NCBI RefSeq assembly: GCF_003315245.1
Contig: NZ_QNRT01000003.1
Location: 310,947 to 374,946, forward strand
Origin: Arenicella xantha
Lineage (GTDB): Bacteria > Pseudomonadota > Gammaproteobacteria > Arenicellales > Arenicellaceae
DNA: 64,000 bases
Reading direction: 5' to 3'
In this document: piece by piece, positions 1 through 64,000 of the stretch
Layout: the number at the start of each line of letters is the position of its first letter
Position numbering within the stretch: the stretch's first letter is position 1
Translations under genes and position numbers: made by a program
Notes under the pieces: generated by a model
Databases searched by the model: none
What the model saw: the letters and a program-made list of their open reading frames with translations, nothing else
What the model was told of the DNA's origin: nothing

Positions 1-143
1 CGGAGTCGCAAGGTAAAGCTGTATTTGAGCAGCCGGAAATTACGATTACTATCGACCTCAATGCTGGGGATGTGGATGACCATGTCTGGACCACCGATTT
101 GTCACATGATTATGTGTCTATTAATGCGGACTATCGTAGCTAG
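1..143 (+). CDS. argJ: ArgJ, C-terminal 46 residues (cut by window start)
   Basis: Bifunctional glutamate N-acetyltransferase / ornithine acetyltransferase of arginine biosynthesis, cytoplasmic. Only the last 46 codons are present, in the frame ending at the TAG at 141-143. The tail reads ...[19 protein letters not shown], which matches the strongly conserved C-terminus of ArgJ ([16 protein letters not shown]). The mutT-like gene begins 8 nt downstream, and argJ-mutT adjacency is common in gammaproteobacteria. The call is recognised by eye from the conserved tail; the catalytic Thr and the rest of the protein lie outside the window. Confidence 0.9.
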
Positions 144-151
144 TCAGTGCT

Positions 152-541
152 ATGAATCGTATTGTCGTTGCTGTTGGAATCGTTTATGACGAGCTAGGCC
201 GATTGCTCGTAGGTCAACGAGTGGTGCGCGACCGGTACTTCAATAAATGGGAGTTTCCTGGTGGCAAGCTCGAGGACGGTGAGTCGGTGGAGCAAGCTCT
301 TGTCAGGGAGTTTCAAGAAGAGGTCGGAATCCAAATAACGGCCAGCGAGCCGCTGATTGAAGTTAACCATGAATACCCCGACCGCAGCGTTAGATTGTTA
401 GTTCGGACCGTTTTATCATATCAAGGGCAAGTTCGCTCGTTGGAAGGGCAGGCGCTTGCATGGGTTACCTTGGATGAGCTTGATGAGCTCGATTTTTTAC
501 AAGGCAATCAAGCGATTATTGATGCCTTACGCGGCGTCTGA
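152..541 (+). CDS. mutT: MutT-type 8-oxo-dGTP diphosphatase (Nudix)
   Basis: Sanitises the nucleotide pool by hydrolysing 8-oxo-dGTP to the monophosphate, preventing A:T to C:G transversions. The 129-aa length is typical for MutT. A complete Nudix box GX5EX7REUXEEXGU is visible: G38, E44, R52-E53, E56-E57 and G59-I60. The glycine-rich FPGGKLEDGES stretch and the N-terminal VAVGIV strand also fit. It begins 8 nt after argJ, so the two are probably co-transcribed. It ends 6 nt before the convergent coaE. Other Nudix substrates are possible, but position and length favour MutT. Confidence 0.9.
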   Translation: MNRIVVAVGIVYDELGRLLVGQRVVRDRYFNKWEFPGGKLEDGESVEQALVREFQEEVGIQITASEPLIEVNHEYPDRSVRLLVRTVLSYQGQVRSLEGQALAWVTLDELDELDFLQGNQAIIDALRGV

Positions 542-547
542 GCTAAT

Positions 548-1180
548 CTAAAGGCGCTTGGTGTCGTTCTGTTGGCTCAGCGTTAGATACTGATGGTGAA
601 GCCGCTCTGTGGCTTGTCTTGCTGCAGCAAGGGTTGAGTTATTCTCGATCACATCATCGGCAAAGGCGAGTCGCTCAGTGTCAGACAGTTGGCTCGCCAT
701 AATTCGTTCAATTTCTTCGTGAGATAAGCCGCTGCGCGACTGTACTCGCCGAATCTTCGTTTCGTGGTCAGCGGTGACTACTAACACTCTGTTCATAATC
801 TTGCCAAATTCAGATGTGCTGGTGAGTAACGGCACCACAACGACACAATACGAGAATTCGACCAACTGTATTTCTTGTAGCGTCGCGATGCGAATCGCCG
901 GATGTGTGATCGCGTCTAGTTTGGCTTTGGTTTGGTCAGACTTGAAAGCTCGTTGACGTAGTTCGTTGCGGTTTAGTGAGCCATCTTCGAGCAGGATTTC
1001 ATTACCAAAAAACTCCACTAGCGCGGAAAGGGCGGGCTGCCCGGGCTGAACTACTTGTCGAGCAATTACATCCGTGTCGATAATTGGTACGCCTAGGCTG
1101 CCTAAGTGGTCTGAAACCACCGTTTTGCCGCTTCCTATGCCACCAGTGAGTCCAACGGTGTAGATCGCCTGCTTGCTCAA
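548..1180 (-). CDS. coaE: Dephospho-CoA kinase
   Basis: Last step of coenzyme A synthesis: ATP-dependent phosphorylation of the 3'-OH of dephospho-CoA. The 210-aa protein has the expected length. The P-loop GGIGSGKT lies at residues 13-20 and is followed by the CoaE-typical IDTDVIARQVV substrate motif and a THPAIR segment. Its start codon overlaps the pilD stop by 4 nt (ATGA), so translation is coupled. coaE at the end of pilB-pilC-pilD is the classic gammaproteobacterial arrangement. Confidence 0.95.
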   Translation of the reverse strand: MSKQAIYTVGLTGGIGSGKTVVSDHLGSLGVPIIDTDVIARQVVQPGQPALSALVEFFGNEILLEDGSLNRNELRQRAFKSDQTKAKLDAITHPAIRIATLQEIQLVEFSYCVVVVPLLTSTSEFGKIMNRVLVVTADHETKIRRVQSRSGLSHEEIERIMASQLSDTERLAFADDVIENNSTLAAARQATERLHHQYLTLSQQNDTKRL

Positions 1181-2046
1181 GATAGGCCGCTTATGCGTAG
1201 ATATAGATTATTTAATTGGTCGCCCCAAAGTAACGCGATCCATCCTGCTATGGCGATGTATGGGCCAAAAGGGATAGCGAGCTCGCCGTTCTCCTTTTTG
1301 GCAATCATGATCATGACACCGAAAATGCTTCCGAGTAAGGCGGAGATAAGAATGATCTGCGGCAAATATTGCCAGCCGAGCCAAGCACCGAGCATGGCCA
1401 TCAACTTAAAGTCTCCAAAGCCCATACCTTCTTTGCCGGTTAGGCGCAGGAATACTTGGAACACGATCCAGAAACATAAGTATCCGGCGATAGCGCCGAT
1501 TACAGCATCACTTGTTTGGCTGAAAACTGGCCATAGACTTAGTCCTAGGCCAAGCCATAAACTGGGTAGCACAATGTCATCGGGCAGTAGTTTGTGGTCG
1601 AAGTCGATAAATGATAGTGCGACCAATATCCAGGTCAATAGAACACCGAATGCGGCTTGAACGGACCATCCGAAATGGTATACCACTGCGGCGCTAAGCA
1701 GCCCCGTGAGCAACTCAACTAAGGGGTACCGAAGGCTGATGCTGACGCCGCACTGAGCGCACTTGCCGCGTAGCAGTAGGTAGCTGATTAGCGGGATATT
1801 CTGCCAAGGTTTAATCGGGGTCTTGCAATGCCCGCAATGTGATGCGGGCTTTGACAGTGTGGCTGGTTCAATTGCATCGTCGGGCGGTAGTTCAAGCCAT
1901 TCTCTCGACTGCACAGTCCACTGGTATTTCATCATATTCGGCAAGCGATAGATGACAACGTTTAGAAAGCTACCAACCAATAGCCCAAACAATAGGCCGA
2001 TAGAGGCGAGCGCACTGTGTGGAAGTGCTGATAGCTGTTCTAGCAT
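1177..2046 (-). CDS. pilD: Type IV prepilin peptidase / N-methyltransferase
   Basis: Inner-membrane aspartic protease that cleaves prepilin leader peptides after Gly and methylates the new N-terminus. The 289-aa, multi-spanning protein has the cytoplasmic zinc-binding cysteine pairs C71/C74 and C96/C99 of the full-length bifunctional form. The catalytic aspartates are D148 (FIDFD) and D212 in GMGFGDFK. It lies 16 nt downstream of pilC and overlaps coaE by 4 nt. Besides pilins it may process type II secretion pseudopilins. Confidence 0.95.
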   Translation of the reverse strand: MLEQLSALPHSALASIGLLFGLLVGSFLNVVIYRLPNMMKYQWTVQSREWLELPPDDAIEPATLSKPASHCGHCKTPIKPWQNIPLISYLLLRGKCAQCGVSISLRYPLVELLTGLLSAAVVYHFGWSVQAAFGVLLTWILVALSFIDFDHKLLPDDIVLPSLWLGLGLSLWPVFSQTSDAVIGAIAGYLCFWIVFQVFLRLTGKEGMGFGDFKLMAMLGAWLGWQYLPQIILISALLGSIFGVMIMIAKKENGELAIPFGPYIAIAGWIALLWGDQLNNLYLRISGLS

Positions 2047-2061
2047 GACGAACCTTGATGG

Positions 2062-3282
2062 TTAGAATACAGACGCCATCTTGAATATTGGCATATACAT
2101 TGCCAATACCATGGTGCCGATAATTCCGCCTAAGACTGCGATCATCAACGGCTCAATAATGCTGCTTAGCGCCTCGACCGCATCGTCAACCTCTCGTTCA
2201 AAAAAGTCCGCTACTTTGTCGAGCATAACTTCTAGCTCACCGGACTCCTCACCACTGGCAACCATTTGTAACATCATATTCGGAAACATTTTAGTTTGAG
2301 CCATCGAATTTTCTAGTCCGCGGCCAGTGCTGATATCAGCTTTTACATCACTTACAGCTTTTTGATAGACTCGGTTGCCTGTTGCTGCACCAACAGTATC
2401 CATGCCATCTACTAATGGAACACCTGCGCCAAATACAATGGATAGAGTTCTTGCAAACCGTGCTAACGAGGACTTTTTTAAGATTGGGCCAAACATTGGC
2501 AGTCGGATCAGTAATCTATCTATGGCAAACTTCATTTTTTCAGATCGCTTATAAGCTGCAAAAAATGAGACGAAGCCTCCGGCTACTACAAGTACGAATA
2601 TCCACCAGTAGCTTTGCATCCATTTGGACATATCTACGATTACTCGGGTCAACGTAGGTAAATCTGCACCTACTCCTTGGAATAAAACCTCGAACTGTGG
2701 AATAACGAATAGCAACAGTAAGATTGTGACTAGACATGCAATAAAGAGCACAATGGTTGGATACATCATTGCCGATTTGACTTTGCTTTTGATGGCTTCT
2801 AATTTTTCATTGTATGTGGCTACTCGCTCTAGCATTGTGTCTAACTTACCTGACTCTTCCCCGGCTTCAGTTAAGCTAGTGAAAAGCCGATTGAAGTACT
2901 TAGGATGCTTTTTTAGGGAGTTGCTGAGAGAGGTGCCTGACTCAACTTCGCGGGCTAGTTCAAGCATTAATTTTTCCATTGCTTGGCTGTCATGGCCCTT
3001 GCCGATTCCCCTCAATGTTTGAGCGATGGGTATGCCCGCGCCGATCATTGTCGCCATTTGCCGTGACGCAAATGAAATATCGACTGTTTTGATCGGTCGG
3101 CTGCCACTGAATAACGGCTTAGGCTTGCGCCTTATTTTGGTGACGCGAACTCCACGTTGCCGAAGAGTGGCACGTGCCTGAGATAGAGATGGTGCCTCAA
3201 TGCTTCCACCGGTAGACGCACGTTTTTGGTTAACGCCTTCCCATTCGAATTCAAATACTTTTTTTTGGGTTGTTTTTGCCAT
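2062..3282 (-). CDS. pilC: Type IV pilus inner-membrane platform protein
   Basis: Integral membrane platform that couples the PilB motor to pilin polymerisation. The protein shows two T2SSF domains in tandem, each with the GIPIAQTL/GVPLVDGM and SGEESG-type motifs (TEAGEESGKLD in the first, VASGEESGELE in the second), and a hydrophobic C-terminus. I chose the ATG at 3282 (MAKTTQ, 406 aa), as in known PilC proteins, over an in-frame GTG at 3300; neither has a strong Shine-Dalgarno. It is separated from pilB by an unusually long spacer of about 190 bp that carries a perfect palindrome. Confidence 0.93.
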   Translation of the reverse strand: MAKTTQKKVFEFEWEGVNQKRASTGGSIEAPSLSQARATLRQRGVRVTKIRRKPKPLFSGSRPIKTVDISFASRQMATMIGAGIPIAQTLRGIGKGHDSQAMEKLMLELAREVESGTSLSNSLKKHPKYFNRLFTSLTEAGEESGKLDTMLERVATYNEKLEAIKSKVKSAMMYPTIVLFIACLVTILLLLFVIPQFEVLFQGVGADLPTLTRVIVDMSKWMQSYWWIFVLVVAGGFVSFFAAYKRSEKMKFAIDRLLIRLPMFGPILKKSSLARFARTLSIVFGAGVPLVDGMDTVGAATGNRVYQKAVSDVKADISTGRGLENSMAQTKMFPNMMLQMVASGEESGELEVMLDKVADFFEREVDDAVEALSSIIEPLMIAVLGGIIGTMVLAMYMPIFKMASVF

Positions 3283-3331
3283 AAGAGTTTGTTCTTGCAC
3301 GCTGAAGCTTTAGTTTGGCTGTTTTGCCTGG

Positions 3332-3347
3332 AACATCTATAGATGTT
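3332..3347. promoter_or_regulatory. Perfect 16-bp palindrome between pilB and pilC
   Basis: AACATCTATAGATGTT is a perfect dyad without spacer, located about 50 bp upstream of the pilC ATG in the pilB-pilC spacer. Sequence between it and the pilB stop is AT-rich. It could be a repressor or activator operator for a separate pilCD-coaE promoter. No T-run follows in either direction, so a terminator is unlikely. The function is inferred only. Confidence 0.4.
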
Positions 3348-3475
3348 GTGCCTTTGCTATTTCGAGTTGTGAGAATAGCGCGGCCTTGATGTTTGGATTA
3401 CCTATAACTTAACACTAGGCCTACGAATATTATACTAAACTACTGATGTAAAAAGAAAAATATAGTATGAGTATA

Positions 3476-5176
3476 TTATACGTTAGTGACTCGTTCAATT
3501 TCTTCAAGTGAGGTCACACCTTCTTTTACTTTGATTAAACCCGATCTTCGGAGGTCGATGGTGCCTTCTTTCTGGGCGGCAACCTCGATATCTTTTTCTG
3601 TACATCCTTCCATGATCAAGGTCTTAATATGATCAGATATTGGCATTACCTGAAATACCCCGGCGCGGCCCTTGTATCCTTCTGTGCATGATGGACACCC
3701 TTTCAGGTTAGGAGTGAAGGGGGTAAATGTACCGATTTCAGTTTCGGTAAAGCCTGCATCGAGTAGTGCTTTTGGTGGAAGCTCAGTCTCAACGCGGCAA
3801 TGTTGACACAATTTTCTAACCAAACGTTGCGCAACAATGAGTTGCACAGCTGACGCGACATTAAATGCGGGAACGCCCATATTGAGTAACCGAGTTAAGG
3901 TTGCTGGGGCATCGTTGGTATGTAATGTACTTAGAACCATGTGACCAGTTTGCGCTGCTTTAATTGCGATCTCAGCGGTTTCTAAGTCTCGAATCTCGCC
4001 CAGCATTAGAATGTCTGGATCCTGCCGCAAAAACGCACGCAGAGCATCAGCAAAACCCATATTGGCTTTTTCGTTAATGTTAACCTGCGTGATGCCCGGT
4101 AATTGAATTTCCACTGGGTCCTCAACTGTTGAAATGTTCTTGGTTGGGTCATTCAGCATATTGAGAGCAGAATAGAGCGTCACGGTTTTACCGCTACCCG
4201 TTGGGCCAGTAATTAGTACCATGCCATAGGGGCGCTGAACAATGGCCTGATAGAGATCTAATTGCTGTGTAGTAAACCCGAGCGTGGTCAAATCTAAATT
4301 TGCCGCGCTGGAGTCAAGAATACGCATAACCACTTTTTCGCCGTATACCGTAGGAAGCGTGTTGACACGAAAATCGTAGGCTTTGGTGCGTGAAATTTTT
4401 AACTTGACGCGACCATCTTGAGGTATGCGCCTTTCGGCAATGTCTAGTTTAGCGATGATTTTGATTCGCGCGACGATTCGTGGCGCAATCGAAATGGGTT
4501 GCGTGGTGATTTTATGAAGAATGCCGTCGATCCGAAATCGAATTCTTAGTTCTCGTTCAAACGGCTCTATATGAATATCCGAGGTGCCGCGATTGATGGC
4601 ATCAAGCAAAATTTTATTAACGTATTTAACAACCGGTGCTTCGTTTGGATCAAAATCTAAATCATCTTTAGGTTTGTCGTCACTGTCCTCACCTAAGTCT
4701 AGTTCGAGGTCACCTTCACCTAAGAAATCGTCCAAGGTGTCTTGCTGCTCTTCCTGAATTCTACTGATCGCCTTGGAGAGCGATGTCAGCTCAGTTTGGA
4801 TTGGTAGAATTTGCAACCCGGTGTAGAACTTAATCTCGTCGATTGCCGATTTATTTGTTGGGTCAAACATCGCAACAAATAGATTTTTGCCACGGCGGAA
4901 TAAGGGCAGCGCCATATGCCGTTCCACAAGTTTCATGTCGACATGATCCATCGGGATTTGCGTTACATCAAACGCATCCATATCAAACAATGGGCTACCG
5001 AAACGGTCAGAAAATTGTTTGCTTAGGTCATAGCTTGAGAGAATTCCTCGGTCATTTATTTGAGCGACAATATCTCTAGGTTCCTTATGCTCGACGATGA
5101 TTTCTTCAATATCGTTGCGGCTAACCAACTCTAGATTGATTAGTGTTTGAGCGAGGGCTGGCAGTGGTTTGTTCAT
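3476..5176 (-). CDS. pilB: Type IV pilus extension ATPase
   Basis: Cytoplasmic hexameric ATPase powering pilus extension. From the ATG at 5176 the protein is 566 aa. It has an N-terminal T2SSE_N domain, a variable acidic linker (about 145-180), and the ATPase core with Walker A GPTGSGKT at 324-331. It also has the Walker B-like DPDILMLGEIRD (386-397), the TGHMVLSTLHTND His box, and a C-terminal zinc site (C457, C460 and CPSC). An in-frame TTG at 5227 would add 17 residues but has poor codon context. First gene of the minus-strand pilBCD-coaE set; divergent from the glycan locus starting at 5401. Confidence 0.94.
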   Translation of the reverse strand: MNKPLPALAQTLINLELVSRNDIEEIIVEHKEPRDIVAQINDRGILSSYDLSKQFSDRFGSPLFDMDAFDVTQIPMDHVDMKLVERHMALPLFRRGKNLFVAMFDPTNKSAIDEIKFYTGLQILPIQTELTSLSKAISRIQEEQQDTLDDFLGEGDLELDLGEDSDDKPKDDLDFDPNEAPVVKYVNKILLDAINRGTSDIHIEPFERELRIRFRIDGILHKITTQPISIAPRIVARIKIIAKLDIAERRIPQDGRVKLKISRTKAYDFRVNTLPTVYGEKVVMRILDSSAANLDLTTLGFTTQQLDLYQAIVQRPYGMVLITGPTGSGKTVTLYSALNMLNDPTKNISTVEDPVEIQLPGITQVNINEKANMGFADALRAFLRQDPDILMLGEIRDLETAEIAIKAAQTGHMVLSTLHTNDAPATLTRLLNMGVPAFNVASAVQLIVAQRLVRKLCQHCRVETELPPKALLDAGFTETEIGTFTPFTPNLKGCPSCTEGYKGRAGVFQVMPISDHIKTLIMEGCTEKDIEVAAQKEGTIDLRRSGLIKVKEGVTSLEEIERVTNV

Positions 5177-5400
5177 GTTGTAAAGCGATTTCTGTGCTGC
5201 TGGCGAGTGGATATAAATATACTCCAATTATCTAGAGTTTGCTCGGAATCTCCGTTGTTGAAGACAAGTGATTGTTTGTGATGGTGTCAAATGTAGGAAG
5301 GTTTCCTGCTTAGTTACGCTAATTTTGATGGGAATTATCTCGATTATGCAGGGTGATACTGCGCTAAAATAGCTCAATACTATTTGGATCACACACATTA

Positions 5401-6174
5401 ATGCAGAGTAATGAACGCCCGGCAACGGCAGACGTATTTGGAATCCCCTATGCGATCACTGACTATACTGACGCGGCCAAGCGTGTTGTAACGCATGCGG
5501 TGGCTCGAACCAGTTTTTCTGTGTTTGCTTTGCCAGTGCATGGTGTGGTGGAGCGTCGTCGCGATGCAGAGTTCGCCGCCGCCATCGACTCTGCAAGTCT
5601 GGTTGTTCCAGATGGCCAGCCTATTCGGTGGGTGATGAATTGGTTGCATGGTGCGGGGTTAACGGATCGTGTGTATGGGCCGACTCTGTTGCATCATGTG
5701 CTGGCATCCCCACGTGAAACAGAGTTTAGGGTTTTTGTTTATGGCGGTAGAACGATCGAGGTACAACAAGCCTTTGTGCGGCACATCGAGCAACAATATC
5801 CGCACGTCGTGGTTTGTGGAGCCTATCGTGAGGAGCGTCCAGATGTGCAGACGTTATCGGCTGCGATAGTACAGGACACCAAGCCGAATTTAGTTGTCGT
5901 GGGGCTTGGTTGCCCCAAGCAAGAGAAATGGATTGCCACCAACCAGAATCAAATTGACGCGGCGTTAATGGGGGTTGGAGCAGCCTTTAGTTTTTTTTCA
6001 GGAGACCAACAGTCGGCACCACAATGGATGCAGGATCGCGGTCTTGAGTGGTTATATCGGCTGATAAAAGAACCGAAGCGATTGTGGCGCCGTTATTTTT
6101 ATACGAATACAGTATTCATTATTCTTGTTTTTAAAGCGTTCGCTAATAGGGCTATACTCAAATTGATCAGATAG
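5401..6174 (+). CDS. WecG/TagA/CpsF-family glycosyltransferase (GT26)
   Basis: Family members transfer ManNAc or ManNAcA (or a related sugar) to an undecaprenyl-PP-linked acceptor at the inner membrane face. The 257-aa protein shows the family hallmarks: a VPDGQPIRW block, LVVVGLGCPKQEKWI, GVGAAFSFFSG, and APQWMQDRGLEWLYRL near the C-terminus. The tail is basic and hydrophobic and probably membrane-associated. It opens the polysaccharide locus and is divergent from pilB. No convincing Shine-Dalgarno precedes the ATG. The exact donor sugar cannot be read from sequence. Confidence 0.85.
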   Translation: MQSNERPATADVFGIPYAITDYTDAAKRVVTHAVARTSFSVFALPVHGVVERRRDAEFAAAIDSASLVVPDGQPIRWVMNWLHGAGLTDRVYGPTLLHHVLASPRETEFRVFVYGGRTIEVQQAFVRHIEQQYPHVVVCGAYREERPDVQTLSAAIVQDTKPNLVVVGLGCPKQEKWIATNQNQIDAALMGVGAAFSFFSGDQQSAPQWMQDRGLEWLYRLIKEPKRLWRRYFYTNTVFIILVFKAFANRAILKLIR

Positions 6175-6266
6175 CTAGGTTGGTTGGCCACAGCTTAGAT
6201 ACGTTGACGCCGACGTACCTATTCGTGTAGGTTGGCACACATATAAGAACCCTAATTATTCAACTC

Positions 6267-7277
6267 ATGTTTGCAAAGAAATCGATACTTATTACCGGCG
6301 GTACGGGGTCCTTTGGAATTGCGTTTACCCGTGAGCTTCTCAGTCGGTATCCGGACGTGCGCCGTGTCGTTATTTTTTCTCGTGACGAATTGAAGCAATA
6401 TGAGATGGCTCAGGAGTTTCCTAACACTGAGTGGCCACAAATAAGGTTCTTTATCGGTGATGTAAGAGATAAAGAACGCCTACAAAGAGCTCTTCAAGGG
6501 ATTGATACCGTGGTTCATGCTGCGGCGCTGAAGCAAGTGCCGGCAGCGGAATATAATCCATTTGAGTGCATTAAAACAAATGTGTTAGGCGCGCAAAATC
6601 TAATCGAGGCTTGTCTAGACACTGAGGTTGAGAATGTGGTCGCTTTGTCGACCGACAAGGCCGCTGCGCCAATCAACTTGTACGGCGCCACTAAGCTGTG
6701 TTCCGATAAATTGTTTGTCTCTGCAAATAATATTAAAGGGCGCAAACAAATCAAGTTCAGTGTTGTTCGGTACGGGAATGTGATGGGCAGTAGGGGCTCG
6801 GTAATACCTTTCTTTCTAAAGCAGCGGAGTCAGGGTACCCTTACAATCACCGACCCTCAAATGACGCGCTTCAATATCTCTTTGACAGAGGGCGTGGACA
6901 TGGTGTTTTGGTCGCTTGAAAATGCCTGTGGTGGAGAAGTGTTTGTACCAAAGATACCGTCATACCGTATCACCGATGTTGCTGAAGCGATTGCTCCAGG
7001 CATGCAAACCGACGTTGTGGGGATTAGACCTGGTGAAAAATTGCACGAGGAAATGATTACCGAAAGTGATAGTTTGAATACCGCAGATCTTGGTCGCTAC
7101 TTTGCTATATTGCCGGCCGGCCAAGGTATGTCTTTGCTGGATTATTGCGCTAAACAGGGTGGTGCCCCTGTAGAGCTTGGTTTTAAATATGACAGTGGCG
7201 GTAATACTGATTTTTTGAGTGTTGCAGAAATAAGGCAGCTGATTATTGATCATGTCGATTCAGACTTTACGGTTTAA
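6267..7277 (+). CDS. pseB: UDP-GlcNAc 4,6-dehydratase (inverting), Pse pathway
   Basis: First step of CMP-pseudaminic acid synthesis: C5-inverting 4,6-dehydration of UDP-GlcNAc to UDP-2-acetamido-2,6-dideoxy-L-arabino-hexos-4-ulose. The 336-aa SDR protein has the NAD(P) motif TGGTGSFG (10-17), the FSRDELKQYEM signature of the FlaA1/PseB group, and the STDKAAAPINLYGATK active-site block, where Lys replaces the usual Tyr. It is followed after 5 nt by pseC, in the standard pathway order. No obvious ribosome-binding site is seen upstream. Confidence 0.95.
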   Translation: MFAKKSILITGGTGSFGIAFTRELLSRYPDVRRVVIFSRDELKQYEMAQEFPNTEWPQIRFFIGDVRDKERLQRALQGIDTVVHAAALKQVPAAEYNPFECIKTNVLGAQNLIEACLDTEVENVVALSTDKAAAPINLYGATKLCSDKLFVSANNIKGRKQIKFSVVRYGNVMGSRGSVIPFFLKQRSQGTLTITDPQMTRFNISLTEGVDMVFWSLENACGGEVFVPKIPSYRITDVAEAIAPGMQTDVVGIRPGEKLHEEMITESDSLNTADLGRYFAILPAGQGMSLLDYCAKQGGAPVELGFKYDSGGNTDFLSVAEIRQLIIDHVDSDFTV

Positions 7278-7282
7278 CAATT

Positions 7283-8449
7283 ATGGTTAGCTACATACCG
7301 TATGGTCGGCAATCGATTAACGATGATGATATACGTGCGGTTACGGATGTTCTTACGTCGGATTTCTTGACCCAAGGTCCTGAAGTGCCGCGTTTTGAGG
7401 ACGCTGTGCGGCATTTAGTCGATGCGCGGCATGGAGTTGCGGTAAATAGTGCAACTTCGGCGTTACACATTGCTTGTCTTGCGTTAGGCGTTGGGCCAGG
7501 CGATAGAGTATGGACCAGCCCAATTACTTTTGTGGCTAGTGCTAATGCAGCTCTGTACTGTGGTGCTGAGATTGACTTTGTCGATATTGATTTAGATACC
7601 ATCAACATATCGGTTGCCGCTTTGGAGTCTAAACTAAAAATTGCTAAGCAAAGTGGTAACCTTCCGAAGGTTGTTATCGCTGTACACATGTGTGGGCAAT
7701 CATGTGACATGGAGCGGATTTTCGAGCTAGGGCGTGAGTATGGTTTTAAGATAATTGAAGACGCGTCGCACGCTATCGGAGGTTATTATCAAAACCGCCC
7801 TATTGGTAACTGTCGTTATAGCGATATCTGCGTTTTTAGTTTTCACCCAGTGAAAATCATCACCACTGGCGAAGGAGGTATGGCACTTACCAATGACGAT
7901 AAATTGGCTCGCAGAATGGAGCTTCTCCGCTCTCATGGTGTCACTCGAGAAGAGTCTGAAATGATTGATCAAAGTGATGGTGACTGGTTTTACCAGCAGA
8001 TCGATTTAGGATTCAATTATAGAATGACTGATCTGCAGGCGGCGTTAGGGAGAAGCCAACTAAATAGATTAAGCTCTTTTGTTAAAGAGCGGCGTAATCA
8101 AGCGCTGCGTTACGAAGGTTTGCTTAAAAATAGTTCGATCCAGCTTCCGTTTGAAAGTGAGCACTGCCATAGTAGCTATCATCTATTTGTGGTTAGACTA
8201 AGTATCGATGCTTGTAAGGGACGATCCAAAGTGTTCGAAGATATGCGCAGTGCTAATATTGGTGTAAACGTGCATTATATTCCAGTATACAAGCAGCCTT
8301 ACTATCGCCGATTAGGGTTTGTAGATAACTATTGTGAAAATGCTGAGTTATATTATTCCCAAGCATTAACTTTGCCTCTTTACCCTAGCTTAAGCATCGC
8401 AGATCAAGAGCGTGTAGTACAAGTATTAGAGGAGGCCGTGTTGAAATGA
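7283..8449 (+). CDS. pseC: UDP-4-amino-4,6-dideoxy-AltNAc transaminase
   Basis: PLP-dependent DegT/DnrJ/EryC1-type aminotransferase adding the 4-amino group to the PseB product, with glutamate as likely donor. The 388-aa length is typical. The PLP Schiff-base lysine is K191 in FSFHPVKIITTGEGG. The substrate-binding FLTQGPEVPRFE and EDASHAIGG segments are also present. The stop overlaps the pseF start by 4 nt (ATGA), indicating translational coupling. Confidence 0.94.
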   Translation: MVSYIPYGRQSINDDDIRAVTDVLTSDFLTQGPEVPRFEDAVRHLVDARHGVAVNSATSALHIACLALGVGPGDRVWTSPITFVASANAALYCGAEIDFVDIDLDTINISVAALESKLKIAKQSGNLPKVVIAVHMCGQSCDMERIFELGREYGFKIIEDASHAIGGYYQNRPIGNCRYSDICVFSFHPVKIITTGEGGMALTNDDKLARRMELLRSHGVTREESEMIDQSDGDWFYQQIDLGFNYRMTDLQAALGRSQLNRLSSFVKERRNQALRYEGLLKNSSIQLPFESEHCHSSYHLFVVRLSIDACKGRSKVFEDMRSANIGVNVHYIPVYKQPYYRRLGFVDNYCENAELYYSQALTLPLYPSLSIADQERVVQVLEEAVLK

Positions 8450-9147
8450 ACGTGGCAGTAATTCCAGCGCGTGGCGGGAGCAAGCGAATCCCCAGAAAAA
8501 ATATTAAGGACTTTCATGGCAAACCTATACTTGCATGGTCAATTAAAGTTGCACTGCAATGTGGTTTGTTTGATCGGGTTTTGGTGTCAACAGATGATGA
8601 GGAGATTGCTAGGATTGCTCAACAGTTTGGTGCTGAAGTACCTTTTTTGCGTCCTGATGATCTAGCTGATGATTTTACGACCACTGTTGAAGTGATCGCG
8701 CATGCCGCGAGATGGCTAGAGAGTGATGATTCTAAAACTGACACCATCTGTTGTATCTATCCGACTGCGCCATTTCTCGATGTGAGTGATTTAACTACCG
8801 CATGGCATCGAATCAGTGCAGGGGGGCACTTGTACGTGGTCTCTGCAACACTGCTTGAAACATCGATTTATCGTTCGTTTGAAACCGGTGTTGACGGGCA
8901 AATTGAGTTGGTGTTTCCAGAGCACCTTAGTACCCGAAGTCAAGACCTCCCATTGTCATGGTGTGATGCTGGTATGTTTTACTGGGGTACTAGTGAAGCT
9001 TGGCTGGCACGCAAGGGTCTCTTGGAGAGCCATTCAGTGGTAACTCAGATTCCTCGTTGGAGGGTTGTAGACATCGACACCGTTGAAGATTGGGAGCGTG
9101 CTGAATTAATGGCTCCTCTAGTGTTTGATCGAATCCATTCTTGTTAA
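8446..9147 (+). CDS. pseF: Pseudaminic acid cytidylyltransferase
   Basis: Activates pseudaminic acid with CTP to CMP-Pse, the last pathway step. The 233-aa protein carries the CMP-nonulosonate synthetase N-terminal motif IPARGGSKRIPRKNI, followed by STDDEEIA and YPTAPFL. Its C-terminus contains DIDTVEDWERAE, typical of PseF. It overlaps pseC by 4 nt. An assignment to the legionaminic or neuraminic homologues is less likely because the surrounding genes are the Pse set. Confidence 0.92.
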   Translation: MNVAVIPARGGSKRIPRKNIKDFHGKPILAWSIKVALQCGLFDRVLVSTDDEEIARIAQQFGAEVPFLRPDDLADDFTTTVEVIAHAARWLESDDSKTDTICCIYPTAPFLDVSDLTTAWHRISAGGHLYVVSATLLETSIYRSFETGVDGQIELVFPEHLSTRSQDLPLSWCDAGMFYWGTSEAWLARKGLLESHSVVTQIPRWRVVDIDTVEDWERAELMAPLVFDRIHSC

Positions 9148-9152
9148 CAAAC

Positions 9153-10256
9153 ATGCAAGTTGCAATCCGAGCAGACGCCAGTGTGGATACTGGTATCGGC
9201 CATATTATGAGAACGCTGGTGCTAGCCAATGAACTGGATCGTCGCGGCGCGGACATAAGCTTTTTTTGTCGACGCATTCCCTGTTACCTCGCAGATAAAA
9301 TACGTAAGGAAGGTCATCAAGTGTTTATGCTTGGTGGCGGCAGTGATGCGAACATTGACGCGGTCTCACTGCTAGAATTTCCTTGGCTTGGCGTCTCGCA
9401 AGAGCAAGATGCACTAGATTTTGAATCAAAGCTTGATCAGGCAAGCTGGGACTGGCTTATCGTAGATCATTACGGGCTTGATCGGAGTTGGGAGTCACTG
9501 GTCGATAACTGCTTCCAGCGGAGCTTGGTGATTGATGACCTGGCAAACCGTAACCATCAGTGTGATTTTCTGCTAGATCAGACTTATGCAAGGGAGCCTG
9601 CTATGTACGCGCATTTAGTTCAGCCAGATACTGTAATTTTTGTTGGAGCTAACTACGCGTTACTAAGAGATGAATTTCGGGCTATGCGGGACAAGAGTCT
9701 TCGGAGCAGAGGTTGTCGAGATTTGCAGCGCATACTTATCATGATGGGTGGTACTGATCCAGGCAATATCGCTGGCCTGGTACTGGCGAATTTGGCGAAG
9801 ATCAAGGACTGTAAATTTGAGTTTGTCCAACTTGTGGTAGGATCTCAATCGCCTAAGTTGGCTGATTTGAAGATGCAACTGCCGAGTTTGCCATTTGAGA
9901 CTGAACTACTAATTGATACAGATAATGTTGCTGATCTCTTGTATCGAGCAGATTTGGTAATCGGTGCAGCAGGGAGTTCTGCTTGGGAGCGATGTTGCCT
10001 TGGCGTGCCGTCATTGATAGTTGAAGTTGCTGAAAACCAGAAGCAGATAGCATTATCGTTGCATTCGGTTGGGGCTGCATTCAATATGGGCAGTATCGAC
10101 GATGAAAATTTTTCTATAAAAATGATCGAGAAGTGTTCTGAGCTGTTTCATGACCCTGCCATGCTTAAAGCTATGAGTGACAAAGCAGCGGAGATTACGA
10201 GAGGTGATGGCGCTAAACAAATTGCAAACGCCATGATGAGGTATTCAACGATATGA
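9153..10256 (+). CDS. pseG: UDP-sugar hydrolase of the Pse pathway
   Basis: Nucleotidase removing UDP from the 2,4-diamido-trideoxy-altropyranose intermediate. It has a GT-B-like fold with the N-terminal RADAS-VDTGIGHIMRT motif and a C-terminal GAAGSSAWERCCLGVPSL block, both characteristic of PseG. The ATG at 9153 is chosen. An in-frame TTG at 9141 overlaps pseF and would add four residues ahead of the conserved start. The 3' end overlaps the formyltransferase gene (ATGA). Confidence 0.92.
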   Translation: MQVAIRADASVDTGIGHIMRTLVLANELDRRGADISFFCRRIPCYLADKIRKEGHQVFMLGGGSDANIDAVSLLEFPWLGVSQEQDALDFESKLDQASWDWLIVDHYGLDRSWESLVDNCFQRSLVIDDLANRNHQCDFLLDQTYAREPAMYAHLVQPDTVIFVGANYALLRDEFRAMRDKSLRSRGCRDLQRILIMMGGTDPGNIAGLVLANLAKIKDCKFEFVQLVVGSQSPKLADLKMQLPSLPFETELLIDTDNVADLLYRADLVIGAAGSSAWERCCLGVPSLIVEVAENQKQIALSLHSVGAAFNMGSIDDENFSIKMIEKCSELFHDPAMLKAMSDKAAEITRGDGAKQIANAMMRYSTI

Positions 10257-10909
10257 ATGTTACGATTCTTTGCTCTTCGGCTGAGCATCCGGTGATGCCC
10301 TACCTTGTCGATTTCGCGCGAAGTAATTTAGCTACCCATTCTGTGTCTATAATTACTAATATCGAAGATTTAAGCGAGGGTGATATCCTGTTTTTGGTTT
10401 CATGTTCCGAAGTAGTGCCTTGTGCGGTGCGAGAAAAATATAGCGCCGCTATTGTGCTGCACGCTAGTGCATTGCCTGAAGGGCGGGGTTGGAGTCCACA
10501 TGTTTGGGCGTTGCTAGAGGGCCGGGATACGCTCACCGTTAGTGCAATAAACGCGGAAGACATAGTCGATACTGGAGATATTTGGGCGCAGGAAGAGGTG
10601 GTGATCCCCAGGACGGCTCTTTATGACGAAGTTAATTCGATAATTTTTACTACTGAAATTAAATTGATGCAGTTTGTTTTAGATAATATGGATCATATTG
10701 AGCCAGCGCCCCAGGCAGATAGCGGTACCTCATCTTACTACCGGCGCAGGACTCCAGCGGATAGTGAGCTAAATCCCAATGACACCCTTGAAGCGAATTT
10801 CGACTTGTTGCGAGTTTGTGATCCTGTTCGGTATCCAGCGTTTTTTCGTTTACGAGGCAAGGTATATAAATTAAGTCTAGAAAGAATGGAAGAGATCAAT
10901 AATGATTAA
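10253..10909 (+). CDS. Formyltransferase in the position of PseH
   Basis: The 218-aa protein belongs to the formyl_trans_N (methionyl-tRNA formyltransferase-like) fold. It shows a HASALPEGRGWSPHVWALLEG block, where HASALP matches the catalytic H-x-S-x-LP, followed by VDTGDIWAQEEV, the usual D-x-GdI element. It most likely uses N10-formyl-tetrahydrofolate. It lies between pseG and pseI, overlapping both, exactly where the PseH N-acetyltransferase gene is expected, and no GNAT-type PseH is present in the locus. The inference is formylation of the C4 amine of the UDP-sugar, giving a 7-N-formyl pseudaminic acid. Confidence 0.82.
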   Translation: MNVTILCSSAEHPVMPYLVDFARSNLATHSVSIITNIEDLSEGDILFLVSCSEVVPCAVREKYSAAIVLHASALPEGRGWSPHVWALLEGRDTLTVSAINAEDIVDTGDIWAQEEVVIPRTALYDEVNSIIFTTEIKLMQFVLDNMDHIEPAPQADSGTSSYYRRRTPADSELNPNDTLEANFDLLRVCDPVRYPAFFRLRGKVYKLSLERMEEINND

Positions 10910-11945
10910 AATCGGACAATCTGTAATCGATGAGGGTTCTCGGCCATATGTCATTGCTGAGATGTCTGCAAATCACAATGGCAAGATAGAAAATGCGTTT
11001 GAAATTATTCGGCAGGCTAAGTTAGCAGGTGCTGATGCGGTAAAGATTCAAACCTATCGACCTGACACCATAACACTTGATAGTTCACTTCCCGATTTCC
11101 AGATTACAGAAGGGCTATGGAGTGGGAAAACCCTCTATGAACTATATGAATGGGCGCATACTCCTTGGGGTTGGCACAAAGAACTTTTCAATAAGGCTAA
11201 GGAGTACGACATTACCTTATTTAGTTCACCGTTTGATAATACCGCGGTCGATCTATTAGAGGACTTGGGTGCCCCCGCATATAAAATTGCTTCGTTTGAG
11301 GCAGTCGACCACCAACTCATTGAATATGCCGCAAGTACCAGTAAACCATTAATTATATCGACAGGTATGGCGAATGAGACAGAAATTGAAGAGGCTATTG
11401 ATGTCGCTAAACAGGCAGGATGCACTCAACTTGCGATTTTGCACTGCGTGAGTGGATATCCGGCTCCGGCTGCTGATTATAATTTAAGCACTATCTTAGA
11501 TATGCGTAATCGTTATGGTGTATTGACCGGTTTATCCGACCATACTCTCTCTAACACAACTGCTTTGGCTAGCGTTGCGTTGGGAGCAAAGATAATTGAA
11601 AAACATTTTACTCTTGATAGAAACGGTGGTGGCCCCGACGACAGTTTTTCTATAACTCCTAGTCAGTTGGTCGAGCTTGTCCAAGGGTGTCGTGAGGTCT
11701 GGAGCGCAGTAGGCAAACCAAGCTATCATCAAAAGGACAGTGAGAAAGATAATATAAAGTTTAGGCGGTCACTTTACTTCGTAAAGGATGCTTCTGCTGG
11801 CACTATTGTTAACGAACAGCATATTCGCAGTGTTCGGCCAGGGTATGGAATTGCGCCGAAGTTCTATAAGGAATTAGTGGGGAAGCGCTTAGTCAAAGAT
11901 GTGTCGCGCGGTACAAGGGTTGCATGGGATGCCTTCGAGGACTAA
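10902..11945 (+). CDS. pseI: Pseudaminic acid synthase
   Basis: Condenses the 2,4-diamido-2,4,6-trideoxy-L-altrose with phosphoenolpyruvate to pseudaminic acid. It has an NeuB-type TIM barrel (PYVIAEMSANHNGKIE at the N-terminus; KIQTYRPDTITLD; ILHCVSGYPAP; GLSDHTLSNTTALASVALGA; EKHFTLDRN) and a C-terminal SAF antifreeze-like domain from about residue 285. The 347-aa length fits. It starts 8 nt inside the formyltransferase gene. Confidence 0.95.
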   Translation: MIKIGQSVIDEGSRPYVIAEMSANHNGKIENAFEIIRQAKLAGADAVKIQTYRPDTITLDSSLPDFQITEGLWSGKTLYELYEWAHTPWGWHKELFNKAKEYDITLFSSPFDNTAVDLLEDLGAPAYKIASFEAVDHQLIEYAASTSKPLIISTGMANETEIEEAIDVAKQAGCTQLAILHCVSGYPAPAADYNLSTILDMRNRYGVLTGLSDHTLSNTTALASVALGAKIIEKHFTLDRNGGGPDDSFSITPSQLVELVQGCREVWSAVGKPSYHQKDSEKDNIKFRRSLYFVKDASAGTIVNEQHIRSVRPGYGIAPKFYKELVGKRLVKDVSRGTRVAWDAFED

Positions 11946-11957
11946 TTTTAATCCTCA

Positions 11958-13226
11958 ATGAGTAAATTAGACTTCATTCGAAAATCGGCCTTATCGCTGA
12001 ACTATCTGGGTCTTGTTCTTCGAGGCTTATCTATGTTCAGCAAATTGGTTTTAGTCTTGCTGTTGACCAAATATTCGGGATTGGAACAGCTGGGTATATA
12101 TGGCTTGTTTGTATCCAGTGTCGCAGTGCTGAACTACTTGCAAGGGTTAGAGTTTTATCGATACACGGCTAGAGAGCTATCCCTCTCAGACCCGGAGCGC
12201 AATACTCAGATGATAGTGAATCAATTTGCTATTCATCTGGTGACTTACCTTGTAATTCTCCCAATATCAGTATTTGCATTCTGTGGTAATTTTTTGCCAT
12301 GGGAGTTGCTTGGTTTCTTTTTGTGGATATCGGTGTGTTCACACATTGGGCAAGAAGCTAATCGATTGCTTATTGTGTTTGGAGGTATAACTCAAGCCTA
12401 TATTGTATCTTTTGTTGTGCATGGTTTATGGGCATGCATCGCCATAGCTATATTTTTTTACTATCCTGAGCAAGCCAACCTGAGGTCGATTCTTTGGCTT
12501 TGGGGCGCGTCATCTTTAGTGGGTGTTGTGTTGGGTGGAGGCTATCTTTCTCAATATATTGTGCTGGGTAGCTTAGTTTTGAAAGTTGATTATGGTTGGG
12601 TGGTTCGTGGCCTTAAGGTTTGTGCCAAATTTTTTGTTGCAGTTATGGCTGTGAAGACAATTGAGTTGAGTGATCGATTCTTTTTGCAGTACTACTATGA
12701 TGAAGCTTTGGTTGGTGTGTATACGATGTTTGGCAGCGTAGCGAAATTGGTTCAGGAATTTGTTTATACGGGCTTGATTGTCACTGTAATACCTTTGTTG
12801 CTTAGTCACTATCGTGAAAAAAAATTCGCTGAATACGAAAGGTTGTTGTGGGGGTTACAAAAAAACATTGTCATTTTTTCGCTGTTGATCACGGTCGTTG
12901 GAATAGCCGCGATGTATCTTCTTTTGATTTATTTAGATCGAGTCGAGCTCAAAGACAATATATTCACTTACTTTATTCTGCTATTTAGTGCCTTTGTTAT
13001 CAACTTAAGTATGATTCCATATTATCGACTTTACCTTGCGGGTAAGGAAATGATTTTGGCTAAGACGGCACTGGTTGGAATGCTTATTAATACGATGCTT
13101 AATCTATTGCTAGTGCCGGTCTTTGGCGCGATTGGAGCGGCTACTGCTACAATCGTTTCATTCTGTTTTATTTACCTTGCGAATATGTATTTGGCTTCCA
13201 AATACACTTTGAGGCATGCAAGATGA
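11958..13226 (+). CDS. Wzx-like polysaccharide flippase
   Basis: A 422-aa protein with 12 or so hydrophobic segments and the MATE/polysaccharide-transport layout. It has an N-terminal LNYLGLVLRGLSMFSKLVLV helix, and a C-terminal GMLINTMLNLLLVPVFGAIG segment, the classic Wzx-type repeat end. It likely flips undecaprenyl-PP-linked repeat units across the inner membrane. It starts 12 nt after pseI and overlaps the next gene by 4 nt. The coding sequence looks more AT-rich than the pil genes, as is usual for exchanged surface-glycan loci. Confidence 0.85.
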   Translation: MSKLDFIRKSALSLNYLGLVLRGLSMFSKLVLVLLLTKYSGLEQLGIYGLFVSSVAVLNYLQGLEFYRYTARELSLSDPERNTQMIVNQFAIHLVTYLVILPISVFAFCGNFLPWELLGFFLWISVCSHIGQEANRLLIVFGGITQAYIVSFVVHGLWACIAIAIFFYYPEQANLRSILWLWGASSLVGVVLGGGYLSQYIVLGSLVLKVDYGWVVRGLKVCAKFFVAVMAVKTIELSDRFFLQYYYDEALVGVYTMFGSVAKLVQEFVYTGLIVTVIPLLLSHYREKKFAEYERLLWGLQKNIVIFSLLITVVGIAAMYLLLIYLDRVELKDNIFTYFILLFSAFVINLSMIPYYRLYLAGKEMILAKTALVGMLINTMLNLLLVPVFGAIGAATATIVSFCFIYLANMYLASKYTLRHAR

Positions 13227-14575
13227 AAAAGGTCCTAATCCTATTAGGCGATTGCCCAGGGCAATACGTTCCATTAATGCATAAAATTGCTTCCCAGCTA
13301 ATTAGTGATGGGGTGGAGGTGGTTTTTGCTGCGACCTCTCCGTTTTATGAGCGGTTTACCAATACGAATTGTGGAGAAGTAGCGCCTATCTATTACCTTT
13401 CAGATTATTTAAACAATGAGTTTGATGCTGAAACATTAGCCTCCATAGAGATCGACTATTGGACTGCATATCCCACATTTATTAGAGATAATTATTTCTA
13501 TGGTCGCCATCGTTCAAGTTGGGATGAATATAAAAAAATCGTGATGTTTTTTGATGAAATATTTGCGGGCAATCGGTTTGATGTTGTTGTCAGCGAACCG
13601 CCATCAAACTCATTTCTCTATATTGGCTATTCTAAGGCTAAGCAGGTGGGAGCTGAGTTTATTGGCTTTATGCCTGCGCGTGTTGAGGCGCATGTTAATA
13701 TTTTTCAGGATCCTTACGGGGAGAAGTTATTGACAAATTCCTCGGAGGTGATTGGCGCCTCGGTTGATTACACTAAACCGCCAGACTACCTCAAGCCTCG
13801 GAAAGGGGAGCTGGCGTTTTTAAAGACTATCCATCGGTTAATCCGATCGTTCAATTTAATATCCCTGAAGTCGCACGAAACCGGTAAGACTTTTCTGCAC
13901 CAGCTTCGAGCTTATTATAAAAAGTATATTTGGAGAAGGATTCGCTACCGCTGGGTCAGCCTTTCAGATGTGTTCGTGGACGATATTCAATCACCGGATA
14001 CGATAAACGTGCTTTTCCCAATGCATTTACGGCCTGAGTCGTCAACTTCGGTTTTGTCTCGCTATTATGAATATGACTTGGAATTATTGAAAAATATTGC
14101 CTTTTCGCTGCCGAGTAACGCTCGGCTCATAGTGAAGGAACACAAGCAGGCGTTAGGCACCAGAGATATATCTTTCTACAGATATGTTGCATCTTTACCT
14201 AATACTTATTTATTGAATCCGAATTTTGACTTAAAACCGAATATTAACCGCTTTGATGCTTTAGTTACGCTTACCAGCACCGCTGGCTTTGAAGCGCTTT
14301 GTGCAGGAGTTCCTGTTTTACAGATGGGGAGAACCTTTTATTCGAATTATGATGGAGTCGTTCTGGTGGACTCCTTCGCAAAATTGGAAAGCGCGCTCAG
14401 AGGATTAGAGAAAAAGTTGCTAAAGCCAAACCCACAAGTAATGCATCACTATATGTCTAAGTGTTTTCCTGGGCATTTCAATTACATGCATGATGAGGTG
14501 TTGTCCGACCAAAATGTACAAAGATTGCTGTTCCCGATTTATAGTGTTCTTAAACTAACAGGTGAATTAAACTGA
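13223..14575 (+). CDS. Kps/capsule-type glycosyltransferase-like protein, candidate pseudaminyltransferase
   Basis: The 450-aa protein has no membrane segment. The N-terminus (KKVLILLGDCPGQYVPLMHK) resembles a GT-B Rossmann start. The C-terminal third has RLIVKEHKQALG and ALVTLTSTAGFEALCAGVPV, the K-E-H and S-T-x-G-x-E-A motifs of the capsule synthesis family (PF05159, KpsC/KpsS-like), which handles Kdo-type CMP sugars. Because CMP-Pse is made by the adjacent genes, transfer of Pse is a reasonable inference but not shown. It is coupled to wzx (ATGA) and to the downstream methyltransferase (TGATG). Confidence 0.6.
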   Translation: MKKVLILLGDCPGQYVPLMHKIASQLISDGVEVVFAATSPFYERFTNTNCGEVAPIYYLSDYLNNEFDAETLASIEIDYWTAYPTFIRDNYFYGRHRSSWDEYKKIVMFFDEIFAGNRFDVVVSEPPSNSFLYIGYSKAKQVGAEFIGFMPARVEAHVNIFQDPYGEKLLTNSSEVIGASVDYTKPPDYLKPRKGELAFLKTIHRLIRSFNLISLKSHETGKTFLHQLRAYYKKYIWRRIRYRWVSLSDVFVDDIQSPDTINVLFPMHLRPESSTSVLSRYYEYDLELLKNIAFSLPSNARLIVKEHKQALGTRDISFYRYVASLPNTYLLNPNFDLKPNINRFDALVTLTSTAGFEALCAGVPVLQMGRTFYSNYDGVVLVDSFAKLESALRGLEKKLLKPNPQVMHHYMSKCFPGHFNYMHDEVLSDQNVQRLLFPIYSVLKLTGELN

Positions 14576-15366
14576 TGAAGCACGATTCGGTAGTTGAGGA
14601 GAATAAGCGTTTTTACAATGCGCAGTATCAAAACAAGAACTTATTCTTGGTCTTTTTGCATACCCTAGTTTCTTTCGATCAACAGTCAAAGGCACGAGTG
14701 AATGCCCGTGTTTTGTTGCCAGTCATTGACGAATTCCTCTCTACTAATGATTCAGGTTCGGTTAGCCTACTCGATTTTGGTTGTGGTTGGGGTAGTTTGT
14801 TATTGAAAATGCCTAAGAGAATTCAGCTTTATTGTTTCGATTTGTCAAGTCAGGCGATGACCAATGTTTGTAAGATATTAAGCTGGTCAGGTCGTTCGGT
14901 GATTCCTGCGCGGATTGAGGATTCATCTATCCTTGAGCCAGCAGAGTTGGATTTTATAACCTGTTCACATGTTTTAGAGCATGTTTCAGATGATGAGAGT
15001 ATTTTGCTTGCATTTCATGCCTCGCTAAGCGACCAAGGAGTGCTCTTGATAAATGTGCCGATAAATGAGGTATGGGATGACCCGAAACATGTTCGCCCTT
15101 ATACCAGGGCTTCATTACGTCAATTGTTGATTAGATGTGGGTTTGAGCCGATGCATGAGGAGGCTTGTGACAAATGGACTGGGTATTTTTTAGAAAAACA
15201 ATTTGTTGGAGCTGATGCTCGTTTGGGGACTCGGGTCATAATTCGATGTGCCAAATTGGTTTTAGCGCTCACTCCACTTAAGCTAGTTGAGTGGAGTGAG
15301 CGAAGATTTTTTGAACATCGAGAACCGCAGCAATTAATAGTATTGGCGCGTAAGGCTAGGTACTAG
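14575..15366 (+). CDS. SAM-dependent class I methyltransferase
   Basis: The 263-aa protein has Rossmann methyltransferase motif I, LLDFGCGWGSLL, motif II around YCFDLSSQAM, and the post-motif ITCSHVLEHVSDDESIL typical of Methyltransf_11/12 proteins. The start overlaps the upstream gene (TGATG). It may O-methylate a sugar of the repeat unit or cap the chain terminus; the substrate is not readable. The following 93 bp to the DUF4910 gene is the longest gap inside this run. Confidence 0.75.
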   Translation: MKHDSVVEENKRFYNAQYQNKNLFLVFLHTLVSFDQQSKARVNARVLLPVIDEFLSTNDSGSVSLLDFGCGWGSLLLKMPKRIQLYCFDLSSQAMTNVCKILSWSGRSVIPARIEDSSILEPAELDFITCSHVLEHVSDDESILLAFHASLSDQGVLLINVPINEVWDDPKHVRPYTRASLRQLLIRCGFEPMHEEACDKWTGYFLEKQFVGADARLGTRVIIRCAKLVLALTPLKLVEWSERRFFEHREPQQLIVLARKARY

Positions 15367-15459
15367 AGCTTCGGAACTTGCGATGGTTGTCGTGTTCGTC
15401 CGAAGTGGTATTAGTAACTATTTAACGAAATACATATAACAGAGCCAGTAAGAAAAAAT

Positions 15460-16806
15460 ATGCCTAAACCTGCAAGTGAACATGATTTTTTAGAGCAGTG
15501 CTTCGACGATCTTTTCCCGATGTTTCGCTCAATTACAGGACCCGGGATTGAACAGTCGATCGAGTATTTGACTCAATTTATGCCGCTGGTTTTGGAAAAG
15601 GTTCCGTCGGGCTCTAAGGTATTTGATTGGACAACTCCGCGTGAATGGCACTGTCAGAGAGCTCGGCTCTGGGGGCCGAATGGCGCACTGATTTGTGACA
15701 CAGATATAAATAACCTTCAGGTCGTTAATTACTCAACTCCAATCGACAGAGATGTGTCATTAGAAGAACTGAAACAGCACTTGCATCATTTACCCGACCT
15801 GCCGACAGCTATTCCATACGTCACCAGCTACTACAAAGAAAACTGGGGTTTTTGTATTTCTAATGATGTTTATGAATCGCTTTCAAATGGTACTTATCGA
15901 GTTCTAATCGAGGCAAAATTTATTGATGGAGGTGTCCCTTTTGCATCTTGTGTTTTGCCTGGGGAAAGCGAAAAGGAAGTTTTACTCAGTAGCTATTTAT
16001 GTCACCCATCACTGGCGAACAATGAGCTGAGTGGCCCGCTTGCGTTGTTGTCACTATATCGAAGGCTTTCTAGCTGGAAAAAAAGAAGATATACATATCG
16101 ATTCTTAGTTAACCCAGAGACTATTGGTTCTCTGTGTTTTATTCATCGTTATCAGGACCATCTAAATAAATTTCTAGTTGGTGGCTTGATTCTAACTTGC
16201 GTAGGTGGGCCAGCCGAAAGGCTGCGTTACAAAGCCAGTCGTCGTGGCGACACGATTATGGATGAACTGATGTTCGCGCTAAGCGAAGGTAAAGAAGGCT
16301 GCGGAATATCGCTTGAGTATCAAAACTTTGATCCAACAAGCGGCAGTGACGAACGACAGTATTGTGCACCAGGATTTAACTATCCTATGGGGCAAATTTC
16401 GCGGACGGTGTATGGTGAATATGATGGTTATCATAATTCCTTAGATGATAAACAGTTTATGGGAATAGATTCATTGCTAAACAGTGTTGATGCTATTGAG
16501 AGAGTACTTACGGTATTTGAGATTAGTGGCTATCCCGTAAATCAATCACCTTTCGGAGAACCTCAACTGGGTAAGCGAAATTTATATCCGAGCATGAATT
16601 CGCAGAGTACCCGTGATAAGTCTGACGATATGACCATTGACTCTCGAACTAAGTTAAATCGTATATTAACTTTATTAAATATGGGCGATGGACTTAACCG
16701 CATGCGAGTGGTGGCAGATGCCTGCCATTGCAGTGTTGAAGAGTTGCGATATACTGTCGAGGAACTAGAGGAGCAAGGCCTGTTGAAGTTGGAAGTTAGA
16801 TCATGA
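15460..16806 (+). CDS. DUF4910-family zinc aminopeptidase-like protein
   Basis: The 448-aa protein is built like the DUF4910/DUF2172 family, which has an M28 aminopeptidase-like fold. It has SYLCHPSLANNELSG (His and Asn/Asp-type metal site), NPETIGSLCFIHRY, GSDERQYCAPGFNYPMG, and EYDGYHNSLDDK, with a C-terminal winged-helix-like segment after about residue 395. These proteins recur in surface-polysaccharide and nonulosonate loci but their reaction is not established to my knowledge. The 3' end overlaps the second formyltransferase by 4 nt. Confidence 0.72.
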   Translation: MPKPASEHDFLEQCFDDLFPMFRSITGPGIEQSIEYLTQFMPLVLEKVPSGSKVFDWTTPREWHCQRARLWGPNGALICDTDINNLQVVNYSTPIDRDVSLEELKQHLHHLPDLPTAIPYVTSYYKENWGFCISNDVYESLSNGTYRVLIEAKFIDGGVPFASCVLPGESEKEVLLSSYLCHPSLANNELSGPLALLSLYRRLSSWKKRRYTYRFLVNPETIGSLCFIHRYQDHLNKFLVGGLILTCVGGPAERLRYKASRRGDTIMDELMFALSEGKEGCGISLEYQNFDPTSGSDERQYCAPGFNYPMGQISRTVYGEYDGYHNSLDDKQFMGIDSLLNSVDAIERVLTVFEISGYPVNQSPFGEPQLGKRNLYPSMNSQSTRDKSDDMTIDSRTKLNRILTLLNMGDGLNRMRVVADACHCSVEELRYTVEELEEQGLLKLEVRS

Positions 16807-17597
16807 ATATCATATTTATTACGGGCAATCACCCGCGTCATAAGTACATAGCAAGAAGAATTGCTGAGACTGGACATCTTTCCACTGTTATTAGCGAGGT
16901 GCGTGAGAATCATGTGCCAGCCCCGCCGACCGGTTTGTCAGAGCATGCTGAGTCCTTGTTCAGTATGCATTTTCAAAAGCGTCAAGAAGCCGAGTCGAAG
17001 TTTTTCGAAGATAAAGATTGGCCGGATTGCAGGGTTGTTGAGATTACTCGCGAACAGCTAAACGGCCCTATCGTTAAGTCGATCTTATCCGAAAATCCAG
17101 TTGACTTGCTTTTAAGCTATGGGTGCCACAGGCTCGATGATCCTACTTTAGATTTGGTGGTAGGCGAGAGATGGAATATTCATGGTGGTTTGTCGCCTTG
17201 GTATAGAGGGGCGATCACACATTTTTGGCCCAGTTATTTTCTGGAACCTCAAATGACTGGTATGACTATTCACGAATTGACAAAGGAATTAGATGCTGGG
17301 GCCGTGGTTCATCAAGCTGCTGCCGACTTGGTTCGTGGTGACGGTGTACATGATTTGGCTTGTCGCGCGGTTTTAAAGGTTGGTGAAGAGCTGCCTACGG
17401 TAATCAGTTTGTTGCGTGGATCCTCTGTTCCCCTGATTAAGAAGCATCATAGTACTAGTGGCAAACTTTGGTTGGTTAATGACTGGAGGCCGGAGCACTT
17501 GCAGTTGATCTACGAGACTTATGGAGACAAGGTTGTCGACCAGTATCTCGATGGAGCATTTCAAAATAGAGAACCGAAGCTATTTAGGCAGTTTTAG
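16803..17597 (+). CDS. Second formyltransferase-domain protein
   Basis: The 264-aa protein has the formyl_trans_N core: NIHGGLSPWYRGAITHFWP (H-G-x-L-S-P-x-x-RG, equivalent to the catalytic HxSLLP region) and MTIHELTKELDAGAVVHQ (the D-x-G element). It is only distantly similar to the Pse formyltransferase at 10253. Coupling to the DUF4910 gene (ATGA) suggests a joint step, for example N-formylation of another amino sugar. It is the last plus-strand gene of the locus, facing the GT4 gene. The acceptor is unknown. Confidence 0.75.
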   Translation: MNIIFITGNHPRHKYIARRIAETGHLSTVISEVRENHVPAPPTGLSEHAESLFSMHFQKRQEAESKFFEDKDWPDCRVVEITREQLNGPIVKSILSENPVDLLLSYGCHRLDDPTLDLVVGERWNIHGGLSPWYRGAITHFWPSYFLEPQMTGMTIHELTKELDAGAVVHQAAADLVRGDGVHDLACRAVLKVGEELPTVISLLRGSSVPLIKKHHSTSGKLWLVNDWRPEHLQLIYETYGDKVVDQYLDGAFQNREPKLFRQF

Positions 17598-17648
17598 CTA
17601 ACTAATCTAAATAATTGGATTTTAATCAATTATATAATCTAGTCTTGA

Positions 17649-18785
17649 TCACAATATTACCTCCTTGAACATCCTTTCCATTCTTTCTGTGAAAATTTCT
17701 TTAGAGTAATTGGTTTCAAATTTTCTCCGACCATTTTCGCCAAGTTTTTTTACAAGGCCCGGAGCTTCGAGTAGCTGCTGGATCGTTAAGGCTAATGCAG
17801 TGCTGTCTTGTGTTGGAATTAGGAGTCCTGTCTGTGAATTGTCAACAATTGATGGAACACCACGCCAGAAAGTTGAAATCACGGGTAGCCCAAATTGCAT
17901 GGCCTCTAGAATAACTAGGCCAAATGTCTCAGATTCGTAAAAAGTTGGGAAGCAAAGTACATCGGCATCTTCGTATGCTTTCCATTTAATGTCACCCGTT
18001 AGTACGCCCTTGAATGTGACTTGTTCTATTAGTCTAGAGTTCTGTACTATAGCTAAGCATTTTGTTTCGAACTCAGGGGATTCAAAGGCGCCAAGGAAAC
18101 TTGCTGTAAACTGATGTCCTGCTTTACATAATTGTTTCAGCGCCGATAATAAGACTAGTACACCTTTCGATTCGCATAGGACCCCAACAAATAGTATGTG
18201 CTGAGGGTTGCGAGGGTAGGTTCGGGTAAACATTCGGTCTGTTGCATAGTCGTGAATACCATAGGGAATGATATAGCTACGTTTTGCTTTCAATACATGG
18301 TCGTCTCTGGGATTTTCTTGAGCGAGTAAAATTGCAGCATCGGCACTAAAATAAGCAGCTCTGTAAAGGGTTTTTAAGGTTGTTGAAAGCGTGGGGTATA
18401 GCTCACTAACGCCACCTGCATGATAATGAAATACGGTTTTTTTAAACATCCAACGAGTGCAGAGAAGTATTGTGATGTCTCTATACATCGGAAGTTTATT
18501 TGGGCCGGCGGGGGGGTAATATAGGATGGTTGCTCCAGTGCGAATTCTAGCTAAAGCAATACGAAAAATAGTTTGAGCCAAATGCCAGACTTTCTTGATT
18601 TTAAATATGCCTATCTCGTCGATTGTTGCAGAAAATGCCATCCGAACATGAAAGGTTTGTATTTCTTTATACTTACTCCTTATTAGATTTTCTATCATAA
18701 TTGATTGACCGTTATGTGGCGGTGGCGTCTGGCCTACCACTAATACTCGGGTCTGTTGTTTCGATTTTCGTTTAAAAAAATACAT
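17649..18785 (-). CDS. Glycosyltransferase family 4
   Basis: A 378-aa GT-B enzyme. Visible elements are the N-terminal VLVVGQTPPPHNGQSIM, a central ILFVGVLCESKGVLVLLSAL, and the family signature PTFYESETFGLVILEAMQFGL with the E-x7-E pair of retaining GT4 enzymes. It probably adds a hexose during repeat-unit assembly on the cytoplasmic face. It follows the wcaJ-like gene on the minus strand after 82 nt. The nucleotide donor and linkage cannot be deduced. Confidence 0.85.
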   Translation of the reverse strand: MYFFKRKSKQQTRVLVVGQTPPPHNGQSIMIENLIRSKYKEIQTFHVRMAFSATIDEIGIFKIKKVWHLAQTIFRIALARIRTGATILYYPPAGPNKLPMYRDITILLCTRWMFKKTVFHYHAGGVSELYPTLSTTLKTLYRAAYFSADAAILLAQENPRDDHVLKAKRSYIIPYGIHDYATDRMFTRTYPRNPQHILFVGVLCESKGVLVLLSALKQLCKAGHQFTASFLGAFESPEFETKCLAIVQNSRLIEQVTFKGVLTGDIKWKAYEDADVLCFPTFYESETFGLVILEAMQFGLPVISTFWRGVPSIVDNSQTGLLIPTQDSTALALTIQQLLEAPGLVKKLGENGRRKFETNYSKEIFTERMERMFKEVIL

Positions 18786-18867
18786 TAAGTAATAATTGAT
18801 TGAGCAATTAGGTTTGACTTGAGCATTAACTTACATGTGCGCGGTATAAACTTTGAGTGCTTTAAGA

Positions 18868-20244
18868 TCAAACGGCTTTGTCCGTGACTAAGATATGTTT
18901 GATAGTGGCAAATAGTATTTTTATGTCTAACAAGACACTCCAGTTTTGGACGTAGTCGAGATCGCATTTAATTCGATTTTCCATCATCTCCTGGGTCGAA
19001 GTCTCTCCTCTATAACCATTTACTTGGGCAAGGCCGGTAATTCCCGGTTTAACCGAATGTCTCGCCATGTATTGATCAATCTTATGGCGAAAGTCATGAT
19101 TGAGTTCGACTGGGTGAGGTCTTGGGCCAACTAACGACATAGTTCCGTTTAGCACGTTAATTAATTGGGGGAGCTCGTCAAGTGATGTTCGTCTTAACCA
19201 TTTCCCAAACTTCGTGATACGAGCATCGTCTGTCACTGCTTGTCTGAATACTTCATTTCCACCGCTAAAATACATAGTTCTGAATTTGAATACATTAAAC
19301 TTTTTGCCCGCAAACCCGTGACGAGGCTGAGTAAATAGCGTGGGGCCTTTGGAATCCAATTTTATTAGTATGGCGATGATCGTCATTACTGGCAGTGCTG
19401 CCAATAAGAGTATAGTTGCACCAACCTTATCCTCGAGGTATTTGAAGAAAATATTCACTTTTCGCGATTTCCGATGACCGGAGTTTAAAGTTGGAACCCC
19501 CATCACTGAATCCACCTTGCGAATGTCGAACCCTGCCAATAGAGGCATCTCTGGGATGTAAACAACCGTCGCTGAGACGTCGCTGATTAGTAGCTCGAAT
19601 TCGGCAATAGGCTGATTGCTAAATACATCAGCGGTCAACCAGACTTCCGATACAGGAATCGACCTTTTAGAGTGACTTGAGTGCTCACGGATAAAATCTA
19701 CTGATTTCCTTATAGCATCCTTGGGGTCTGATTCTTTGAGGACGTCAAAGCGCCGTAGCAGCGTAATGCCTTGGTTAGCTGCAGCCTGACTGGATAATTT
19801 TTCTTCAGCTTTGATGGCGGTTTGATTACCACCAATAATAACAATAGCTTGTCTTCCTAATGACGTAGAAAACATGCGAGCTAAAATAAGTCTAGAGGAT
19901 AAGATGGCAGAGAGAGAGATTGCGACGGTGCCAATAAACCATATCCTTGAAAAGGATTGCCCCGTTTTAGTGAGATACATCATAGTGGTGGTGATCAACA
20001 CTGCGATGGCTATTGCGCTAATTACTGCAGTTAGTTTCCGTGATGATAGTCCTGAGTTTGTGTCACCATAAAAGCCGGATATTGCTAATGAGTACGATGC
20101 AGACAGCGCATATATTGTTGTTGGGAGTATGTAGTCTGTCGCTAGCCTAAATTCGCCAAACCTAAGCCAATAAGCTAATACCGCTGCAAATATAATGGCG
20201 AAAAGGTCTAGCGTCTTATAATAGGGGGTGCTTATTGTTCGCAT
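18868..20244 (-). CDS. Undecaprenyl-phosphate sugar phosphotransferase (WcaJ-like)
   Basis: A polyprenyl glycosylphosphotransferase that starts repeat-unit synthesis by moving hexose-1-P (often glucose-1-P) onto undecaprenyl phosphate. The 458-aa protein has four to five N-terminal membrane helices, a CoA-binding-like Rossmann domain (AIVIIGGNQTAIKAE), a further helix, and the catalytic bacterial sugar transferase domain. That domain contains KFRTM, RRTSLDELPQLINVL, SLVGPRPHP and KPGITGLAQVNGYRG. Its presence makes Und-PP-linked assembly likely, in line with the Wzx flippase. Confidence 0.9.
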   Translation of the reverse strand: MRTISTPYYKTLDLFAIIFAAVLAYWLRFGEFRLATDYILPTTIYALSASYSLAISGFYGDTNSGLSSRKLTAVISAIAIAVLITTTMMYLTKTGQSFSRIWFIGTVAISLSAILSSRLILARMFSTSLGRQAIVIIGGNQTAIKAEEKLSSQAAANQGITLLRRFDVLKESDPKDAIRKSVDFIREHSSHSKRSIPVSEVWLTADVFSNQPIAEFELLISDVSATVVYIPEMPLLAGFDIRKVDSVMGVPTLNSGHRKSRKVNIFFKYLEDKVGATILLLAALPVMTIIAILIKLDSKGPTLFTQPRHGFAGKKFNVFKFRTMYFSGGNEVFRQAVTDDARITKFGKWLRRTSLDELPQLINVLNGTMSLVGPRPHPVELNHDFRHKIDQYMARHSVKPGITGLAQVNGYRGETSTQEMMENRIKCDLDYVQNWSVLLDIKILFATIKHILVTDKAV

Positions 20245-20606
20245 GGGTTTCTATTTAATAACTGTGATTATTTCTCTAATTATGTTTTGGCTAAACGGCA
20301 GAATGGTTTAATCGACTTGTTATACGCGACTATAACTTATTCAGTTTTATTGGCCTTAAATTAGTGAGCTCAAAAAACTGATGAGTTATGGTGTGACTGA
20401 TTTAGCGGTAACTACTGAATACCATACGGTATGACGACGATTTTTAATTAAATACAAGCTAGGTTGTTGGTTTGGATGCCAATGGTTTGATTCATTGTAA
20501 TTGTATCTCAAGAGGTATGGCGTAGTAATTAACGAGTAGTAGGATGCTTTGACTCAATAAGCTATATCATTGTAAATTAACTGAACAACTACTGAGGGTT
20601 ACTTTT
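20245..20606. other. Divergent intergenic region
   Basis: This 362-bp gap lies between the minus-strand wcaJ-like gene and the peroxiredoxin gene. It is AT-rich and holds no convincing ORF. It must contain the promoter of the minus-strand glycan genes and the peroxiredoxin promoter noted separately. No repeat or RNA gene was recognised. Confidence 0.6.
20549..20578 (+). promoter_or_regulatory. Putative sigma-70 promoter of the peroxiredoxin gene
   Basis: TTGACT at 20549-20554 and TAAATT at 20573-20578 are separated by 18 nt, with a TG just upstream of the -10. The start codon lies about 28 nt downstream of the -10, after a GAGGG ribosome-binding site. No OxyR site was searched for computationally. 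Confidence 0.45.
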
Positions 20607-21260
20607 ATGGCTATTCGGATTAACGATATTGCTCCAGATTTCACGGTGGACTCCACCGCTGGTACGCTGACTTTGCACGACTGGATTGGCGACAGCTACG
20701 CCATCCTTTTTTCACATCCTAAAGACTTTACGCCGGTGTGTACCACCGAGTTCGGTGCGGTGGCACAACTTGTTCCTGAGTTTGCTAAACGCAACACTAA
20801 GGTGATGGGCGTGTCGGTCGACAACGTTGAAGAGCACAAAAAATGGAAGCGCGACATTGAGGCTTTTTCTGGCGCGCCGGCAGACTTTCCGATCATCGAT
20901 GATACATCGCTGAAGGTCTCTAAGCTCTACGATATGCTACCGGCTGATGCGTATTTGCCCGACGGTCGGACACCGGCTCATAGTGCGACGGTTAGAACCG
21001 TTTTTATTATTGGCCCTGACAAAAAGGTTCGATTAACAATGTCATACCCAATGTCAGTAGGGCGGAACTTTGCCGAAATATTACGTGCGCTAGATGCTGT
21101 TCAGGTTACTGATGGTGCCCCTATTGCAACGCCGGCGAATTGGATGCCAGGCCAAGACGTGATTGTTGCGCTTACCCTGAATGATGATCAGGCGAAAGAG
21201 AAGTTTGGAGAAATCGATACGAAATTACCGTATTTGCGTTTTGCTAAGACTCCAACCTAA
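20607..21260 (+). CDS. 1-Cys peroxiredoxin (Prx6 type)
   Basis: A thiol peroxidase reducing H2O2 and organic peroxides in the cytoplasm. The peroxidatic Cys is C45 in FTPVCTTEFG. It is the only Cys in the 217-aa protein, so this is a true 1-Cys enzyme with the longer C-terminal domain of the Prx6 group (PATPANWMPGQDVIV-like region near 175-190). A GAGGG Shine-Dalgarno precedes the ATG. The FMN reductase gene follows at 120 nt and could be functionally linked through redox stress, but that is inference. Confidence 0.9.
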   Translation: MAIRINDIAPDFTVDSTAGTLTLHDWIGDSYAILFSHPKDFTPVCTTEFGAVAQLVPEFAKRNTKVMGVSVDNVEEHKKWKRDIEAFSGAPADFPIIDDTSLKVSKLYDMLPADAYLPDGRTPAHSATVRTVFIIGPDKKVRLTMSYPMSVGRNFAEILRALDAVQVTDGAPIATPANWMPGQDVIVALTLNDDQAKEKFGEIDTKLPYLRFAKTPT

Positions 21261-21380
21261 TTGGTGTGAAGTAAGGTTTATTGTAAGGCAGCAGGACACC
21301 GAGCGATGCGTTAGGTTTAACGTATCGCCCGACTGCTGAGTACGTCGAAATCGAACTAAGTTTAATGTGGGAGCTTAGAA

Positions 21381-21905
21381 ATGAAGTTGTTGGCTCTTGC
21401 AGGAAGTTTGCGGAAACGATCGTACAACCGAGTCGCGCTCGAGGCACTGAGGGAGTTGGCGCCCAATAATCTAGAAATAGTGATCGGAGACATAAGCCGG
21501 TTGCCGCTTTTCAATCCTGATTTGGATGATCAGGTCATAGATGCCTTGGTTAACATTAACGTTCAGTTGGCTGATTCTGCGGGCTTGATTATAGCTAGTC
21601 CAGAATACGCTCATGGTATAAGTGGTCCAATGAAGAATGCGTTGGACTGGTTGGTCAGCGGAGTCGAATTTCCCGGCAAACCGATCATGCTTGTCAATAC
21701 GTCACCGCGCGCATCTCATGCTTTAGCGTCTTTGAGAGAAGTGCTTGTGACGATGTCTGGTAGCGTTATTGAGGACGCTTGTGTGGACATTCCGCTATTA
21801 GGTAGCGAGCTTGATATGCAAGGCGTTCTTCAAGATCAGGTGTTGTCGGATGCTCTTAAAAACGCCTTAGATAGGTTCCATAAACGACTCTCTGTGACTA
21901 ATTAG
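21381..21905 (+). CDS. NAD(P)H-dependent FMN reductase family protein
   Basis: A 174-aa flavodoxin-fold protein. The phosphate-binding LAGSLRKRSYNRVAL (G-S-x-R-x-x-S-x-N) and the SPEYAHGISGPMKNALDWL motif are the two hallmarks of the NADPH_dep_FMN_red family (YieF/ChrR/azoreductase-like). It probably reduces quinones, chromate-like acceptors or free flavin. A strong hairpin terminator lies about 85 nt downstream. Confidence 0.87.
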   Translation: MKLLALAGSLRKRSYNRVALEALRELAPNNLEIVIGDISRLPLFNPDLDDQVIDALVNINVQLADSAGLIIASPEYAHGISGPMKNALDWLVSGVEFPGKPIMLVNTSPRASHALASLREVLVTMSGSVIEDACVDIPLLGSELDMQGVLQDQVLSDALKNALDRFHKRLSVTN

Positions 21906-21910
21906 AACGT

Positions 21911-21946
21911 TAGAACGCTGTGGCTCGCTAGAACGCTGTGGCTCGC
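21911..21946. repeat. 18-bp tandem duplication
   Basis: Two perfect head-to-tail copies of TAGAACGCTGTGGCTCGC lie immediately after the FMN reductase stop, with partial copies (TAGAACG before, TAGAA after) at the edges. It probably arose by replication slippage. It lies between the gene and its terminator, so it would be in the 3' UTR. Confidence 0.85.
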
Positions 21947-21989
21947 TAGAAAGGCTAATTGTGGCGTTGCGTAAAGTTGCACTCTTACA

Positions 21990-22028
21990 AAAACATCTGA
22001 CATCGTTAGAAGTGATGTCAGATGTTTT
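21990..22028. terminator. Bidirectional Rho-independent terminator
   Basis: A perfect 15-bp stem (AAAACATCTGACATC / GATGTCAGATGTTTT) with a 9-nt loop. The A-tract and T-tract at its ends make it usable in both directions. It sits between the convergent FMN reductase gene and the TonB_C-like gene. Confidence 0.85.
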
Positions 22029-22031
22029 ATC

Positions 22032-22613
22032 TCATTTTGAGTAAGCCGTGTCGATGTCGCCTTTGCCAAAGTCCTCTTTGTTTAATGACTTGAGCTCTCG
22101 GTTGCGATGGGGTACGTCAAATAAAAATGGAAATTCCATGGCGCATGGCTCGCCGGCACAAGTGGCTGGGTGAAACTTTAAGTTGAACACGACCGTGGTT
22201 GCCAATTCGGCTAATTCCTCGGTTGGACTTTTGTAAACAGTCACTTTTTGCGCAACACCTTCCTCGTCGATATCGGCAAATAGCAATAGTTCGCCGCCAC
22301 CACCGATCCTTGCATGACCTTGGATGAGAGGCTCGTATATTTGATTGACGCCGCCTTCAGGGAATGGCGGAATTTGATCTGGCTGTAGGCCTTGGAAATC
22401 AGCGCGATAGATCTTTTTCTGACGTTCGGACAGCTGGGAGTATTCTTTATTGAAGGGAATATAGGAAGTGGCTTCAATTGGCCGCAATTTGGACCCTTTA
22501 GGCGCATCGCCATACAGTTTATATAGCCTGTCCTTTTCGTTAGCGCTCGTTGTGCTAGGTGCTCCGAGCATGATTAGGGTAATAAAAATACCGAGCAGAG
22601 TGGTCTTGTGCAT
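22032..22613 (-). CDS. Exported TonB C-terminal-like protein, copy 1
   Basis: The 193-aa protein starts with a cleavable signal peptide (hydrophobic 5-23, TSA/NEK region). The C-terminal part (VAQKVTVYKSPTEELAEL...FHPATCAGEPCAMEFPF) resembles the TonB_C fold, with a C-A-G-E-P-C cysteine pair that could form a disulfide. It has no proline-rich spacer or membrane anchor like real TonB, so energy transduction is doubtful. An AGGAGG site precedes the ATG. It is clearly paralogous to the protein encoded at 23899-24477; the pair flanks an MscS gene. Function unknown. Confidence 0.7.
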   Translation of the reverse strand: MHKTTLLGIFITLIMLGAPSTTSANEKDRLYKLYGDAPKGSKLRPIEATSYIPFNKEYSQLSERQKKIYRADFQGLQPDQIPPFPEGGVNQIYEPLIQGHARIGGGGELLLFADIDEEGVAQKVTVYKSPTEELAELATTVVFNLKFHPATCAGEPCAMEFPFLFDVPHRNRELKSLNKEDFGKGDIDTAYSK

Positions 22614-22846
22614 GATGCCTCCTATTGAACCAACTAACTGAATATGTCCGTTTATGTATATGTGTCCATTATCCTAGCACAAAATGCAATCGCTTTTTCT
22701 TGATTAGATATGAGCACTTGAGAGGCCCAGTTCTGTTATTTACTTTGGCTGCTAGTTGCTTGCTTCTAGACCGCATGAGTTCTTAAGGTAAGTATCTCGA
22801 TGTCGATTTTGATAGTATGTTTTTTTGTATAGATGACAATCGTGTT

Positions 22847-23716
22847 ATGGAAAAAATAAACCAATTCACTAATCACTTTTCTGGGTTTTGGCACAGTTTG
22901 CCGGTTCTGGGCCAATCTCTGCTTGCCGTGGTAGCGACAATTATATTTTTCTACCTAGCCAGGTTCGTAGTGCTGCAGCGACTTGAACGAATCGCTGCAA
23001 GAACCGACAATGATTTCGATGACCGCCTAATCCATTTCTTAAAACAGTTTTTATGGCTAGTGGCGCTGTTCGCAGGTTTGATTTGGGTGCTGAAAATTAA
23101 TGGCATTCAAGTTGGACCCGTGTTGGCCGGTGCGGGTATTTTCGGCATCGCAATTGGCCTGGCGGCCAAAGAGACTTTAGCCGACATTCTGGCCGGTATT
23201 TTCTTGATTGCCGATCGGCCTATTCGGATCGGCGACCGTATTATTATCGATAAAATCGGCAAGCATTGGGGCGGTTGGGGCGATGTCGTTGAAATTGGCC
23301 TACGCCGTACGGTGATTCGCAACACTGACGGGGTCTTGGTGAACTATCCAAATGCGGTGCTGGCTGGGTCAACCATTAAGAACTTCTCGATGGATCCGCA
23401 GCCGGTGAGAGCCCGAATTCGCTTTCAAACCGAATTCTCTGCTAATCCTGCGCTTGTTAAAGAGAAGACCATTGAGGCGATAGAACGCGTGGAAGGTATT
23501 ATTAATGGCACTACAACCGTGGTTATTCGATCTATCTGGGACGACGAACAAGGGCATTTGCTGTCAGGTGTTTTGTATGAAGCCCGCTACCGTCTAGAAG
23601 ATGTAAAAACTCGAACTGTATTGCGATCAACTGTTCTTGAGGCTTTGATTGAAGTCTTTCAGGAGAATGATATTGCTATGGCCGCGTTGCCGATTAGGCA
23701 GGTATCTTCAGCTTAG
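22847..23716 (+). CDS. Small-conductance mechanosensitive channel (MscS family)
   Basis: Inner-membrane channel releasing osmolytes on hypo-osmotic shock. It has hydrophobic helices at the N-terminus, then the pore-lining VLAGAGIFGIAIGLAAKETLADILAGIFLI helix (about residues 97-125; Gly/Ala-rich TM3), followed by the beta domain RPIRIGDRIIID and a short cytoplasmic domain. I start it at the ATG at 22847 (289 aa). An in-frame ATG at 22817 would add ten unlike-looking residues. Neither start has a strong Shine-Dalgarno. Confidence 0.85.
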   Translation: MEKINQFTNHFSGFWHSLPVLGQSLLAVVATIIFFYLARFVVLQRLERIAARTDNDFDDRLIHFLKQFLWLVALFAGLIWVLKINGIQVGPVLAGAGIFGIAIGLAAKETLADILAGIFLIADRPIRIGDRIIIDKIGKHWGGWGDVVEIGLRRTVIRNTDGVLVNYPNAVLAGSTIKNFSMDPQPVRARIRFQTEFSANPALVKEKTIEAIERVEGIINGTTTVVIRSIWDDEQGHLLSGVLYEARYRLEDVKTRTVLRSTVLEALIEVFQENDIAMAALPIRQVSSA

Positions 23717-23822
23717 CTTCGTATAGCTGAGGTAGCGCCAGCCGGAGGAACAACGCGACTAACGAGTTGCTAGTTACTCAAGACGTGTGAGTGGGTTCGG
23801 ATAAATAAGAAGGGGAAAAAGA

Positions 23823-23853
23823 ATGCCTCAAAGCATCGCTGACTTTGAGGCAT
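23823..23853 (-). terminator. Hairpin terminator after TonB_C-like copy 2
   Basis: An 11-bp perfect stem (ATGCCTCAAAG / CTTTGAGGCAT) with a 9-nt loop. Reading the minus strand, it is followed by TTCTTTTTCCCC, so it serves the gene ending at 23899. It may also act on the MscS transcript from the other side. Confidence 0.75.
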
Positions 23854-23898
23854 CTGGTTCTTACTGTTTACAAACGAGGTTTCTCGAATGGGTTCAGT

Positions 23899-24477
23899 CT
23901 AATTAACGATCTTTGACTCGCCTTTACCAAAATCTTCTTTATTCAAGGATTTTAGCTCTCTAACGCGATGCGGTACGTCGAACAGAAACGGGAACTCCAT
24001 GGCGCACGGTTCGCCAGCGCAGGTTGCAGGGTTGAATTTTACGTTGAACATTACGGTGGTGGCCAGTTCGGCGAGTTGTTCTGACGGGCTACGGTACACA
24101 GTTACTTTCTGAACAGTGCCTTTTTTATCGATATTGGCAAATAGTAAAAGCTCTCCGCCACCGCCGATTCGGGCGTGGCCCTTGATTAACGGGCCATAAA
24201 TTTCCCTAGTGCCGCCTTTGGGGAATGGGGGAATTTGATTTGCTTGTAGGCCTTCAAAATCCGCACGATAGATCTTTTTTTGTCGGTCTGATAATTCAGT
24301 GTAATCTTTATTAAATGGAATGTAAGAGGTGGCTTCCACTGGACGCATCTTGCTGCCCTTAGGAGCTGTTCCATACCATTTATATAGTTTGTCATCGCTT
24401 TCTTCCGCGTGACTGATAGTAGATACTCCGAGCATCATTAGGGAGGTGAAAAGTGAGAGTAGAATATTTTTAGACAT
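23899..24477 (-). CDS. Exported TonB C-terminal-like protein, copy 2
   Basis: The 192-aa paralogue of the protein encoded at 22032-22613 shares most of its sequence, including RPVEATSYIPFNKDY, the GHARIGGGGELLLFA block and the CAGEPCAMEFPFLFDVPHR stretch. It has a signal peptide (residues 1-24, HAEESDD). Divergence lies mainly in the signal peptide and the extreme C-terminus. The duplication flanks a mechanosensitive channel gene in the opposite orientation. A periplasmic location is inferred and the function is unknown. Confidence 0.7.
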   Translation of the reverse strand: MSKNILLSLFTSLMMLGVSTISHAEESDDKLYKWYGTAPKGSKMRPVEATSYIPFNKDYTELSDRQKKIYRADFEGLQANQIPPFPKGGTREIYGPLIKGHARIGGGGELLLFANIDKKGTVQKVTVYRSPSEQLAELATTVMFNVKFNPATCAGEPCAMEFPFLFDVPHRVRELKSLNKEDFGKGESKIVN

Positions 24478-24619
24478 GCAGCGTGCTCCGGTTTTGCTAG
24501 CTTATAATTGAATTCTATGTATACCTGCTGCTCACGATATTACCATAAAGGGCTGCCGTTTTGCTGTGTCTGCTTATCACCGAGTGATCAATTGTCGGAG
24601 TTTGCTTAGTTGTAGTTTG

Positions 24620-24850
24620 TCATCTTTTTTTTAGTTTATGGCAAGATAGTTTACGACCTGGGTTAGCTGCTTCGTGCTCGGATTTGGCTCTGATGCAACT
24701 GACTCTTTTTCTGAAAATTTTGACACTGATGTAGCCGTTCAAGGCTTCTTTTGATTCCAGTCGTAATTGGTATTCGGCTGCGGACGCAGTGGCGCTATAC
24801 AATACAAAGGGCACTAGGCAGCTCATTACTAAAGTTGTTTTTACAGGCAT
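24620..24850 (-). CDS. Small exported hypothetical protein
   Basis: The 76-aa ORF starts with a convincing signal peptide (hydrophobic LVMSCLVPFVLYSATASA, likely cut before AEYQ). The mature domain is strongly basic (RKRVSCIRAKSEHE...SCHKLKKR) with two Cys that may pair. I recognise no family. The region upstream up to 25574 has no gene. Existence as a gene is supported only by the signal peptide and a weak GAGAGCGG upstream. Confidence 0.45.
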   Translation of the reverse strand: MPVKTTLVMSCLVPFVLYSATASAAEYQLRLESKEALNGYISVKIFRKRVSCIRAKSEHEAANPGRKLSCHKLKKR

Positions 24851-25454
24851 TATTTACCGCTCTCGTTATAGAGTGATGTGGCTTCAAACAAGCGATTCAG
24901 TTAACGTGCTTCGACTTTAAGACGAGGATCGTGATGAGTCTGGTGCTGACACGCTGAATATGAGAATAGAGGGGCTCATAACTTTTAGCCGATAACTTGT
25001 GAGAAGTGTTAACTCGCTTGATGTACCAAATTAAGGTACGAAGCAAGAACATTTTATGCCCGGCCTTGGGCTGGATCTTGGTGCGGAAAAAGCATCAAGC
25101 CTTGGAGTGTGTATACGGCGCTGTATGTGTCTATATTGGACGGGCTAAACGAATAGACCACCTAATGGCTATTATCATACCAAGCTGATTCAAGATTTAA
25201 AGAGGCCGATTAGTAATAATAAGAGTTCCTAGAGTAATCGGTGCGCCTATTGCTAGTTCAAGAATTCTTACTTACAAAGCGTACGTTTTGTTCGATAAAC
25301 TAATTGACTACAACGGCACCGTGATTGGCTATGACTCGCCGGAATGACGATGGTGGCGGAGATAAATCAGTAGATTATTCGGAATCTAAGCCAGCTTTCT
25401 GATGTTTATCAATTATTCGTTTGACATTCGCCTAGCGACTATCTATCTTTACGA

Positions 25455-25470
25455 TGGTAAACGTTTACCA
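25455..25470. promoter_or_regulatory. Perfect LacI-family operator-like palindrome
   Basis: TGGTAAACGTTTACCA is a perfect 16-bp dyad with the central A-A-C-G-T-T typical of LacI/GalR family operators. It lies 105 bp upstream of the TonB receptor ATG. This suggests carbohydrate-responsive repression by a LacI-type regulator encoded elsewhere; none is in the window. Confidence 0.7.
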
Positions 25471-25497
25471 CATTACAATAATAAAAAGGCTCTAATG

Positions 25498-25511
25498 GGA
25501 AAACGATTACA
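25498..25511. promoter_or_regulatory. Second, imperfect LacI-type operator
   Basis: GGAAAACGATTACA matches the upstream palindrome core at 11 of 14 positions when aligned on ACG. Centre-to-centre distance is about 42 bp, close to four helical turns, compatible with binding on the same DNA face or looping. It lies 64 bp before the start codon. Confidence 0.45.
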
Positions 25512-25574
25512 TGTGGCCGCTCCTGAACCGCTGTGGTGAGGAGATCAAGTTGAGAACCAAAGGAAAATTTGAGT

Positions 25575-27965
25575 ATGAATACACCTAAGAGAAAAACTAT
25601 TGCGCTCGCCGTCGCCGCGAGCTTGTCCATTCCGGCATCATCTGTGTTTGCTGCAGACCTCGAGGAAATTGTGGTAACGGCTACAAAACGTGCCACTAGT
25701 CTACAAGATACGCCGTTGGCGATTTCAGCATTTTCGGGCAGTGATCTAGAAGAAAACCATATAACAAACATTTATGACCTGCGTGCCATGGCACCAACTT
25801 TGCAGGTTCGCCATAATGGCGATCACGGTGTGCCGTTGATCTTTATTCGTGGCCAAGGAACAATTGACCAAACTGAAGCGGGAGACCAAGCGGTTGCATT
25901 TTATACCGATGGCGTATTCTCAGCTCGTTCGCAAGGTTCAACTGCCTTGATGTATGACATGGAGCGCGTTGAAATTTTACGTGGCCCGCAGGGCACATTG
26001 TTTGGACGTAACTCAACTGCTGGTGCGGTTAGCCTAGTAACGGCTAAGCCATCTATGGATGAGTTTAAAGGCAAAGCCAGCATGACTTTCGGTAGTCGTG
26101 ATAAACAAGAAGTTCGTGCAGCAGTGAATGCGCCGATTAGTGATACTTGGGCGATTCGTGTGGCTGGTGTTATCGACCAACAAGATGGTGAGACTAAATT
26201 CGCCAGCGGCAATGAGTTCGCAACCGCGCGTAACTATGGCACACGAGATATGTCATCGTTCCGAATCAGTTCTTTGTTTGAGCCATCTGACAACGTTTCA
26301 TGGCATTTGTCGTACGAGAACTTCAATAACAATGGAACCGGTGACGTTCCTACGTTTGATTTTGACAATCGAGTACAAAACCCAACCGCTGCCGGCAACA
26401 TTGACCTGTCCAGTGACGTTATTCGTACTCGCTTTGACTACGAGTTTGATAATGGCCTAACTGCATCGTATATCGGTGGTTACACTGAAATGAGTCAGAG
26501 CCAGATTTATGGCAACGAATTTCAAGGTGATACGCGTGAAACGGTATCGTCGGGACACACCGCAACACAACATGAATTACAGTTGAAAAACTCGGATGAT
26601 TCCAAGTTCCGTTGGACAGCTGGTTTGTTCTCGTTCGAAGAAGAAAACGATATTCGATTCGACATTCTGCATGGTAGCTGGGGATTTACTAGCCAAGATG
26701 GTGCGGGTCAATTCAACGCTGATGGCACGCCAAACAACACTGTATTGTCAACATTCGTGCAACCAAACCGCGGTTTGGATTCAACCAGTGCGTATTTTCA
26801 AGGCACATTGGATATAACGGATTCATTTAGAGTGACTGGTGGTATCCGTCATACTAGCGATGAGCGTAGCGATGTTGGTGGCCGAAGTATTGACTGTACG
26901 TTTGCGCAAGGTCCTGGACCAATCACTATCAATTTTCCAAACCAAGCGGCTGCCGATGCGTCTAACCAAGCGGGTTGCTACTATCGTCAAATCAATGACA
27001 TGAAAGGCGACTGGTCAAATGAAACTTATTTGGCGCGTGCTGAGTGGGACATGAATGACGACGTATTGTTATTTTTGTCATACGCGACTGGTTGGAAATC
27101 GGGCGTGTTAGTTGATGGTAATAACGCCAGCTTAACCAACTCTAATAGCAGTCCAGATGTCGCTGGAAATAGCTTGCTAGTGCAAAACCCTGAAGAAAAC
27201 GACAGTCTTGAGTTGGGTATGAAGGCAACATTGATGGACGGAAGAATGCGTCTGAATGCCAATATCTTCACTATGGATTACACCGACATGCAGGTGACTG
27301 CAGCGGTAATTAATCCTGTGACTGGTGAGTCAACATTGACTAAAACCAATGCGGGTTCAGCGGGTATCGACGGCATCGAATTTGATTCGACTATCTTAGT
27401 TGGAGACAACGGAACTTTCGGTATTAGTGGTGCCTATTTGGATGCTAAATATGAAGAGTTTTTGGGATCAGAGACAAACTTCAACAATCAAAATGGATTG
27501 CAATGGAATTCATGTGCTTTCGGTCAAGCGGCTGACGGTGGTTGTGTAGGTGGTGTTTGGGATTTTGCAGGCAATACCTTGCCAAACGCGCCTGAAGTAT
27601 CATTTAGCGCTAGCTATAAGCACGAGTTTGAATTGGCCTCGGGTGGTGTGTTTACCCCACGCGTACGTTTGACATATCAGGATGATACCTACTTAACTCA
27701 GGAGAATCGTGGAGATCGTGCTCCAGGTACTTATGGTGCAACAGATCCCGGTGAGTCTAACTTTGATATTCAAGAGTCGTACACCAAGCTTGACTTGAGT
27801 CTAATCTACGCTAGCCCTGATTCACGTTGGACTGCGGAGCTTTATCTCAATAACGCTACTGATGAAGCGATTAAGCAGGAAGTTCAAATTGGCGGTACAC
27901 GTACTGCTTACACTTGGGCACCGTCGCGAGAAGGCGGCTTACGTTTGAGCTATAACTTCAACTAA
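25575..27965 (+). CDS. TonB-dependent outer-membrane receptor
   Basis: A 796-aa outer-membrane beta-barrel importer. The signal peptide ends around SVFAADLEE. The TonB box/plug start EEIVVTATKR is followed by the plug (LRGPQGTLFGRNSTAGAVSLVTAKP). A large barrel of alternating short strands follows, with the C-terminal terminal strand motif ending in F-N (SYNFN). ATG 25575 is used; an in-frame TTG at 25569 is nearer the AGGA site. The LacI-type operators upstream and the halogenase downstream suggest import of a carbohydrate or aromatic glycoside rather than iron, but the ligand is not readable. Two terminators follow. Confidence 0.93.
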   Translation: MNTPKRKTIALAVAASLSIPASSVFAADLEEIVVTATKRATSLQDTPLAISAFSGSDLEENHITNIYDLRAMAPTLQVRHNGDHGVPLIFIRGQGTIDQTEAGDQAVAFYTDGVFSARSQGSTALMYDMERVEILRGPQGTLFGRNSTAGAVSLVTAKPSMDEFKGKASMTFGSRDKQEVRAAVNAPISDTWAIRVAGVIDQQDGETKFASGNEFATARNYGTRDMSSFRISSLFEPSDNVSWHLSYENFNNNGTGDVPTFDFDNRVQNPTAAGNIDLSSDVIRTRFDYEFDNGLTASYIGGYTEMSQSQIYGNEFQGDTRETVSSGHTATQHELQLKNSDDSKFRWTAGLFSFEEENDIRFDILHGSWGFTSQDGAGQFNADGTPNNTVLSTFVQPNRGLDSTSAYFQGTLDITDSFRVTGGIRHTSDERSDVGGRSIDCTFAQGPGPITINFPNQAAADASNQAGCYYRQINDMKGDWSNETYLARAEWDMNDDVLLFLSYATGWKSGVLVDGNNASLTNSNSSPDVAGNSLLVQNPEENDSLELGMKATLMDGRMRLNANIFTMDYTDMQVTAAVINPVTGESTLTKTNAGSAGIDGIEFDSTILVGDNGTFGISGAYLDAKYEEFLGSETNFNNQNGLQWNSCAFGQAADGGCVGGVWDFAGNTLPNAPEVSFSASYKHEFELASGGVFTPRVRLTYQDDTYLTQENRGDRAPGTYGATDPGESNFDIQESYTKLDLSLIYASPDSRWTAELYLNNATDEAIKQEVQIGGTRTAYTWAPSREGGLRLSYNFN

Positions 27966-27981
27966 TTTGTGTTTTGAAGTC

Positions 27982-28012
27982 CCATCACTACCTCCTCCTT
28001 TGGTAGTGATGG
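27982..28012 (+). terminator. Rho-independent terminator 1 after the TonB receptor
   Basis: An 11-bp perfect stem CCATCACTACC / GGTAGTGATGG with a 9-nt loop, followed by TTTT. It begins 16 nt after the receptor stop codon. Confidence 0.85.
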
Positions 28013-28017
28013 TTTTG

Positions 28018-28042
28018 AGCCCGACCAATTGCTGGTCGGGCT
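28018..28042 (+). terminator. Rho-independent terminator 2 after the TonB receptor
   Basis: A 10-bp perfect stem AGCCCGACCA / TGGTCGGGCT with a 5-nt loop, followed by TAATTTTA. It stands in tandem, 5 nt after the first terminator, so read-through into the halogenase should be low. Confidence 0.85.
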
Positions 28043-28128
28043 TAATTTTATCGGCGTTGGTAATCCCCGCAGCTTAACTGTGTGAGTTATTATCAGTGCG
28101 AATTTAACTTCCATTCGATACGTCAGCT

Positions 28129-29655
28129 ATGACCAATCAACAATCCAACAACCCTGTCCAGAATGTTGTGATCGTGGGCGGCGGAACGGCGGGCTGGATA
28201 ACTGCCGCTGCATTTTCTCGAGTTCTGGTTCCCCAAGGCTATAACGTAACGCTTATTGAGTCTGATGCCATCGGCACCGTTGGAGTTGGCGAGGCGACGA
28301 TCCCCCCGATTCGCGATTTTCATCGAATGCTAGGTATTAATGAAGCGGACTTCGTTAAGGAAACCCAAGCTACCTTTAAGTTGGGAATAGAGTTCAATGG
28401 TTGGTCCAATCCTGAATCTAGGTATTTTCATCCCTTCGGTGAGTACGGAAGAAAATTAGATTCGGTGCAGTTTCATCAATATTGGCAGCGGGCAAGTTCG
28501 TTGACGGACTGTGGAGAACTATCGGACTTCTCGCTATGCAGCGTTGCCGCTTATCAGGGAAAGTTTGCGCCTACCAGTCAAGACCCCGAGTCGATCCTTT
28601 CGGGTATCGGTTACGCGTATCATTTTGATGCATCTCGCTATGCGCGATTTTTACGAAGTTATTCGGAACAACGTGGTGTTCGTCGGGTAGAGGGTAAGGT
28701 CGTCGACGTATTGCAAAATGCAAATAACGGCTTTATCGAGGGAGTTCAGCTCGAATCCTCTGATGTGATAAAGGGGGATTTCTTTATCGACTGTACTGGT
28801 TTTGCGGCACTACTAATTTCCAAAACATTGAATGTTGAATACGAAGACTGGAGTGATTTGTTACCGGCGGACAGCGCGGTAGCAGTGCAGTGTAAAAAGA
28901 GTTCGACTCCGATTAGGCCGTATACTCAAACATTCGCGCAAGACGGTGGTTGGCGCTGGCGGATTCCGTTGCAGCACCGTACCGGCAATGGCTTTGTATA
29001 CTCCAGCAAGTTCACATCCGACGAAGACGCGGTTAGTACATTGCTAGCGGGTCTCGATGGTGAGCCCTTGAGTGAACCTCGAAAGCTCAAATTCAGAACA
29101 GGTAAACGCCAACAAAGTTGGTCACATAATTGTGTCGCAGTGGGGCTGTCAGCCGGTTTTCTGGAACCGCTTGAGTCGACATCAATTCACTTGATTCAAA
29201 CAGCCGTTATTCGACTTCTGAGTATGTTCCCAGGCAAAGAATTCGAGCCAGCTCAGATACAAGAATACAATCAGCAAGTGAACGACGAAGTGGCCTTCAT
29301 TCGCGACTTTATTATTCTGCACTACCATCTAAATGATCGCCCTGAACCGCTTTGGACATATTGTCGAGAGATGTCGATACCGGACAGCCTTGCGCAGAAA
29401 ATCAGTCTATTCAAGTCGCGCGGTCATGTTGTAGAAGCTCAATATGATTTGTTTAAAACAGCGAGTTGGGTTGCGGTTATGCGTGGTCAAGGTGTTCATC
29501 CGAGCTATTACGACCCGATGGCTGAGAGCAAGCCCGAAAAACAATTGCTCGGAATTATGCAGGAGTTAAAAGCGGCTTATCAGCGAGCCAGTGAAGCAAT
29601 GCCTGCGCATGACGAGTTTATTGCACAACACTGCCAAGCGGCCGTTCCGAAATAG
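28129..29655 (+). CDS. Flavin-dependent tryptophan-halogenase family protein
   Basis: The 508-aa FAD-dependent halogenase fold. It has the dinucleotide motif GGGTAGW (17-23) and GVGEATIPP. K84 in ATFKLGIEF aligns with the catalytic lysine of PrnA-type enzymes. The halogenase signature W-x-W-x-I-P is at 275-280, and LEPLESTSIHLIQ contains the conserved Glu. All catalytic elements look intact. It probably halogenates an indole or related aromatic using FADH2 from a separate reductase. It belongs to the group found beside TonB receptors in aquatic proteobacteria, whose natural substrates are mostly unknown. Confidence 0.88.
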   Translation: MTNQQSNNPVQNVVIVGGGTAGWITAAAFSRVLVPQGYNVTLIESDAIGTVGVGEATIPPIRDFHRMLGINEADFVKETQATFKLGIEFNGWSNPESRYFHPFGEYGRKLDSVQFHQYWQRASSLTDCGELSDFSLCSVAAYQGKFAPTSQDPESILSGIGYAYHFDASRYARFLRSYSEQRGVRRVEGKVVDVLQNANNGFIEGVQLESSDVIKGDFFIDCTGFAALLISKTLNVEYEDWSDLLPADSAVAVQCKKSSTPIRPYTQTFAQDGGWRWRIPLQHRTGNGFVYSSKFTSDEDAVSTLLAGLDGEPLSEPRKLKFRTGKRQQSWSHNCVAVGLSAGFLEPLESTSIHLIQTAVIRLLSMFPGKEFEPAQIQEYNQQVNDEVAFIRDFIILHYHLNDRPEPLWTYCREMSIPDSLAQKISLFKSRGHVVEAQYDLFKTASWVAVMRGQGVHPSYYDPMAESKPEKQLLGIMQELKAAYQRASEAMPAHDEFIAQHCQAAVPK

Positions 29656-29745
29656 CTAGCTGAATAAATCAGCGATCAGCCTACACAGGCAGTCCACTTA
29701 AGCCGTATACACTCTCGCTATTGTCAAGCAACAGGAGAGTCAGCT

Positions 29746-30366
29746 ATGCGGGGTCTGATTTTTGTAGTGGTTTTAACGTTTTGTCTACCATTGTCAGTGC
29801 TTGCGGTCGACGAGCCACCACATACGGTGGTGCTTAAAGACCATAAGTTTGAGCTGCGGCAATATCGCGCCATGTTGATTGCTGAGGTAACAGTCACTGG
29901 CGATATGCGGCGTGCCGGGAATAGTGGTTTTAAGCCTTTGGCGGACTATATCTTTGGCAATAATACATCGGCTGAAAAAATGCAGATGACGGCGCCAGTA
30001 ACGCGTACTGAGTCGACTAAAATTGCAATGACGGCACCGGTGACTCGTGTCGAAAATGATGATAAAAGCTGGACTGTAGCCTTTGTGATGCCGGTTAAAT
30101 GGACTAAAGAAACTCTGCCGCAACCCAATAATCCGGATATTTCTATTCGTGAGGTGCCGGCAGAATTAATCGCCAGTATCCGCTTTTCAGGCCGTGGTAG
30201 TGAAGTTAGCCATAAGAAAAAACAGCTTGAGCTAGAGCAGTGGATCGACCAGCAAGGTTATGTGGTCGCCGGAGAGCCACGCTACGCTGGCTATGATGCA
30301 CCATGGGTGCTATGGCCATTGCGGCGCAATGAGGTGATGATTCCGGTGGTTAGTGAAAATCTTTAG
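29746..30366 (+). CDS. SOUL-family heme-binding-like protein, exported
   Basis: The 206-aa protein has an N-terminal signal peptide (LIFVVVLTFCLPLSVLA). The SOUL domain includes FELRQYRAMLIAEVTV, FKPLADYIFGNN, the duplicated KMQMTAPVT / KIAMTAPVTR motif, FVMPVKWT, and YDAPWVLWPLRRNEVMIPV at the end. SOUL proteins bind heme or other tetrapyrroles weakly; the bacterial role is unclear. A strong AGGAGAG site precedes the ATG. Confidence 0.85.
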   Translation: MRGLIFVVVLTFCLPLSVLAVDEPPHTVVLKDHKFELRQYRAMLIAEVTVTGDMRRAGNSGFKPLADYIFGNNTSAEKMQMTAPVTRTESTKIAMTAPVTRVENDDKSWTVAFVMPVKWTKETLPQPNNPDISIREVPAELIASIRFSGRGSEVSHKKKQLELEQWIDQQGYVVAGEPRYAGYDAPWVLWPLRRNEVMIPVVSENL

Positions 30367-30408
30367 TTCGCGCTGGTAGGTGCTGATCACGATGTAACAA
30401 ACCTTTCG

Positions 30409-30434
30409 GCTCGACAATTGACTGCGTGTCGAGC
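30409..30434. terminator. Hairpin between convergent genes
   Basis: GCTCGACA / TGTCGAGC, an 8-bp perfect stem with a 10-nt loop, lies between the SOUL gene and the convergent TPR lipoprotein gene. Weak flanking TTTCGG/CCGAA pairing extends it. No long T-run follows, so its strength is uncertain. Confidence 0.5.
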
Positions 30435-30474
30435 AGACCGAATAGCGCCGAGAAGCATGGACTCTTCAGCGGTA

Positions 30475-31698
30475 TTAGTATTCTTTGCGAGACTGACTTG
30501 ATTGCAAGGCAGTTAATTTTTTCTCGTATAGCTTTTTAGCGGGATCATTTTCTGCCGTCTTGATGGCACGGAAGAAGTCTTTCTCGGCGCTGACATTAGC
30601 GCCATTCTTGAAATTGGCTACCGCCGAATAGAGATGCAGCTCATGTAGGTCAGGGGCGATGGCAAGCGCGCGCCGATAATTCAAGACCGCAACACCGTAA
30701 TCTTGTTGTTGTTCGGCTTCTTGTCCTGCGCGGATGAATTCAGCTAACTTGTTGGAATTGAGTTTTTTTATTTCTTCACTCACGGCAGCGAGTTCTTCGA
30801 AACGTTTTTCGCTTTTGAGTATGGTAGATAAATTGCGTAGAAAAATCGCTTTGCTTGGATGCCGCTGAGAACCGTATTGGTAGATCGATTCAGCGGTTAC
30901 GTTATCGCCAAGCCTGCGGTGTAATATACCAAGCGTATTAAGCGCTGATAAGCTATTAGGGTTAATCGAGAGTGCGTGTTTGGCATGCGAGAATGCCAAA
31001 TTATATTGTCGCTCAGCAGCATACTCGACCGCCTTATTGCTGTAGTACATTGAGTCTTTTTCATGCGACGGTATTTGGTCGATGTAGCTTAGACCGTCAG
31101 TTTGAAAATAGTCGATACGTATTGAGCTGTTCGACCGAAAAGCTCCCTCTGCACTCTCAACCCATGGGCCATGAATCACAGAACGCATATGGTCTGATCT
31201 AATTAACAGGTCATTATCAAGGCTATAAACTGGGTTCTGCTCAAGCAGTTGATACTCAATATTAATACCCGACAGTTTGGCAAATGCATCGGTTACCAAC
31301 ACCAATGACAGACAATTTCCAGACATTGATTGCAGGGCTTTTTCGGCCGTTAGGGTTTTTTCTGAGTATTTAAACTGATCTAAGATGATCCCCAGGTAAT
31401 TGGCGACGCGTTCATGAGGCGGCGTTTGTTGATTAATAGGGGCATTGAAGTAATTCAAGAAATGCGCTTTTTGCGGTGCGCTGAGGCTAGTAATAGCACC
31501 GGGCTCAATCAGCGATATTTCGGTGAAAAGTTGCTGATTAAATGTCGGTAGTGCCGTTTTTGATTGGCCTTCAGTCGGGCGAGAAACTGGAGCATGACTG
31601 ACGCAAGCAATCAACGTCGTAGCCATGCCAAGCAGGAAAATATGACGAAAAAAATGGCGGTAGACGCTGCTATAACTTGTGTTTCGTCGCTTTGGCAT
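30475..31698 (-). CDS. TPR-repeat lipoprotein with transglutaminase-like N-terminal part
   Basis: The 407-aa protein has a lipobox L-I-A-C at residues 29-32 (lipidated C32). A domain at about 75-200 has a GNCLSLVLVTDAFAK block reminiscent of transglutaminase-like Cys motifs, and at least four TPR-like helical repeats run from about 215 to 390 (ALSINPNSLSALNTLGILHRR, ALAIAPDLHELHLYSAVANF). It is probably attached to a membrane facing the periplasm. A GAGGAGC site precedes the ATG. Partners unknown. Confidence 0.7.
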   Translation of the reverse strand: MPKRRNTSYSSVYRHFFRHIFLLGMATTLIACVSHAPVSRPTEGQSKTALPTFNQQLFTEISLIEPGAITSLSAPQKAHFLNYFNAPINQQTPPHERVANYLGIILDQFKYSEKTLTAEKALQSMSGNCLSLVLVTDAFAKLSGINIEYQLLEQNPVYSLDNDLLIRSDHMRSVIHGPWVESAEGAFRSNSSIRIDYFQTDGLSYIDQIPSHEKDSMYYSNKAVEYAAERQYNLAFSHAKHALSINPNSLSALNTLGILHRRLGDNVTAESIYQYGSQRHPSKAIFLRNLSTILKSEKRFEELAAVSEEIKKLNSNKLAEFIRAGQEAEQQQDYGVAVLNYRRALAIAPDLHELHLYSAVANFKNGANVSAEKDFFRAIKTAENDPAKKLYEKKLTALQSSQSRKEY

Positions 31699-32140
31699 TG
31701 ATCAGTGCTCCTCTTTAAATAACATGGCTAACAGGATTGTGTGAAACCAGCTTGTTGTCTAACGACCGGTGCAACACGGCGTCGTGCTATGGTTCCGCCA
31801 TTACCCAACTAGCAATATAGAATAGCAGACTATACGTTTTATGCTCGAATGGTTCGGAGCGCTCTCACGCATAGCCATGCTAGGTGTCTATTTTTGCTAG
31901 CGGTTTACTTCAAGGGCTGATTGGTTGTCGTAGTTGTTGGACGACTGTAGAGTTTTCTCGACATTATATTGAACAAATGTTAACTCTCTAATGAATGTCA
32001 CTTAAGAGACAGCCTTAAGTTGAGTAAACCGTAAATTGACACTTTGTCGTATTGTTAGCGGCAATTTAATCGATATATAGCACCTTAGCGCGAGGCAGAG
32101 TTTGAAGATGATACCGTTAAAATTAGGAGCAAAAGTTCAA
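31699..32140. other. Divergent intergenic region before the C25 protease
   Basis: About 440 bp between the minus-strand lipoprotein gene and the protease gene, including 39 nt that an in-frame TTG could extend into. I see no gene, RNA or strong repeat. A short GTCGT/ACGAC dyad near 31930 is the only structure noted. Confidence 0.5.
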
Positions 32141-35100
32141 ATGCAAATGAAGAATTGTTGTTTGTTAGCTCTATTAGTCTTTGGCGGATCCATGCATTGT
32201 GCGGCATACGGCGCCGCCAATACCTTTCAAGTTGGTTCGGGCACTATTCACGATACCTTTGCTAACAACTCGTTTGACGAATTTCCTCTCTCGCCTGATT
32301 TCGCTGATACTCCGGCAGTCTTTATTTTAGGCAATACCGCTGGCAGTAATAGTTGTGAAGTTCGGTTGCAGAATATCGATACCGACTCATTTGAAGCGGT
32401 ATGCCCAGAGGATAGTTCTTGGGACGGAGAGCACGCGGCGGTTCCGGTGCAGTTCGCGGCGATTGCTGAGGGCGTTCAAACCATACCGACTAATAACGGC
32501 GGTAGTGTAACGTTTGAAGTGGGTTGTGTGACCACCAATGCTGTGCAACATAATTGTACCACCGGCTGTGATACTGAGAGCTACGAGCCGATTATGTTCA
32601 GCTCGACGTTTTCCTCGGCGCCGGTTGTTATTGCCAATATTCAAACGGTGGAAAACATGACCTTAGGTGCGCCACCGAGCAACCCAATTGAACCAATGTT
32701 ATCGGTCGCGATTGATGACATTACTGGCACTGGATTCAATTTAGCGTTGGACTTGAACAAGGAAGACAATGTTGGCAGCCTGAATGATGAAAAGATCTGT
32801 TGGTTGGCGGTAGAGGAAACCAGTCACTGTGATCTTGTCGGAACCGACGACACGCTCAACTTTAGTGCGATTGGCGGCCCAGCTTCAGTCGCCTTTGAAG
32901 CGATCATAACGCCCGACAATATTGACGGTTGGGACAATAATTGTAACAACACAGAAGAAGCGACCTTTACGCCAGGTTGTTTTACCTCAACGCCGGTAGC
33001 GATAGCGACTAAGCGCGGGCGTCAAGAGCCTGAAGGATGGCTGCGCTATTGCCGGCTGAATACAAGTGAACTGAGATTGACCATTGATGAGCAACGCGTC
33101 GCGGGGCAAAACCGTGAGCATGTTGACGAAACTGCCAGTGTGATCGCGTTCGGGTCTAGCTTTACCACGCCCGTATCGCTGGCTCGATTTGAAACCTCTT
33201 TAAACAAATCCAATCGAGTGGTGTTTGAATGGGAGACCGAGTCGGAATCTTTCAACTTTGGTTTTAATCTTTGGGCTGAGGTTGCCGGAGAATGGACGCA
33301 ACTAAATAAAAGTATCATCGTTAGCAACACCGATGGGTTAGCCGGTGGGCAGTCTTACCGAAAGACGCTGAGGTTAAATCCAGACTTGCTGGCTGAGGCA
33401 ACTGCATTTGGCCTTTCATCTTACGATACGAGCGGTTATGAGGAGTTTTTTGGTCCGTTTACACTCGGCGAAGAATACGGACAAACCTCTGAAATGCGCC
33501 CAATTGAATGGACCGCAATTCGCGCTGAATACAATCAACGGATGCAGCAATCGGGCTACCTCGAACTAAACGGTCGTTGGAAACGCTCAACGCGGGCTCG
33601 AAAAGCCATTCGTGATAAGAATGAATATCAGCTAGGTAAAGAAGTAATCAATCTGCTATCAGCTGAGCCTGGACTGCACCGAGTTTCATTTAGTGAGCTA
33701 TCAGCAGCCGGCGCAGATTGGCATGGCATACCAGTCAGTGAGTTAGCTATCACTTACCAAGGGCGGGCAATACCTCGCGCCGTTCAATCGGATAACAGCA
33801 CCTTTGATCAGGGTGATTCTATCGTCTATTACGTCGGTGATTTATCCGCTAAAGACGCGCTATATACACAAGAAATGGTCTACCGAATTCAGCGTGACTC
33901 GAGCAAAGCGATTGACGCGGATCGTGTGATGAGTAGCCCACAGGCTGATGCTACACGCTCTGCGAGTGTGCTAACTCCTTACAAAGTTAGTGATAATAAT
34001 ATTTACGTAGCGACCAGTTCTAATGGTGACCCTTGGGTTGATCGAAAGTTGCTCGCCTATGGTCGCGAAGCCGCTACTACTTATACGTTCAATATCACCA
34101 AAGCGATCGTCGATAAGCCTGCATTACTCACGGTTAGGTTGGTTGGCGGCATAGATTTTCCTTCAGTGCCGCTTGAAAATCCGGATCACCACGTGCTGGT
34201 TAAGGTAAATGGCCGAACCGCTGCTGCGACGCGTTTTGACGGTTTTCAGCATCAGCTAATCGAAGCGTTAGTACCGGCAAGTGATTTGCTCAGTGGGCTG
34301 AATACCGTGGAAATTGTGCTGCCTGGTGATACTGGTCAGATCGCTGACTTGATGTACATCAATGACGTTGAGCTAGCGGTACACCATCCGAGTGAATTGC
34401 TTGACCAAGGTGTCGTGATTCCTGCCGAATCGGACATCGAGGTGTATGACATCGAAGCGAATCTAGGTGCACAAGCGGCCGAGGTTTTCGCTTACCAATC
34501 GAGCGGTAATTTGGCGGTGCTGGATGGCGTTGAGTTGAATGGCTCGGTACTTTCGTTTTCTGCGCTAAGCGGGATCAAGCCAGACAATACCTTCTACGCG
34601 GTCATGACTGATAGTGCCTTCCGGCGTCCGTCGATATCACTAGAACGACCAATTAACTTTGGTACAAACCTAGGTGCGGACTATCTGATCGTTGCACATC
34701 CTTCATTTATTAATGCTGATTTACAACGTTTCGCTGCGGCTAAGCGCCGAGCTGGGCTACGAACCACTATTGTAAGTTGGTTAGATATTGTCGATTCGTA
34801 TGGTTTTGGCATGCCGACGCCAGAAGCAATTCGAAACTTTTTAAAAAGCGCAGACCAACGTAATAAGATCAAGTATGTGTTGATTGTTGGTGGCCACAGT
34901 TACGACTATAACAATCACCTCGCGCTGGGCAATGTTAGCTTTATTCCGACGATGTATGAAAGCGTGTCCAAGGACTTTATGTTTGCGCCAACGGATACTC
35001 CGATAGTCGATATAACGGGTGATGGTTTGCCAAATAAAGCAATCGGTCGCTGGCCGGTAAGAACTGAGCAAGATCTGCGAAATATTGTAAATAAGACCTT

Positions 35101-35758
35101 ACGTTGGCAGGCCGATAGTCACCTTTACCGTGGCAATGTGCTATTGCTAGCTGATGTCGAGGATACGGCTCGCGCGCAGAATTTCAGCTCGCAACTTGAA
35201 GAGCTAGCGACCCACTCGGGTATCTTATCGTCGGCCAATAACGTGCAGAGGATCTATCTTGATGATTATTTAGCCATCGACACGCCGACTCCTATTGCGG
35301 ATGCGCGAGCGGACTTGCTTGGTCGATTTGATGCGTCGTCGGCTGGCGTTGGTTTGACCGTGTATAACGGGCATTCGAGCAGTAGTCGTTGGACCTTTCG
35401 AAACCTATTTAATGCTCAAGACGCTAGCGCAATGAACAACCATAGTAGCCCGACTTTCGTACTACCACTGGCGTGCTACACAACGCTCTATGAATCACCG
35501 TCAATGAATAGCTTGGCTCATCAACTTCTATTTGCAAGTGAAGCCGGTGCGGTGGCTTTATCTGGCGCGGCATACCTGAGTGAATATCGTGAAAATGCGG
35601 AGTTTGCTAACCGTTTGATATCTCAAGCCAAACACGGAAATATGACCGTGGGGCAGGCTATCTTAGCTGTGAAATCGAAAATGCAGCCGTGGAACGATAT
35701 GGTGACAAACTGGTCGCTACTCGGTGATCCGAGCATTCGTCTTGCAGGATCGCAGTAA
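32141..35758 (+). CDS. Secreted gingipain-like (C25) cysteine protease
   Basis: From the ATG at 32141 (TTAGGAG site 11 nt upstream) the protein is 1205 aa with a signal peptide ending around CAAYGAAN. The first about 320 residues hold two or three Cys-containing beta repeats starting with a G-T-I-H-D-type strand. A middle beta region follows. The last about 340 residues form a Peptidase_C25 domain: YLIVAHPSFINADLQRFAAA, YVLIVGGHSYDY, AIGRWPVRTEQDL, catalytic His H1078 in YNGHSSSSRW and catalytic Cys C1112 in PLACYT. No T9SS sorting tail is seen; it ends at SLLGDPSIRLAG. Export beyond the periplasm is uncertain. Confidence 0.83.
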   Translation: MQMKNCCLLALLVFGGSMHCAAYGAANTFQVGSGTIHDTFANNSFDEFPLSPDFADTPAVFILGNTAGSNSCEVRLQNIDTDSFEAVCPEDSSWDGEHAAVPVQFAAIAEGVQTIPTNNGGSVTFEVGCVTTNAVQHNCTTGCDTESYEPIMFSSTFSSAPVVIANIQTVENMTLGAPPSNPIEPMLSVAIDDITGTGFNLALDLNKEDNVGSLNDEKICWLAVEETSHCDLVGTDDTLNFSAIGGPASVAFEAIITPDNIDGWDNNCNNTEEATFTPGCFTSTPVAIATKRGRQEPEGWLRYCRLNTSELRLTIDEQRVAGQNREHVDETASVIAFGSSFTTPVSLARFETSLNKSNRVVFEWETESESFNFGFNLWAEVAGEWTQLNKSIIVSNTDGLAGGQSYRKTLRLNPDLLAEATAFGLSSYDTSGYEEFFGPFTLGEEYGQTSEMRPIEWTAIRAEYNQRMQQSGYLELNGRWKRSTRARKAIRDKNEYQLGKEVINLLSAEPGLHRVSFSELSAAGADWHGIPVSELAITYQGRAIPRAVQSDNSTFDQGDSIVYYVGDLSAKDALYTQEMVYRIQRDSSKAIDADRVMSSPQADATRSASVLTPYKVSDNNIYVATSSNGDPWVDRKLLAYGREAATTYTFNITKAIVDKPALLTVRLVGGIDFPSVPLENPDHHVLVKVNGRTAAATRFDGFQHQLIEALVPASDLLSGLNTVEIVLPGDTGQIADLMYINDVELAVHHPSELLDQGVVIPAESDIEVYDIEANLGAQAAEVFAYQSSGNLAVLDGVELNGSVLSFSALSGIKPDNTFYAVMTDSAFRRPSISLERPINFGTNLGADYLIVAHPSFINADLQRFAAAKRRAGLRTTIVSWLDIVDSYGFGMPTPEAIRNFLKSADQRNKIKYVLIVGGHSYDYNNHLALGNVSFIPTMYESVSKDFMFAPTDTPIVDITGDGLPNKAIGRWPVRTEQDLRNIVNKTLRWQADSHLYRGNVLLLADVEDTARAQNFSSQLEELATHSGILSSANNVQRIYLDDYLAIDTPTPIADARADLLGRFDASSAGVGLTVYNGHSSSSRWTFRNLFNAQDASAMNNHSSPTFVLPLACYTTLYESPSMNSLAHQLLFASEAGAVALSGAAYLSEYRENAEFANRLISQAKHGNMTVGQAILAVKSKMQPWNDMVTNWSLLGDPSIRLAGSQ

Positions 35759-35883
35759 GCAATTTTCATCAAGATGTACCCATCAGGCGGTAGTAACGGG
35801 AGTCTAGCGCTGGTGCTGGGGTGCTCGAAGTTGAAACACTGTTTAACATCGGTAGTGTTCAGTTCTCATTATACTAAGTTGAG

Positions 35884-35908
35884 CTGTTCTGCTTACTAAG
35901 CAGAACAG
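35884..35908. promoter_or_regulatory. 25-bp perfect inverted repeat upstream of mscS
   Basis: CTGTTCTGCTTA-C-TAAGCAGAACAG, a 12-bp perfect dyad with a single central base, lies 30 bp before the MscS start codon. No T-run follows in either direction, so an operator or a 5'-UTR hairpin is more likely than a terminator for the protease gene. Confidence 0.6.
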
Positions 35909-35937
35909 GCCTTACAAACTAGTTTTAAGGAGATACC

Positions 35938-36753
35938 ATGGAAATGATCCAAACCTACCTTCCGACCATTCAACAGAATGCAATGATATACGGCTTGAAC
36001 TTCATCAAGGCAATAGCCATCTTTATCATAGGGAAATTCATTGTGAGCTTGCTGGCCAAAGCAATAGGAAAGGGCGTGGCTCGATCCGGTGCTGACCCCA
36101 TGTTGGCGAAATTTGTGACTAATATTGCGTATGCATTAATGCTGACATTCGTAACCATTGCAGCAATTTCTCAGCTTGGTGTTCAAACCGCCTCATTAGT
36201 TGCGATTTTAGGTGCGGCAGGTTTGGCGATAGGCTTAGCACTACAAGGTTCGCTAGCCAACTTTGCGGCTGGTGTCATGACCATTATTTTCAGACCTTAC
36301 AGCGTTGGCGACGTGGTTGAAGTGGCAGGACAAACTGGCCAAGTCGAGGAGGTTGATGTGTTTACCACCACACTTCGCTTGCCGGACAAAACTAAGATTA
36401 TTATTCCGAACGGCCAAGCCTTAGATGGGCCGATTACTAATTTCACCGAGGCCGGCGATCGACGCATGAATTTGGCTGTGGGTATTTCCTACGATGCCAA
36501 TATCCAAGAGGCTCGAGAGGTTATCTTAAAGGCAATCGCCAAGTCAGACTATGTTTTGGAAAGCCCCGCAGCGACAGTCGGTGTCACTGAGCTGGGCGAC
36601 AATAGCGTGAATCTCACGGTGCGGCCGTGGGCTAAAGCGGCAGATCATCCGGCTGCAAGTTTAGAGTTGCTTGAGCGCATTAAAGTAGCATTAGATGAAG
36701 CGAAGATTGGTATTCCATACCCACAACGTGATGTGCATATTTACAATCATTAG
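35938..36753 (+). CDS. mscS: Small-conductance mechanosensitive channel MscS
   Basis: A 271-aa channel close to the E. coli MscS architecture. It has TM1 (FIKAIAIFIIGKFIVSLL), TM2 and the pore helix with LGAAGLAIGLALQGSLANFAAGVM, the conserved Gly/Ala packing pattern. The beta domain FRPYSVGDVVEV and the C-terminal alpha/beta domain end at YPQRDVHIYN. A strong AAGGAG site precedes the ATG. It is a different subtype from the channel at 22847. Confidence 0.92.
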   Translation: MEMIQTYLPTIQQNAMIYGLNFIKAIAIFIIGKFIVSLLAKAIGKGVARSGADPMLAKFVTNIAYALMLTFVTIAAISQLGVQTASLVAILGAAGLAIGLALQGSLANFAAGVMTIIFRPYSVGDVVEVAGQTGQVEEVDVFTTTLRLPDKTKIIIPNGQALDGPITNFTEAGDRRMNLAVGISYDANIQEAREVILKAIAKSDYVLESPAATVGVTELGDNSVNLTVRPWAKAADHPAASLELLERIKVALDEAKIGIPYPQRDVHIYNH

Positions 36754-36779
36754 ACCTCGATAGTTTTGCAACACTTCGC

Positions 36780-36804
36780 GGCGATCATGATGTTTATGGT
36801 CGCC
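36780..36804 (+). terminator. Possible terminator hairpin after mscS
   Basis: GGCGATCAT / ATGGTCGCC forms a 9-bp stem with one G-U pair and a 7-nt loop, 27 nt after the mscS stop. No T-run follows, so terminator activity is doubtful. Confidence 0.35.
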
Positions 36805-36974
36805 GTCCGGCGTTAAATTAGTATGTGCGCTGAATTTTATCTTCAAATCCTTAGCTATTTATCCACCGGTTGCCCCTGATAAAAATCGATACTGCGTTTG
36901 CTGATTTGAAGTTCATTTGAACCTTCGGCCATTACTCTCTTCCATATTCAGAATAATAGATATGGGAAATAGTT

Positions 36975-37898
36975 ATGAATTTAGTTCAAGGTTTTATGCG
37001 TCGAGTGTTGCTTTGCATATTGGTGTCAACAACGCTTAACAGCAATGCCGCGCCGACGGCCAGCCAATCATTGGCTAGTGACTATCTGTCACAGTGGTTC
37101 TCCTACGACTCAAGTGTACCGATAGATCTAACCATGACGACCTTGGCAAGAGACCAAATCGGCGAACGTGCCGAGTTGCGATTTCTGAGTGACGATGGCC
37201 AAGCGGTCAATGGGCTGATTGCCTTTCCGAGCAACCATTCGTCGCTGAAACCTAAATTGGCATTTGCGTTGCATCCGATGGGAACCAATCAACAGTTTTG
37301 GTGGAGCGAGAGCAGCGCGCTTGCGGCTCAGAACCTAACGTCTCACTTACGGCAAAAAGGTTATATCGTTATCAGTTTGGATGCGCGACTGCATGGTGAG
37401 CGTGGCCGCCAAGGGTTCGGGCCGCGAGAGCTTATTGCGCGGGCACACAGCGACGAGCCTCGGCTTTACATAGACACGATTATTGGTTCAGTCAGAGACT
37501 ACCGATTGGCATTGCATTGGGCTTTGCAGGAATTTGATCCTCAAGAAGTTCTTGTTATGGGGTACAGCATGGGTGCGCAAATGAGCCTGCTGCTAGCGAG
37601 TTTGGAGCCGAGTGTAACTACCGTGCTAGCCATGGTGCCGCCATACGTTGAGTCGGCGATCTCACCGGTTGCTCCACGAGTGCATGTCCCAGCGATTAGT
37701 AAAGCAAAGGTCTTATGGTTGGCTGGTCGTGATGATCCTTATTCAAGCAAAGATCAAACCGAACAAACATTTGAGCAAATCGGCTCTCAAGATAAAACTG
37801 TTGTCTGGTTTGATTCCGGTCATCGACTGCCGCCAGACTTTATTGAGGTAGCTTTGTCCTTTTTCGATTCGCTTCAAGATGGGGGCAGCAATGAGTAA
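36975..37898 (+). CDS. Exported alpha/beta hydrolase
   Basis: The 307-aa protein has a signal peptide (VLLCILVSTTLNSNAAP) and an alpha/beta hydrolase core: nucleophile Ser in GYSMGAQMSLL, oxyanion region ALHPMGTN, the acid near WLAGRDDPYS, and the His in WFDSGHRLPPDF. It is probably a periplasmic esterase or peptidase of the prolyl-oligopeptidase/dienelactone type. The 3' end overlaps the ABC ATPase gene, so it belongs to an operon with the ABC pair. The place resembles tesA in the tesA-ybbA-ybbP arrangement, although it is not a TesA (GDSL) enzyme. Confidence 0.75.
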   Translation: MNLVQGFMRRVLLCILVSTTLNSNAAPTASQSLASDYLSQWFSYDSSVPIDLTMTTLARDQIGERAELRFLSDDGQAVNGLIAFPSNHSSLKPKLAFALHPMGTNQQFWWSESSALAAQNLTSHLRQKGYIVISLDARLHGERGRQGFGPRELIARAHSDEPRLYIDTIIGSVRDYRLALHWALQEFDPQEVLVMGYSMGAQMSLLLASLEPSVTTVLAMVPPYVESAISPVAPRVHVPAISKAKVLWLAGRDDPYSSKDQTEQTFEQIGSQDKTVVWFDSGHRLPPDFIEVALSFFDSLQDGGSNE

Positions 37899-38571
37899 CC
37901 CATTAATTGCGCGTTCCATAAAGCAACAAATTAACACTGCGTCGGGTGTGATCTCAATTCTTGAAGATGTGAGTTTAGAGCTTAAGGTTGGAGAATCAGT
38001 CGCGATTCAAGGTGCTTCTGGCAGCGGCAAGTCTACTCTGCTCGGTATTTTGGCTGGATTAGATCTTCCACTGCATGGCAAGATTTGGATGAACGGTAGA
38101 GATCTAACTGAGCTGGATGAGGACGAGCGAGCCTTATTGCGTGCCGACCAAGTAGGGTTTGTGTTTCAGTCTTTCTATTTGATGGATGATTTAACGGCAA
38201 TAGAGAATGTAGCGTTGCCCCTTGAACTATTTGGTCAGGCGAATGCATTTTCTAAGGCCGAAGAATGGTTGCAAAAGCTTGGTATGGGCCACCGTATGAG
38301 GCACTTTCCACGCCAGCTGTCGGGCGGAGAGCAGCAGAGAGTCGCATTATGTCGCGCTTTCTCAGTTCAGCCCGCAATATTGTTTGCTGATGAACCAACA
38401 GCCAACCTCGATACGGTGACCGCCGCGGCAGTTCTGGATCAACTTTTCTGTTTGCAGCGCGAGCATAGTACTAGCATGGTTATTGCAACGCATGACCGCG
38501 CTTTAGCACAACGTTGCGATCGTGTTTTACATCTGCGTTCAGGCCGACTCGTTGCGGAGGATCAAGCATGA
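37891..38571 (+). CDS. ABC transporter ATPase (LolD/YbbA-like)
   Basis: The 226-aa ATPase of the MacB/LolD/FtsE class. Walker A GASGSGKST lies at 41-49, the Q-loop at VGFVFQSFYLMDDLT, the signature LSGGEQQRVALCRA, and Walker B ILFADEPTANLD. ATG 37891 with a GGGGGC site is chosen; an in-frame ATG at 37879 lies further inside the hydrolase gene. It powers the permease encoded downstream, probably as a mechanotransmission or lipoprotein/lipid-extraction type system rather than classical import. Confidence 0.9.
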   Translation: MSNPLIARSIKQQINTASGVISILEDVSLELKVGESVAIQGASGSGKSTLLGILAGLDLPLHGKIWMNGRDLTELDEDERALLRADQVGFVFQSFYLMDDLTAIENVALPLELFGQANAFSKAEEWLQKLGMGHRMRHFPRQLSGGEQQRVALCRAFSVQPAILFADEPTANLDTVTAAAVLDQLFCLQREHSTSMVIATHDRALAQRCDRVLHLRSGRLVAEDQA

Positions 38572-41081
38572 ATCAGCTTGTGCAGATAGCCATATTGATG
38601 AAGCGTTTAGGGCGTCGCACGCTTGCGCAGCGTGCCAATTACTTATTGAGCCTGAGTATTGTGGTGTGTTCCGGCGTAGCCGCCAGCCTTGGATTTTTTG
38701 CAAACAGTGTTCAGACTGCATTGGACAACGATATTGCGAATTATCTTGGTGCGCCGTTGGTGGTGCGCTCCGATCACGCTCTGCCGTTGCATGTGTTTAG
38801 GCAAAAGGGGCTTGAGCCGGTGGTGGTTACTAGTAGCTTTACTACCGGCGCGATTGGCAAAAGCTCGACATCAAATAACGTCTCTAAATTCGGATCGGCT
38901 AAACACAGCGCCTACCAAAGTGTCTCTTTGAAGGGGGTGTCGAATAATTATCCATTACAAGGCGATTTGATCATTCGAACCGCAAATGGTTCATCTAGTT
39001 TGCGTGTTTCTGCCCTCAAAACCGACTCAGTATGGCTCGACCCGCGTGCAATGACTGAGCTCAATGCGCACTTAGGCGAGCTTATTCAAGTTGGCGCAGC
39101 ATGGTTGACGGTTGCCGGAGTGATCGAGCATGAACCTGATCGTTTAACTCAGTTTCAGCACGCACTGCCGCGAGCCATGGTTAATCTAGAGACATTGGCG
39201 AATACTAAGGTTAGTGTTGATAATGACCGAGGCAAATACCGCGTGTTGGTGGCGGGAAAGGCGGACGCACTATCGCAACTTGAGTCGCAGTTAGTAGCGG
39301 AGTTTGGTGATCAGTTTGAGATTCTAAAGCCGAATAAAGGACAACATCCGTTTTCACGCATCAGTGTTCGTGCAGAACGCATGCTCAGCGTGGTTCTGGT
39401 CTTAATCTTGTTAATGTGTGGCGGTGCTGCGGCAACGCTCGCGGGATATACGGTTCAGGGGTATGCCATGCCCGCAACGGTTTTACGCTGTATGGGTGTG
39501 AGTCGGCGAGCGGTTGCGTGGGCCCTGTGTTTGCAATTGCTGGCACTGGCATTGGTTATGGGTTTAGTCGGTTGTTTGCTTGGCTGGTTGGTGCAGCCGT
39601 TGCTTATCAGTGTTATGGAGCCGCATATGACCTTGATGGTGGCGCAATTTAATTGGAAGGGTTTGTTTGGCCCTGTTGGTATGGGCTTGGTTACGGTGAT
39701 TGCGTTTGTCGTACCAAAGTTTCAAAGCCTTGGCTCCATGCCGGTGACCAGGGTGTTGCGCGGTGATATTGAGCAACCTAAGCGTTTTTATTCAACCACA
39801 TTATTTGCCGCGAGCATTGTGCTTGGTATGTTGTGGTACAGCAGTGACAATCTACAGCTAACCATGATGTTGGCCGGTGCGGTGATCGTTTTAATTGCTC
39901 TATCAATTGGGTTTGGCTGGGGGCTAAGTAAATTATGTGGGCAGGCACATCGACTGTTGAGTGGCCCATTGAAAGTAGCGGTGCGTTCAATTGCACGCTC
40001 GCCGGGACGACATATGACGGCCTTGGTGAGTGTGTCTATTGTAATGATGGCAATTTTGATGACGGTCACTCTGCGTGGTAGTTTTCTGGATATGTTACAA
40101 GTTCAGATGCTCGAGACCGACGGCAACTATATTTTTACTGGTTTGCCGACTGAGCACGGTGACGAATTTAGAGAACTCATTGAGTCTCGCGAGGCCATGT
40201 TAAAAGGCATGTATCCAACGGTGTCGGCTAAGCTCGTTAGTATTAACGGCGAGGCCATTGAAAGTGCCTTGAATAAGGAAAGTGATACACGTGAGGAAAC
40301 GCGATCTAAAGTGCGTCTGTCATGGTCTGAAAGTTTGCCTGACAATAATAGCTTGTTAAGCGGTGTTTGGCCTGAGCCGGATAGCAATGAGGTTTCGGTA
40401 GAGCATGAAGTCATGACTGATTTGGGCTTGAAAGTTGGCGATCAGCTAGGTTTTCAAATAGGCGATGCTTTTCTCAGCTCGACAATTACCAGTCAGCGCG
40501 AGTATCGAGGCGGAGGCTCGCGTATGATGTTTTGGTTTATGTTCTCGCGCCAAGCTCTCGAGCCGTTTGAGCAGCGTTATATGGGTGGGTTACTGCTTAA
40601 GCAGCAAGCGCATGAGTTTCTCAGCGAGTTAAGTCAACGTTTTCCACAAGTTCGTATTACCGATCTCGAGCGTCAAATAGCCGGTATCCGCAGCATGATG
40701 AAGGCGCTAACCAGGTTGATGAATACGACCTTGTGTTTGTTATTGGCTGGCGCAGTGATGTTAATTTTGGCAACCTCTTTTGTTAGTGCGTCACACCGCC
40801 AAACTCAAAGCAGCTTGATGCGTGCGCTCGGGTTGCGACGGGCTCAGTGCTATGTCATGAACACCTGCGAACAATTGATGATTGGCTTGGTTGCGTGTCT
40901 GGTCGGAGCATTGGGTGTTCAGCTGATAGCTGGCATGATGTTTGATCAGCTGTTTGCCTTGCCATATGAGCTAGAGTGGGGGCTTGCTTTTAGTCTGGCC
41001 GCGCTGATATGCAGTGCATTTGTCGGTCTAGGTTGGCTATTTGCCTTTCGCCAATTACAACAAGCTGTCAAACTGTCATAG
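38568..41081 (+). CDS. FtsX/MacB-type ABC permease (YbbP-like)
   Basis: From the ATG at 38568 (GGAGG site 7 nt upstream, overlapping the ATPase stop) the protein is 837 aa. It has an N-terminal TM helix, a periplasmic MacB_PCD-like domain, then two FtsX repeats with three helices each (around 280-420 and 735-835), with a second periplasmic domain between. This 10-helix duplicated layout matches YbbP. It pairs with the upstream ATPase. The substrate is unknown. Confidence 0.83.
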   Translation: MNQLVQIAILMKRLGRRTLAQRANYLLSLSIVVCSGVAASLGFFANSVQTALDNDIANYLGAPLVVRSDHALPLHVFRQKGLEPVVVTSSFTTGAIGKSSTSNNVSKFGSAKHSAYQSVSLKGVSNNYPLQGDLIIRTANGSSSLRVSALKTDSVWLDPRAMTELNAHLGELIQVGAAWLTVAGVIEHEPDRLTQFQHALPRAMVNLETLANTKVSVDNDRGKYRVLVAGKADALSQLESQLVAEFGDQFEILKPNKGQHPFSRISVRAERMLSVVLVLILLMCGGAAATLAGYTVQGYAMPATVLRCMGVSRRAVAWALCLQLLALALVMGLVGCLLGWLVQPLLISVMEPHMTLMVAQFNWKGLFGPVGMGLVTVIAFVVPKFQSLGSMPVTRVLRGDIEQPKRFYSTTLFAASIVLGMLWYSSDNLQLTMMLAGAVIVLIALSIGFGWGLSKLCGQAHRLLSGPLKVAVRSIARSPGRHMTALVSVSIVMMAILMTVTLRGSFLDMLQVQMLETDGNYIFTGLPTEHGDEFRELIESREAMLKGMYPTVSAKLVSINGEAIESALNKESDTREETRSKVRLSWSESLPDNNSLLSGVWPEPDSNEVSVEHEVMTDLGLKVGDQLGFQIGDAFLSSTITSQREYRGGGSRMMFWFMFSRQALEPFEQRYMGGLLLKQQAHEFLSELSQRFPQVRITDLERQIAGIRSMMKALTRLMNTTLCLLLAGAVMLILATSFVSASHRQTQSSLMRALGLRRAQCYVMNTCEQLMIGLVACLVGALGVQLIAGMMFDQLFALPYELEWGLAFSLAALICSAFVGLGWLFAFRQLQQAVKLS

Positions 41082-41095
41082 AAGCGAGGCGGAGT

Positions 41096-41785
41096 ATGAG
41101 AATTCTGATTGTTGAAGACAATCCTGATATCGCCGGCAGTGTCGGCGATTATCTGGAAATGCAAGGTCATGTTGTCGATTTTGCCTACGATGGTGTAGTC
41201 GGACTGCGGTTAGCGTCGGAACATATTTTTGACGCTGTCATCTTAGATATTAATTTGCCGCGCATGGATGGTTTTGAAGTATGCCGACAATTACGCGAGG
41301 AATTACAGCTCGATACACCTGTGTTAATGCTAACCGCGCGGGATTCGCTGGCCGACAAAGTCGCAGGATTCCAGCAAGGAGCCTGGGACTATCTGGTCAA
41401 GCCATTTGAACTAAAGGAATTGGCCATGCGGCTTGATGCGCTTAAGCTTAGGCGCGCGCCAAATCATAGCCGAGTGTTGGCGGTCGGCGACCTAACTCTT
41501 AACTTAGATACTTGGCAAGCAGTGCGCGCGGGCCAGTCTTTGAAGTTACACCGTGCCAGTGTGCGTATTCTTGAAATGTTAATGCGGGCCTCACCTAACG
41601 TTGTTACCCGTCAAGATATAGAATTCTTGTTATGGGGCGACGAATCACCGGGTAGCGATCCTCTGCGTTCGCATATGTACGAACTGCGGCGAGAGCTGGA
41701 TAAACCGTTTGAATTTAATATGTTAACAACGATGCGTGGAATTGGTTTTGCGTTAAGTGCCGAGGAGAGTGAGTATGGCGATTAG
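41096..41785 (+). CDS. OmpR-family response regulator
   Basis: The 229-aa protein has a receiver domain with acidic pocket E7-D8, phospho-acceptor D51 (ILDINLPRMDGFE), T80 and K102 (LVKPFE). A C-terminal winged-helix DNA-binding domain follows (LLWGDESPGSDPLRSHMYELRRELDKP). The true start is ATG 41096 with GAGGCGGAG upstream. It overlaps the sensor kinase gene by 11 nt. It sits in the hydrolase-ABC operon and so probably senses the same envelope signal. Confidence 0.93.
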   Translation: MRILIVEDNPDIAGSVGDYLEMQGHVVDFAYDGVVGLRLASEHIFDAVILDINLPRMDGFEVCRQLREELQLDTPVLMLTARDSLADKVAGFQQGAWDYLVKPFELKELAMRLDALKLRRAPNHSRVLAVGDLTLNLDTWQAVRAGQSLKLHRASVRILEMLMRASPNVVTRQDIEFLLWGDESPGSDPLRSHMYELRRELDKPFEFNMLTTMRGIGFALSAEESEYGD

Positions 41786-43061
41786 TATTCGCGCGCGGAT
41801 TCGCAATACCTTGATCGGTCTCGCAATTGTGTTGTGCTTGCTGTTCAGCGGCCTGATCTTTTTGTTAGTCTACGTTATTGAAGATCAAGTCTTTGTTAAT
41901 CAGTTGAAAACTGAACAGGCGGCATTCGAGCGAGTTATTGCCAGCGGGAATGCCGTGTTGATTGAAGCTTGGCAACCAACCCATACCCATATGCGTCGTA
42001 TTGACGCGGTTGACCTGCGTTCATCAGCGCTGTCAGAAGATAAACTCAGGCGCGTGTTAGCTAAGCCGGGTGTGCATGAGTATTTCGATAACGCACAAGC
42101 TATGTTTATTGCACATTGGGTGCGGCCGGATACCGGTGTTCCATATTACCTATTGTATGACGTTAGGGAATTGTTGGCGGTGCGCGGTAGCAAAACTACT
42201 TTGTTTGCATTGATTGCGGGCGTGACAGTATTGATTATGCTGCTTGCTGGATTGGTGGCTAGTCGTTTAACGAAATCAGCTTTAGCGCCAGTGTCGCGGT
42301 TAACTGGCGCACTGCAAAACGACGATCTTGATGGCGTGGTGATTCAGCTAGCAAACGAGTTTTCTCAGGATGAAATTGGTGTTCTAACGCAAGAGCTCGC
42401 GTTGGCATTAGAGAGCGTTCGCAAAGCCGCTCAACGAGAGTATGAGTTCAATCGCGGCGTGAGCCATGAGCTCCGATCGCCGATTCAGGTCGCACGATCC
42501 GCCGCCGAACTGCTCCAAATTCATGCCGATGAGACCGCCCCTCAAATCGATAAAGCCGTATCCCGATTATGTCGATCAGTGGATGAGATGAACGAGATAG
42601 CGGAAGCATTTTTATGGTTAGCCAGTGAACGAATCGTGGAGCAAAGCGAGATGTGTCCAGCCTCGGCGTTATCCGCCACGTTGACCACACTCCAAGCAAC
42701 TTTCCCTGATCAAGAAATCGTATTTGAGGTTTCAACCTTGCCAACCTTTACGTACCCAATGCCGCGCGCTGTACTGTCGCTGGTACTTAGAAGTCTGGTC
42801 CGCAATGCTATGATTCATGGAGACCAAGCCGTCATTGCGGTCGAAATTAATATTCAGGGAGTTTTGGTTAATAATGCGGTCAAGTCATCAACCTTGCCGA
42901 ATCGAGGCTTTGGCTTGGGTTTGACGATTGTGCAGCGGATTTGTGAACGATTTGAGTGTGCACTGAACACACACCAGACAGATGATGGACATTATCAGGC
43001 AGCGATTGTTTTTGCGGGGAACAACAATCATTCGATTAATGACCTTGCTCTCGCTAACTAA
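41775..43061 (+). CDS. Sensor histidine kinase
   Basis: From ATG 41775 (GAGGAG site) the protein is 428 aa, with two TM helices (about 13-35 and 143-163) flanking a short periplasmic sensor. A HAMP-like segment follows. HisKA has phospho-acceptor H231 (VSHELRSPIQ). HATPase_c has N-box LVRNAMIHG and G-box GFGLGLTIVQR. The usual D-box DxGxG between them is degenerate (VLVNNAVKS), as in some compact ATP lids. Partner of the regulator at 41096. Confidence 0.9.
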   Translation: MAISIRARIRNTLIGLAIVLCLLFSGLIFLLVYVIEDQVFVNQLKTEQAAFERVIASGNAVLIEAWQPTHTHMRRIDAVDLRSSALSEDKLRRVLAKPGVHEYFDNAQAMFIAHWVRPDTGVPYYLLYDVRELLAVRGSKTTLFALIAGVTVLIMLLAGLVASRLTKSALAPVSRLTGALQNDDLDGVVIQLANEFSQDEIGVLTQELALALESVRKAAQREYEFNRGVSHELRSPIQVARSAAELLQIHADETAPQIDKAVSRLCRSVDEMNEIAEAFLWLASERIVEQSEMCPASALSATLTTLQATFPDQEIVFEVSTLPTFTYPMPRAVLSLVLRSLVRNAMIHGDQAVIAVEINIQGVLVNNAVKSSTLPNRGFGLGLTIVQRICERFECALNTHQTDDGHYQAAIVFAGNNNHSINDLALAN

Positions 43062-43202
43062 TATTGGTTCCAAACGTAAGGCACATACTCATAAGCAAAC
43101 TAGTGTTTGATAAGTTAAGGACTAACTTGTAGAGTGACTTCGAAAATATACTATTTAAAACTGTCTGCTAGTTAGACGATTATCAAAGGAGCTGGAGTCT
43201 TC

Positions 43203-44210
43203 ATGGCAATTTTCCGATGCAACGAGTGCGGTCATGTACGAGAAGTAGGTAATAATTATTTGGGTAATCCAGTGAAGTGCCCCAAGTGTAAGCGGGTTGC
43301 TCACGTGCATGACACGACCACCTTTGTTAAAGCCATTGTTGGTAAGTTATTGGTACAAAAGAAGGAGTTAGAGGAGCTACGCTCAAACCAAGACACTCCT
43401 CTTGCCAAAACTCATGTGGACCTCTCGGAAGACCTGATCTTTGATGGTGTGGATGTTAATAATACTAATGTCTTGGCTCAGGAAAGTAATCTCTCGGTTA
43501 TTGCCAATTGGTTTGATCAGCGTCAAATCGAGGCTGAGTTTAATCCCGATGCGGCTGATACAACGGGCTTTTTTGACGAAGTCGCTTTACGTCTTGGTGA
43601 CGATTTCGAACTACTGTCGGGCGTCACTAAACAGATCAAATATATTCAAAACAAAGGCTATGCAAATGCGAAGCTGGACGTGTCTAAACATAGTCAGCAA
43701 GACTTAGCCAAGGTTCAAGCATTCTGTAGCGAGCTTTACGATTACTCTTTTGTTGCTAAAAATTTCCACAACAAGAAAACTAAGGCGATTCATTTAACGC
43801 TGCAAACTGCGCCGAAGATACGGGACTTTTTCAATGGTTATTGGATGGAGTGGTACGTGTTGATTAAGTTGATGCAGTTCATCGATAACAACAAGATTGC
43901 CGCCGCTTGTACGCGCTCGGTGAATGTGAAATTTAAAGCGGGCAATGCCAACGAGCTGGATTTGTTCATGCTCTCAGCAGATGGTGTGCCATTGTGTATT
44001 GAATGCAAAACGGGTGAGTTTCGCCACGATATCGATAAGTATTTGTCCTTACGCAAACAGTTAGGTATTCGACAAAGCCAGTTTGTGATTTGTGTGTTTG
44101 GGTTGAGTGATGAGCAAGCCATCGGCATGACCAGTATGTATGATCTCACTTTCGTTAATGAACGAACGCTGATGGGGCACGTTGAGTCGGTGCTCAAGTA
44201 TAGTAATTAG
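43203..44210 (+). CDS. Zinc-ribbon PD-(D/E)XK nuclease-like protein (DUF1887/Card1-type nuclease domain)
   Basis: The 335-aa protein begins with a four-Cys zinc ribbon (C6, C9, C26, C29). After a coiled or variable linker (about 45-100) comes a domain whose C-terminal part has W214-M-E216-W, then N250-E251-L-D253 and E267-C-K269. This is the GxWLE / NELD / ECK pattern of the nuclease domain in DUF1887 (Card1/Can2) proteins. The CARF sensor of those proteins is not evident; the N-terminal half appears different. It has its own GGAG site. No cas genes or cOA synthetase are nearby. Endonuclease function is inferred. Confidence 0.6.
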   Translation: MAIFRCNECGHVREVGNNYLGNPVKCPKCKRVAHVHDTTTFVKAIVGKLLVQKKELEELRSNQDTPLAKTHVDLSEDLIFDGVDVNNTNVLAQESNLSVIANWFDQRQIEAEFNPDAADTTGFFDEVALRLGDDFELLSGVTKQIKYIQNKGYANAKLDVSKHSQQDLAKVQAFCSELYDYSFVAKNFHNKKTKAIHLTLQTAPKIRDFFNGYWMEWYVLIKLMQFIDNNKIAAACTRSVNVKFKAGNANELDLFMLSADGVPLCIECKTGEFRHDIDKYLSLRKQLGIRQSQFVICVFGLSDEQAIGMTSMYDLTFVNERTLMGHVESVLKYSN

Positions 44211-44310
44211 CGCTAAGTTTACAGCGTGTCAGAATGTGCTTTCGCTACGCTAGAGTTGGCAAGGATAACCTATAAAAAAACTAGCGTTACGAGAGCTTAT
44301 TACTGCTCGT

Positions 44311-44547
44311 TTATACGTTTTCAGCAGCCTTCGCAAGGTGATCGGCGAGTCGAATCGACAATGCAATAATCGTTAGTGTCGGGTTAGATACGCCCGGTGA
44401 CGCCCAAACCGAAGAACCGGCGACATAGAGATTGTCGGTAGCGTGAACTTTAAGGTTGTTGTCCACCACACCGTCTTCAGGTTGGGCGGACATTCTTGTT
44501 GTGCCTAAATGGTGGCCGTTAATAACCAAGTGATTTTTTACCTCAGA
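44311..44547 (-). pseudogene. GMC oxidoreductase C-terminal remnant
   Basis: The frame between an in-frame TAG (44548-44550) and the stop at 44311 encodes about 78 residues: GHHLGTTRMS, GVVDNNLKVHATDNLYVAGS, and NPTLTIIALSIRLADHL. This is the conserved C-terminal FAD-enzyme segment of GMC oxidoreductases, including the active-site HH and the terminal N-P-T-L-T motif. The other roughly 450 residues are absent, with an unrelated acyltransferase gene upstream. This is therefore a decayed 3' fragment. Confidence 0.85.
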
Positions 44548-44677
44548 CTAAGGCCCAATAATACGCATTAGAATGGCCCGAAACCGCCAAATTTGCCTGA
44601 CTCCATGAAGCTTGAGCCAGGCGAGTACTTAACGAGCCGAATATGACTAGCTAGCCTCTTGTTCTCTCGCCATACAC

Positions 44678-45832
44678 TTACTTCATTCCAAACACTATTT
44701 TTAGCAAATTGCTGCGTGCAATTACAGCTTCGGTGAGAATGTAGCAACCAGCAAAGGTGGTGAGTGTTACCAAGCCAAACTCCACTAGGCCACCTAGCGA
44801 ATACTTTGCTAACCAGAATGCGACAATAATGGTGATAGTTTGATGCAGGATATACCATGGATAGATACGGTTATTGGCGTAGGTAAGTAGTGAGCTTGGT
44901 TGGTTTAACAATCGAGCCGCCCAACCCATAACGCACAGCAGCCAGAGCCATTGGTTAAAAGTTGCGATCACGCCTTCTAGGTGATCAAGCCATCCGTCGG
45001 TGTCGATAACAAACCAAAACAACAACAGCGTTAAGTAGCAGGCTACGGCGCTCAACAATGTAATCCACCTTAGCCGCACTATAACGCGCCATAGTGCGAC
45101 ATGGTCGGAGAGCAGATACCCAATTAGGAAATAGCTGCCGAACATGGCGTGTGCATAGCCGTCATCGTATAGAGCATGTGAGATCGGCTTTTCGTCATTC
45201 AGGCTTAACTGCCAGATGATTTGTATTATCACGGGCGCCAGCATTAAAGTCACGGCACCTGCTTGCCGAATGGCGAGCTCTATTTTGCTTTTACGTAATA
45301 CCCAACTTACAGGTATTAGTACAATTGTGTACAGAAATAGATAAGGAATGAACCACAGATGATTCCATGTGAAGCCGAACTCACTGCCATCGAAGCTGCC
45401 CGCAGGCCAGCCTTGAAATGTAAAGTAGTGGCTGAGAAACTTTAGGTAGTTCATGCCTGGGAAATGCTGTTCAATGGTGCCATTAGCGATCGCTTGCAAA
45501 TACGCTTGCGGTGGCACAATGAGTATCACGCCGGCTAGAAAGGGGATTAGCAAGCGATCGCTGCGACTGTTAATGAACGCTGCGGGGCCTATTTTTCGTA
45601 ACAAAAAGCTCGAGGCAATACCCGACACTAAAAACAGTAAAGGCATACGCCATTGATTAATCAACAGCATTGGAAATTTTACCCATTGATATTGATAGTC
45701 ACTTTTAATATGCCAGCCCCAGCCGTCCACGTACAACATGCTAACGTGATAAAGAATGAGGCACAGAAATGCGAGCACTCGTAGTGCGTCAATGTCGTAT
45801 CGTCGCGGGTTGTTGGATTGCGTCAGGCTCAT
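44678..45832 (-). CDS. Membrane acyltransferase family 3 (OafA/OpgC-like)
   Basis: The 384-aa integral membrane protein has about ten hydrophobic helices. The N-terminal RRYDIDALRVLAFLCLILYH carries the Acyltransferase_3 motif (R/D...H), with MPLLFLVSGIASSFLLRK next. It probably transfers acetyl or succinyl groups to a glycan such as periplasmic glucan or an exopolysaccharide. It ends near the GMC remnant and is divergent from the LytTR gene. The substrate is unknown. Confidence 0.85.
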   Translation of the reverse strand: MSLTQSNNPRRYDIDALRVLAFLCLILYHVSMLYVDGWGWHIKSDYQYQWVKFPMLLINQWRMPLLFLVSGIASSFLLRKIGPAAFINSRSDRLLIPFLAGVILIVPPQAYLQAIANGTIEQHFPGMNYLKFLSHYFTFQGWPAGSFDGSEFGFTWNHLWFIPYLFLYTIVLIPVSWVLRKSKIELAIRQAGAVTLMLAPVIIQIIWQLSLNDEKPISHALYDDGYAHAMFGSYFLIGYLLSDHVALWRVIVRLRWITLLSAVACYLTLLLFWFVIDTDGWLDHLEGVIATFNQWLWLLCVMGWAARLLNQPSSLLTYANNRIYPWYILHQTITIIVAFWLAKYSLGGLVEFGLVTLTTFAGCYILTEAVIARSNLLKIVFGMK

Positions 45833-46007
45833 CGTTGAAGTGGTAGGTCGTTAGCAGATACACTCTATTGCAGACTTAACCAGACGCGCACTCAAGCCCT
45901 AAGTTACCAACGGCTAGATTTGTGTGACCAACCGTGGAAACCAGTGATCAAATTTAGCCCCCTATGCTTATCCTAGCGTCTACTCTAATTAAATTGGCTG
46001 ACCACCG

Positions 46008-46856
46008 ATGACGCTTGAACGCTATCTGGCAATACGTCGCTATATTGAGGTGGGCTTTTGGGGCGCATTATTCTCAATAATTTTCGTTAGCGAAACCGCG
46101 GTGCAAATTATTGACGTAAACCGACTTGGGCTTGGCTACCAAGCATGGGAAGTCATATGCTGGGAGGGCACTAGCATTTTTACGCTGTTATTGCTGGTTC
46201 CGGTTCTCTTGTTTTTTGATCGGCGTTACCCGCTTCGTTGGAGCAACTTAGCCCGTGCTATTCCTGCTCACATTCTGTTTAGCGTGCTGTTCTCGGCGCT
46301 GCATGTGAGCATCATGGTTGCCATGCGTAAGCTGATTTATTGGTTCAATAACAGCTATTATGATTTTGGCAATGTGGCAGAGCAGTTCGTCTATGAGTAC
46401 CTAAAAGATTTTCGCACCTATGCGCTTTCGTTGGCATTAATCTATTTGTATCGTCATGTGGTTTTACGTTTGCAAGGCGAGGCCAGCTTGCTGAGTGAAC
46501 CCGATGTTGGTTTGAACGCTGAACCCAGTGAGCAGCCTGAACGCATATTGGTTAAGAAGCTCGGTCGAGAGTTTTTGATAGTAGTGAACGATATTGAACG
46601 CATCGAGGCGTCCGGTAATTATGTGAACCTGCATATTGGTGATCGGGTCTATCCTTTACGCGAGACCATGACCAAAATAGAGCAGCGTTTAAACAATAAG
46701 CAGTTTAAGCGCATTCACCGATCTCATATCATCAACTTAGATTACCTTCAGGAAATCATTCCGCTAGAGAGCGGCGACGCTCAGGTTGTGGTTAAAGCCG
46801 GCGCTATATTGCCGATGAGCCGAACCTATCGAAACGCCGTTGCTGAAGCGGTTTAA
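46008..46856 (+). CDS. Membrane-anchored LytTR transcriptional regulator
   Basis: The 282-aa protein has about four N-terminal TM helices (residues 15-150). The cytoplasmic LytTR DNA-binding domain covers about 180-282 (RIEASGNYVNLHIGDRVYPLRETM, FKRIHRSHIINLDYL). It is a one-component membrane regulator. The target is unknown; the neighbouring acyltransferase (divergent) or the DUF5060 gene (convergent) are candidates. Confidence 0.87.
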   Translation: MTLERYLAIRRYIEVGFWGALFSIIFVSETAVQIIDVNRLGLGYQAWEVICWEGTSIFTLLLLVPVLLFFDRRYPLRWSNLARAIPAHILFSVLFSALHVSIMVAMRKLIYWFNNSYYDFGNVAEQFVYEYLKDFRTYALSLALIYLYRHVVLRLQGEASLLSEPDVGLNAEPSEQPERILVKKLGREFLIVVNDIERIEASGNYVNLHIGDRVYPLRETMTKIEQRLNNKQFKRIHRSHIINLDYLQEIIPLESGDAQVVVKAGAILPMSRTYRNAVAEAV

Positions 46857-46914
46857 AGCTAAAACCGCCCCAGCAATATCGGCTGCCTGTTAGGCTGCCA
46901 CTGGCCGCTGCTTG

Positions 46915-48846
46915 TTACGTGCGCTTAACCAGAACAACCCAGTCGTCTTCGTCGTCTGTGCTGCTGACGGGCGGGTTGCCCAAAGCTCGGCTTGCACCAC
47001 CGTTGATGTTGCTGATGCTTCCGGTCATCAATGCGCCACCAGAGCGTGGGTTATACCAGCGTACCTCATAAGTACCGGTTTGGTTCGTGAGGTCTAGGCT
47101 GACGCGTTTGTCGTCGGGCAAGTAAATAGCGTACACCTCACCGAGCTTGGCTAAGCAGTAACCGTCGTTGTCGCTGTTGTCAGCATTGTCGATTAAGTCA
47201 TCACGGCTTTGCATGTCGGCGAACGGTAAGTGGTTTTTGAAGAACTGTAATGCATAGCGGTTGTAATCCCACATCGCGTCACGACTGCGGTAGTCCTCAC
47301 AGTTGAGATCATTGCATGGCTGTTGATAGCCAAAGTAGTACTCAACGCCCGCGCCGCCCGCCATTAAATTACCCCATAGCGTTTCATGACGAATATCACC
47401 TTGCGAAACGCTCGTGCCCGCATACGGGGTGCTTTCAGGAGAGTCTTGATAGCCATTGTCAGGTGGTACGCCGATGTTTGCGCTACCTTGTTCATCATTG
47501 GCTACAACCCACACATTGTTGGCATCGGCATCGCGACTTTCGTTGATCCAACGCAGCGTATCGCGATGTACATTGCTGTAACTGGTTTGCACCGACGCGC
47601 CGGTTATCCGCGACAAGCTTCCGAGTAGAGGCGGGTAAACATCCGCTTGCTGATTGGGGTAAGTGTGAATCACAATATGGTTGTGATATGGGTCGTTCAG
47701 ATAGAAGTACTCAGCCATTGCGCGTCGTTGCTCGGTAGTCTGCGTGTTCTCTTCGCCCAGGTTCCAGTTCAATGCCAAATGATGGCCGAAGCGTGCAATG
47801 AGTTCTCGAAAATACAGGCTGCGTTCTGGGCCCATGTCACCGCCGTCGAGACCGCTAGACCCATTGTCATTCTCGGTTTCCTGCAATTTAAAGTGTAGAT
47901 ATAAGCCGAGTTGATCGGCGTGGCTGAAGACGCGTTCCCATTGTGCGAGCTTGGACACGTCGTATCGCAGTCGGTCGGTGGCGGCAATAAATGGCCACAC
48001 GGTTTTCGAATCACCTCCAACGCTATAAGTGAGAAAACTGAACGCGTTTTGCTCTTCGCTGGCAAGGTAATTTAATGCGCCAATCAAGCCTTTGCCAAGA
48101 CCGCCTTGCCAACTTGGGTCGCCAGCCTGCCAATCGTTTACGTGTTTGCTAAACGACTTGATTCCGGCGTCAGTACCATTTTGATTGAGCGTGCCATCAA
48201 AGTCGGCATAGCCTAATAATCCCTCAGGTGCGTCGGCACCGACCTTAACGAAATACTCTTGAGTGCCCGCGTGGCGGAGGTAGCGCTTACCAACGTATTC
48301 AAGCCGCCCCTTACCTCTGAAGTCGCGCCCAGACTTATTACTCGCCGACACGTTAAAACGGCCAGTTACACCGTGTAAGTCGGCTACCGGTGTTCCGCCG
48401 CCATTGATCGCAACGTCGTTGCCTTGGGTAAACTGATAGCGGTATGACCAAACTCCAGTTTTATTTGGGGTGAATCGGGTTCGCCAAATAGCTCCGCTGG
48501 TGGCTGATGTTTCGCTAGCATTGCCGTCCGCAGCAAAGAAGCCCGGCACCACAAACTCTTGAGCGCCCTGGGTAAATACAACGTCAAGACGGTAATCCGT
48601 GAATGGGTTGGGGCTGCCGGTTTCGGATGCTTGCGGGCCAATTACATCGAAGGTAAGCGTGTGCCAGACCCGTTGTTCTCCGCTTAAACGAACTGGGCCA
48701 GTGGCGGTGACCTCATCGTCCATGAGCAATAGAATCGGCGCGATTACTTTATTGGGTGTTTGGCTAAGTGCAAGTGGTGCTGCAAACAGATTGCAATTCA
48801 ACAGCACGCTCACCAGAAATAATTTGGTAGAGAGAGGACGAAACAT
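46915..48846 (-). CDS. DUF5060-containing putative secreted glycoside hydrolase
   Basis: From ATG 48846 (643 aa; an in-frame TTG at 48858 is less likely) it has a signal peptide (KLFLVSVLLNCNLFAAPLA). An N-terminal beta-sandwich of the DUF5060 type (WHTLTFDVIGPQAS...RFTPNKTGVWSYRYQF) precedes a TIM-barrel-like region, which includes LALNWNLGEENTQTTEQRR with a possible acid Glu pair. The C-terminal beta domain (EVYAIYLPDDKRVSLDLT, RWYNPRSGG) is of the putative collagen-binding type seen after such barrels. It probably acts on a plant or algal polysaccharide. Confidence 0.7.
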   Translation of the reverse strand: MFRPLSTKLFLVSVLLNCNLFAAPLALSQTPNKVIAPILLLMDDEVTATGPVRLSGEQRVWHTLTFDVIGPQASETGSPNPFTDYRLDVVFTQGAQEFVVPGFFAADGNASETSATSGAIWRTRFTPNKTGVWSYRYQFTQGNDVAINGGGTPVADLHGVTGRFNVSASNKSGRDFRGKGRLEYVGKRYLRHAGTQEYFVKVGADAPEGLLGYADFDGTLNQNGTDAGIKSFSKHVNDWQAGDPSWQGGLGKGLIGALNYLASEEQNAFSFLTYSVGGDSKTVWPFIAATDRLRYDVSKLAQWERVFSHADQLGLYLHFKLQETENDNGSSGLDGGDMGPERSLYFRELIARFGHHLALNWNLGEENTQTTEQRRAMAEYFYLNDPYHNHIVIHTYPNQQADVYPPLLGSLSRITGASVQTSYSNVHRDTLRWINESRDADANNVWVVANDEQGSANIGVPPDNGYQDSPESTPYAGTSVSQGDIRHETLWGNLMAGGAGVEYYFGYQQPCNDLNCEDYRSRDAMWDYNRYALQFFKNHLPFADMQSRDDLIDNADNSDNDGYCLAKLGEVYAIYLPDDKRVSLDLTNQTGTYEVRWYNPRSGGALMTGSISNINGGASRALGNPPVSSTDDEDDWVVLVKRT

Positions 48847-49005
48847 AGAACGATCCAATGGGTATTTGGTAGGGTCGTTTTAGAATAGTCCAGTCTGCTT
48901 AGCGTCTCAAGTCGCGAGTTCGGCGATTGTATTTTTGACGACAAATCGATGAGTGGGTCGGCAGCGCTTCAAACATTAATTCAAGCGCTACCGAGCCAGG
49001 TCAGC

Positions 49006-49212
49006 CTAGCGTGATGTATGTAGGCATTGCAGCTTTGCTGCGCTACTAAAATTAGCTTGAGTATTAGTGGCCGCGTCAATATAGGAGATGCCCGGGTTGC
49101 TCAAGTCCGACGAGTTTGCAGCCCCAATAGCATGCGTAGCAAAGCTCAGAATCGCCATGCTCATAAGCACGTTAGCCGCTGGTTTAGAAAGAGAAGGTAG
49201 TTTGAAGTTCAT
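49006..49212 (-). CDS. Small exported hypothetical peptide
   Basis: From ATG 49212, which has a good GGAGT ribosome-binding site, 68 residues are encoded. An N-terminal signal-like stretch (NVLMSMAILSFATHAIGA, probable cut before ANSS) is followed by about 35 mature residues with one Cys. It lies upstream of and in the same direction as the DUF5060 gene, 160 nt away. No family is recognised. It could be a fragment of a longer secreted protein. Confidence 0.4.
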   Translation of the reverse strand: MNFKLPSLSKPAANVLMSMAILSFATHAIGAANSSDLSNPGISYIDAATNTQANFSSAAKLQCLHTSR

Positions 49213-49486
49213 AGATACTCCGTCAAGCGGTGTGGTCATTCGAGTAAGGAACTGAACAATAGTCCTGTAATACAAAAAACGGAATTACAGACGATTACAG
49301 CAAGTGTCAGGAAGGGCGCGCGAGATTTTACGGGTTTTATTCTGAGTAAAATGGACAATTAGAATGTGCGAAAACTTGAGGCGAATTTGTCGATTCCATT
49401 TGACCTTAATATTACATTTCGTTAATCTAACGCGCAGGATGTTTGGACAACGACAAACAAGTGGATGTCAATGAGAACGATATTTC

Positions 49487-50245
49487 TTGACCGTATTAGG
49501 CAGCGTGTGTGAACGCTACAACTGGGTATGTCATGCGTACTGCTTGATGAGTAATCATTATCACCTTCTCATTGAGACGCCCGATGGAAATCTGTCAAAA
49601 GGTATGCGCCAGCTCAATGGTGTTTATACTCAAACTTTTAATCAGACGAATGATCGAGTCGGTCATGTTTTTCAAGGGCGTTATAAAGGGATTTTGGTTG
49701 AGAAACAAAGTTACCTACTAGAGCTAGCTCGATATATCGTGCTAAATCCAGTGCGCGCTCATATGGTTCATGCGGCTGGGGATTGGCCGTGGAGTAGTTA
49801 TCGAGCAACGTCTGGGATATCGGATGCCCCGAAGTGGTTAGAAGTGGATTGGTTGTTGGCTAGTTTTAGTGGGAGTAAGAAGAACGCGATTAAGTCGTAT
49901 CGTAATTTTGTTATGGAAGGTAAGGGGCAGCCCTCTCCTTGGGCGGAGTTGAGGAATCAGGTATATTTGGGGAGCAGTGAATTTGTTACGCAAATGGTAG
50001 CGCTCATTGATGGAGATAAAGATCTTAGTGAGATTCCTTCATCTCAACGGCGACCAAAACCAAGGACATTGAAACAATATTTTGAGCAGGCACAGGATCG
50101 TAATCATGCAATAGTAACTGCTTACAAAAGTGGAGGTTACACCCTTAAGGAGATCGGCAGTTACTTTGGATTGCATTACACTACCGTTAGCGGGATTGTG
50201 AAGAACTATGGTGTTACAACTAAGATTCGGTGGCAATATCGCTGA
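49487..50245 (+). pseudogene. RAYT / IS200-like Y1 transposase with decayed 5' end
   Basis: REP-associated tyrosine transposase family, single-strand HUH chemistry. The open frame contains the HUH motif HYHLL, the GNLSKGMRQLNGVYTQTFN block, GHVFQGRYKGILV, the catalytic-Tyr helix LARYIVLNPVRAH, and a C-terminal HTH (YTLKEIGSYFGLHYTTVSGI). The frame opens inside a conserved block. Upstream codons E-R-Y-F-L belong to the family pattern but are preceded by TGA (49472-49474). Further N-terminal fragments (SNAQDV, LDNDKQ) lie in the two other frames. The intact start is therefore lost and the TTG at 49487 is probably not real. Confidence 0.8.
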
Positions 50246-51125
50246 TGTTAGCCTTTATATAGTCGACAATATTCCCTTCTAAGTCATTATTAGTCAGATC
50301 ATATACATTCATTGCATCATCAATTTCATGCAGCTCTTTGTAGCTAGAGCTTCCTTTAAAAGCATTGAACCACGATAAATTTGCTACGTTGTGTGCGTAT
50401 TCGGCGCTAATACTCCCATCCTCATCCGGCTCCAGACTTAACGCAATTCCCATCCCTAGCGCTTCGACGAGCTTTTTATGTCCTACAGCTTGCAAAGCTG
50501 CATAGCAGCCTCTTACTTCATGACCGTGTCCCTGAAGTACAAAGGAGTCGATGCCATTACCGCCCACCTCACATTGAAACATCCAAAGGTAATACAAGTG
50601 CATGATCGGTTCGGGTAATGCTTCAAGAATAGCTCTATCATTTTCGTCAAAACCAAGCTGAACAGTATTTGATATATGTGTGCAAAGTACTGGGTTCCAA
50701 ATGGGTTCTGAGCCTTTATATAACACTTGCTTTGAAATTTTTTCATAAACAACATTTTCGAGTTCAGAGGTCTCTGCCCAGCCCTTCCAATCTCCTTGTT
50801 CATCGACTGGAGAGAATAGATAGCGCTCCGCTGGTATTTCCTGAGTCGGCGATTCACTACTGTATGTCCAAAGCTCGATATCCACCACATAATAGCGTTT
50901 AGGGTTCTCCGGTGTATTAGTAGTCAGAAGCTGAAGATTTGGTTCTTCTTTCAAAAACTGGATTGATTTTTTCTTAGCATCCTCCTCGCTGTTACCCTCA
51001 ACATACAGTATCATCTGACAACCCCACTCCACTGCCTCTTCCTCCTGACGATTGAAAAGTGCTTTTTTAGCGTCAGGAGCTAATAAGCAATTAGTTATTT
51101 TTACTTCCACACAATAAGTATTCAT
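50220..51125 (-). CDS. Orphan protein with a DUF4375/DMP19-like middle region
   Basis: From ATG 51125 (AGGAG 11 nt upstream; an in-frame GTG at 51137 overlaps that site) the protein is 301 aa, acidic and without signal peptide. The stretch LYYLWMFQCEVGGNGIDSFVLQGHGHEV...CYAALQAVG resembles the DMP19/DUF4375 pattern (ELNNGGF..YF....A..L..IGA). The N-terminal 60 residues could be a separate small domain. Its 3' end overlaps the RAYT gene by 26 nt. It lies in the decayed accessory zone; function unknown. Confidence 0.6.
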   Translation of the reverse strand: MNTYCVEVKITNCLLAPDAKKALFNRQEEEAVEWGCQMILYVEGNSEEDAKKKSIQFLKEEPNLQLLTTNTPENPKRYYVVDIELWTYSSESPTQEIPAERYLFSPVDEQGDWKGWAETSELENVVYEKISKQVLYKGSEPIWNPVLCTHISNTVQLGFDENDRAILEALPEPIMHLYYLWMFQCEVGGNGIDSFVLQGHGHEVRGCYAALQAVGHKKLVEALGMGIALSLEPDEDGSISAEYAHNVANLSWFNAFKGSSSYKELHEIDDAMNVYDLTNNDLEGNIVDYIKANISDIATES

Positions 51126-51362
51126 TTTATTTTTCACTCCTTTCTAATAGACTTTCCGGCTCAAATAACTACTGCCCGGCGGTAGGGCACCTTTGGTTCA
51201 AAGACGTTCAAAGTGATTTGACCTCATTATAAGACCACACTAATGAAGTTCTTTGTGAATGATTTAATACCATGATTTAAGGACACCCATCAAATCAACT
51301 TGAGGGTTCGGAACTCTTTTGAGAGAATGAACTTGTCAAAAACTCAATAACAAGGATTGTTA

Positions 51363-51882
51363 TGACCTTACCAAGAAGCGCTCTCGTGTCATTGGCTGAC
51401 ACACCCTATTATCATTGTGTGGCGCGCTGTGTGCGTATGCGGTGATGAGCAATCACTATCATGTTGTACTTAGAGTTAGGCCTGAGATATCTGCGGCTTG
51501 GTCAGATCGAGAAGTGGTTCGTCGTTGGCATTCCTTGTTCTCGGGTAATGTTCTCTCACAACGCTTTATGAAAGGCGATGTCCTTGACTCGGTGCTTCGC
51601 GCGCGATTGCAGCTCGACATCGTCGAATGGAGGTCTAGGCTGACCGACATCTCTTGGTTCATGCGCATCGTAAATGAGTTCATCGCCCGCGAGGCGAATA
51701 AAGAGGACAACTGCACAGGTCGCTTTTGGGAGGGGCGCTTCAAAAGCCAAGCGCTGCTGGATGATCGTGCACTCCTGTCTTGTATGGCTTATGTCGATCT
51801 CAATCCGATGTTTCGCTTATGGTGTTCTCAATATTTCACAAACACTGCGCGTACCACGCAGTTATATTCAGTCGAGAGTTGA
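51363..51882 (+). pseudogene. IS200/RAYT-like transposase with internal deletion and truncated end
   Basis: The 5' part (ATG 51363) reads [19 protein letters not shown]...RCVR, the canonical N-terminus of a long transposase family. It then hits a TGA, while the next frame continues with [17 protein letters not shown] (HUH motif), [21 protein letters not shown], and [30 protein letters not shown]. The join occurs at TGTGTGCG, a short sequence fitting both the N-terminal RCVR and the internal V-C-A-Y segment, as expected of a microhomology deletion. The C-terminus after LNP is unrelated. Inactive. Confidence 0.82.
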
Positions 51883-51895
51883 GAGGCTCTCTTAA

Positions 51896-52394
51896 GTATG
51901 ATGATGTCTCAGAGGTTGATAAGGGCAGATAGGAACTGTACACCCAAGACAGCCTCGGCGTATCGCGTTTAAAGTAAATCGTTTTTACCCCTATGGTCAG
52001 TTAGATGTGTCATTGTCAATCTGGCGAACGTGAGCGGATTGTCCCACTGTTCAAATTTGGGTCTGCAAATGACTTAAGAGCAAACAGCATCTTCAGCGGC
52101 GTAGTGCTCGTCAAGATTCAGGTGCGTGTGAGTTTAGAGTGAACTAGCCGAACGATCGTGTGTCGCGCAATCCGTCGACCTAATCTCACGGTTTGACTAC
52201 GACCATGATTTGATAAGAAAAATCAGGCCTTATCAGGTTGAATTTGCGGGTCGATTAATTAAGTCCTTGCGACATATAAAATGTAGGACATTGATTCGTT
52301 CATTGAACATTTTCAGTAAAAAGTAAATAATGAATCATATAAAGGTAACTGCAGTAAGCATTACTGACAGATGCACCATAACTGAGGTTAGCTG
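51896..52394. other. Intergenic region before the MarR-type gene
   Basis: About 500 bp without a supportable gene, lying after the transposase remnant. The last 100 bp hold the promoter listed separately. The remainder is probably decayed mobile-element-associated DNA. Confidence 0.5.
52303..52331 (+). promoter_or_regulatory. Putative sigma-70 promoter of the MarR-type gene
   Basis: TTGAAC (52303-52308) and AATAAT (52326-52331) are separated by 17 nt. The start codon lies 63 nt after the -10, with GAGGT six nt before it. Confidence 0.45.
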
Positions 52395-52934
52395 ATGCAA
52401 GAAGTATCCAACGAAGATGTTCCAAGAGATTTTTTGGAGCTTTTTTTCCCCATTCACTATTCCGTTGGGATGACGATAGAGGACACTCTACGAAGTGGCG
52501 TGCTCACCCGTCAGCAAACTATTATTTTGTGGTTGATTCGAGCGAAAGGCGTTGACGGCAAAAAGATGAGCCGCAAAGAAATTGTTAAGTCGATGTCTTA
52601 TTGGTTCGAATTGACTAACTCAGCAATTTCCAAGGCGTTAAGGTCTTTAGCAAAGCCGCCGTTAGGCTTCTTGTTGATTACTGAAGATCCCGCGTCGGGG
52701 CGAGAGAAGATAATTCAGCTGACCCCAAAGGGGGAGAAGTTTTTGTTGCAAATGGTCGAGAACGGGCGTTTATTGGTCAAGCATATAACCGATGAGCTGA
52801 CCGAGGAAGAGATCAAGAATGGTCTTCATTTTTTTCGTCGTGTTAGCGAAATATTTGGCCGGGAAGTCGAACAAAAACGTGATTTGCCTGGGTCAATCAT
52901 GATCAAACCTTCGGCGCGCGTGCGCCATCTTTGA
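52395..52934 (+). CDS. MarR-like winged-helix transcriptional regulator
   Basis: The 179-aa protein has a winged helix: helix-turn-helix around RKEIVKSMSYWFELTNSAISKALRSL, and a wing GFLLITEDPASGREKIIQLTPKG. Flanking dimerisation helices complete the MarR layout. A GAGGT ribosome-binding site lies six nt upstream. The 3' end overlaps a truncated cupin-like ORF on the other strand by 32 nt. The target is unknown. Confidence 0.72.
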   Translation: MQEVSNEDVPRDFLELFFPIHYSVGMTIEDTLRSGVLTRQQTIILWLIRAKGVDGKKMSRKEIVKSMSYWFELTNSAISKALRSLAKPPLGFLLITEDPASGREKIIQLTPKGEKFLLQMVENGRLLVKHITDELTEEEIKNGLHFFRRVSEIFGREVEQKRDLPGSIMIKPSARVRHL

Positions 52935-53115
52935 TTACTTGCACGAATTGGTTGGCATTGCAGCCATCGTTTAAGCGGCGTTCGATGTCGTCTGGGCTGA
53001 CTAATCCATCAAATTTAGTGGGCTCACCTTCAACAACCAGACATTTACCTTGGTCGAAATGCTGGCGAAAGTCGGCCAGTGAAAGCGGCTGAAAAATTGC
53101 TTCAAACAATTGCAT
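52903..53115 (-). pseudogene. Truncated cupin/JmjC-like N-terminal fragment
   Basis: The 70-codon frame reads like the N-terminus of a cupin-like (Cupin_8/JmjC-type) oxygenase: FQPLSLADFRQHFDQGKCLVVEG, and IERRLNDGCNANQFVQVIKDG. It stops after RAPKV, before the metal-binding His/Asp motifs. The truncation point lies inside the 3' end of the marR-like gene, so the rest was probably replaced. Family assignment is from general resemblance only. Confidence 0.45.
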
Positions 53116-53996
53116 AACGTACTGCGTTCCTAGCGGTGTAAATCATGAAACGCTAAGCATACTCAATTGCGATCTCGAACACACCACGGGATTCCCCGTT
53201 TTCTTGGCGAAACATATCGTTTTGTATTCTTGGTGTGAATCCAGATTTATTTAAACAGCTAGGGGTCTTAGGTCTAGTGTGATTTATGGTGGTTCTAGCC
53301 CGTTGTTGAGTGATTTTTCTCAAAAAATCGGAATGTTGGCTTCGTTTGACGAATGAGTCAGTTGTGAACCGGTCAAAATTTGGCTCGAACCATTTAGCGC
53401 ATACACCAAGCGAGCAGGAGCCTCACCGAACTGATGATGGTGAAAATCTGGGGCGTGTGTTCTTGGGGGAGGTAAGCGAGGCCGAAGTTTCCTTTATCGA
53501 GTAGTCGCGGCACACGCCGGTCAATATGCTAAGTTCTAACCTAACCTAACCTAACCCAACCCAACCCAACCCAACCCAACCCAACCCAACCCAACCCAAC
53601 CCAACCCAACGCAACTCAGAAATTGCTGCTCAAACTCGGTGGTGAATATCATTCAGGATGTCAGGTCTAAGTTGAGCCGTTGATGAATGTATGGGAGCTG
53701 GTCTGGAATGGATCCGGGTTTGTCTTGTCGAATACTACGTCCGGTCCAGTCGACTAAAGTGAGATAATCTTTAAGTCTGTACGGGGTGCCGGTTGCACGG
53801 TATTACAAGGTTATACCCAGCTTAAAAAGCTATATTCGAAAACCTAAGGGGTTATATATAGATTGAGGATAACTACTCAGAAGCTATGCGAGGCTGGGAT
53901 GTTGAATTTCAATACATTCGAATGACGGGCTGTTAGACTTGTTACAATTAATCCGAGCCGACACTGTTTCAATCAATCGGCATCATTAGGCTCTTC
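53116..53996. other. 880-bp gene-free region with pentanucleotide repeat
   Basis: No supportable gene. An open frame at 53310-53504 has no recognisable product. The central feature is the repeat at 53536-53615. The right-hand 380 bp lead into the nucleotidyltransferase gene and are AT-rich around 53830-53860 (GGGGTTATATATAG), where a promoter may lie. Confidence 0.6.
53536..53615. repeat. CTAAC/CCAAC pentanucleotide repeat with G-quadruplex potential
   Basis: Four CTAAC units, eleven CCAAC units and one GCAAC unit stand in a row (80 bp). The minus strand therefore has eleven GGG runs separated by TT, a textbook G-quadruplex pattern, preceded by TTAGG units. TAA in the CTAAC units closes all three plus frames, so the array is non-coding on that strand. 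It resembles telomeric repeats by composition only. Confidence 0.95.
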
Positions 53997-55163
53997 ATGA
54001 ACCTACTGATGGTCGAATTTTACAATCAAAATGTTACCAGAATGCTTCCGCTAACCAGAGAAATGATATTGCTTTGCAAGGCTGTGCAATATTGTCGAGA
54101 TGGCACCGAAGATTTAGAGTGGGTTCACGGTAATATTGAAATGGATAAGTTGACCCGGCTTGCGCGCAGGCACGGTGTAATAGGCATGGTGATGCCCTAT
54201 TTAGAACACCGCGCCTGCGAATTTGAAACGTTGATTGCTAATTTAAAGCCACTGCTGGTACGGCAGGTGATTTTAGAAGCATTGAGATTGAAGCAACTGG
54301 AGGGTTTGGTCGGTGCATTTGAGAAACACAATGTTAGTTATGTGGTCTTCAAAGGCCTAGCCGTAAATGCGCAGATGTGTGATGCGCCAATCTCCACTCA
54401 GAGGTTTAGCACCGATATAGATTTACTGGTGAACCCCGCGGACTTTCCGCAATTGGTCAGCATCATGCACCAAAGGGGCTACTACTGCATTGACTGTGAC
54501 AACGCTTCGGATGTCGCGCATTTTGCCTCACATTCTGCAGATGAGTTGGTTAAACGAGGCTTGGTATTTCGACACCAAGACCGCCACGTGGCCGATGTGG
54601 ATGCTCACTGGCGTGTCGCCAATACCTTTTCGCTGCCATTGTCTACCGCCACCGTCTTAGGGCATAAACAGTCGACACAGATTAATGGGGTTAGGGTGTT
54701 TGCACCGAGCTTTGAGCATCACTTTTTGATCTTAACAGTGCACGGCTATCTTGATTACTTTTATCAATTAAAACACTTGGCTGATTTGCATTATGCTATG
54801 CAGCATGCCGAATACAATGAAGCCAAATTGTTTACTCTCGCGAAGGAGTTTGGGATATCACAACATCTAGCTGAAAGCATTGAGCTAGTCCATGTTCTAC
54901 TCGAAGGCAAAGTAAGTGATCTGCGCAACTCATCTCGCTACGTGCGAACCACCATTGAGCGTTATCAGACTCATCACGGTTTGCCGCCGCGAGCGCATAA
55001 ATCGCATGACAACTGGACTCTAATCGACAAGCTTAGCTATATTTTAAGGCAGATTAATACTCGCAGTTGCAAGGCTAGCCTCATTGCACCGATACAGAAC
55101 AGGCTGTTAGTAAAGTTTCAGCAAGTACCTAAGCACGACTCCGTGCAATCACCCATGAGCTAG
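53997..55163 (+). CDS. Nucleotidyltransferase of lasso-type clusters (NTP_transf_5)
   Basis: The 388-aa protein has the uncharacterised nucleotidyltransferase fold (PF14907): F118-K119-G120 followed by the metal-binding R136-F-S-T-D140-I-D142-L-L-V pattern. Members occur in kinase-type lasso peptide clusters, such as that of pseudomycoidin, where they extend the phosphate on the C-terminal Ser. It is followed after 29 nt by the B2 protease gene. The start has only a weak TAGG site; ATG at 54009 is an alternative. Confidence 0.75.
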   Translation: MNLLMVEFYNQNVTRMLPLTREMILLCKAVQYCRDGTEDLEWVHGNIEMDKLTRLARRHGVIGMVMPYLEHRACEFETLIANLKPLLVRQVILEALRLKQLEGLVGAFEKHNVSYVVFKGLAVNAQMCDAPISTQRFSTDIDLLVNPADFPQLVSIMHQRGYYCIDCDNASDVAHFASHSADELVKRGLVFRHQDRHVADVDAHWRVANTFSLPLSTATVLGHKQSTQINGVRVFAPSFEHHFLILTVHGYLDYFYQLKHLADLHYAMQHAEYNEAKLFTLAKEFGISQHLAESIELVHVLLEGKVSDLRNSSRYVRTTIERYQTHHGLPPRAHKSHDNWTLIDKLSYILRQINTRSCKASLIAPIQNRLLVKFQQVPKHDSVQSPMS

Positions 55164-55192
55164 GTTCTCGTTGCGAACTCGGCATTGAACAC

Positions 55193-55669
55193 ATGACACT
55201 AAGAGAAAAAGTATCTTTCGTTTGGCATTTGCCATGGAGGCGCAAGAAGTGGCTTCTTTACTGCTTTGTAAGCTCGGCTCTTGCTTCGTTTGTAGTCAGT
55301 GCTCTGCCATCAAAATACCTAAAACACTTTCTTGGTTACCCACTGCGAAACAAAGAGCTTTGCGTGTTAGCCACGCCTACACAGCTTCTGCATGCTAGGC
55401 AGGTCGCTTCTCTTATGAAGACGGTTTCGAGTAATGTGCCGTGGCCATGTGAATGCTTGGTGCAAGCCTTGTGTGTCAATTGGTTATTGAATCGGCAAGC
55501 GCTGCCATGGGTGACTTACCTTGGTGCAAGCTTAGAAGCAGGCGCCCAGCCTAATATGAAAGCGCATGCTTGGGTGTGCGTTGGGCCCCACACCATTATT
55601 GGTGATAGGAGAGACCAGTTCCCAATTGTGGGCACGTTTACGTCTTCAGACTTATCAGAGTTTGAGTAA
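55193..55669 (+). CDS. Lasso peptide B2-type leader peptidase (transglutaminase-like)
   Basis: The 158-aa protein belongs to Transglut_core3 (PF13471), the family of B2 proteases that cut off the precursor leader and hand the core to the cyclase. The catalytic Cys is C88 in WPCECLVQAL. The His is H125 in KAHAWVCVG, and the closing strand FPIVGTF gives the third position. A basic, hydrophobic N-terminus (VWHLPWRRKKWLLYCF) may touch the membrane. It ends two nt before the convergent binding-protein gene. Confidence 0.85.
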   Translation: MTLREKVSFVWHLPWRRKKWLLYCFVSSALASFVVSALPSKYLKHFLGYPLRNKELCVLATPTQLLHARQVASLMKTVSSNVPWPCECLVQALCVNWLLNRQALPWVTYLGASLEAGAQPNMKAHAWVCVGPHTIIGDRRDQFPIVGTFTSSDLSEFE

Positions 55670-55671
55670 AT

Positions 55672-56805
55672 TCAAGCTATTTGATAAGGGTTTACCCAGC
55701 CTTGTTTCTGCGTGTTTTTCTGGGCTAGGGCATAGTGCTCATGGCAAAGTTCAGGGACGTCATGCTCAGTCAAAGTTTTATTATGCAAAAGCCCCGATTC
55801 GTCTCTACAGACCTCTCGTATGTAGTATTTCGCAGGCATGTTCTTCGCGTCCTGATTAAAACGGGTGCAGCCACGCGGGCCTGAAATTTTCGCATGTTCT
55901 AAGGCGTTAATAAGTGATGCGTATGACTGGTCAGCTGCTGAGTCCAGAGCGTCGACTATTAATTTTACAGATTCGTATGCCATGACAATGTGTGGGTGCG
56001 GCAAGCGCCCTGTTTGTGCCTTAAAATCGGCCGAAAAGCGTTGATACTGTTCGGAGTCGGTTTCATGTGAGCCAACGGTTTTTGTGCCTTCAATACGTGA
56101 CCCCAATTGATTTAAAGTTGGCTCTTCCACAAAGGGTGGCAACGTGAGCAATGGGCTTTCTAGCTCCGCTTGTTCAGCATCACGCAAAAAATTGATCGCT
56201 TCTTTGCTGGAATGGTGCGCGATAATGGCGTCGGGTTCCATTTTATCGAGATACTGAATAAATTCTGAGCAGTCTTCATCGGCACTGTCCATATGAGTTA
56301 CCTGTGAGAGCTTAACATTTGCGCCACCGGCTTCGGCGCCTACTGCCACGGCAAGCGGAACTCCATAGCCGCCATCATGACGAGCATACACGGTAGCCAA
56401 GTCTTTGAATCCCAGTTGAGCGGCGTAATACCCTGTAAGCCATGCGTTTTGCCAAAGCTGATATGAATTCACAAAGACAGATTCGTTTGCAGCCGAATCG
56501 AACAGCACGTCTTCGCCCATGGTGTTGACTAGCAGTGCCGTTTCTTCTGATCTGCACAGCTCATTTACTGATTCAATAAGGCTGGAGTTGAGCGGGCACA
56601 ATACAGCATTGAGGTTTTCGCGAATAATCAAGCCCTGTATTTTATCTTTCAGGAATCCGGCATCTTCATTGTATCCACCGGATTCAAAACATAATTTTAC
56701 CCGATCACTAGAGTCTCCAAGCCCCATTTTACAAGCTACGGGCAGGTCACGGCTAAGGTGGGGTAAGAAGGACGATTGTGGGATGATGATTCCTAAATTG
56801 AACAT
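55672..56805 (-). CDS. Periplasmic-binding-protein fold (UrtA/LivJ-like) without signal peptide
   Basis: The 377-aa protein has the type I binding-protein fold of Leu/Ile/Val, amide and urea receptors: N-terminal NLGIIIPQSS strand, LTGYYAAQLGFKDLATVYA, MEPDAIIAHHS, and a C-terminal SGPRGCTRFNQDAKNMPAKYYI (the G-x-x-x-F-x-x-d-g-h-N segment). It starts directly with the first beta-strand; no signal peptide or lipobox is present. It is probably cytoplasmic, acting as a sensor (as AmiC does) or as a structural partner. First seen after the collar gene on the same strand. Confidence 0.7.
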   Translation of the reverse strand: MFNLGIIIPQSSFLPHLSRDLPVACKMGLGDSSDRVKLCFESGGYNEDAGFLKDKIQGLIIRENLNAVLCPLNSSLIESVNELCRSEETALLVNTMGEDVLFDSAANESVFVNSYQLWQNAWLTGYYAAQLGFKDLATVYARHDGGYGVPLAVAVGAEAGGANVKLSQVTHMDSADEDCSEFIQYLDKMEPDAIIAHHSSKEAINFLRDAEQAELESPLLTLPPFVEEPTLNQLGSRIEGTKTVGSHETDSEQYQRFSADFKAQTGRLPHPHIVMAYESVKLIVDALDSAADQSYASLINALEHAKISGPRGCTRFNQDAKNMPAKYYIREVCRDESGLLHNKTLTEHDVPELCHEHYALAQKNTQKQGWVNPYQIA

Positions 56806-56924
56806 GGGCAGCCGCCTTAATATAGATGGTGGTTAGTTGGTCTGTATTTAATAAAGAGGGAGCAATCAAGGCTCCCTCTAATTAAAGCATTTTTACCTAC
56901 AAAGTCTTATATAGGCGCTTATCA

Positions 56925-57455
56925 CTAGCTTCTTGATGGGTAGAGACCCAGCATTGCTATGCACATATAGATGCCCAAGTAGGGGTTTTTAATGTCTACT
57001 GGCAAACCGCTACCAGAGTTTGCGCACGTAATTGATTCAGCCGCCATAGCCTTATTTTCAGCAGGGACGGGCGCCGCATAGCCAGTGTGACTTGCCAGCA
57101 TATTGCCCAATGGATTGTTCAGGGTTGCGGGTGCTGTTTCGCCGTGAAGAATCACCGTATGATTGTGGGAAGGCAGATTTTGAACTGTAAGTGTCACTGA
57201 CTCGTGACCACCTTTCTGCCCCCAGACTACCGTCTGAAGTCCAGGGCCAGAACCGACCCCCTTCATAACGCGCCCTCTTAAGTCCGGCAAGCCAAACGTG
57301 GTTCTGCCGTCGCCACCAAATTTGGTGCCAAGCAAGGAAAATAGTGCAGTATTACTCGAAATAGCGAGTAGCTGGCCGTCGCATAGGGACCAGCCGCGTG
57401 GTGCAAAATTAAAGCCAACTGGCATAATTTCGCCGATAAATGGATTGCTGCTCAT
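56925..57455 (-). CDS. Phage tail-collar domain protein (MdpB-like)
   Basis: The 176-aa protein is a stand-alone tail-collar (PF07484) protein. It has FIGEIMPVGFNFAPRGWSLCDGQLLAI, then LFSLLGTKFGGDGRTTFGLPDLRGR, then a variable Ser/Gly/Ala-rich tip. Such short MdpB-type proteins are encoded outside prophages in many bacteria and are often secreted or surface-associated; their role is unclear. A strong GGAGGT site is present. It is downstream of the 94-aa acidic protein gene. No other phage gene is nearby. Confidence 0.85.
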   Translation of the reverse strand: MSSNPFIGEIMPVGFNFAPRGWSLCDGQLLAISSNTALFSLLGTKFGGDGRTTFGLPDLRGRVMKGVGSGPGLQTVVWGQKGGHESVTLTVQNLPSHNHTVILHGETAPATLNNPLGNMLASHTGYAAPVPAENKAMAAESITCANSGSGLPVDIKNPYLGIYMCIAMLGLYPSRS

Positions 57456-57513
57456 GATGGATACCTCCGGTTTTGTATCAAGTTAAATTAGTGGTCAATG
57501 CTGATCTAATGAG

Positions 57514-57798
57514 TCAGCCTCCGACCAGTTCCTTTTCTGCGTTCTGTTCAAATGCCTCATGAAACTCCTCAGGCAGCGCTGCAAGAACCATGCTCTTTTG
57601 TTCTTCTTGAGTAGGTGGAGACTCCGCTGTCGGAAGTACAGAGTCGATGTCAATCTCGTCTTTAATCTCATCGGGTAGGTCGTGCAGAATTTGTTGTTTT
57701 GCTATTTCGATGTCACCAGGTTCAACATCGCAATTCTCTAAACACTTTTCTGCGTGTTCTTTTAAGTCATCTGGAAGCTGCGACCGGATAGCCTCCAT
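57514..57798 (-). CDS. Small acidic protein with three LP[DE][DE] repeats
   Basis: From ATG 57798 (GGAAG six nt upstream; a TTG at 57810 is possible) the 94-aa protein is rich in Asp/Glu. It contains three imperfect repeats spaced about 33 residues, each centred on L-P-[DE]-[DE] at residues 8-11, 41-44 and 75-78, with following amphipathic helices. It ends in E-L-V-G-G. C20 and C23 are the only cysteines. I recognise no family. It is the first gene of the minus-strand trio inside the cluster, so it may be a partner, or even a substrate, of the enzymes. Confidence 0.6.
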   Translation of the reverse strand: MEAIRSQLPDDLKEHAEKCLENCDVEPGDIEIAKQQILHDLPDEIKDEIDIDSVLPTAESPPTQEEQKSMVLAALPEEFHEAFEQNAEKELVGG

Positions 57799-58065
57799 AT
57801 TTGCTTCCAAGCTTTTTTAGCATTACTCATTTACTAAGTTCCTCAATATGAATCTGTTAGATGACAAATACATCGTATGCGGCTCAATCAATAACTACAT
57901 GTGTAGAGCAAGAGTTAGCCTCTGCTACTCATTTGAGCATCGTTCGGTTACACAACGCCATTACACGCCATTACATCTGCCTTGTTCTGGTTTACAATCG
58001 AGATTAGGCTAGCCACTTGTTTGTTTAGAATTTGGTCAAATTTTATAGAGGAAAGCTTTTACTCC

Positions 58066-58260
58066 ATGGAACATATACGGTTAATAGGCGCGGTGATTGG
58101 ATTAACGTTGAAACAGCGATATCGACGACACCCAAATGATCAAGCCGTGTCGCGATCTTTTTACTCGCCCTATCTCTTTTTTGCCCATGATTTTGCGAAG
58201 TCGTTGAAAATGTACCCGTTTGCTGGATCTAAATATGCTCGAAATCGGTTGAGGCCATGA
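58066..58260 (+). CDS. Small basic hypothetical ORF upstream of the cyclase
   Basis: A 64-aa ORF with an AGAGGAAAG site about 11 nt before its ATG. The N-terminus has a short hydrophobic stretch (IRLIGAVIGLTL) and is followed by basic and aromatic residues (RSFYSPYLFFAHDF, KYARNRLRP). It lacks the lasso leader pattern. Its stop overlaps an ATG that opens a 13-codon ORF, with the 42-aa ORF next. It is probably at the head of the cyclase operon. Whether it is translated is unknown. Confidence 0.35.
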   Translation: MEHIRLIGAVIGLTLKQRYRRHPNDQAVSRSFYSPYLFFAHDFAKSLKMYPFAGSKYARNRLRP

Positions 58261-58300
58261 AGAGCAGAAAGTCAATGGTGCCGCAAGTGAGGAGGTAGAA

Positions 58301-58429
58301 GTGAAGAGGTTTGAAGGTTTTTTTAAACTCCAACAACATGATAAAACCGTGTGCCAAAGCTTGGGTGATCATAATTTGATTGCTAAATACGGTGTAACTC
58401 AAAAAACACCAATACAGATGAACCCATGA
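58301..58429 (+). CDS. 42-aa ORF coupled to the cyclase, possible precursor or leader ORF
   Basis: GTG start at 58301 preceded by a perfect AGGAGGT (58290-58296), and a stop that overlaps the cyclase start as ATGA. This is the best translation signal in the cluster. Residues 26-37 read L-I-A-K-Y-G-V-T-Q-K-T-P, faintly like the L-x-x-x-G...T part of lasso leaders. Only five residues (I38-P42) follow, with no acid, so it is not a normal lasso precursor. Using T16 as the -2 Thr would put an Asp at core position 6, too early for a known ring. It may be a divergent precursor or a coupling ORF. Confidence 0.55.
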   Translation: MKRFEGFFKLQQHDKTVCQSLGDHNLIAKYGVTQKTPIQMNP

Positions 58430-60276
58430 TCGCAGGCGCCTTTCCGCATGATTTTAGCAATGAAGAAGAGTCTACTAGGCTGGTGGAGGTCGATGATCTA
58501 CTCGATCAGCTATGCGCCACTGATTTCCCAGCTCTGTCGGAATTACCTCATGATACGAGGCAGGTTTACCGAGACAATCGGGTCGCGTTAATTCAGCAGT
58601 CGGTTACCAACACGCTGCCGCAAAGTCTCGCGCATTGTACAGAGACTGGGCAAGTCTGCGTCTGTTGGTCGTATTTAGAAAATCCCGCGGAAATCAGCGG
58701 TCATTTTCTGACTGAATCGGGCTCTAATACAAATGACGCTTCGTTTGTTTTAGCTAGTTATCAAAGGTGGTCGGAGGATTGTCCAAAGCGCATTAAGGGG
58801 GCGTTTGTTTTTGCAATATACGACCCTAAACGTCAGATGTTGCTGTTAGCTAGAGACCGACTGGGCCTCAAACCACTCTATTATTCTGTTGATTCCCCAT
58901 GTTTTCTGTTTGCCTCAAACGCCGCAGCGATAGCTAGATTGGACGGGGTGAACAATCAGCTTTCAAGCGATTGGATAGCGCAACACTTATTCAAGCATTA
59001 CTCTGATAGCTCGAGTACGGGGTTTGCTAACATCAAGAAGTTGCCCGCTGGTCACATGCTAATACTTAAAAGCGAAAATGATGTTGTTAGGCCGAGGGTG
59101 AAGGCTTATTGGCGATTAGAAGAGCTATCCAATAGCTCTGTGCAAGCGACCGAGGCAAGCGACCTTGTTGAAGAATATCGTCGTAGTTTTGACAGAGCTG
59201 TTGCTAAGCGAAGCTTAAGTAATTACCCATTAGGGGTCGAGCTGTCGGGTGGTTTGGATTCTTCTTCGATAATGGCGTCGCTGATGGAACAGTCGCCAAG
59301 CAACAAAATGCACTGTTTTAGCCGCGCTTTTTTTTCATTGGAACCAGAGCCCATCGCAGCGTTAAATCAATGTTACCCGGATGCTCAGTACCATTTATGG
59401 GGTGACCCCGAAAGTACAGGCCTTGCGTACCAAGCGGACTTAGCTCGCTATGTCGAGTTATTTGGCTTACCCGACGAGCACTCATTGGCAATTGGGTGCG
59501 CTAACTTTCTACGGGTTGCTAAGCAAAACAATGTTAAAACGTTGCTAAGTGGTTACGGTGGAGATGAATTTTCAAGCTCTCTAGCACATGACACAGCCCT
59601 GCAATTAGCGGATCAGGGTGATTTTATGGCTCTTTTCACTCGCCTGTCTGGCAACCCTATTAGACGTTTAAAAACTATCTACAACCTAGCATTTCGGCAA
59701 CCAAGTGTATCGAGCTATATGCCGAAAATGCTTAAGTTGGATCATCCCGCCCTCGTGGCCGTGCAGCAGCGCCAACAAGAGTATTCTCTGAGTAGGAGTA
59801 ATACAAAAGATCATAATACACGCATGGTTCAACGATGGCGCCACGGCAATGTGCTGCGTTTGGAGTCTCATACATTAGCGGCGACGGCATTTGGCGTGTC
59901 TTTTCACTGGCCATTTCTGGATGAAGATTTGTTGGCGTGTTATTTTAGGTCGCCAGTAACGGAACGACTTGGTATCGGTAATAAAACTCGCTGGCTGCAT
60001 CGGCGTGCGCTTGCTGGGCGTTTGCCGAAAGCGATTCTTGACAAGAATAATAAAGATGTTGGTGTGCTCCGTAATGGGCAAAACCCTCATGAGACATTTA
60101 TGCAGCGCCTACCTGGTAAAATTGATGTACATTCTGCGCTACAATCAATGGTTGATGCTGAAGAGTTAAACCAGTTTTTAAGCTCGCCCACAAATGAGCA
60201 AAAACAGCAGCCGGCTTATCGACTTACCGCAAAAACAATTTACAGTATCAATGTGTGGCTACACTCCTTTTTTTAA
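58426..60276 (+). CDS. Lasso peptide cyclase, asparagine-synthetase-like (C protein)
   Basis: The 616-aa protein has an N-terminal class II glutaminase-like fold without the catalytic Cys2 (starts M-I-A-G-A-F), with RIKGAFVFAIYD and LLLARDRLGLKPLYYS. The ATP-pyrophosphatase domain carries the PP-loop SGGLDSS at 274-280 and LSGYGGDEF. Lasso C enzymes of this kind adenylate the ring Asp/Glu side chain and close the macrolactam with the core N-terminus. Its start overlaps the 42-aa ORF and the kinase gene follows at 29 nt. A true glutamine-dependent Asn synthetase is less likely because Cys2 is missing. Confidence 0.85.
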   Translation: MIAGAFPHDFSNEEESTRLVEVDDLLDQLCATDFPALSELPHDTRQVYRDNRVALIQQSVTNTLPQSLAHCTETGQVCVCWSYLENPAEISGHFLTESGSNTNDASFVLASYQRWSEDCPKRIKGAFVFAIYDPKRQMLLLARDRLGLKPLYYSVDSPCFLFASNAAAIARLDGVNNQLSSDWIAQHLFKHYSDSSSTGFANIKKLPAGHMLILKSENDVVRPRVKAYWRLEELSNSSVQATEASDLVEEYRRSFDRAVAKRSLSNYPLGVELSGGLDSSSIMASLMEQSPSNKMHCFSRAFFSLEPEPIAALNQCYPDAQYHLWGDPESTGLAYQADLARYVELFGLPDEHSLAIGCANFLRVAKQNNVKTLLSGYGGDEFSSSLAHDTALQLADQGDFMALFTRLSGNPIRRLKTIYNLAFRQPSVSSYMPKMLKLDHPALVAVQQRQQEYSLSRSNTKDHNTRMVQRWRHGNVLRLESHTLAATAFGVSFHWPFLDEDLLACYFRSPVTERLGIGNKTRWLHRRALAGRLPKAILDKNNKDVGVLRNGQNPHETFMQRLPGKIDVHSALQSMVDAEELNQFLSSPTNEQKQQPAYRLTAKTIYSINVWLHSFF

Positions 60277-60305
60277 TCCAAGCGCCGAGAGACCGTCAAT
60301 AATCA

Positions 60306-61220
60306 ATGAACTATTATATTGCCTACGAATTGTATGTTTGCTCAGATGTTGAAATACCTGAGTTATCGCCTTGGTTAAATGGCTCAGAAGAAGAGGCAGA
60401 TGTTCTAATTTGTGAAGCTGATATTCAAAAGGATCAGAAAGAGGCGATTTCGCAGGTAGGCCCTTTTCTATATGTTGACACCAATAACGTCTTTCTCGAG
60501 GTTCCGGATATTGCTCAATTCTGGGTGGAGTCAGGTAGGCGCATCGCTTACCAAATGTCTGAAGGCAGCAGCGAAGAGGACCTTAGGGCTTTTTTGCTTG
60601 GCTCATGTATTGGCGCTTTGTTAATGCAACGCGGCCTTTTTCTATTGCATGGCAGCAGCATTCAAATTGGTGAAGGCTGTGTGGTTTGCGTAGGCCACTC
60701 TACGGCCGGTAAATCAAGCCTTGCTGCAGCGTTTATGCAAGATGGTTATTCAATAGTATCTGACGATGTTTGCGCTATAAGCGCGGAAGGGGAGGTAATC
60801 CCAGGGATTCCCCGCATAAAAATAAACCAAGATATCGCGCAATCACTCAAGATCAACACCGACACTCTTAGAACGGTACGCGCTAACTGTGATGGCAAAT
60901 TTTCGTTACCGCTTGATAAGCAGTTTAGCTCTAAAAGACTGCCTTTACTGGCTATTTATGAAATGTTACCAGAGGTCGGCGAGGTTACCATTTATAATGA
61001 CTTAAACACCTTTGAGTGTTTTTCGGTACTTCAAAAGCACCTTTACCGACCCCGCTATTCAAAGGCCATGGGCAAAGCCCAATTCAACCTTCAGCATTGT
61101 GGTCAAATAGCCGCGAGCACGCGAGTTTCTCGTATTCATCGGCCTAGGTTTCAGCTTACTGTTAAAGAGTTACCAACTCTTATTCTTCAGAACCTGCATC
61201 AATTAAACGAAGCATCGTGA
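60306..61220 (+). CDS. HPr-kinase-like lasso peptide kinase (K protein)
   Basis: The 304-aa protein has an HPr kinase-type P-loop. HGSSIQ (115-120) leads into Walker A G130-HSTAGKSS, and SDDV at 152-155 forms the acidic motif, as in the cores of HprK-like enzymes. In paeninodin-type clusters the homologue phosphorylates the C-terminal Ser hydroxyl of the precursor. The 51-aa precursor candidate at 62613 ends in Ser, consistent with this. It lies between cyclase and sulfotransferase genes. Confidence 0.82.
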   Translation: MNYYIAYELYVCSDVEIPELSPWLNGSEEEADVLICEADIQKDQKEAISQVGPFLYVDTNNVFLEVPDIAQFWVESGRRIAYQMSEGSSEEDLRAFLLGSCIGALLMQRGLFLLHGSSIQIGEGCVVCVGHSTAGKSSLAAAFMQDGYSIVSDDVCAISAEGEVIPGIPRIKINQDIAQSLKINTDTLRTVRANCDGKFSLPLDKQFSSKRLPLLAIYEMLPEVGEVTIYNDLNTFECFSVLQKHLYRPRYSKAMGKAQFNLQHCGQIAASTRVSRIHRPRFQLTVKELPTLILQNLHQLNEAS

Positions 61221-61254
61221 TGTCTGAATTTTCTTGAATTAGTATTTGATAGAT

Positions 61255-62145
61255 ATGTCAAGCGGCAATGTGAAAAATGGTTCTCATGATTTTTTTTGGT
61301 TAGCTTCTTACCCGAAGTCCGGCAATACTTGGTTTCGCATTTTTTTGACCAGCTTATTCAATGGCGAGAACACGCCATTGGATATCAACAGCCTTGGCCA
61401 TGGTCAGGTTCCTAACCTTAGACGTATTTTAGATGAACTAAATGGGTTCGACTCAGTGGATCTTTCATTTGATGAGCTCAATTGTATCCGCACCGAGGGC
61501 TTGCGTTGGCTAAGCCAAACTAACCAGTCCAATGTCTATTATAAAACTCACGCCGCGTATACCTATAACCAAAATAATCGCCCAGTCTTGGGCGGGCGAT
61601 GTGACGGCATTGCGGGTGCGCTGTACTTTATTCGAAACCCCTTAGATGTATGCATTTCTTATGCGCATCACGCCGGCGTCAGCGTTGATAAGTCGATTGA
61701 AGTCCTGGCTAATGGTGAGCTTAAAAGCCAGTCTCTGCATGGCAATATACACATACCAGAAGATGTTCTTTGTTGGTCTCAGAATGTTAAGAGCTGGCTA
61801 TCTACAGAGGATTTGGCAGTCACGGTGATTCGTTACGAAGACATGTTGGTCGAGCCTATGACAACGTTTAGTAAAGCTTGTGAGTTTCTAAATATCGACA
61901 CTGATTCTAAGCAGATTCAACGAGCCCTAGTAAGCTGTAGCTTTGAAAATTTGCAAAAACAAGAGCAGGTGTCTGCTTTTGTCGAAAAGCCTGCTCGCTC
62001 ACCAAATTTTTTCCGCAAGGGCATTGCTGGAGATTGGCAGAATACACTCAATACGGAGCAAATAGACAAAATAGTCGATCGTCACGGCAGCATGATGAAA
62101 CAGTTTGGCTACCTCACTGAACACGGTGTGCCAAAAGTCAGCTAG
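61255..62145 (+). CDS. PAPS-dependent sulfotransferase
   Basis: From ATG 61255 (an in-frame TTG at 61246 is an alternative) the protein is 296 aa. The 5'-phosphosulfate loop is YPKSGNTW at 19-26 and the 3'-phosphate motif is FIRNPLDVCISYAH. The C-terminal FRKGIAGDWQN matches R-K-G-x-x-G-D-W of cytosolic-type sulfotransferases. It has no signal peptide, so it acts in the cytoplasm. It may sulfate a Tyr, Ser or Thr of the peptide product. The cluster contains a second sulfotransferase start in the fusion at 62916. Confidence 0.87.
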   Translation: MSSGNVKNGSHDFFWLASYPKSGNTWFRIFLTSLFNGENTPLDINSLGHGQVPNLRRILDELNGFDSVDLSFDELNCIRTEGLRWLSQTNQSNVYYKTHAAYTYNQNNRPVLGGRCDGIAGALYFIRNPLDVCISYAHHAGVSVDKSIEVLANGELKSQSLHGNIHIPEDVLCWSQNVKSWLSTEDLAVTVIRYEDMLVEPMTTFSKACEFLNIDTDSKQIQRALVSCSFENLQKQEQVSAFVEKPARSPNFFRKGIAGDWQNTLNTEQIDKIVDRHGSMMKQFGYLTEHGVPKVS

Positions 62146-62186
62146 CTGCAAGAATTAGACAATATACTAGGCATCGGTATACTGAT

Positions 62187-62501
62187 ATGAGGTACAAACT
62201 AGTATTAAGAAAAATGACAAAAGAAGACAGAATCTTACAGCGTAACAACGATTTAATTCACGCGAATATGGGTGAAGAAACAGTGTTAATGAGTTTGAGC
62301 AATGGTGAGTATTATGGCATCAACGACGTAGGTTCGACTATTTGGAACTTATTGGAAAATAGCTTGAGTGTCCAGCAGCTAATTATTCAATTGACCGATA
62401 TTTATGGCATCAGTGAAGAGCAATGTAATCGAGAGATCGGAGGGTTTCTCGATGATATGGAAGAAAAGGGGCTATTAATTATTGAAGAACAAGCCAGTTG
62501 A
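62187..62501 (+). CDS. PqqD-like RiPP recognition element (B1 protein)
   Basis: The 104-aa protein is a PqqD/RRE winged-helix domain: ETVLMSLSNGEYYGINDVGSTIWNLLEN followed by QLTDIYGISEEQCNREIGGFLDDMEEKGLL. B1 proteins bind the leader, in particular the aromatic-x-x-P-x-L segment, and present the precursor to B2. An internal ATG at 62214 (MTKEDR) would give a more typical length. The split B1/B2 arrangement, with B2 7 kb upstream, is unusual. Confidence 0.85.
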   Translation: MRYKLVLRKMTKEDRILQRNNDLIHANMGEETVLMSLSNGEYYGINDVGSTIWNLLENSLSVQQLIIQLTDIYGISEEQCNREIGGFLDDMEEKGLLIIEEQAS

Positions 62502-62625
62502 CTCTGACTATCTAACCATTGGACTGCCTCTGTCTGGCAGATGCGCTGGCATTGATGAAGTGGAACTAAAACTTGATAAAGGTGATTTTACTGTGTTCTG
62601 GTCGACTGAGCACTATGAGGTTTGA
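62482..62625 (+). CDS. 47-codon ORF overlapping PqqD end (doubtful)
   Basis: A TTG-started frame overlapping the last 20 nt of the PqqD gene and the last 13 nt of the opposing precursor gene. The product looks protein-like (LPLSGRCAGIDEVELKLD, FTVFWSTEHYEV) but has no start signal or family. It may be a remnant of a lost cluster gene. Confidence 0.2.
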   Translation: MKNKPVDSDYLTIGLPLSGRCAGIDEVELKLDKGDFTVFWSTEHYEV

Positions 62626-62768
62626 TAAAAAGCACCTTCAAAATTAGCGATACTGAAAGTACCAGTCTTTGTTTGATCCATCGAAATTACGGTCAACTCC
62701 GGCACTCTCCAAACTGGTTTGTCTTCCTGAGTTGAAGTGGTAACTTCTTTTCTTTCGTCATCTTGCAT
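62613..62768 (-). CDS. Candidate lasso precursor peptide (paeninodin-like leader), 51 aa
   Basis: A short gene with ATG at 62768 and a GGAGAG site about ten nt upstream. After a charged N-terminus the leader reads W20-x-x-P23-x-L25-x-V27, then Q32-T33-K34-T35, the aromatic-x-x-P-x-[LI]-x-V...T pattern bound by PqqD-like B1 proteins in kinase-type lasso systems. The last 16 residues (G36-S51) begin with Gly, contain a single acid, E44 (ninth from G36), then G45-A-F47-Y48 bulky residues and end in Ser51, the expected kinase target. It is divergent from the hydroxylase fusion and convergent to the PqqD gene. Strand and small size would hide it from automatic gene callers. Confidence 0.78.
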   Translation of the reverse strand: MQDDERKEVTTSTQEDKPVWRVPELTVISMDQTKTGTFSIANFEGAFYQTS

Positions 62769-62915
62769 GAGATGTTCTCTCCGTCACGTGTGAATATTTT
62801 TATGATTGATTGAATCGTTTCAACTCGCGAAAAAGACCAATCACGCTTCCATGGGGTATTTTACTCATATAGACTTGTTAAAAACAACGCCTACTCGATG
62901 ATTAATTGATATCTG

Positions 62916-64000
62916 ATGCAGTTGGATAATAGATTTTATCGTTTACCGATTCAGGTCGATAGTGAACGCTTACGCGGTGAAGTTGAATCCATCGATGCTT
63001 GTGAATGGGTCGACCACCCTAATGGCTATGTAGGTAACAGTGCCTTGCCGCTGATTTCGGTGAATGGTCAGGACAACCATGATGTGGCTGGGGCGATGGC
63101 ACCGTGCCCACGCACCGTTAACATGCCGTATCTAATGCAAGTGATCGCCAGCCTTGGTACCTTGGTTGGCCGCAGTCGCTTAATGCGGTTGGGGGCCGGT
63201 TGTAACGTGCCACGACACTGCGATATCAATTTGTACTGGCGTAAGCGAATGCGGATTCATATTCCCATCGTGACGAATTCCTCGGTCCTATTCGAATCGG
63301 CTGGACAAATCCAACATCTGGGAGAAGGTGAGGTGTGGGTGCTGGACACTTGGCATAATCACAGTGTGACAAACCAAGGTGCTGAGCGAATCCATTTGGT
63401 GGTCGACACGATTGGCAGTCCCAAACTGTGGTCTATGTTGGAGCATCACGCGTGGAAACCCTGTGTGGGAGAACTTACTCCACCAGCGAATTTTAAGGCC
63501 AAGAGTGTGCGGGTTGAAACTCACGTTGGGATGCCTCAGTTGGCACTGGAAAGATTCAATATTGAACCGGTGCTTCACCCCAGTGAAGTTAAAGAAATTT
63601 TGGCGGCATATGTGGCAGATATGAAACATGAGTCAAGCCCAAATGATCGGGAAAGCCCAGGACAGATTTTGGCCGATCTTAGTCGTAATTGGCAGGTCAC
63701 CTGGGTAAGCTTTGGCGCAGAGTCCCAGCACCATATTCGCTATAGACTGCTCGTGATGCACGCGATAGACAAACTCACAGCTTTAAAACATCAGCCTCAT
63801 TTAGACGCCAACCAACAGAGTCTTGTTTTACTGCTCGGGCACCTTATCAAAGGTTTGGCTGAACAAAAGATCATCAAATCCTCGGTTAAAAAAACACGCA
63901 AACCACCTGAAGTAAGTTTTGAGGAAACTACCGCAGTGTCCCGTGTTGACTCATCACAGCCATTCGACCCCGTGTTTATTGTGGCGGCACCTCGTTCTGG
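62916..64000 (+). CDS. Aspartyl/asparaginyl beta-hydroxylase-sulfotransferase fusion (cut by window end)
   Basis: Open from ATG 62916 to the window end (361 codons). Residues about 85-170 form an Asp_Arg_Hydrox domain: RLGAGCNVPRHCDINLYWRK with Fe ligand H101 and D103, GEVWVLDTWHNHSVTN with distal H149, and ERIHLVVD for 2-oxoglutarate binding. A linker of about 170 residues follows. The last visible residues FIVAAPRSG are the start of a sulfotransferase P-loop (APRSGTT type). It is thus a 2-oxoglutarate/Fe(II) hydroxylase fused to a sulfotransferase. It may hydroxylate then sulfate a residue of the peptide or another acceptor. Confidence 0.8.
   Translation, partial: MQLDNRFYRLPIQVDSERLRGEVESIDACEWVDHPNGYVGNSALPLISVNGQDNHDVAGAMAPCPRTVNMPYLMQVIASLGTLVGRSRLMRLGAGCNVPRHCDINLYWRKRMRIHIPIVTNSSVLFESAGQIQHLGEGEVWVLDTWHNHSVTNQGAERIHLVVDTIGSPKLWSMLEHHAWKPCVGELTPPANFKAKSVRVETHVGMPQLALERFNIEPVLHPSEVKEILAAYVADMKHESSPNDRESPGQILADLSRNWQVTWVSFGAESQHHIRYRLLVMHAIDKLTALKHQPHLDANQQSLVLLLGHLIKGLAEQKIIKSSVKKTRKPPEVSFEETTAVSRVDSSQPFDPVFIVAAPRS

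Follow-up and report, generated by a model that had tools for sequence, protein, structure and literature searches.

Described kinase-type lasso peptide systems used for comparison include paeninodin from Paenibacillus (PadeA/K/B1/B2/C), the SyanA/SyanK-type phosphorylated lasso peptides of Proteobacteria and the BsfA system of Bradymonas. Paeninodin combines a [W/Y]xxP leader bearing Thr at index 13 (PMC11594732) with an HprK-like kinase that acts on a C-terminal Ser (PMC8498205, PMC9266682), split B1 and B2 proteins (PMC5067487), a nucleotidyltransferase gene typical of the family (PMC13381572) and a ring of 9 residues; its precursor is printed in a table of PMC11594732 and its core in a table of PMC12427821. 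Kinases of this type modify the linear precursor, and polyphosphorylation has been reported for SyanA/SyanK-type peptides (PMC8498205, PMC9266682). BsfA likewise has a kinase and separate B1 and B2, and an altered cut-site residue, Ile at -2, has been shown for it (PMC10368454). Putative sulfotransferase genes beside kinase-type lasso clusters of Firmicutes have been noted already (PMC8498205). A 2026 paper describes paeninodins as restricted to Bacillota, with Trp in the motif of nearly all precursors, and gives the lasso RRE motif as [Y/W]xxPx[L/V/I/F/A] (PMC13381572). Structurally characterised lasso rings have 7, 8 or 9 residues according to a 2026 review, which also reports lower production when a ring is changed by one residue (PMC13352647). 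A literature search for rings above 9 residues or for sulfated lasso peptides, most subscription journals being outside its scope, found nothing relevant.

The window analysed here is a stretch of 64,000 nt from Arenicella xantha (NZ_QNRT01000003.1, positions 310,947 to 374,946), and it carries a lasso-type cluster (Table 1) that shares with paeninodin the leader motif with Thr at index 13, the kinase together with a C-terminal Ser, the split B1/B2 and the nucleotidyltransferase-like gene. It differs from paeninodin in a predicted ring of 10 rather than 9 residues, in an additional sulfotransferase and hydroxylase-sulfotransferase, and in a precursor gene (A) placed on the strand opposite its enzymes. 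The kinase and C-terminal Ser are also shared with the SyanA/SyanK-type peptides, which were compared by description. BsfA resembles the window in its kinase and separate B1 and B2, but BsfK acts on Ser3, the predicted ring has 8 residues and the leader has Y-type spacing (PMC10368454).

Table 1. Features of the cluster, in window positions, with the basis of each assignment
Feature	Position	Strand	Basis or remark
Nucleotidyltransferase-like gene (N)	53997..55163	+	PF14907 1e-31
B2, leader peptidase	55193..55669	+	NF033537 51.6 bits, cut-off 33; CLVQA and AHAW motifs
Periplasmic-binding-protein-like gene, within cluster	55672..56805	-	PF13458; kept in G002
Collar-domain protein, within cluster	56925..57455	-	PF07484; kept in G002
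98-aa protein, without Pfam match	57514..57810	-	Kept in G002, 67% identity
C, asparagine-synthetase-like macrolactam cyclase	58426..60276	+	PF00733, PF13537; NF033535 4.9e-60
HprK-like kinase	60306..61220	+	PF07475 1.1e-5, below cut-off; LHGSS, GHSTAGKSS and SDD motifs
Sulfotransferase	61246..62145	+	PF00685 1.6e-25; YPKSGNTW and RNPLD motifs
B1, PqqD-like leader-binding protein	62187..62501	+	PF05402 5.5e-16; NF033536 75.3 bits, cut-off 80
Precursor peptide A, 51 aa, ATG start	62613..62768	-	ORF list and G002 homologue in equivalent place
Predicted core, residues 35-51 (17 aa); ring T35-E44 of 10, tail to Ser51	62616..62666	-	Predicted
Predicted leader, residues 1-34, favoured register; T33 (62670-62672) as Thr(-2)	62667..62768	-	Relatives and printed paeninodin precursor
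WxxPxL motif WRVPEL, residues 20-25; predicted B1 binding	62694..62711	-	Sequence and motif of PMC13381572
Shine-Dalgarno-like GGAG, 10 nt 5' of precursor ATG	62779..62782	-	Sequence
Asp/Asn beta-hydroxylase fused to sulfotransferase domain, 632 aa	62916..64000, past window end	+	PF05118, PF13469 (read on L206:1863-3761); G002 homologue

An earlier note on this DNA had proposed a hidden 51-aa precursor gene on the minus strand, and this ORF was found with the sequence described there. The leader pattern (W20-x-x-P23-x-L25-x-V27 followed by Q32-T33), the Shine-Dalgarno, the single Glu near the C-terminus (E44, the sole acid downstream of residue 31) and the final Ser51 all read as the note had stated, and WRVPEL conforms to the lasso RRE motif. 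The gene lies tail to tail with B1 and diverges from the hydroxylase gene over 147 nt, so that a promoter of its own, separate from that of its enzymes, would be expected. In a second genome of the genus (G002) a homologue of 62 aa (E 8.8e-7; 49% identity over query residues 11-49) is encoded on the minus strand between B1 and the hydroxylase-sulfotransferase gene, as in the window, and ten neighbouring genes keep their order and orientation at identities of 44-75%. Given this homologue on the same strand, flanked by the equivalent two genes, the ORF is beyond chance and, on the evidence of synteny, is a real gene; its motifs and neighbours identify it as a lasso-type precursor adjoining kinase-type lasso genes. 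The note had expected the ORF to persist where its enzymes do, and G002 conserves it along with B2 and a full-length C. After the hydroxylase-sulfotransferase gene, with a one-base overlap, the genome of the window encodes a 398-aa protein without Pfam match (L206:3761-4957), in the place of which G002 has an ABC transporter gene (L018:11923-13674).

The lasso assignment of the enzymes was examined with NCBIfam and Pfam models. B2 passes the curated lasso cut-off, the best NCBIfam match of B1 is the lasso model, just under its cut-off, with PF05402 above cut-off, and C best matches lasso cyclase NF033535 (203.8 bits, cut-off 525), with PF00733 and PF13537 above theirs. All catalytic motifs looked for in the cluster enzymes were found. 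An HprK-like kinase and a C-terminal Ser, which the earlier note had named as the residue that kinase-type systems modify, are both present, and this assignment rests on motifs and neighbourhood since the PF07475 match of the kinase falls below cut-off. Three minus-strand genes (binding-protein-like, collar-domain and 98-aa) are placed between B2 and C.

The precursor is rare, with E < 0.01 only in its own genome and G002 among 100 genomes searched (own included). A three-row profile made from the precursors of the own genome, G002 and G080 gave matches at E <= 0.05 in 9 of the 109 genomes of the order (own included), strong in these three genomes, which supplied its rows, and weak in the other six (E 0.0095-0.033); a precursor profile run against 369 genomes of the class found the own genome and five weak matches only, of which the one in G186 (E 2.5e-4) entered the tally below as L029. 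Kinase relatives (E <= 1e-8) occur in 17 of the 109 genomes of the order, own included. A plasmid search using the precursor gave no match, and a scan of genome contigs using C gave no relative. G080, of the same order, holds two more distant precursor relatives adjoining lasso genes, with one C and two kinases. Its first precursor (L019/L003) has no start codon in the frame of the core, as could result from phase variation or assembly error, and was therefore left outside the tally. All four precursor genes found in G080 and locus L156 have a long C/G run within their 5' part or immediately ahead of it (L019:11031, 15 nt; L067:11992, 12 nt; L156:1314, 15 nt; L156:2546, 16 nt), and L156 carries further C/G runs elsewhere. 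In G006, of the same genus, locus L060 is a row of genes for kinase, sulfotransferase, Asn-synthetase-like, GNAT and collar proteins; neither B1 nor B2 was matched there, and a precursor could not be recognised. Five further kinase-bearing loci (L061, L062, L065, L066 and L102) also gave no recognised precursor, so the precursor survey is incomplete.

An alignment scan with the sulfotransferase returned at least 572 relatives from many phyla, and the best 80 of these were retained for study of their loci. By tblastn, these best 80 loci contained the kinase in 69, B1 in 57, C in 50 and B2 in 42; kinase, sulfotransferase, B1 and C occurred together in 43, and the kinase lay directly 5' of the sulfotransferase in 55. 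Judged by motif and gene neighbours, the window ORF belongs to a group of W-type precursors that accompany kinase, sulfotransferase and lasso genes across many phyla. In contrast to the sulfotransferase clusters described in Firmicutes, the kinase-sulfotransferase pair is thus seen here in many other phyla, and so are W-type precursors, whereas paeninodins have been described as restricted to Bacillota. The paeninodin model NF033524 accepted none of 11 W-type precursors scanned, two of 10 relatives matching it weakly (12.5 and 14.0 bits, cut-off 27), and the window precursor matched no NCBIfam family at E <= 1, NF033524 included. In locus L062 (G395) the kinase-sulfotransferase pair stands beside YcaO, TfuA and PqqD genes, with no lasso cyclase match, from which the pair seems to be shared across RiPP classes. 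Collar-domain and binding-protein-like genes are found within the cluster in the window (55672-57455, minus strand) and in G002 (L018), and beside kinase, sulfotransferase and lasso genes in the cyanobacterium Petrachloros mirabilis (L102:648-2459); among the best 80 sulfotransferase loci a collar-gene match occurs in 11 and a binding-protein match in 1.

The earlier note had called the cut site ambiguous, and the conflict is genuine. Counting from the Tyr of YxxP as 0, paeninodin has Thr at 13, the core start at 15 and the ring-closing Asp9 at 23 (PMC11594732, PMC12427821); on the same count the window has T33 at 13, T35 at 15 and E44 at 24. With T33 taken as the conserved index-13 Thr, the homologous core start would be T35 and the ring to E44 would have 10 residues. 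The 13-residue aromatic-to-Thr spacing of paeninodin is also that of the W-type relatives.

Acid positions were tallied with a profile of 30 W-type precursors applied to small ORFs in the sulfotransferase loci and other fetched loci. Of the resulting rows 24 were dropped (duplicates, rows lacking the [W/Y]xxP pattern, and some by locus name) and 58 were kept, with an acid at ring position 7-9 in 49, only at 10-11 in 8 and none in 1. Later counts also omit L128 (short, no acid) and refer to 57 peptides, window included; 12 of these 57 have E > 0.1, and related rows are not independent. Thr stands at index 13 or 14 in 48 of the 57, and index 13 is occupied in the remaining nine by N (3), S (3), A (2) or V (1). 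The tally thus holds candidate precursors in which the expected Thr(-2) is replaced by Asn (three in tandem), Val, Ala or Ser (L117:11114-11747, L148:13358-13489, L180:1091-1267, L063:6657-6989, L087:8154-8399 and L204:14635-14826). Within the Thr-bearing 48, an acid occurs at ring position 7-9 in 41 (termed ordinary below) and only at 10 or 11 in seven (termed odd): the window (10), G002 (11), L116 (10), L120 (10 and 11), L129 (10), L159 (11) and L156:1199-1393 (10 and 11). L198, which has no Thr, carries acids at 2 and 10 only. At the other positions, 1-6 and past 11, acids are rare, with a frequency near 3% per site (57 peptides). The tally cannot count as unbiased, since an acid at index 21-27 partly guided the choice of the 30 profile seeds and all but one of the seven odd peptides served as seeds.

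Residues at the junction were scored by natural-log odds from the compositions of the 41 ordinary peptides, a score that ignores ring size and in which kin are not independent. Summed over the seven odd peptides it gave +27.8 for a core start equivalent to T35, -12.1 for G36 and -12.4 for T37, and the ordinary cut scored best in each of the seven; for the window the values were 2.46, -2.62 and 0.34. The residue two places after the Thr is G, S or T in 7/7 odd peptides (31/41 ordinary), and the next one is G in 6/7 (20/41 ordinary) and N in the seventh. The second Thr or Ser required for a register shifted by two is present in the window, G002 and L120, and the other four odd peptides have Gly there. 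Since the junction residues favour it in all seven, four of which lack the second Thr/Ser, cleavage is probably ordinary, and the ring size, at 10-11, would be the unusual part. No single rule yields both Thr(-2) and rings of 7-9 across all seven. For the window we consider it an even bet that cleavage falls between K34 and T35, with T33 at -2, and that the ring spans the 10 residues T35-E44; the earlier note had listed this register as an option that it did not prefer, and the relatives and paeninodin favour it. Against it count the characterised ring sizes of 7-9 and the production loss on one-residue changes (PMC13352647). A first residue T35, or equally T37, is disfavoured in that PMC12670498, when exemplifying the residues observed to open a core, names Gly, Cys, Ser and Ala but leaves out Thr; under the ordinary cut Thr is the first residue in 4 of the 41 ordinary peptides.

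Comparisons among relatives also speak for the 10-residue reading. L116 (acids at 3, 6 and 10) shares its leader and a TE|GG junction with L112 and L125, both of which have Glu9 (acids at 9 and 10); its enzymes are 64-65% (B2) and 60-64% (C) identical to theirs. L159, whose sole acid is at 11, opens with GGPGT (cf. AGPGT in paeninodin). Mapping the odd label onto a 41-row cyclase tree took at least 6 changes, and 53 of 500 shuffles were as low; the tree omits L159 and L190 (ORF length), labels L019 and L156 as odd though each also has an acid-9 precursor, and has long branches that make parts of it unsure, including the join next to the window. As the odd label is not clearly clustered on this tree, the extra residues seem to have had more than one origin.

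The main rival is an 8-residue ring starting at T37, in which T35 would be Thr(-2), the cut would follow G36 and the core would be TFSIANFEGAFYQTS (15 aa), with the Y-type spacing that puts the aromatic residue at -17. We regard it as rather unlikely, though worth serious attention. Its ring size lies within the known range, for the window taken alone T35 can indeed serve as -2, and G002 would receive Ser(-2) and a 9-residue ring. YxxPxL has been placed at -17 to -12 (PMC10368454, section 22), and among 11 Y-type precursors read by eye in kinase loci (ten within the order, plus L064 from elsewhere) the position 15 residues past the Tyr holds Thr in 10 and Ile in 1. Some W-type leaders share this Thr spacing of 15 (L096, L141 and L147, which the profile missed and the tally lacks). 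Opposed to this are the leader of the window, ISMDQT, which fits the index-13 type (cf. KMDQT in L194, with an acid at position 8), and the alignments of the G080 first precursor. The latter aligns to the window without gaps from T33 to E44. Its best partner is L156:1199-1393, with a score of 42 where the other precursor of L156 scores 31 (cyclases 52.6% identical), and this pairing too is gapless from Thr to Glu, with Gly in L156:1199-1393 at the place of the second Thr/Ser. Applied to all seven odd peptides, the shift would give E, T, T, G, P, P and H as first residues. Of what the earlier note had said of T37, the availability of T35 as -2 stands, while the junction score of the window is lower than for T35. 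A reading of T37 as certain residue 1, without tension, had been drawn from the Y-type -17 spacing and was dropped in view of the W-type relatives and the paeninodin spacing of 13.

The earlier note had preferred a cut after T35, leaving G36 as residue 1, a canonical 9-residue ring, T33 at -3 and T35 at -1, and had suggested a new leader-cleavage specificity. Gly is an accepted first residue (PMC12670498) and stands at the corresponding place in 6/7 odd peptides. This register nevertheless has the lowest junction score of the three for the window, would place E, H, K, L, Q, A and G at -2 across the seven and would still require 10-residue rings in G002 and L159. The G, S or T found two places after the Thr in all seven is typical of residue 1 and not of the variable -1 site, where these residues occur in 5/41 ordinary peptides. 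We thus consider a start at G36 improbable, and the proposed new specificity loses ground with it, as relatives and paeninodin put Thr(-2) at T33 with an ordinary cut.

Slightly less probable again is a product other than a classical threaded lasso, being either linear or cyclised without threading. HprK-like kinases do serve pathways to linear phosphopeptides that lack C (LPPs, PMC13381572), kinase and sulfotransferase adjoin YcaO/TfuA genes in L062, and C scores under the NCBIfam lasso-cyclase cut-off; set against this, B2 passes its curated cut-off, C is full-length, and both are kept in G002. That the ORF is a chance one is negligible as an explanation, small and apart from the plus-strand genes though it is, because its place, strand and motif are kept in G002.

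Returning to the 10-residue register, a bolder and wider reading is that the kinase/sulfotransferase lasso family includes rings of 10-11 residues with several origins, made after ordinary Thr(-2) cleavage by cyclases that count ring residues loosely, and that the window peptide has a 10-residue ring, is phosphorylated on Ser51 and is probably sulfated; we give this a probability of roughly 0.45. The chemical steps, the cut, the ring size and the modification targets are predicted from the genes, their synteny and the positions of Thr and acid. B1 would hold the WxxPxL leader of the precursor, and the kinase would phosphorylate Ser51 on the linear peptide. B2 would then cut after K34, with T33 at the usual -2 position, and C would join the T35 amine to the E44 side chain, giving a 10-residue ring (TGTFSIANFE) and a 7-residue tail (GAFYQTS). 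The sulfotransferase would add sulfate, perhaps at Tyr48, and the fused hydroxylase may act on Asn42.

Ser is C-terminal in 52 of the 57 tally peptides. Tyr occurs within the last 8 residues in 27 of the 57, lying 3-5 residues before the end in 22 of these, and its rate in the last 8 residues is about twice that in the rest of the core (0.072 and 0.032). This enrichment suggests Tyr48 as a candidate sulfation site, weakly, as 30 of the 57 peptides lack such a Tyr. The literature covered yielded no assay of the cluster sulfotransferase.

Natural precursors with an acid at position 10 or 11 but not at 7-9 would make the ring limit, and its determinant in the cyclase, directly testable. Ready comparisons for the ring limit are offered by L116 with L112 and L125, and by L129 with L139. 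Genome-mining rules that require an acid at 7-9 would overlook precursors of this kind.
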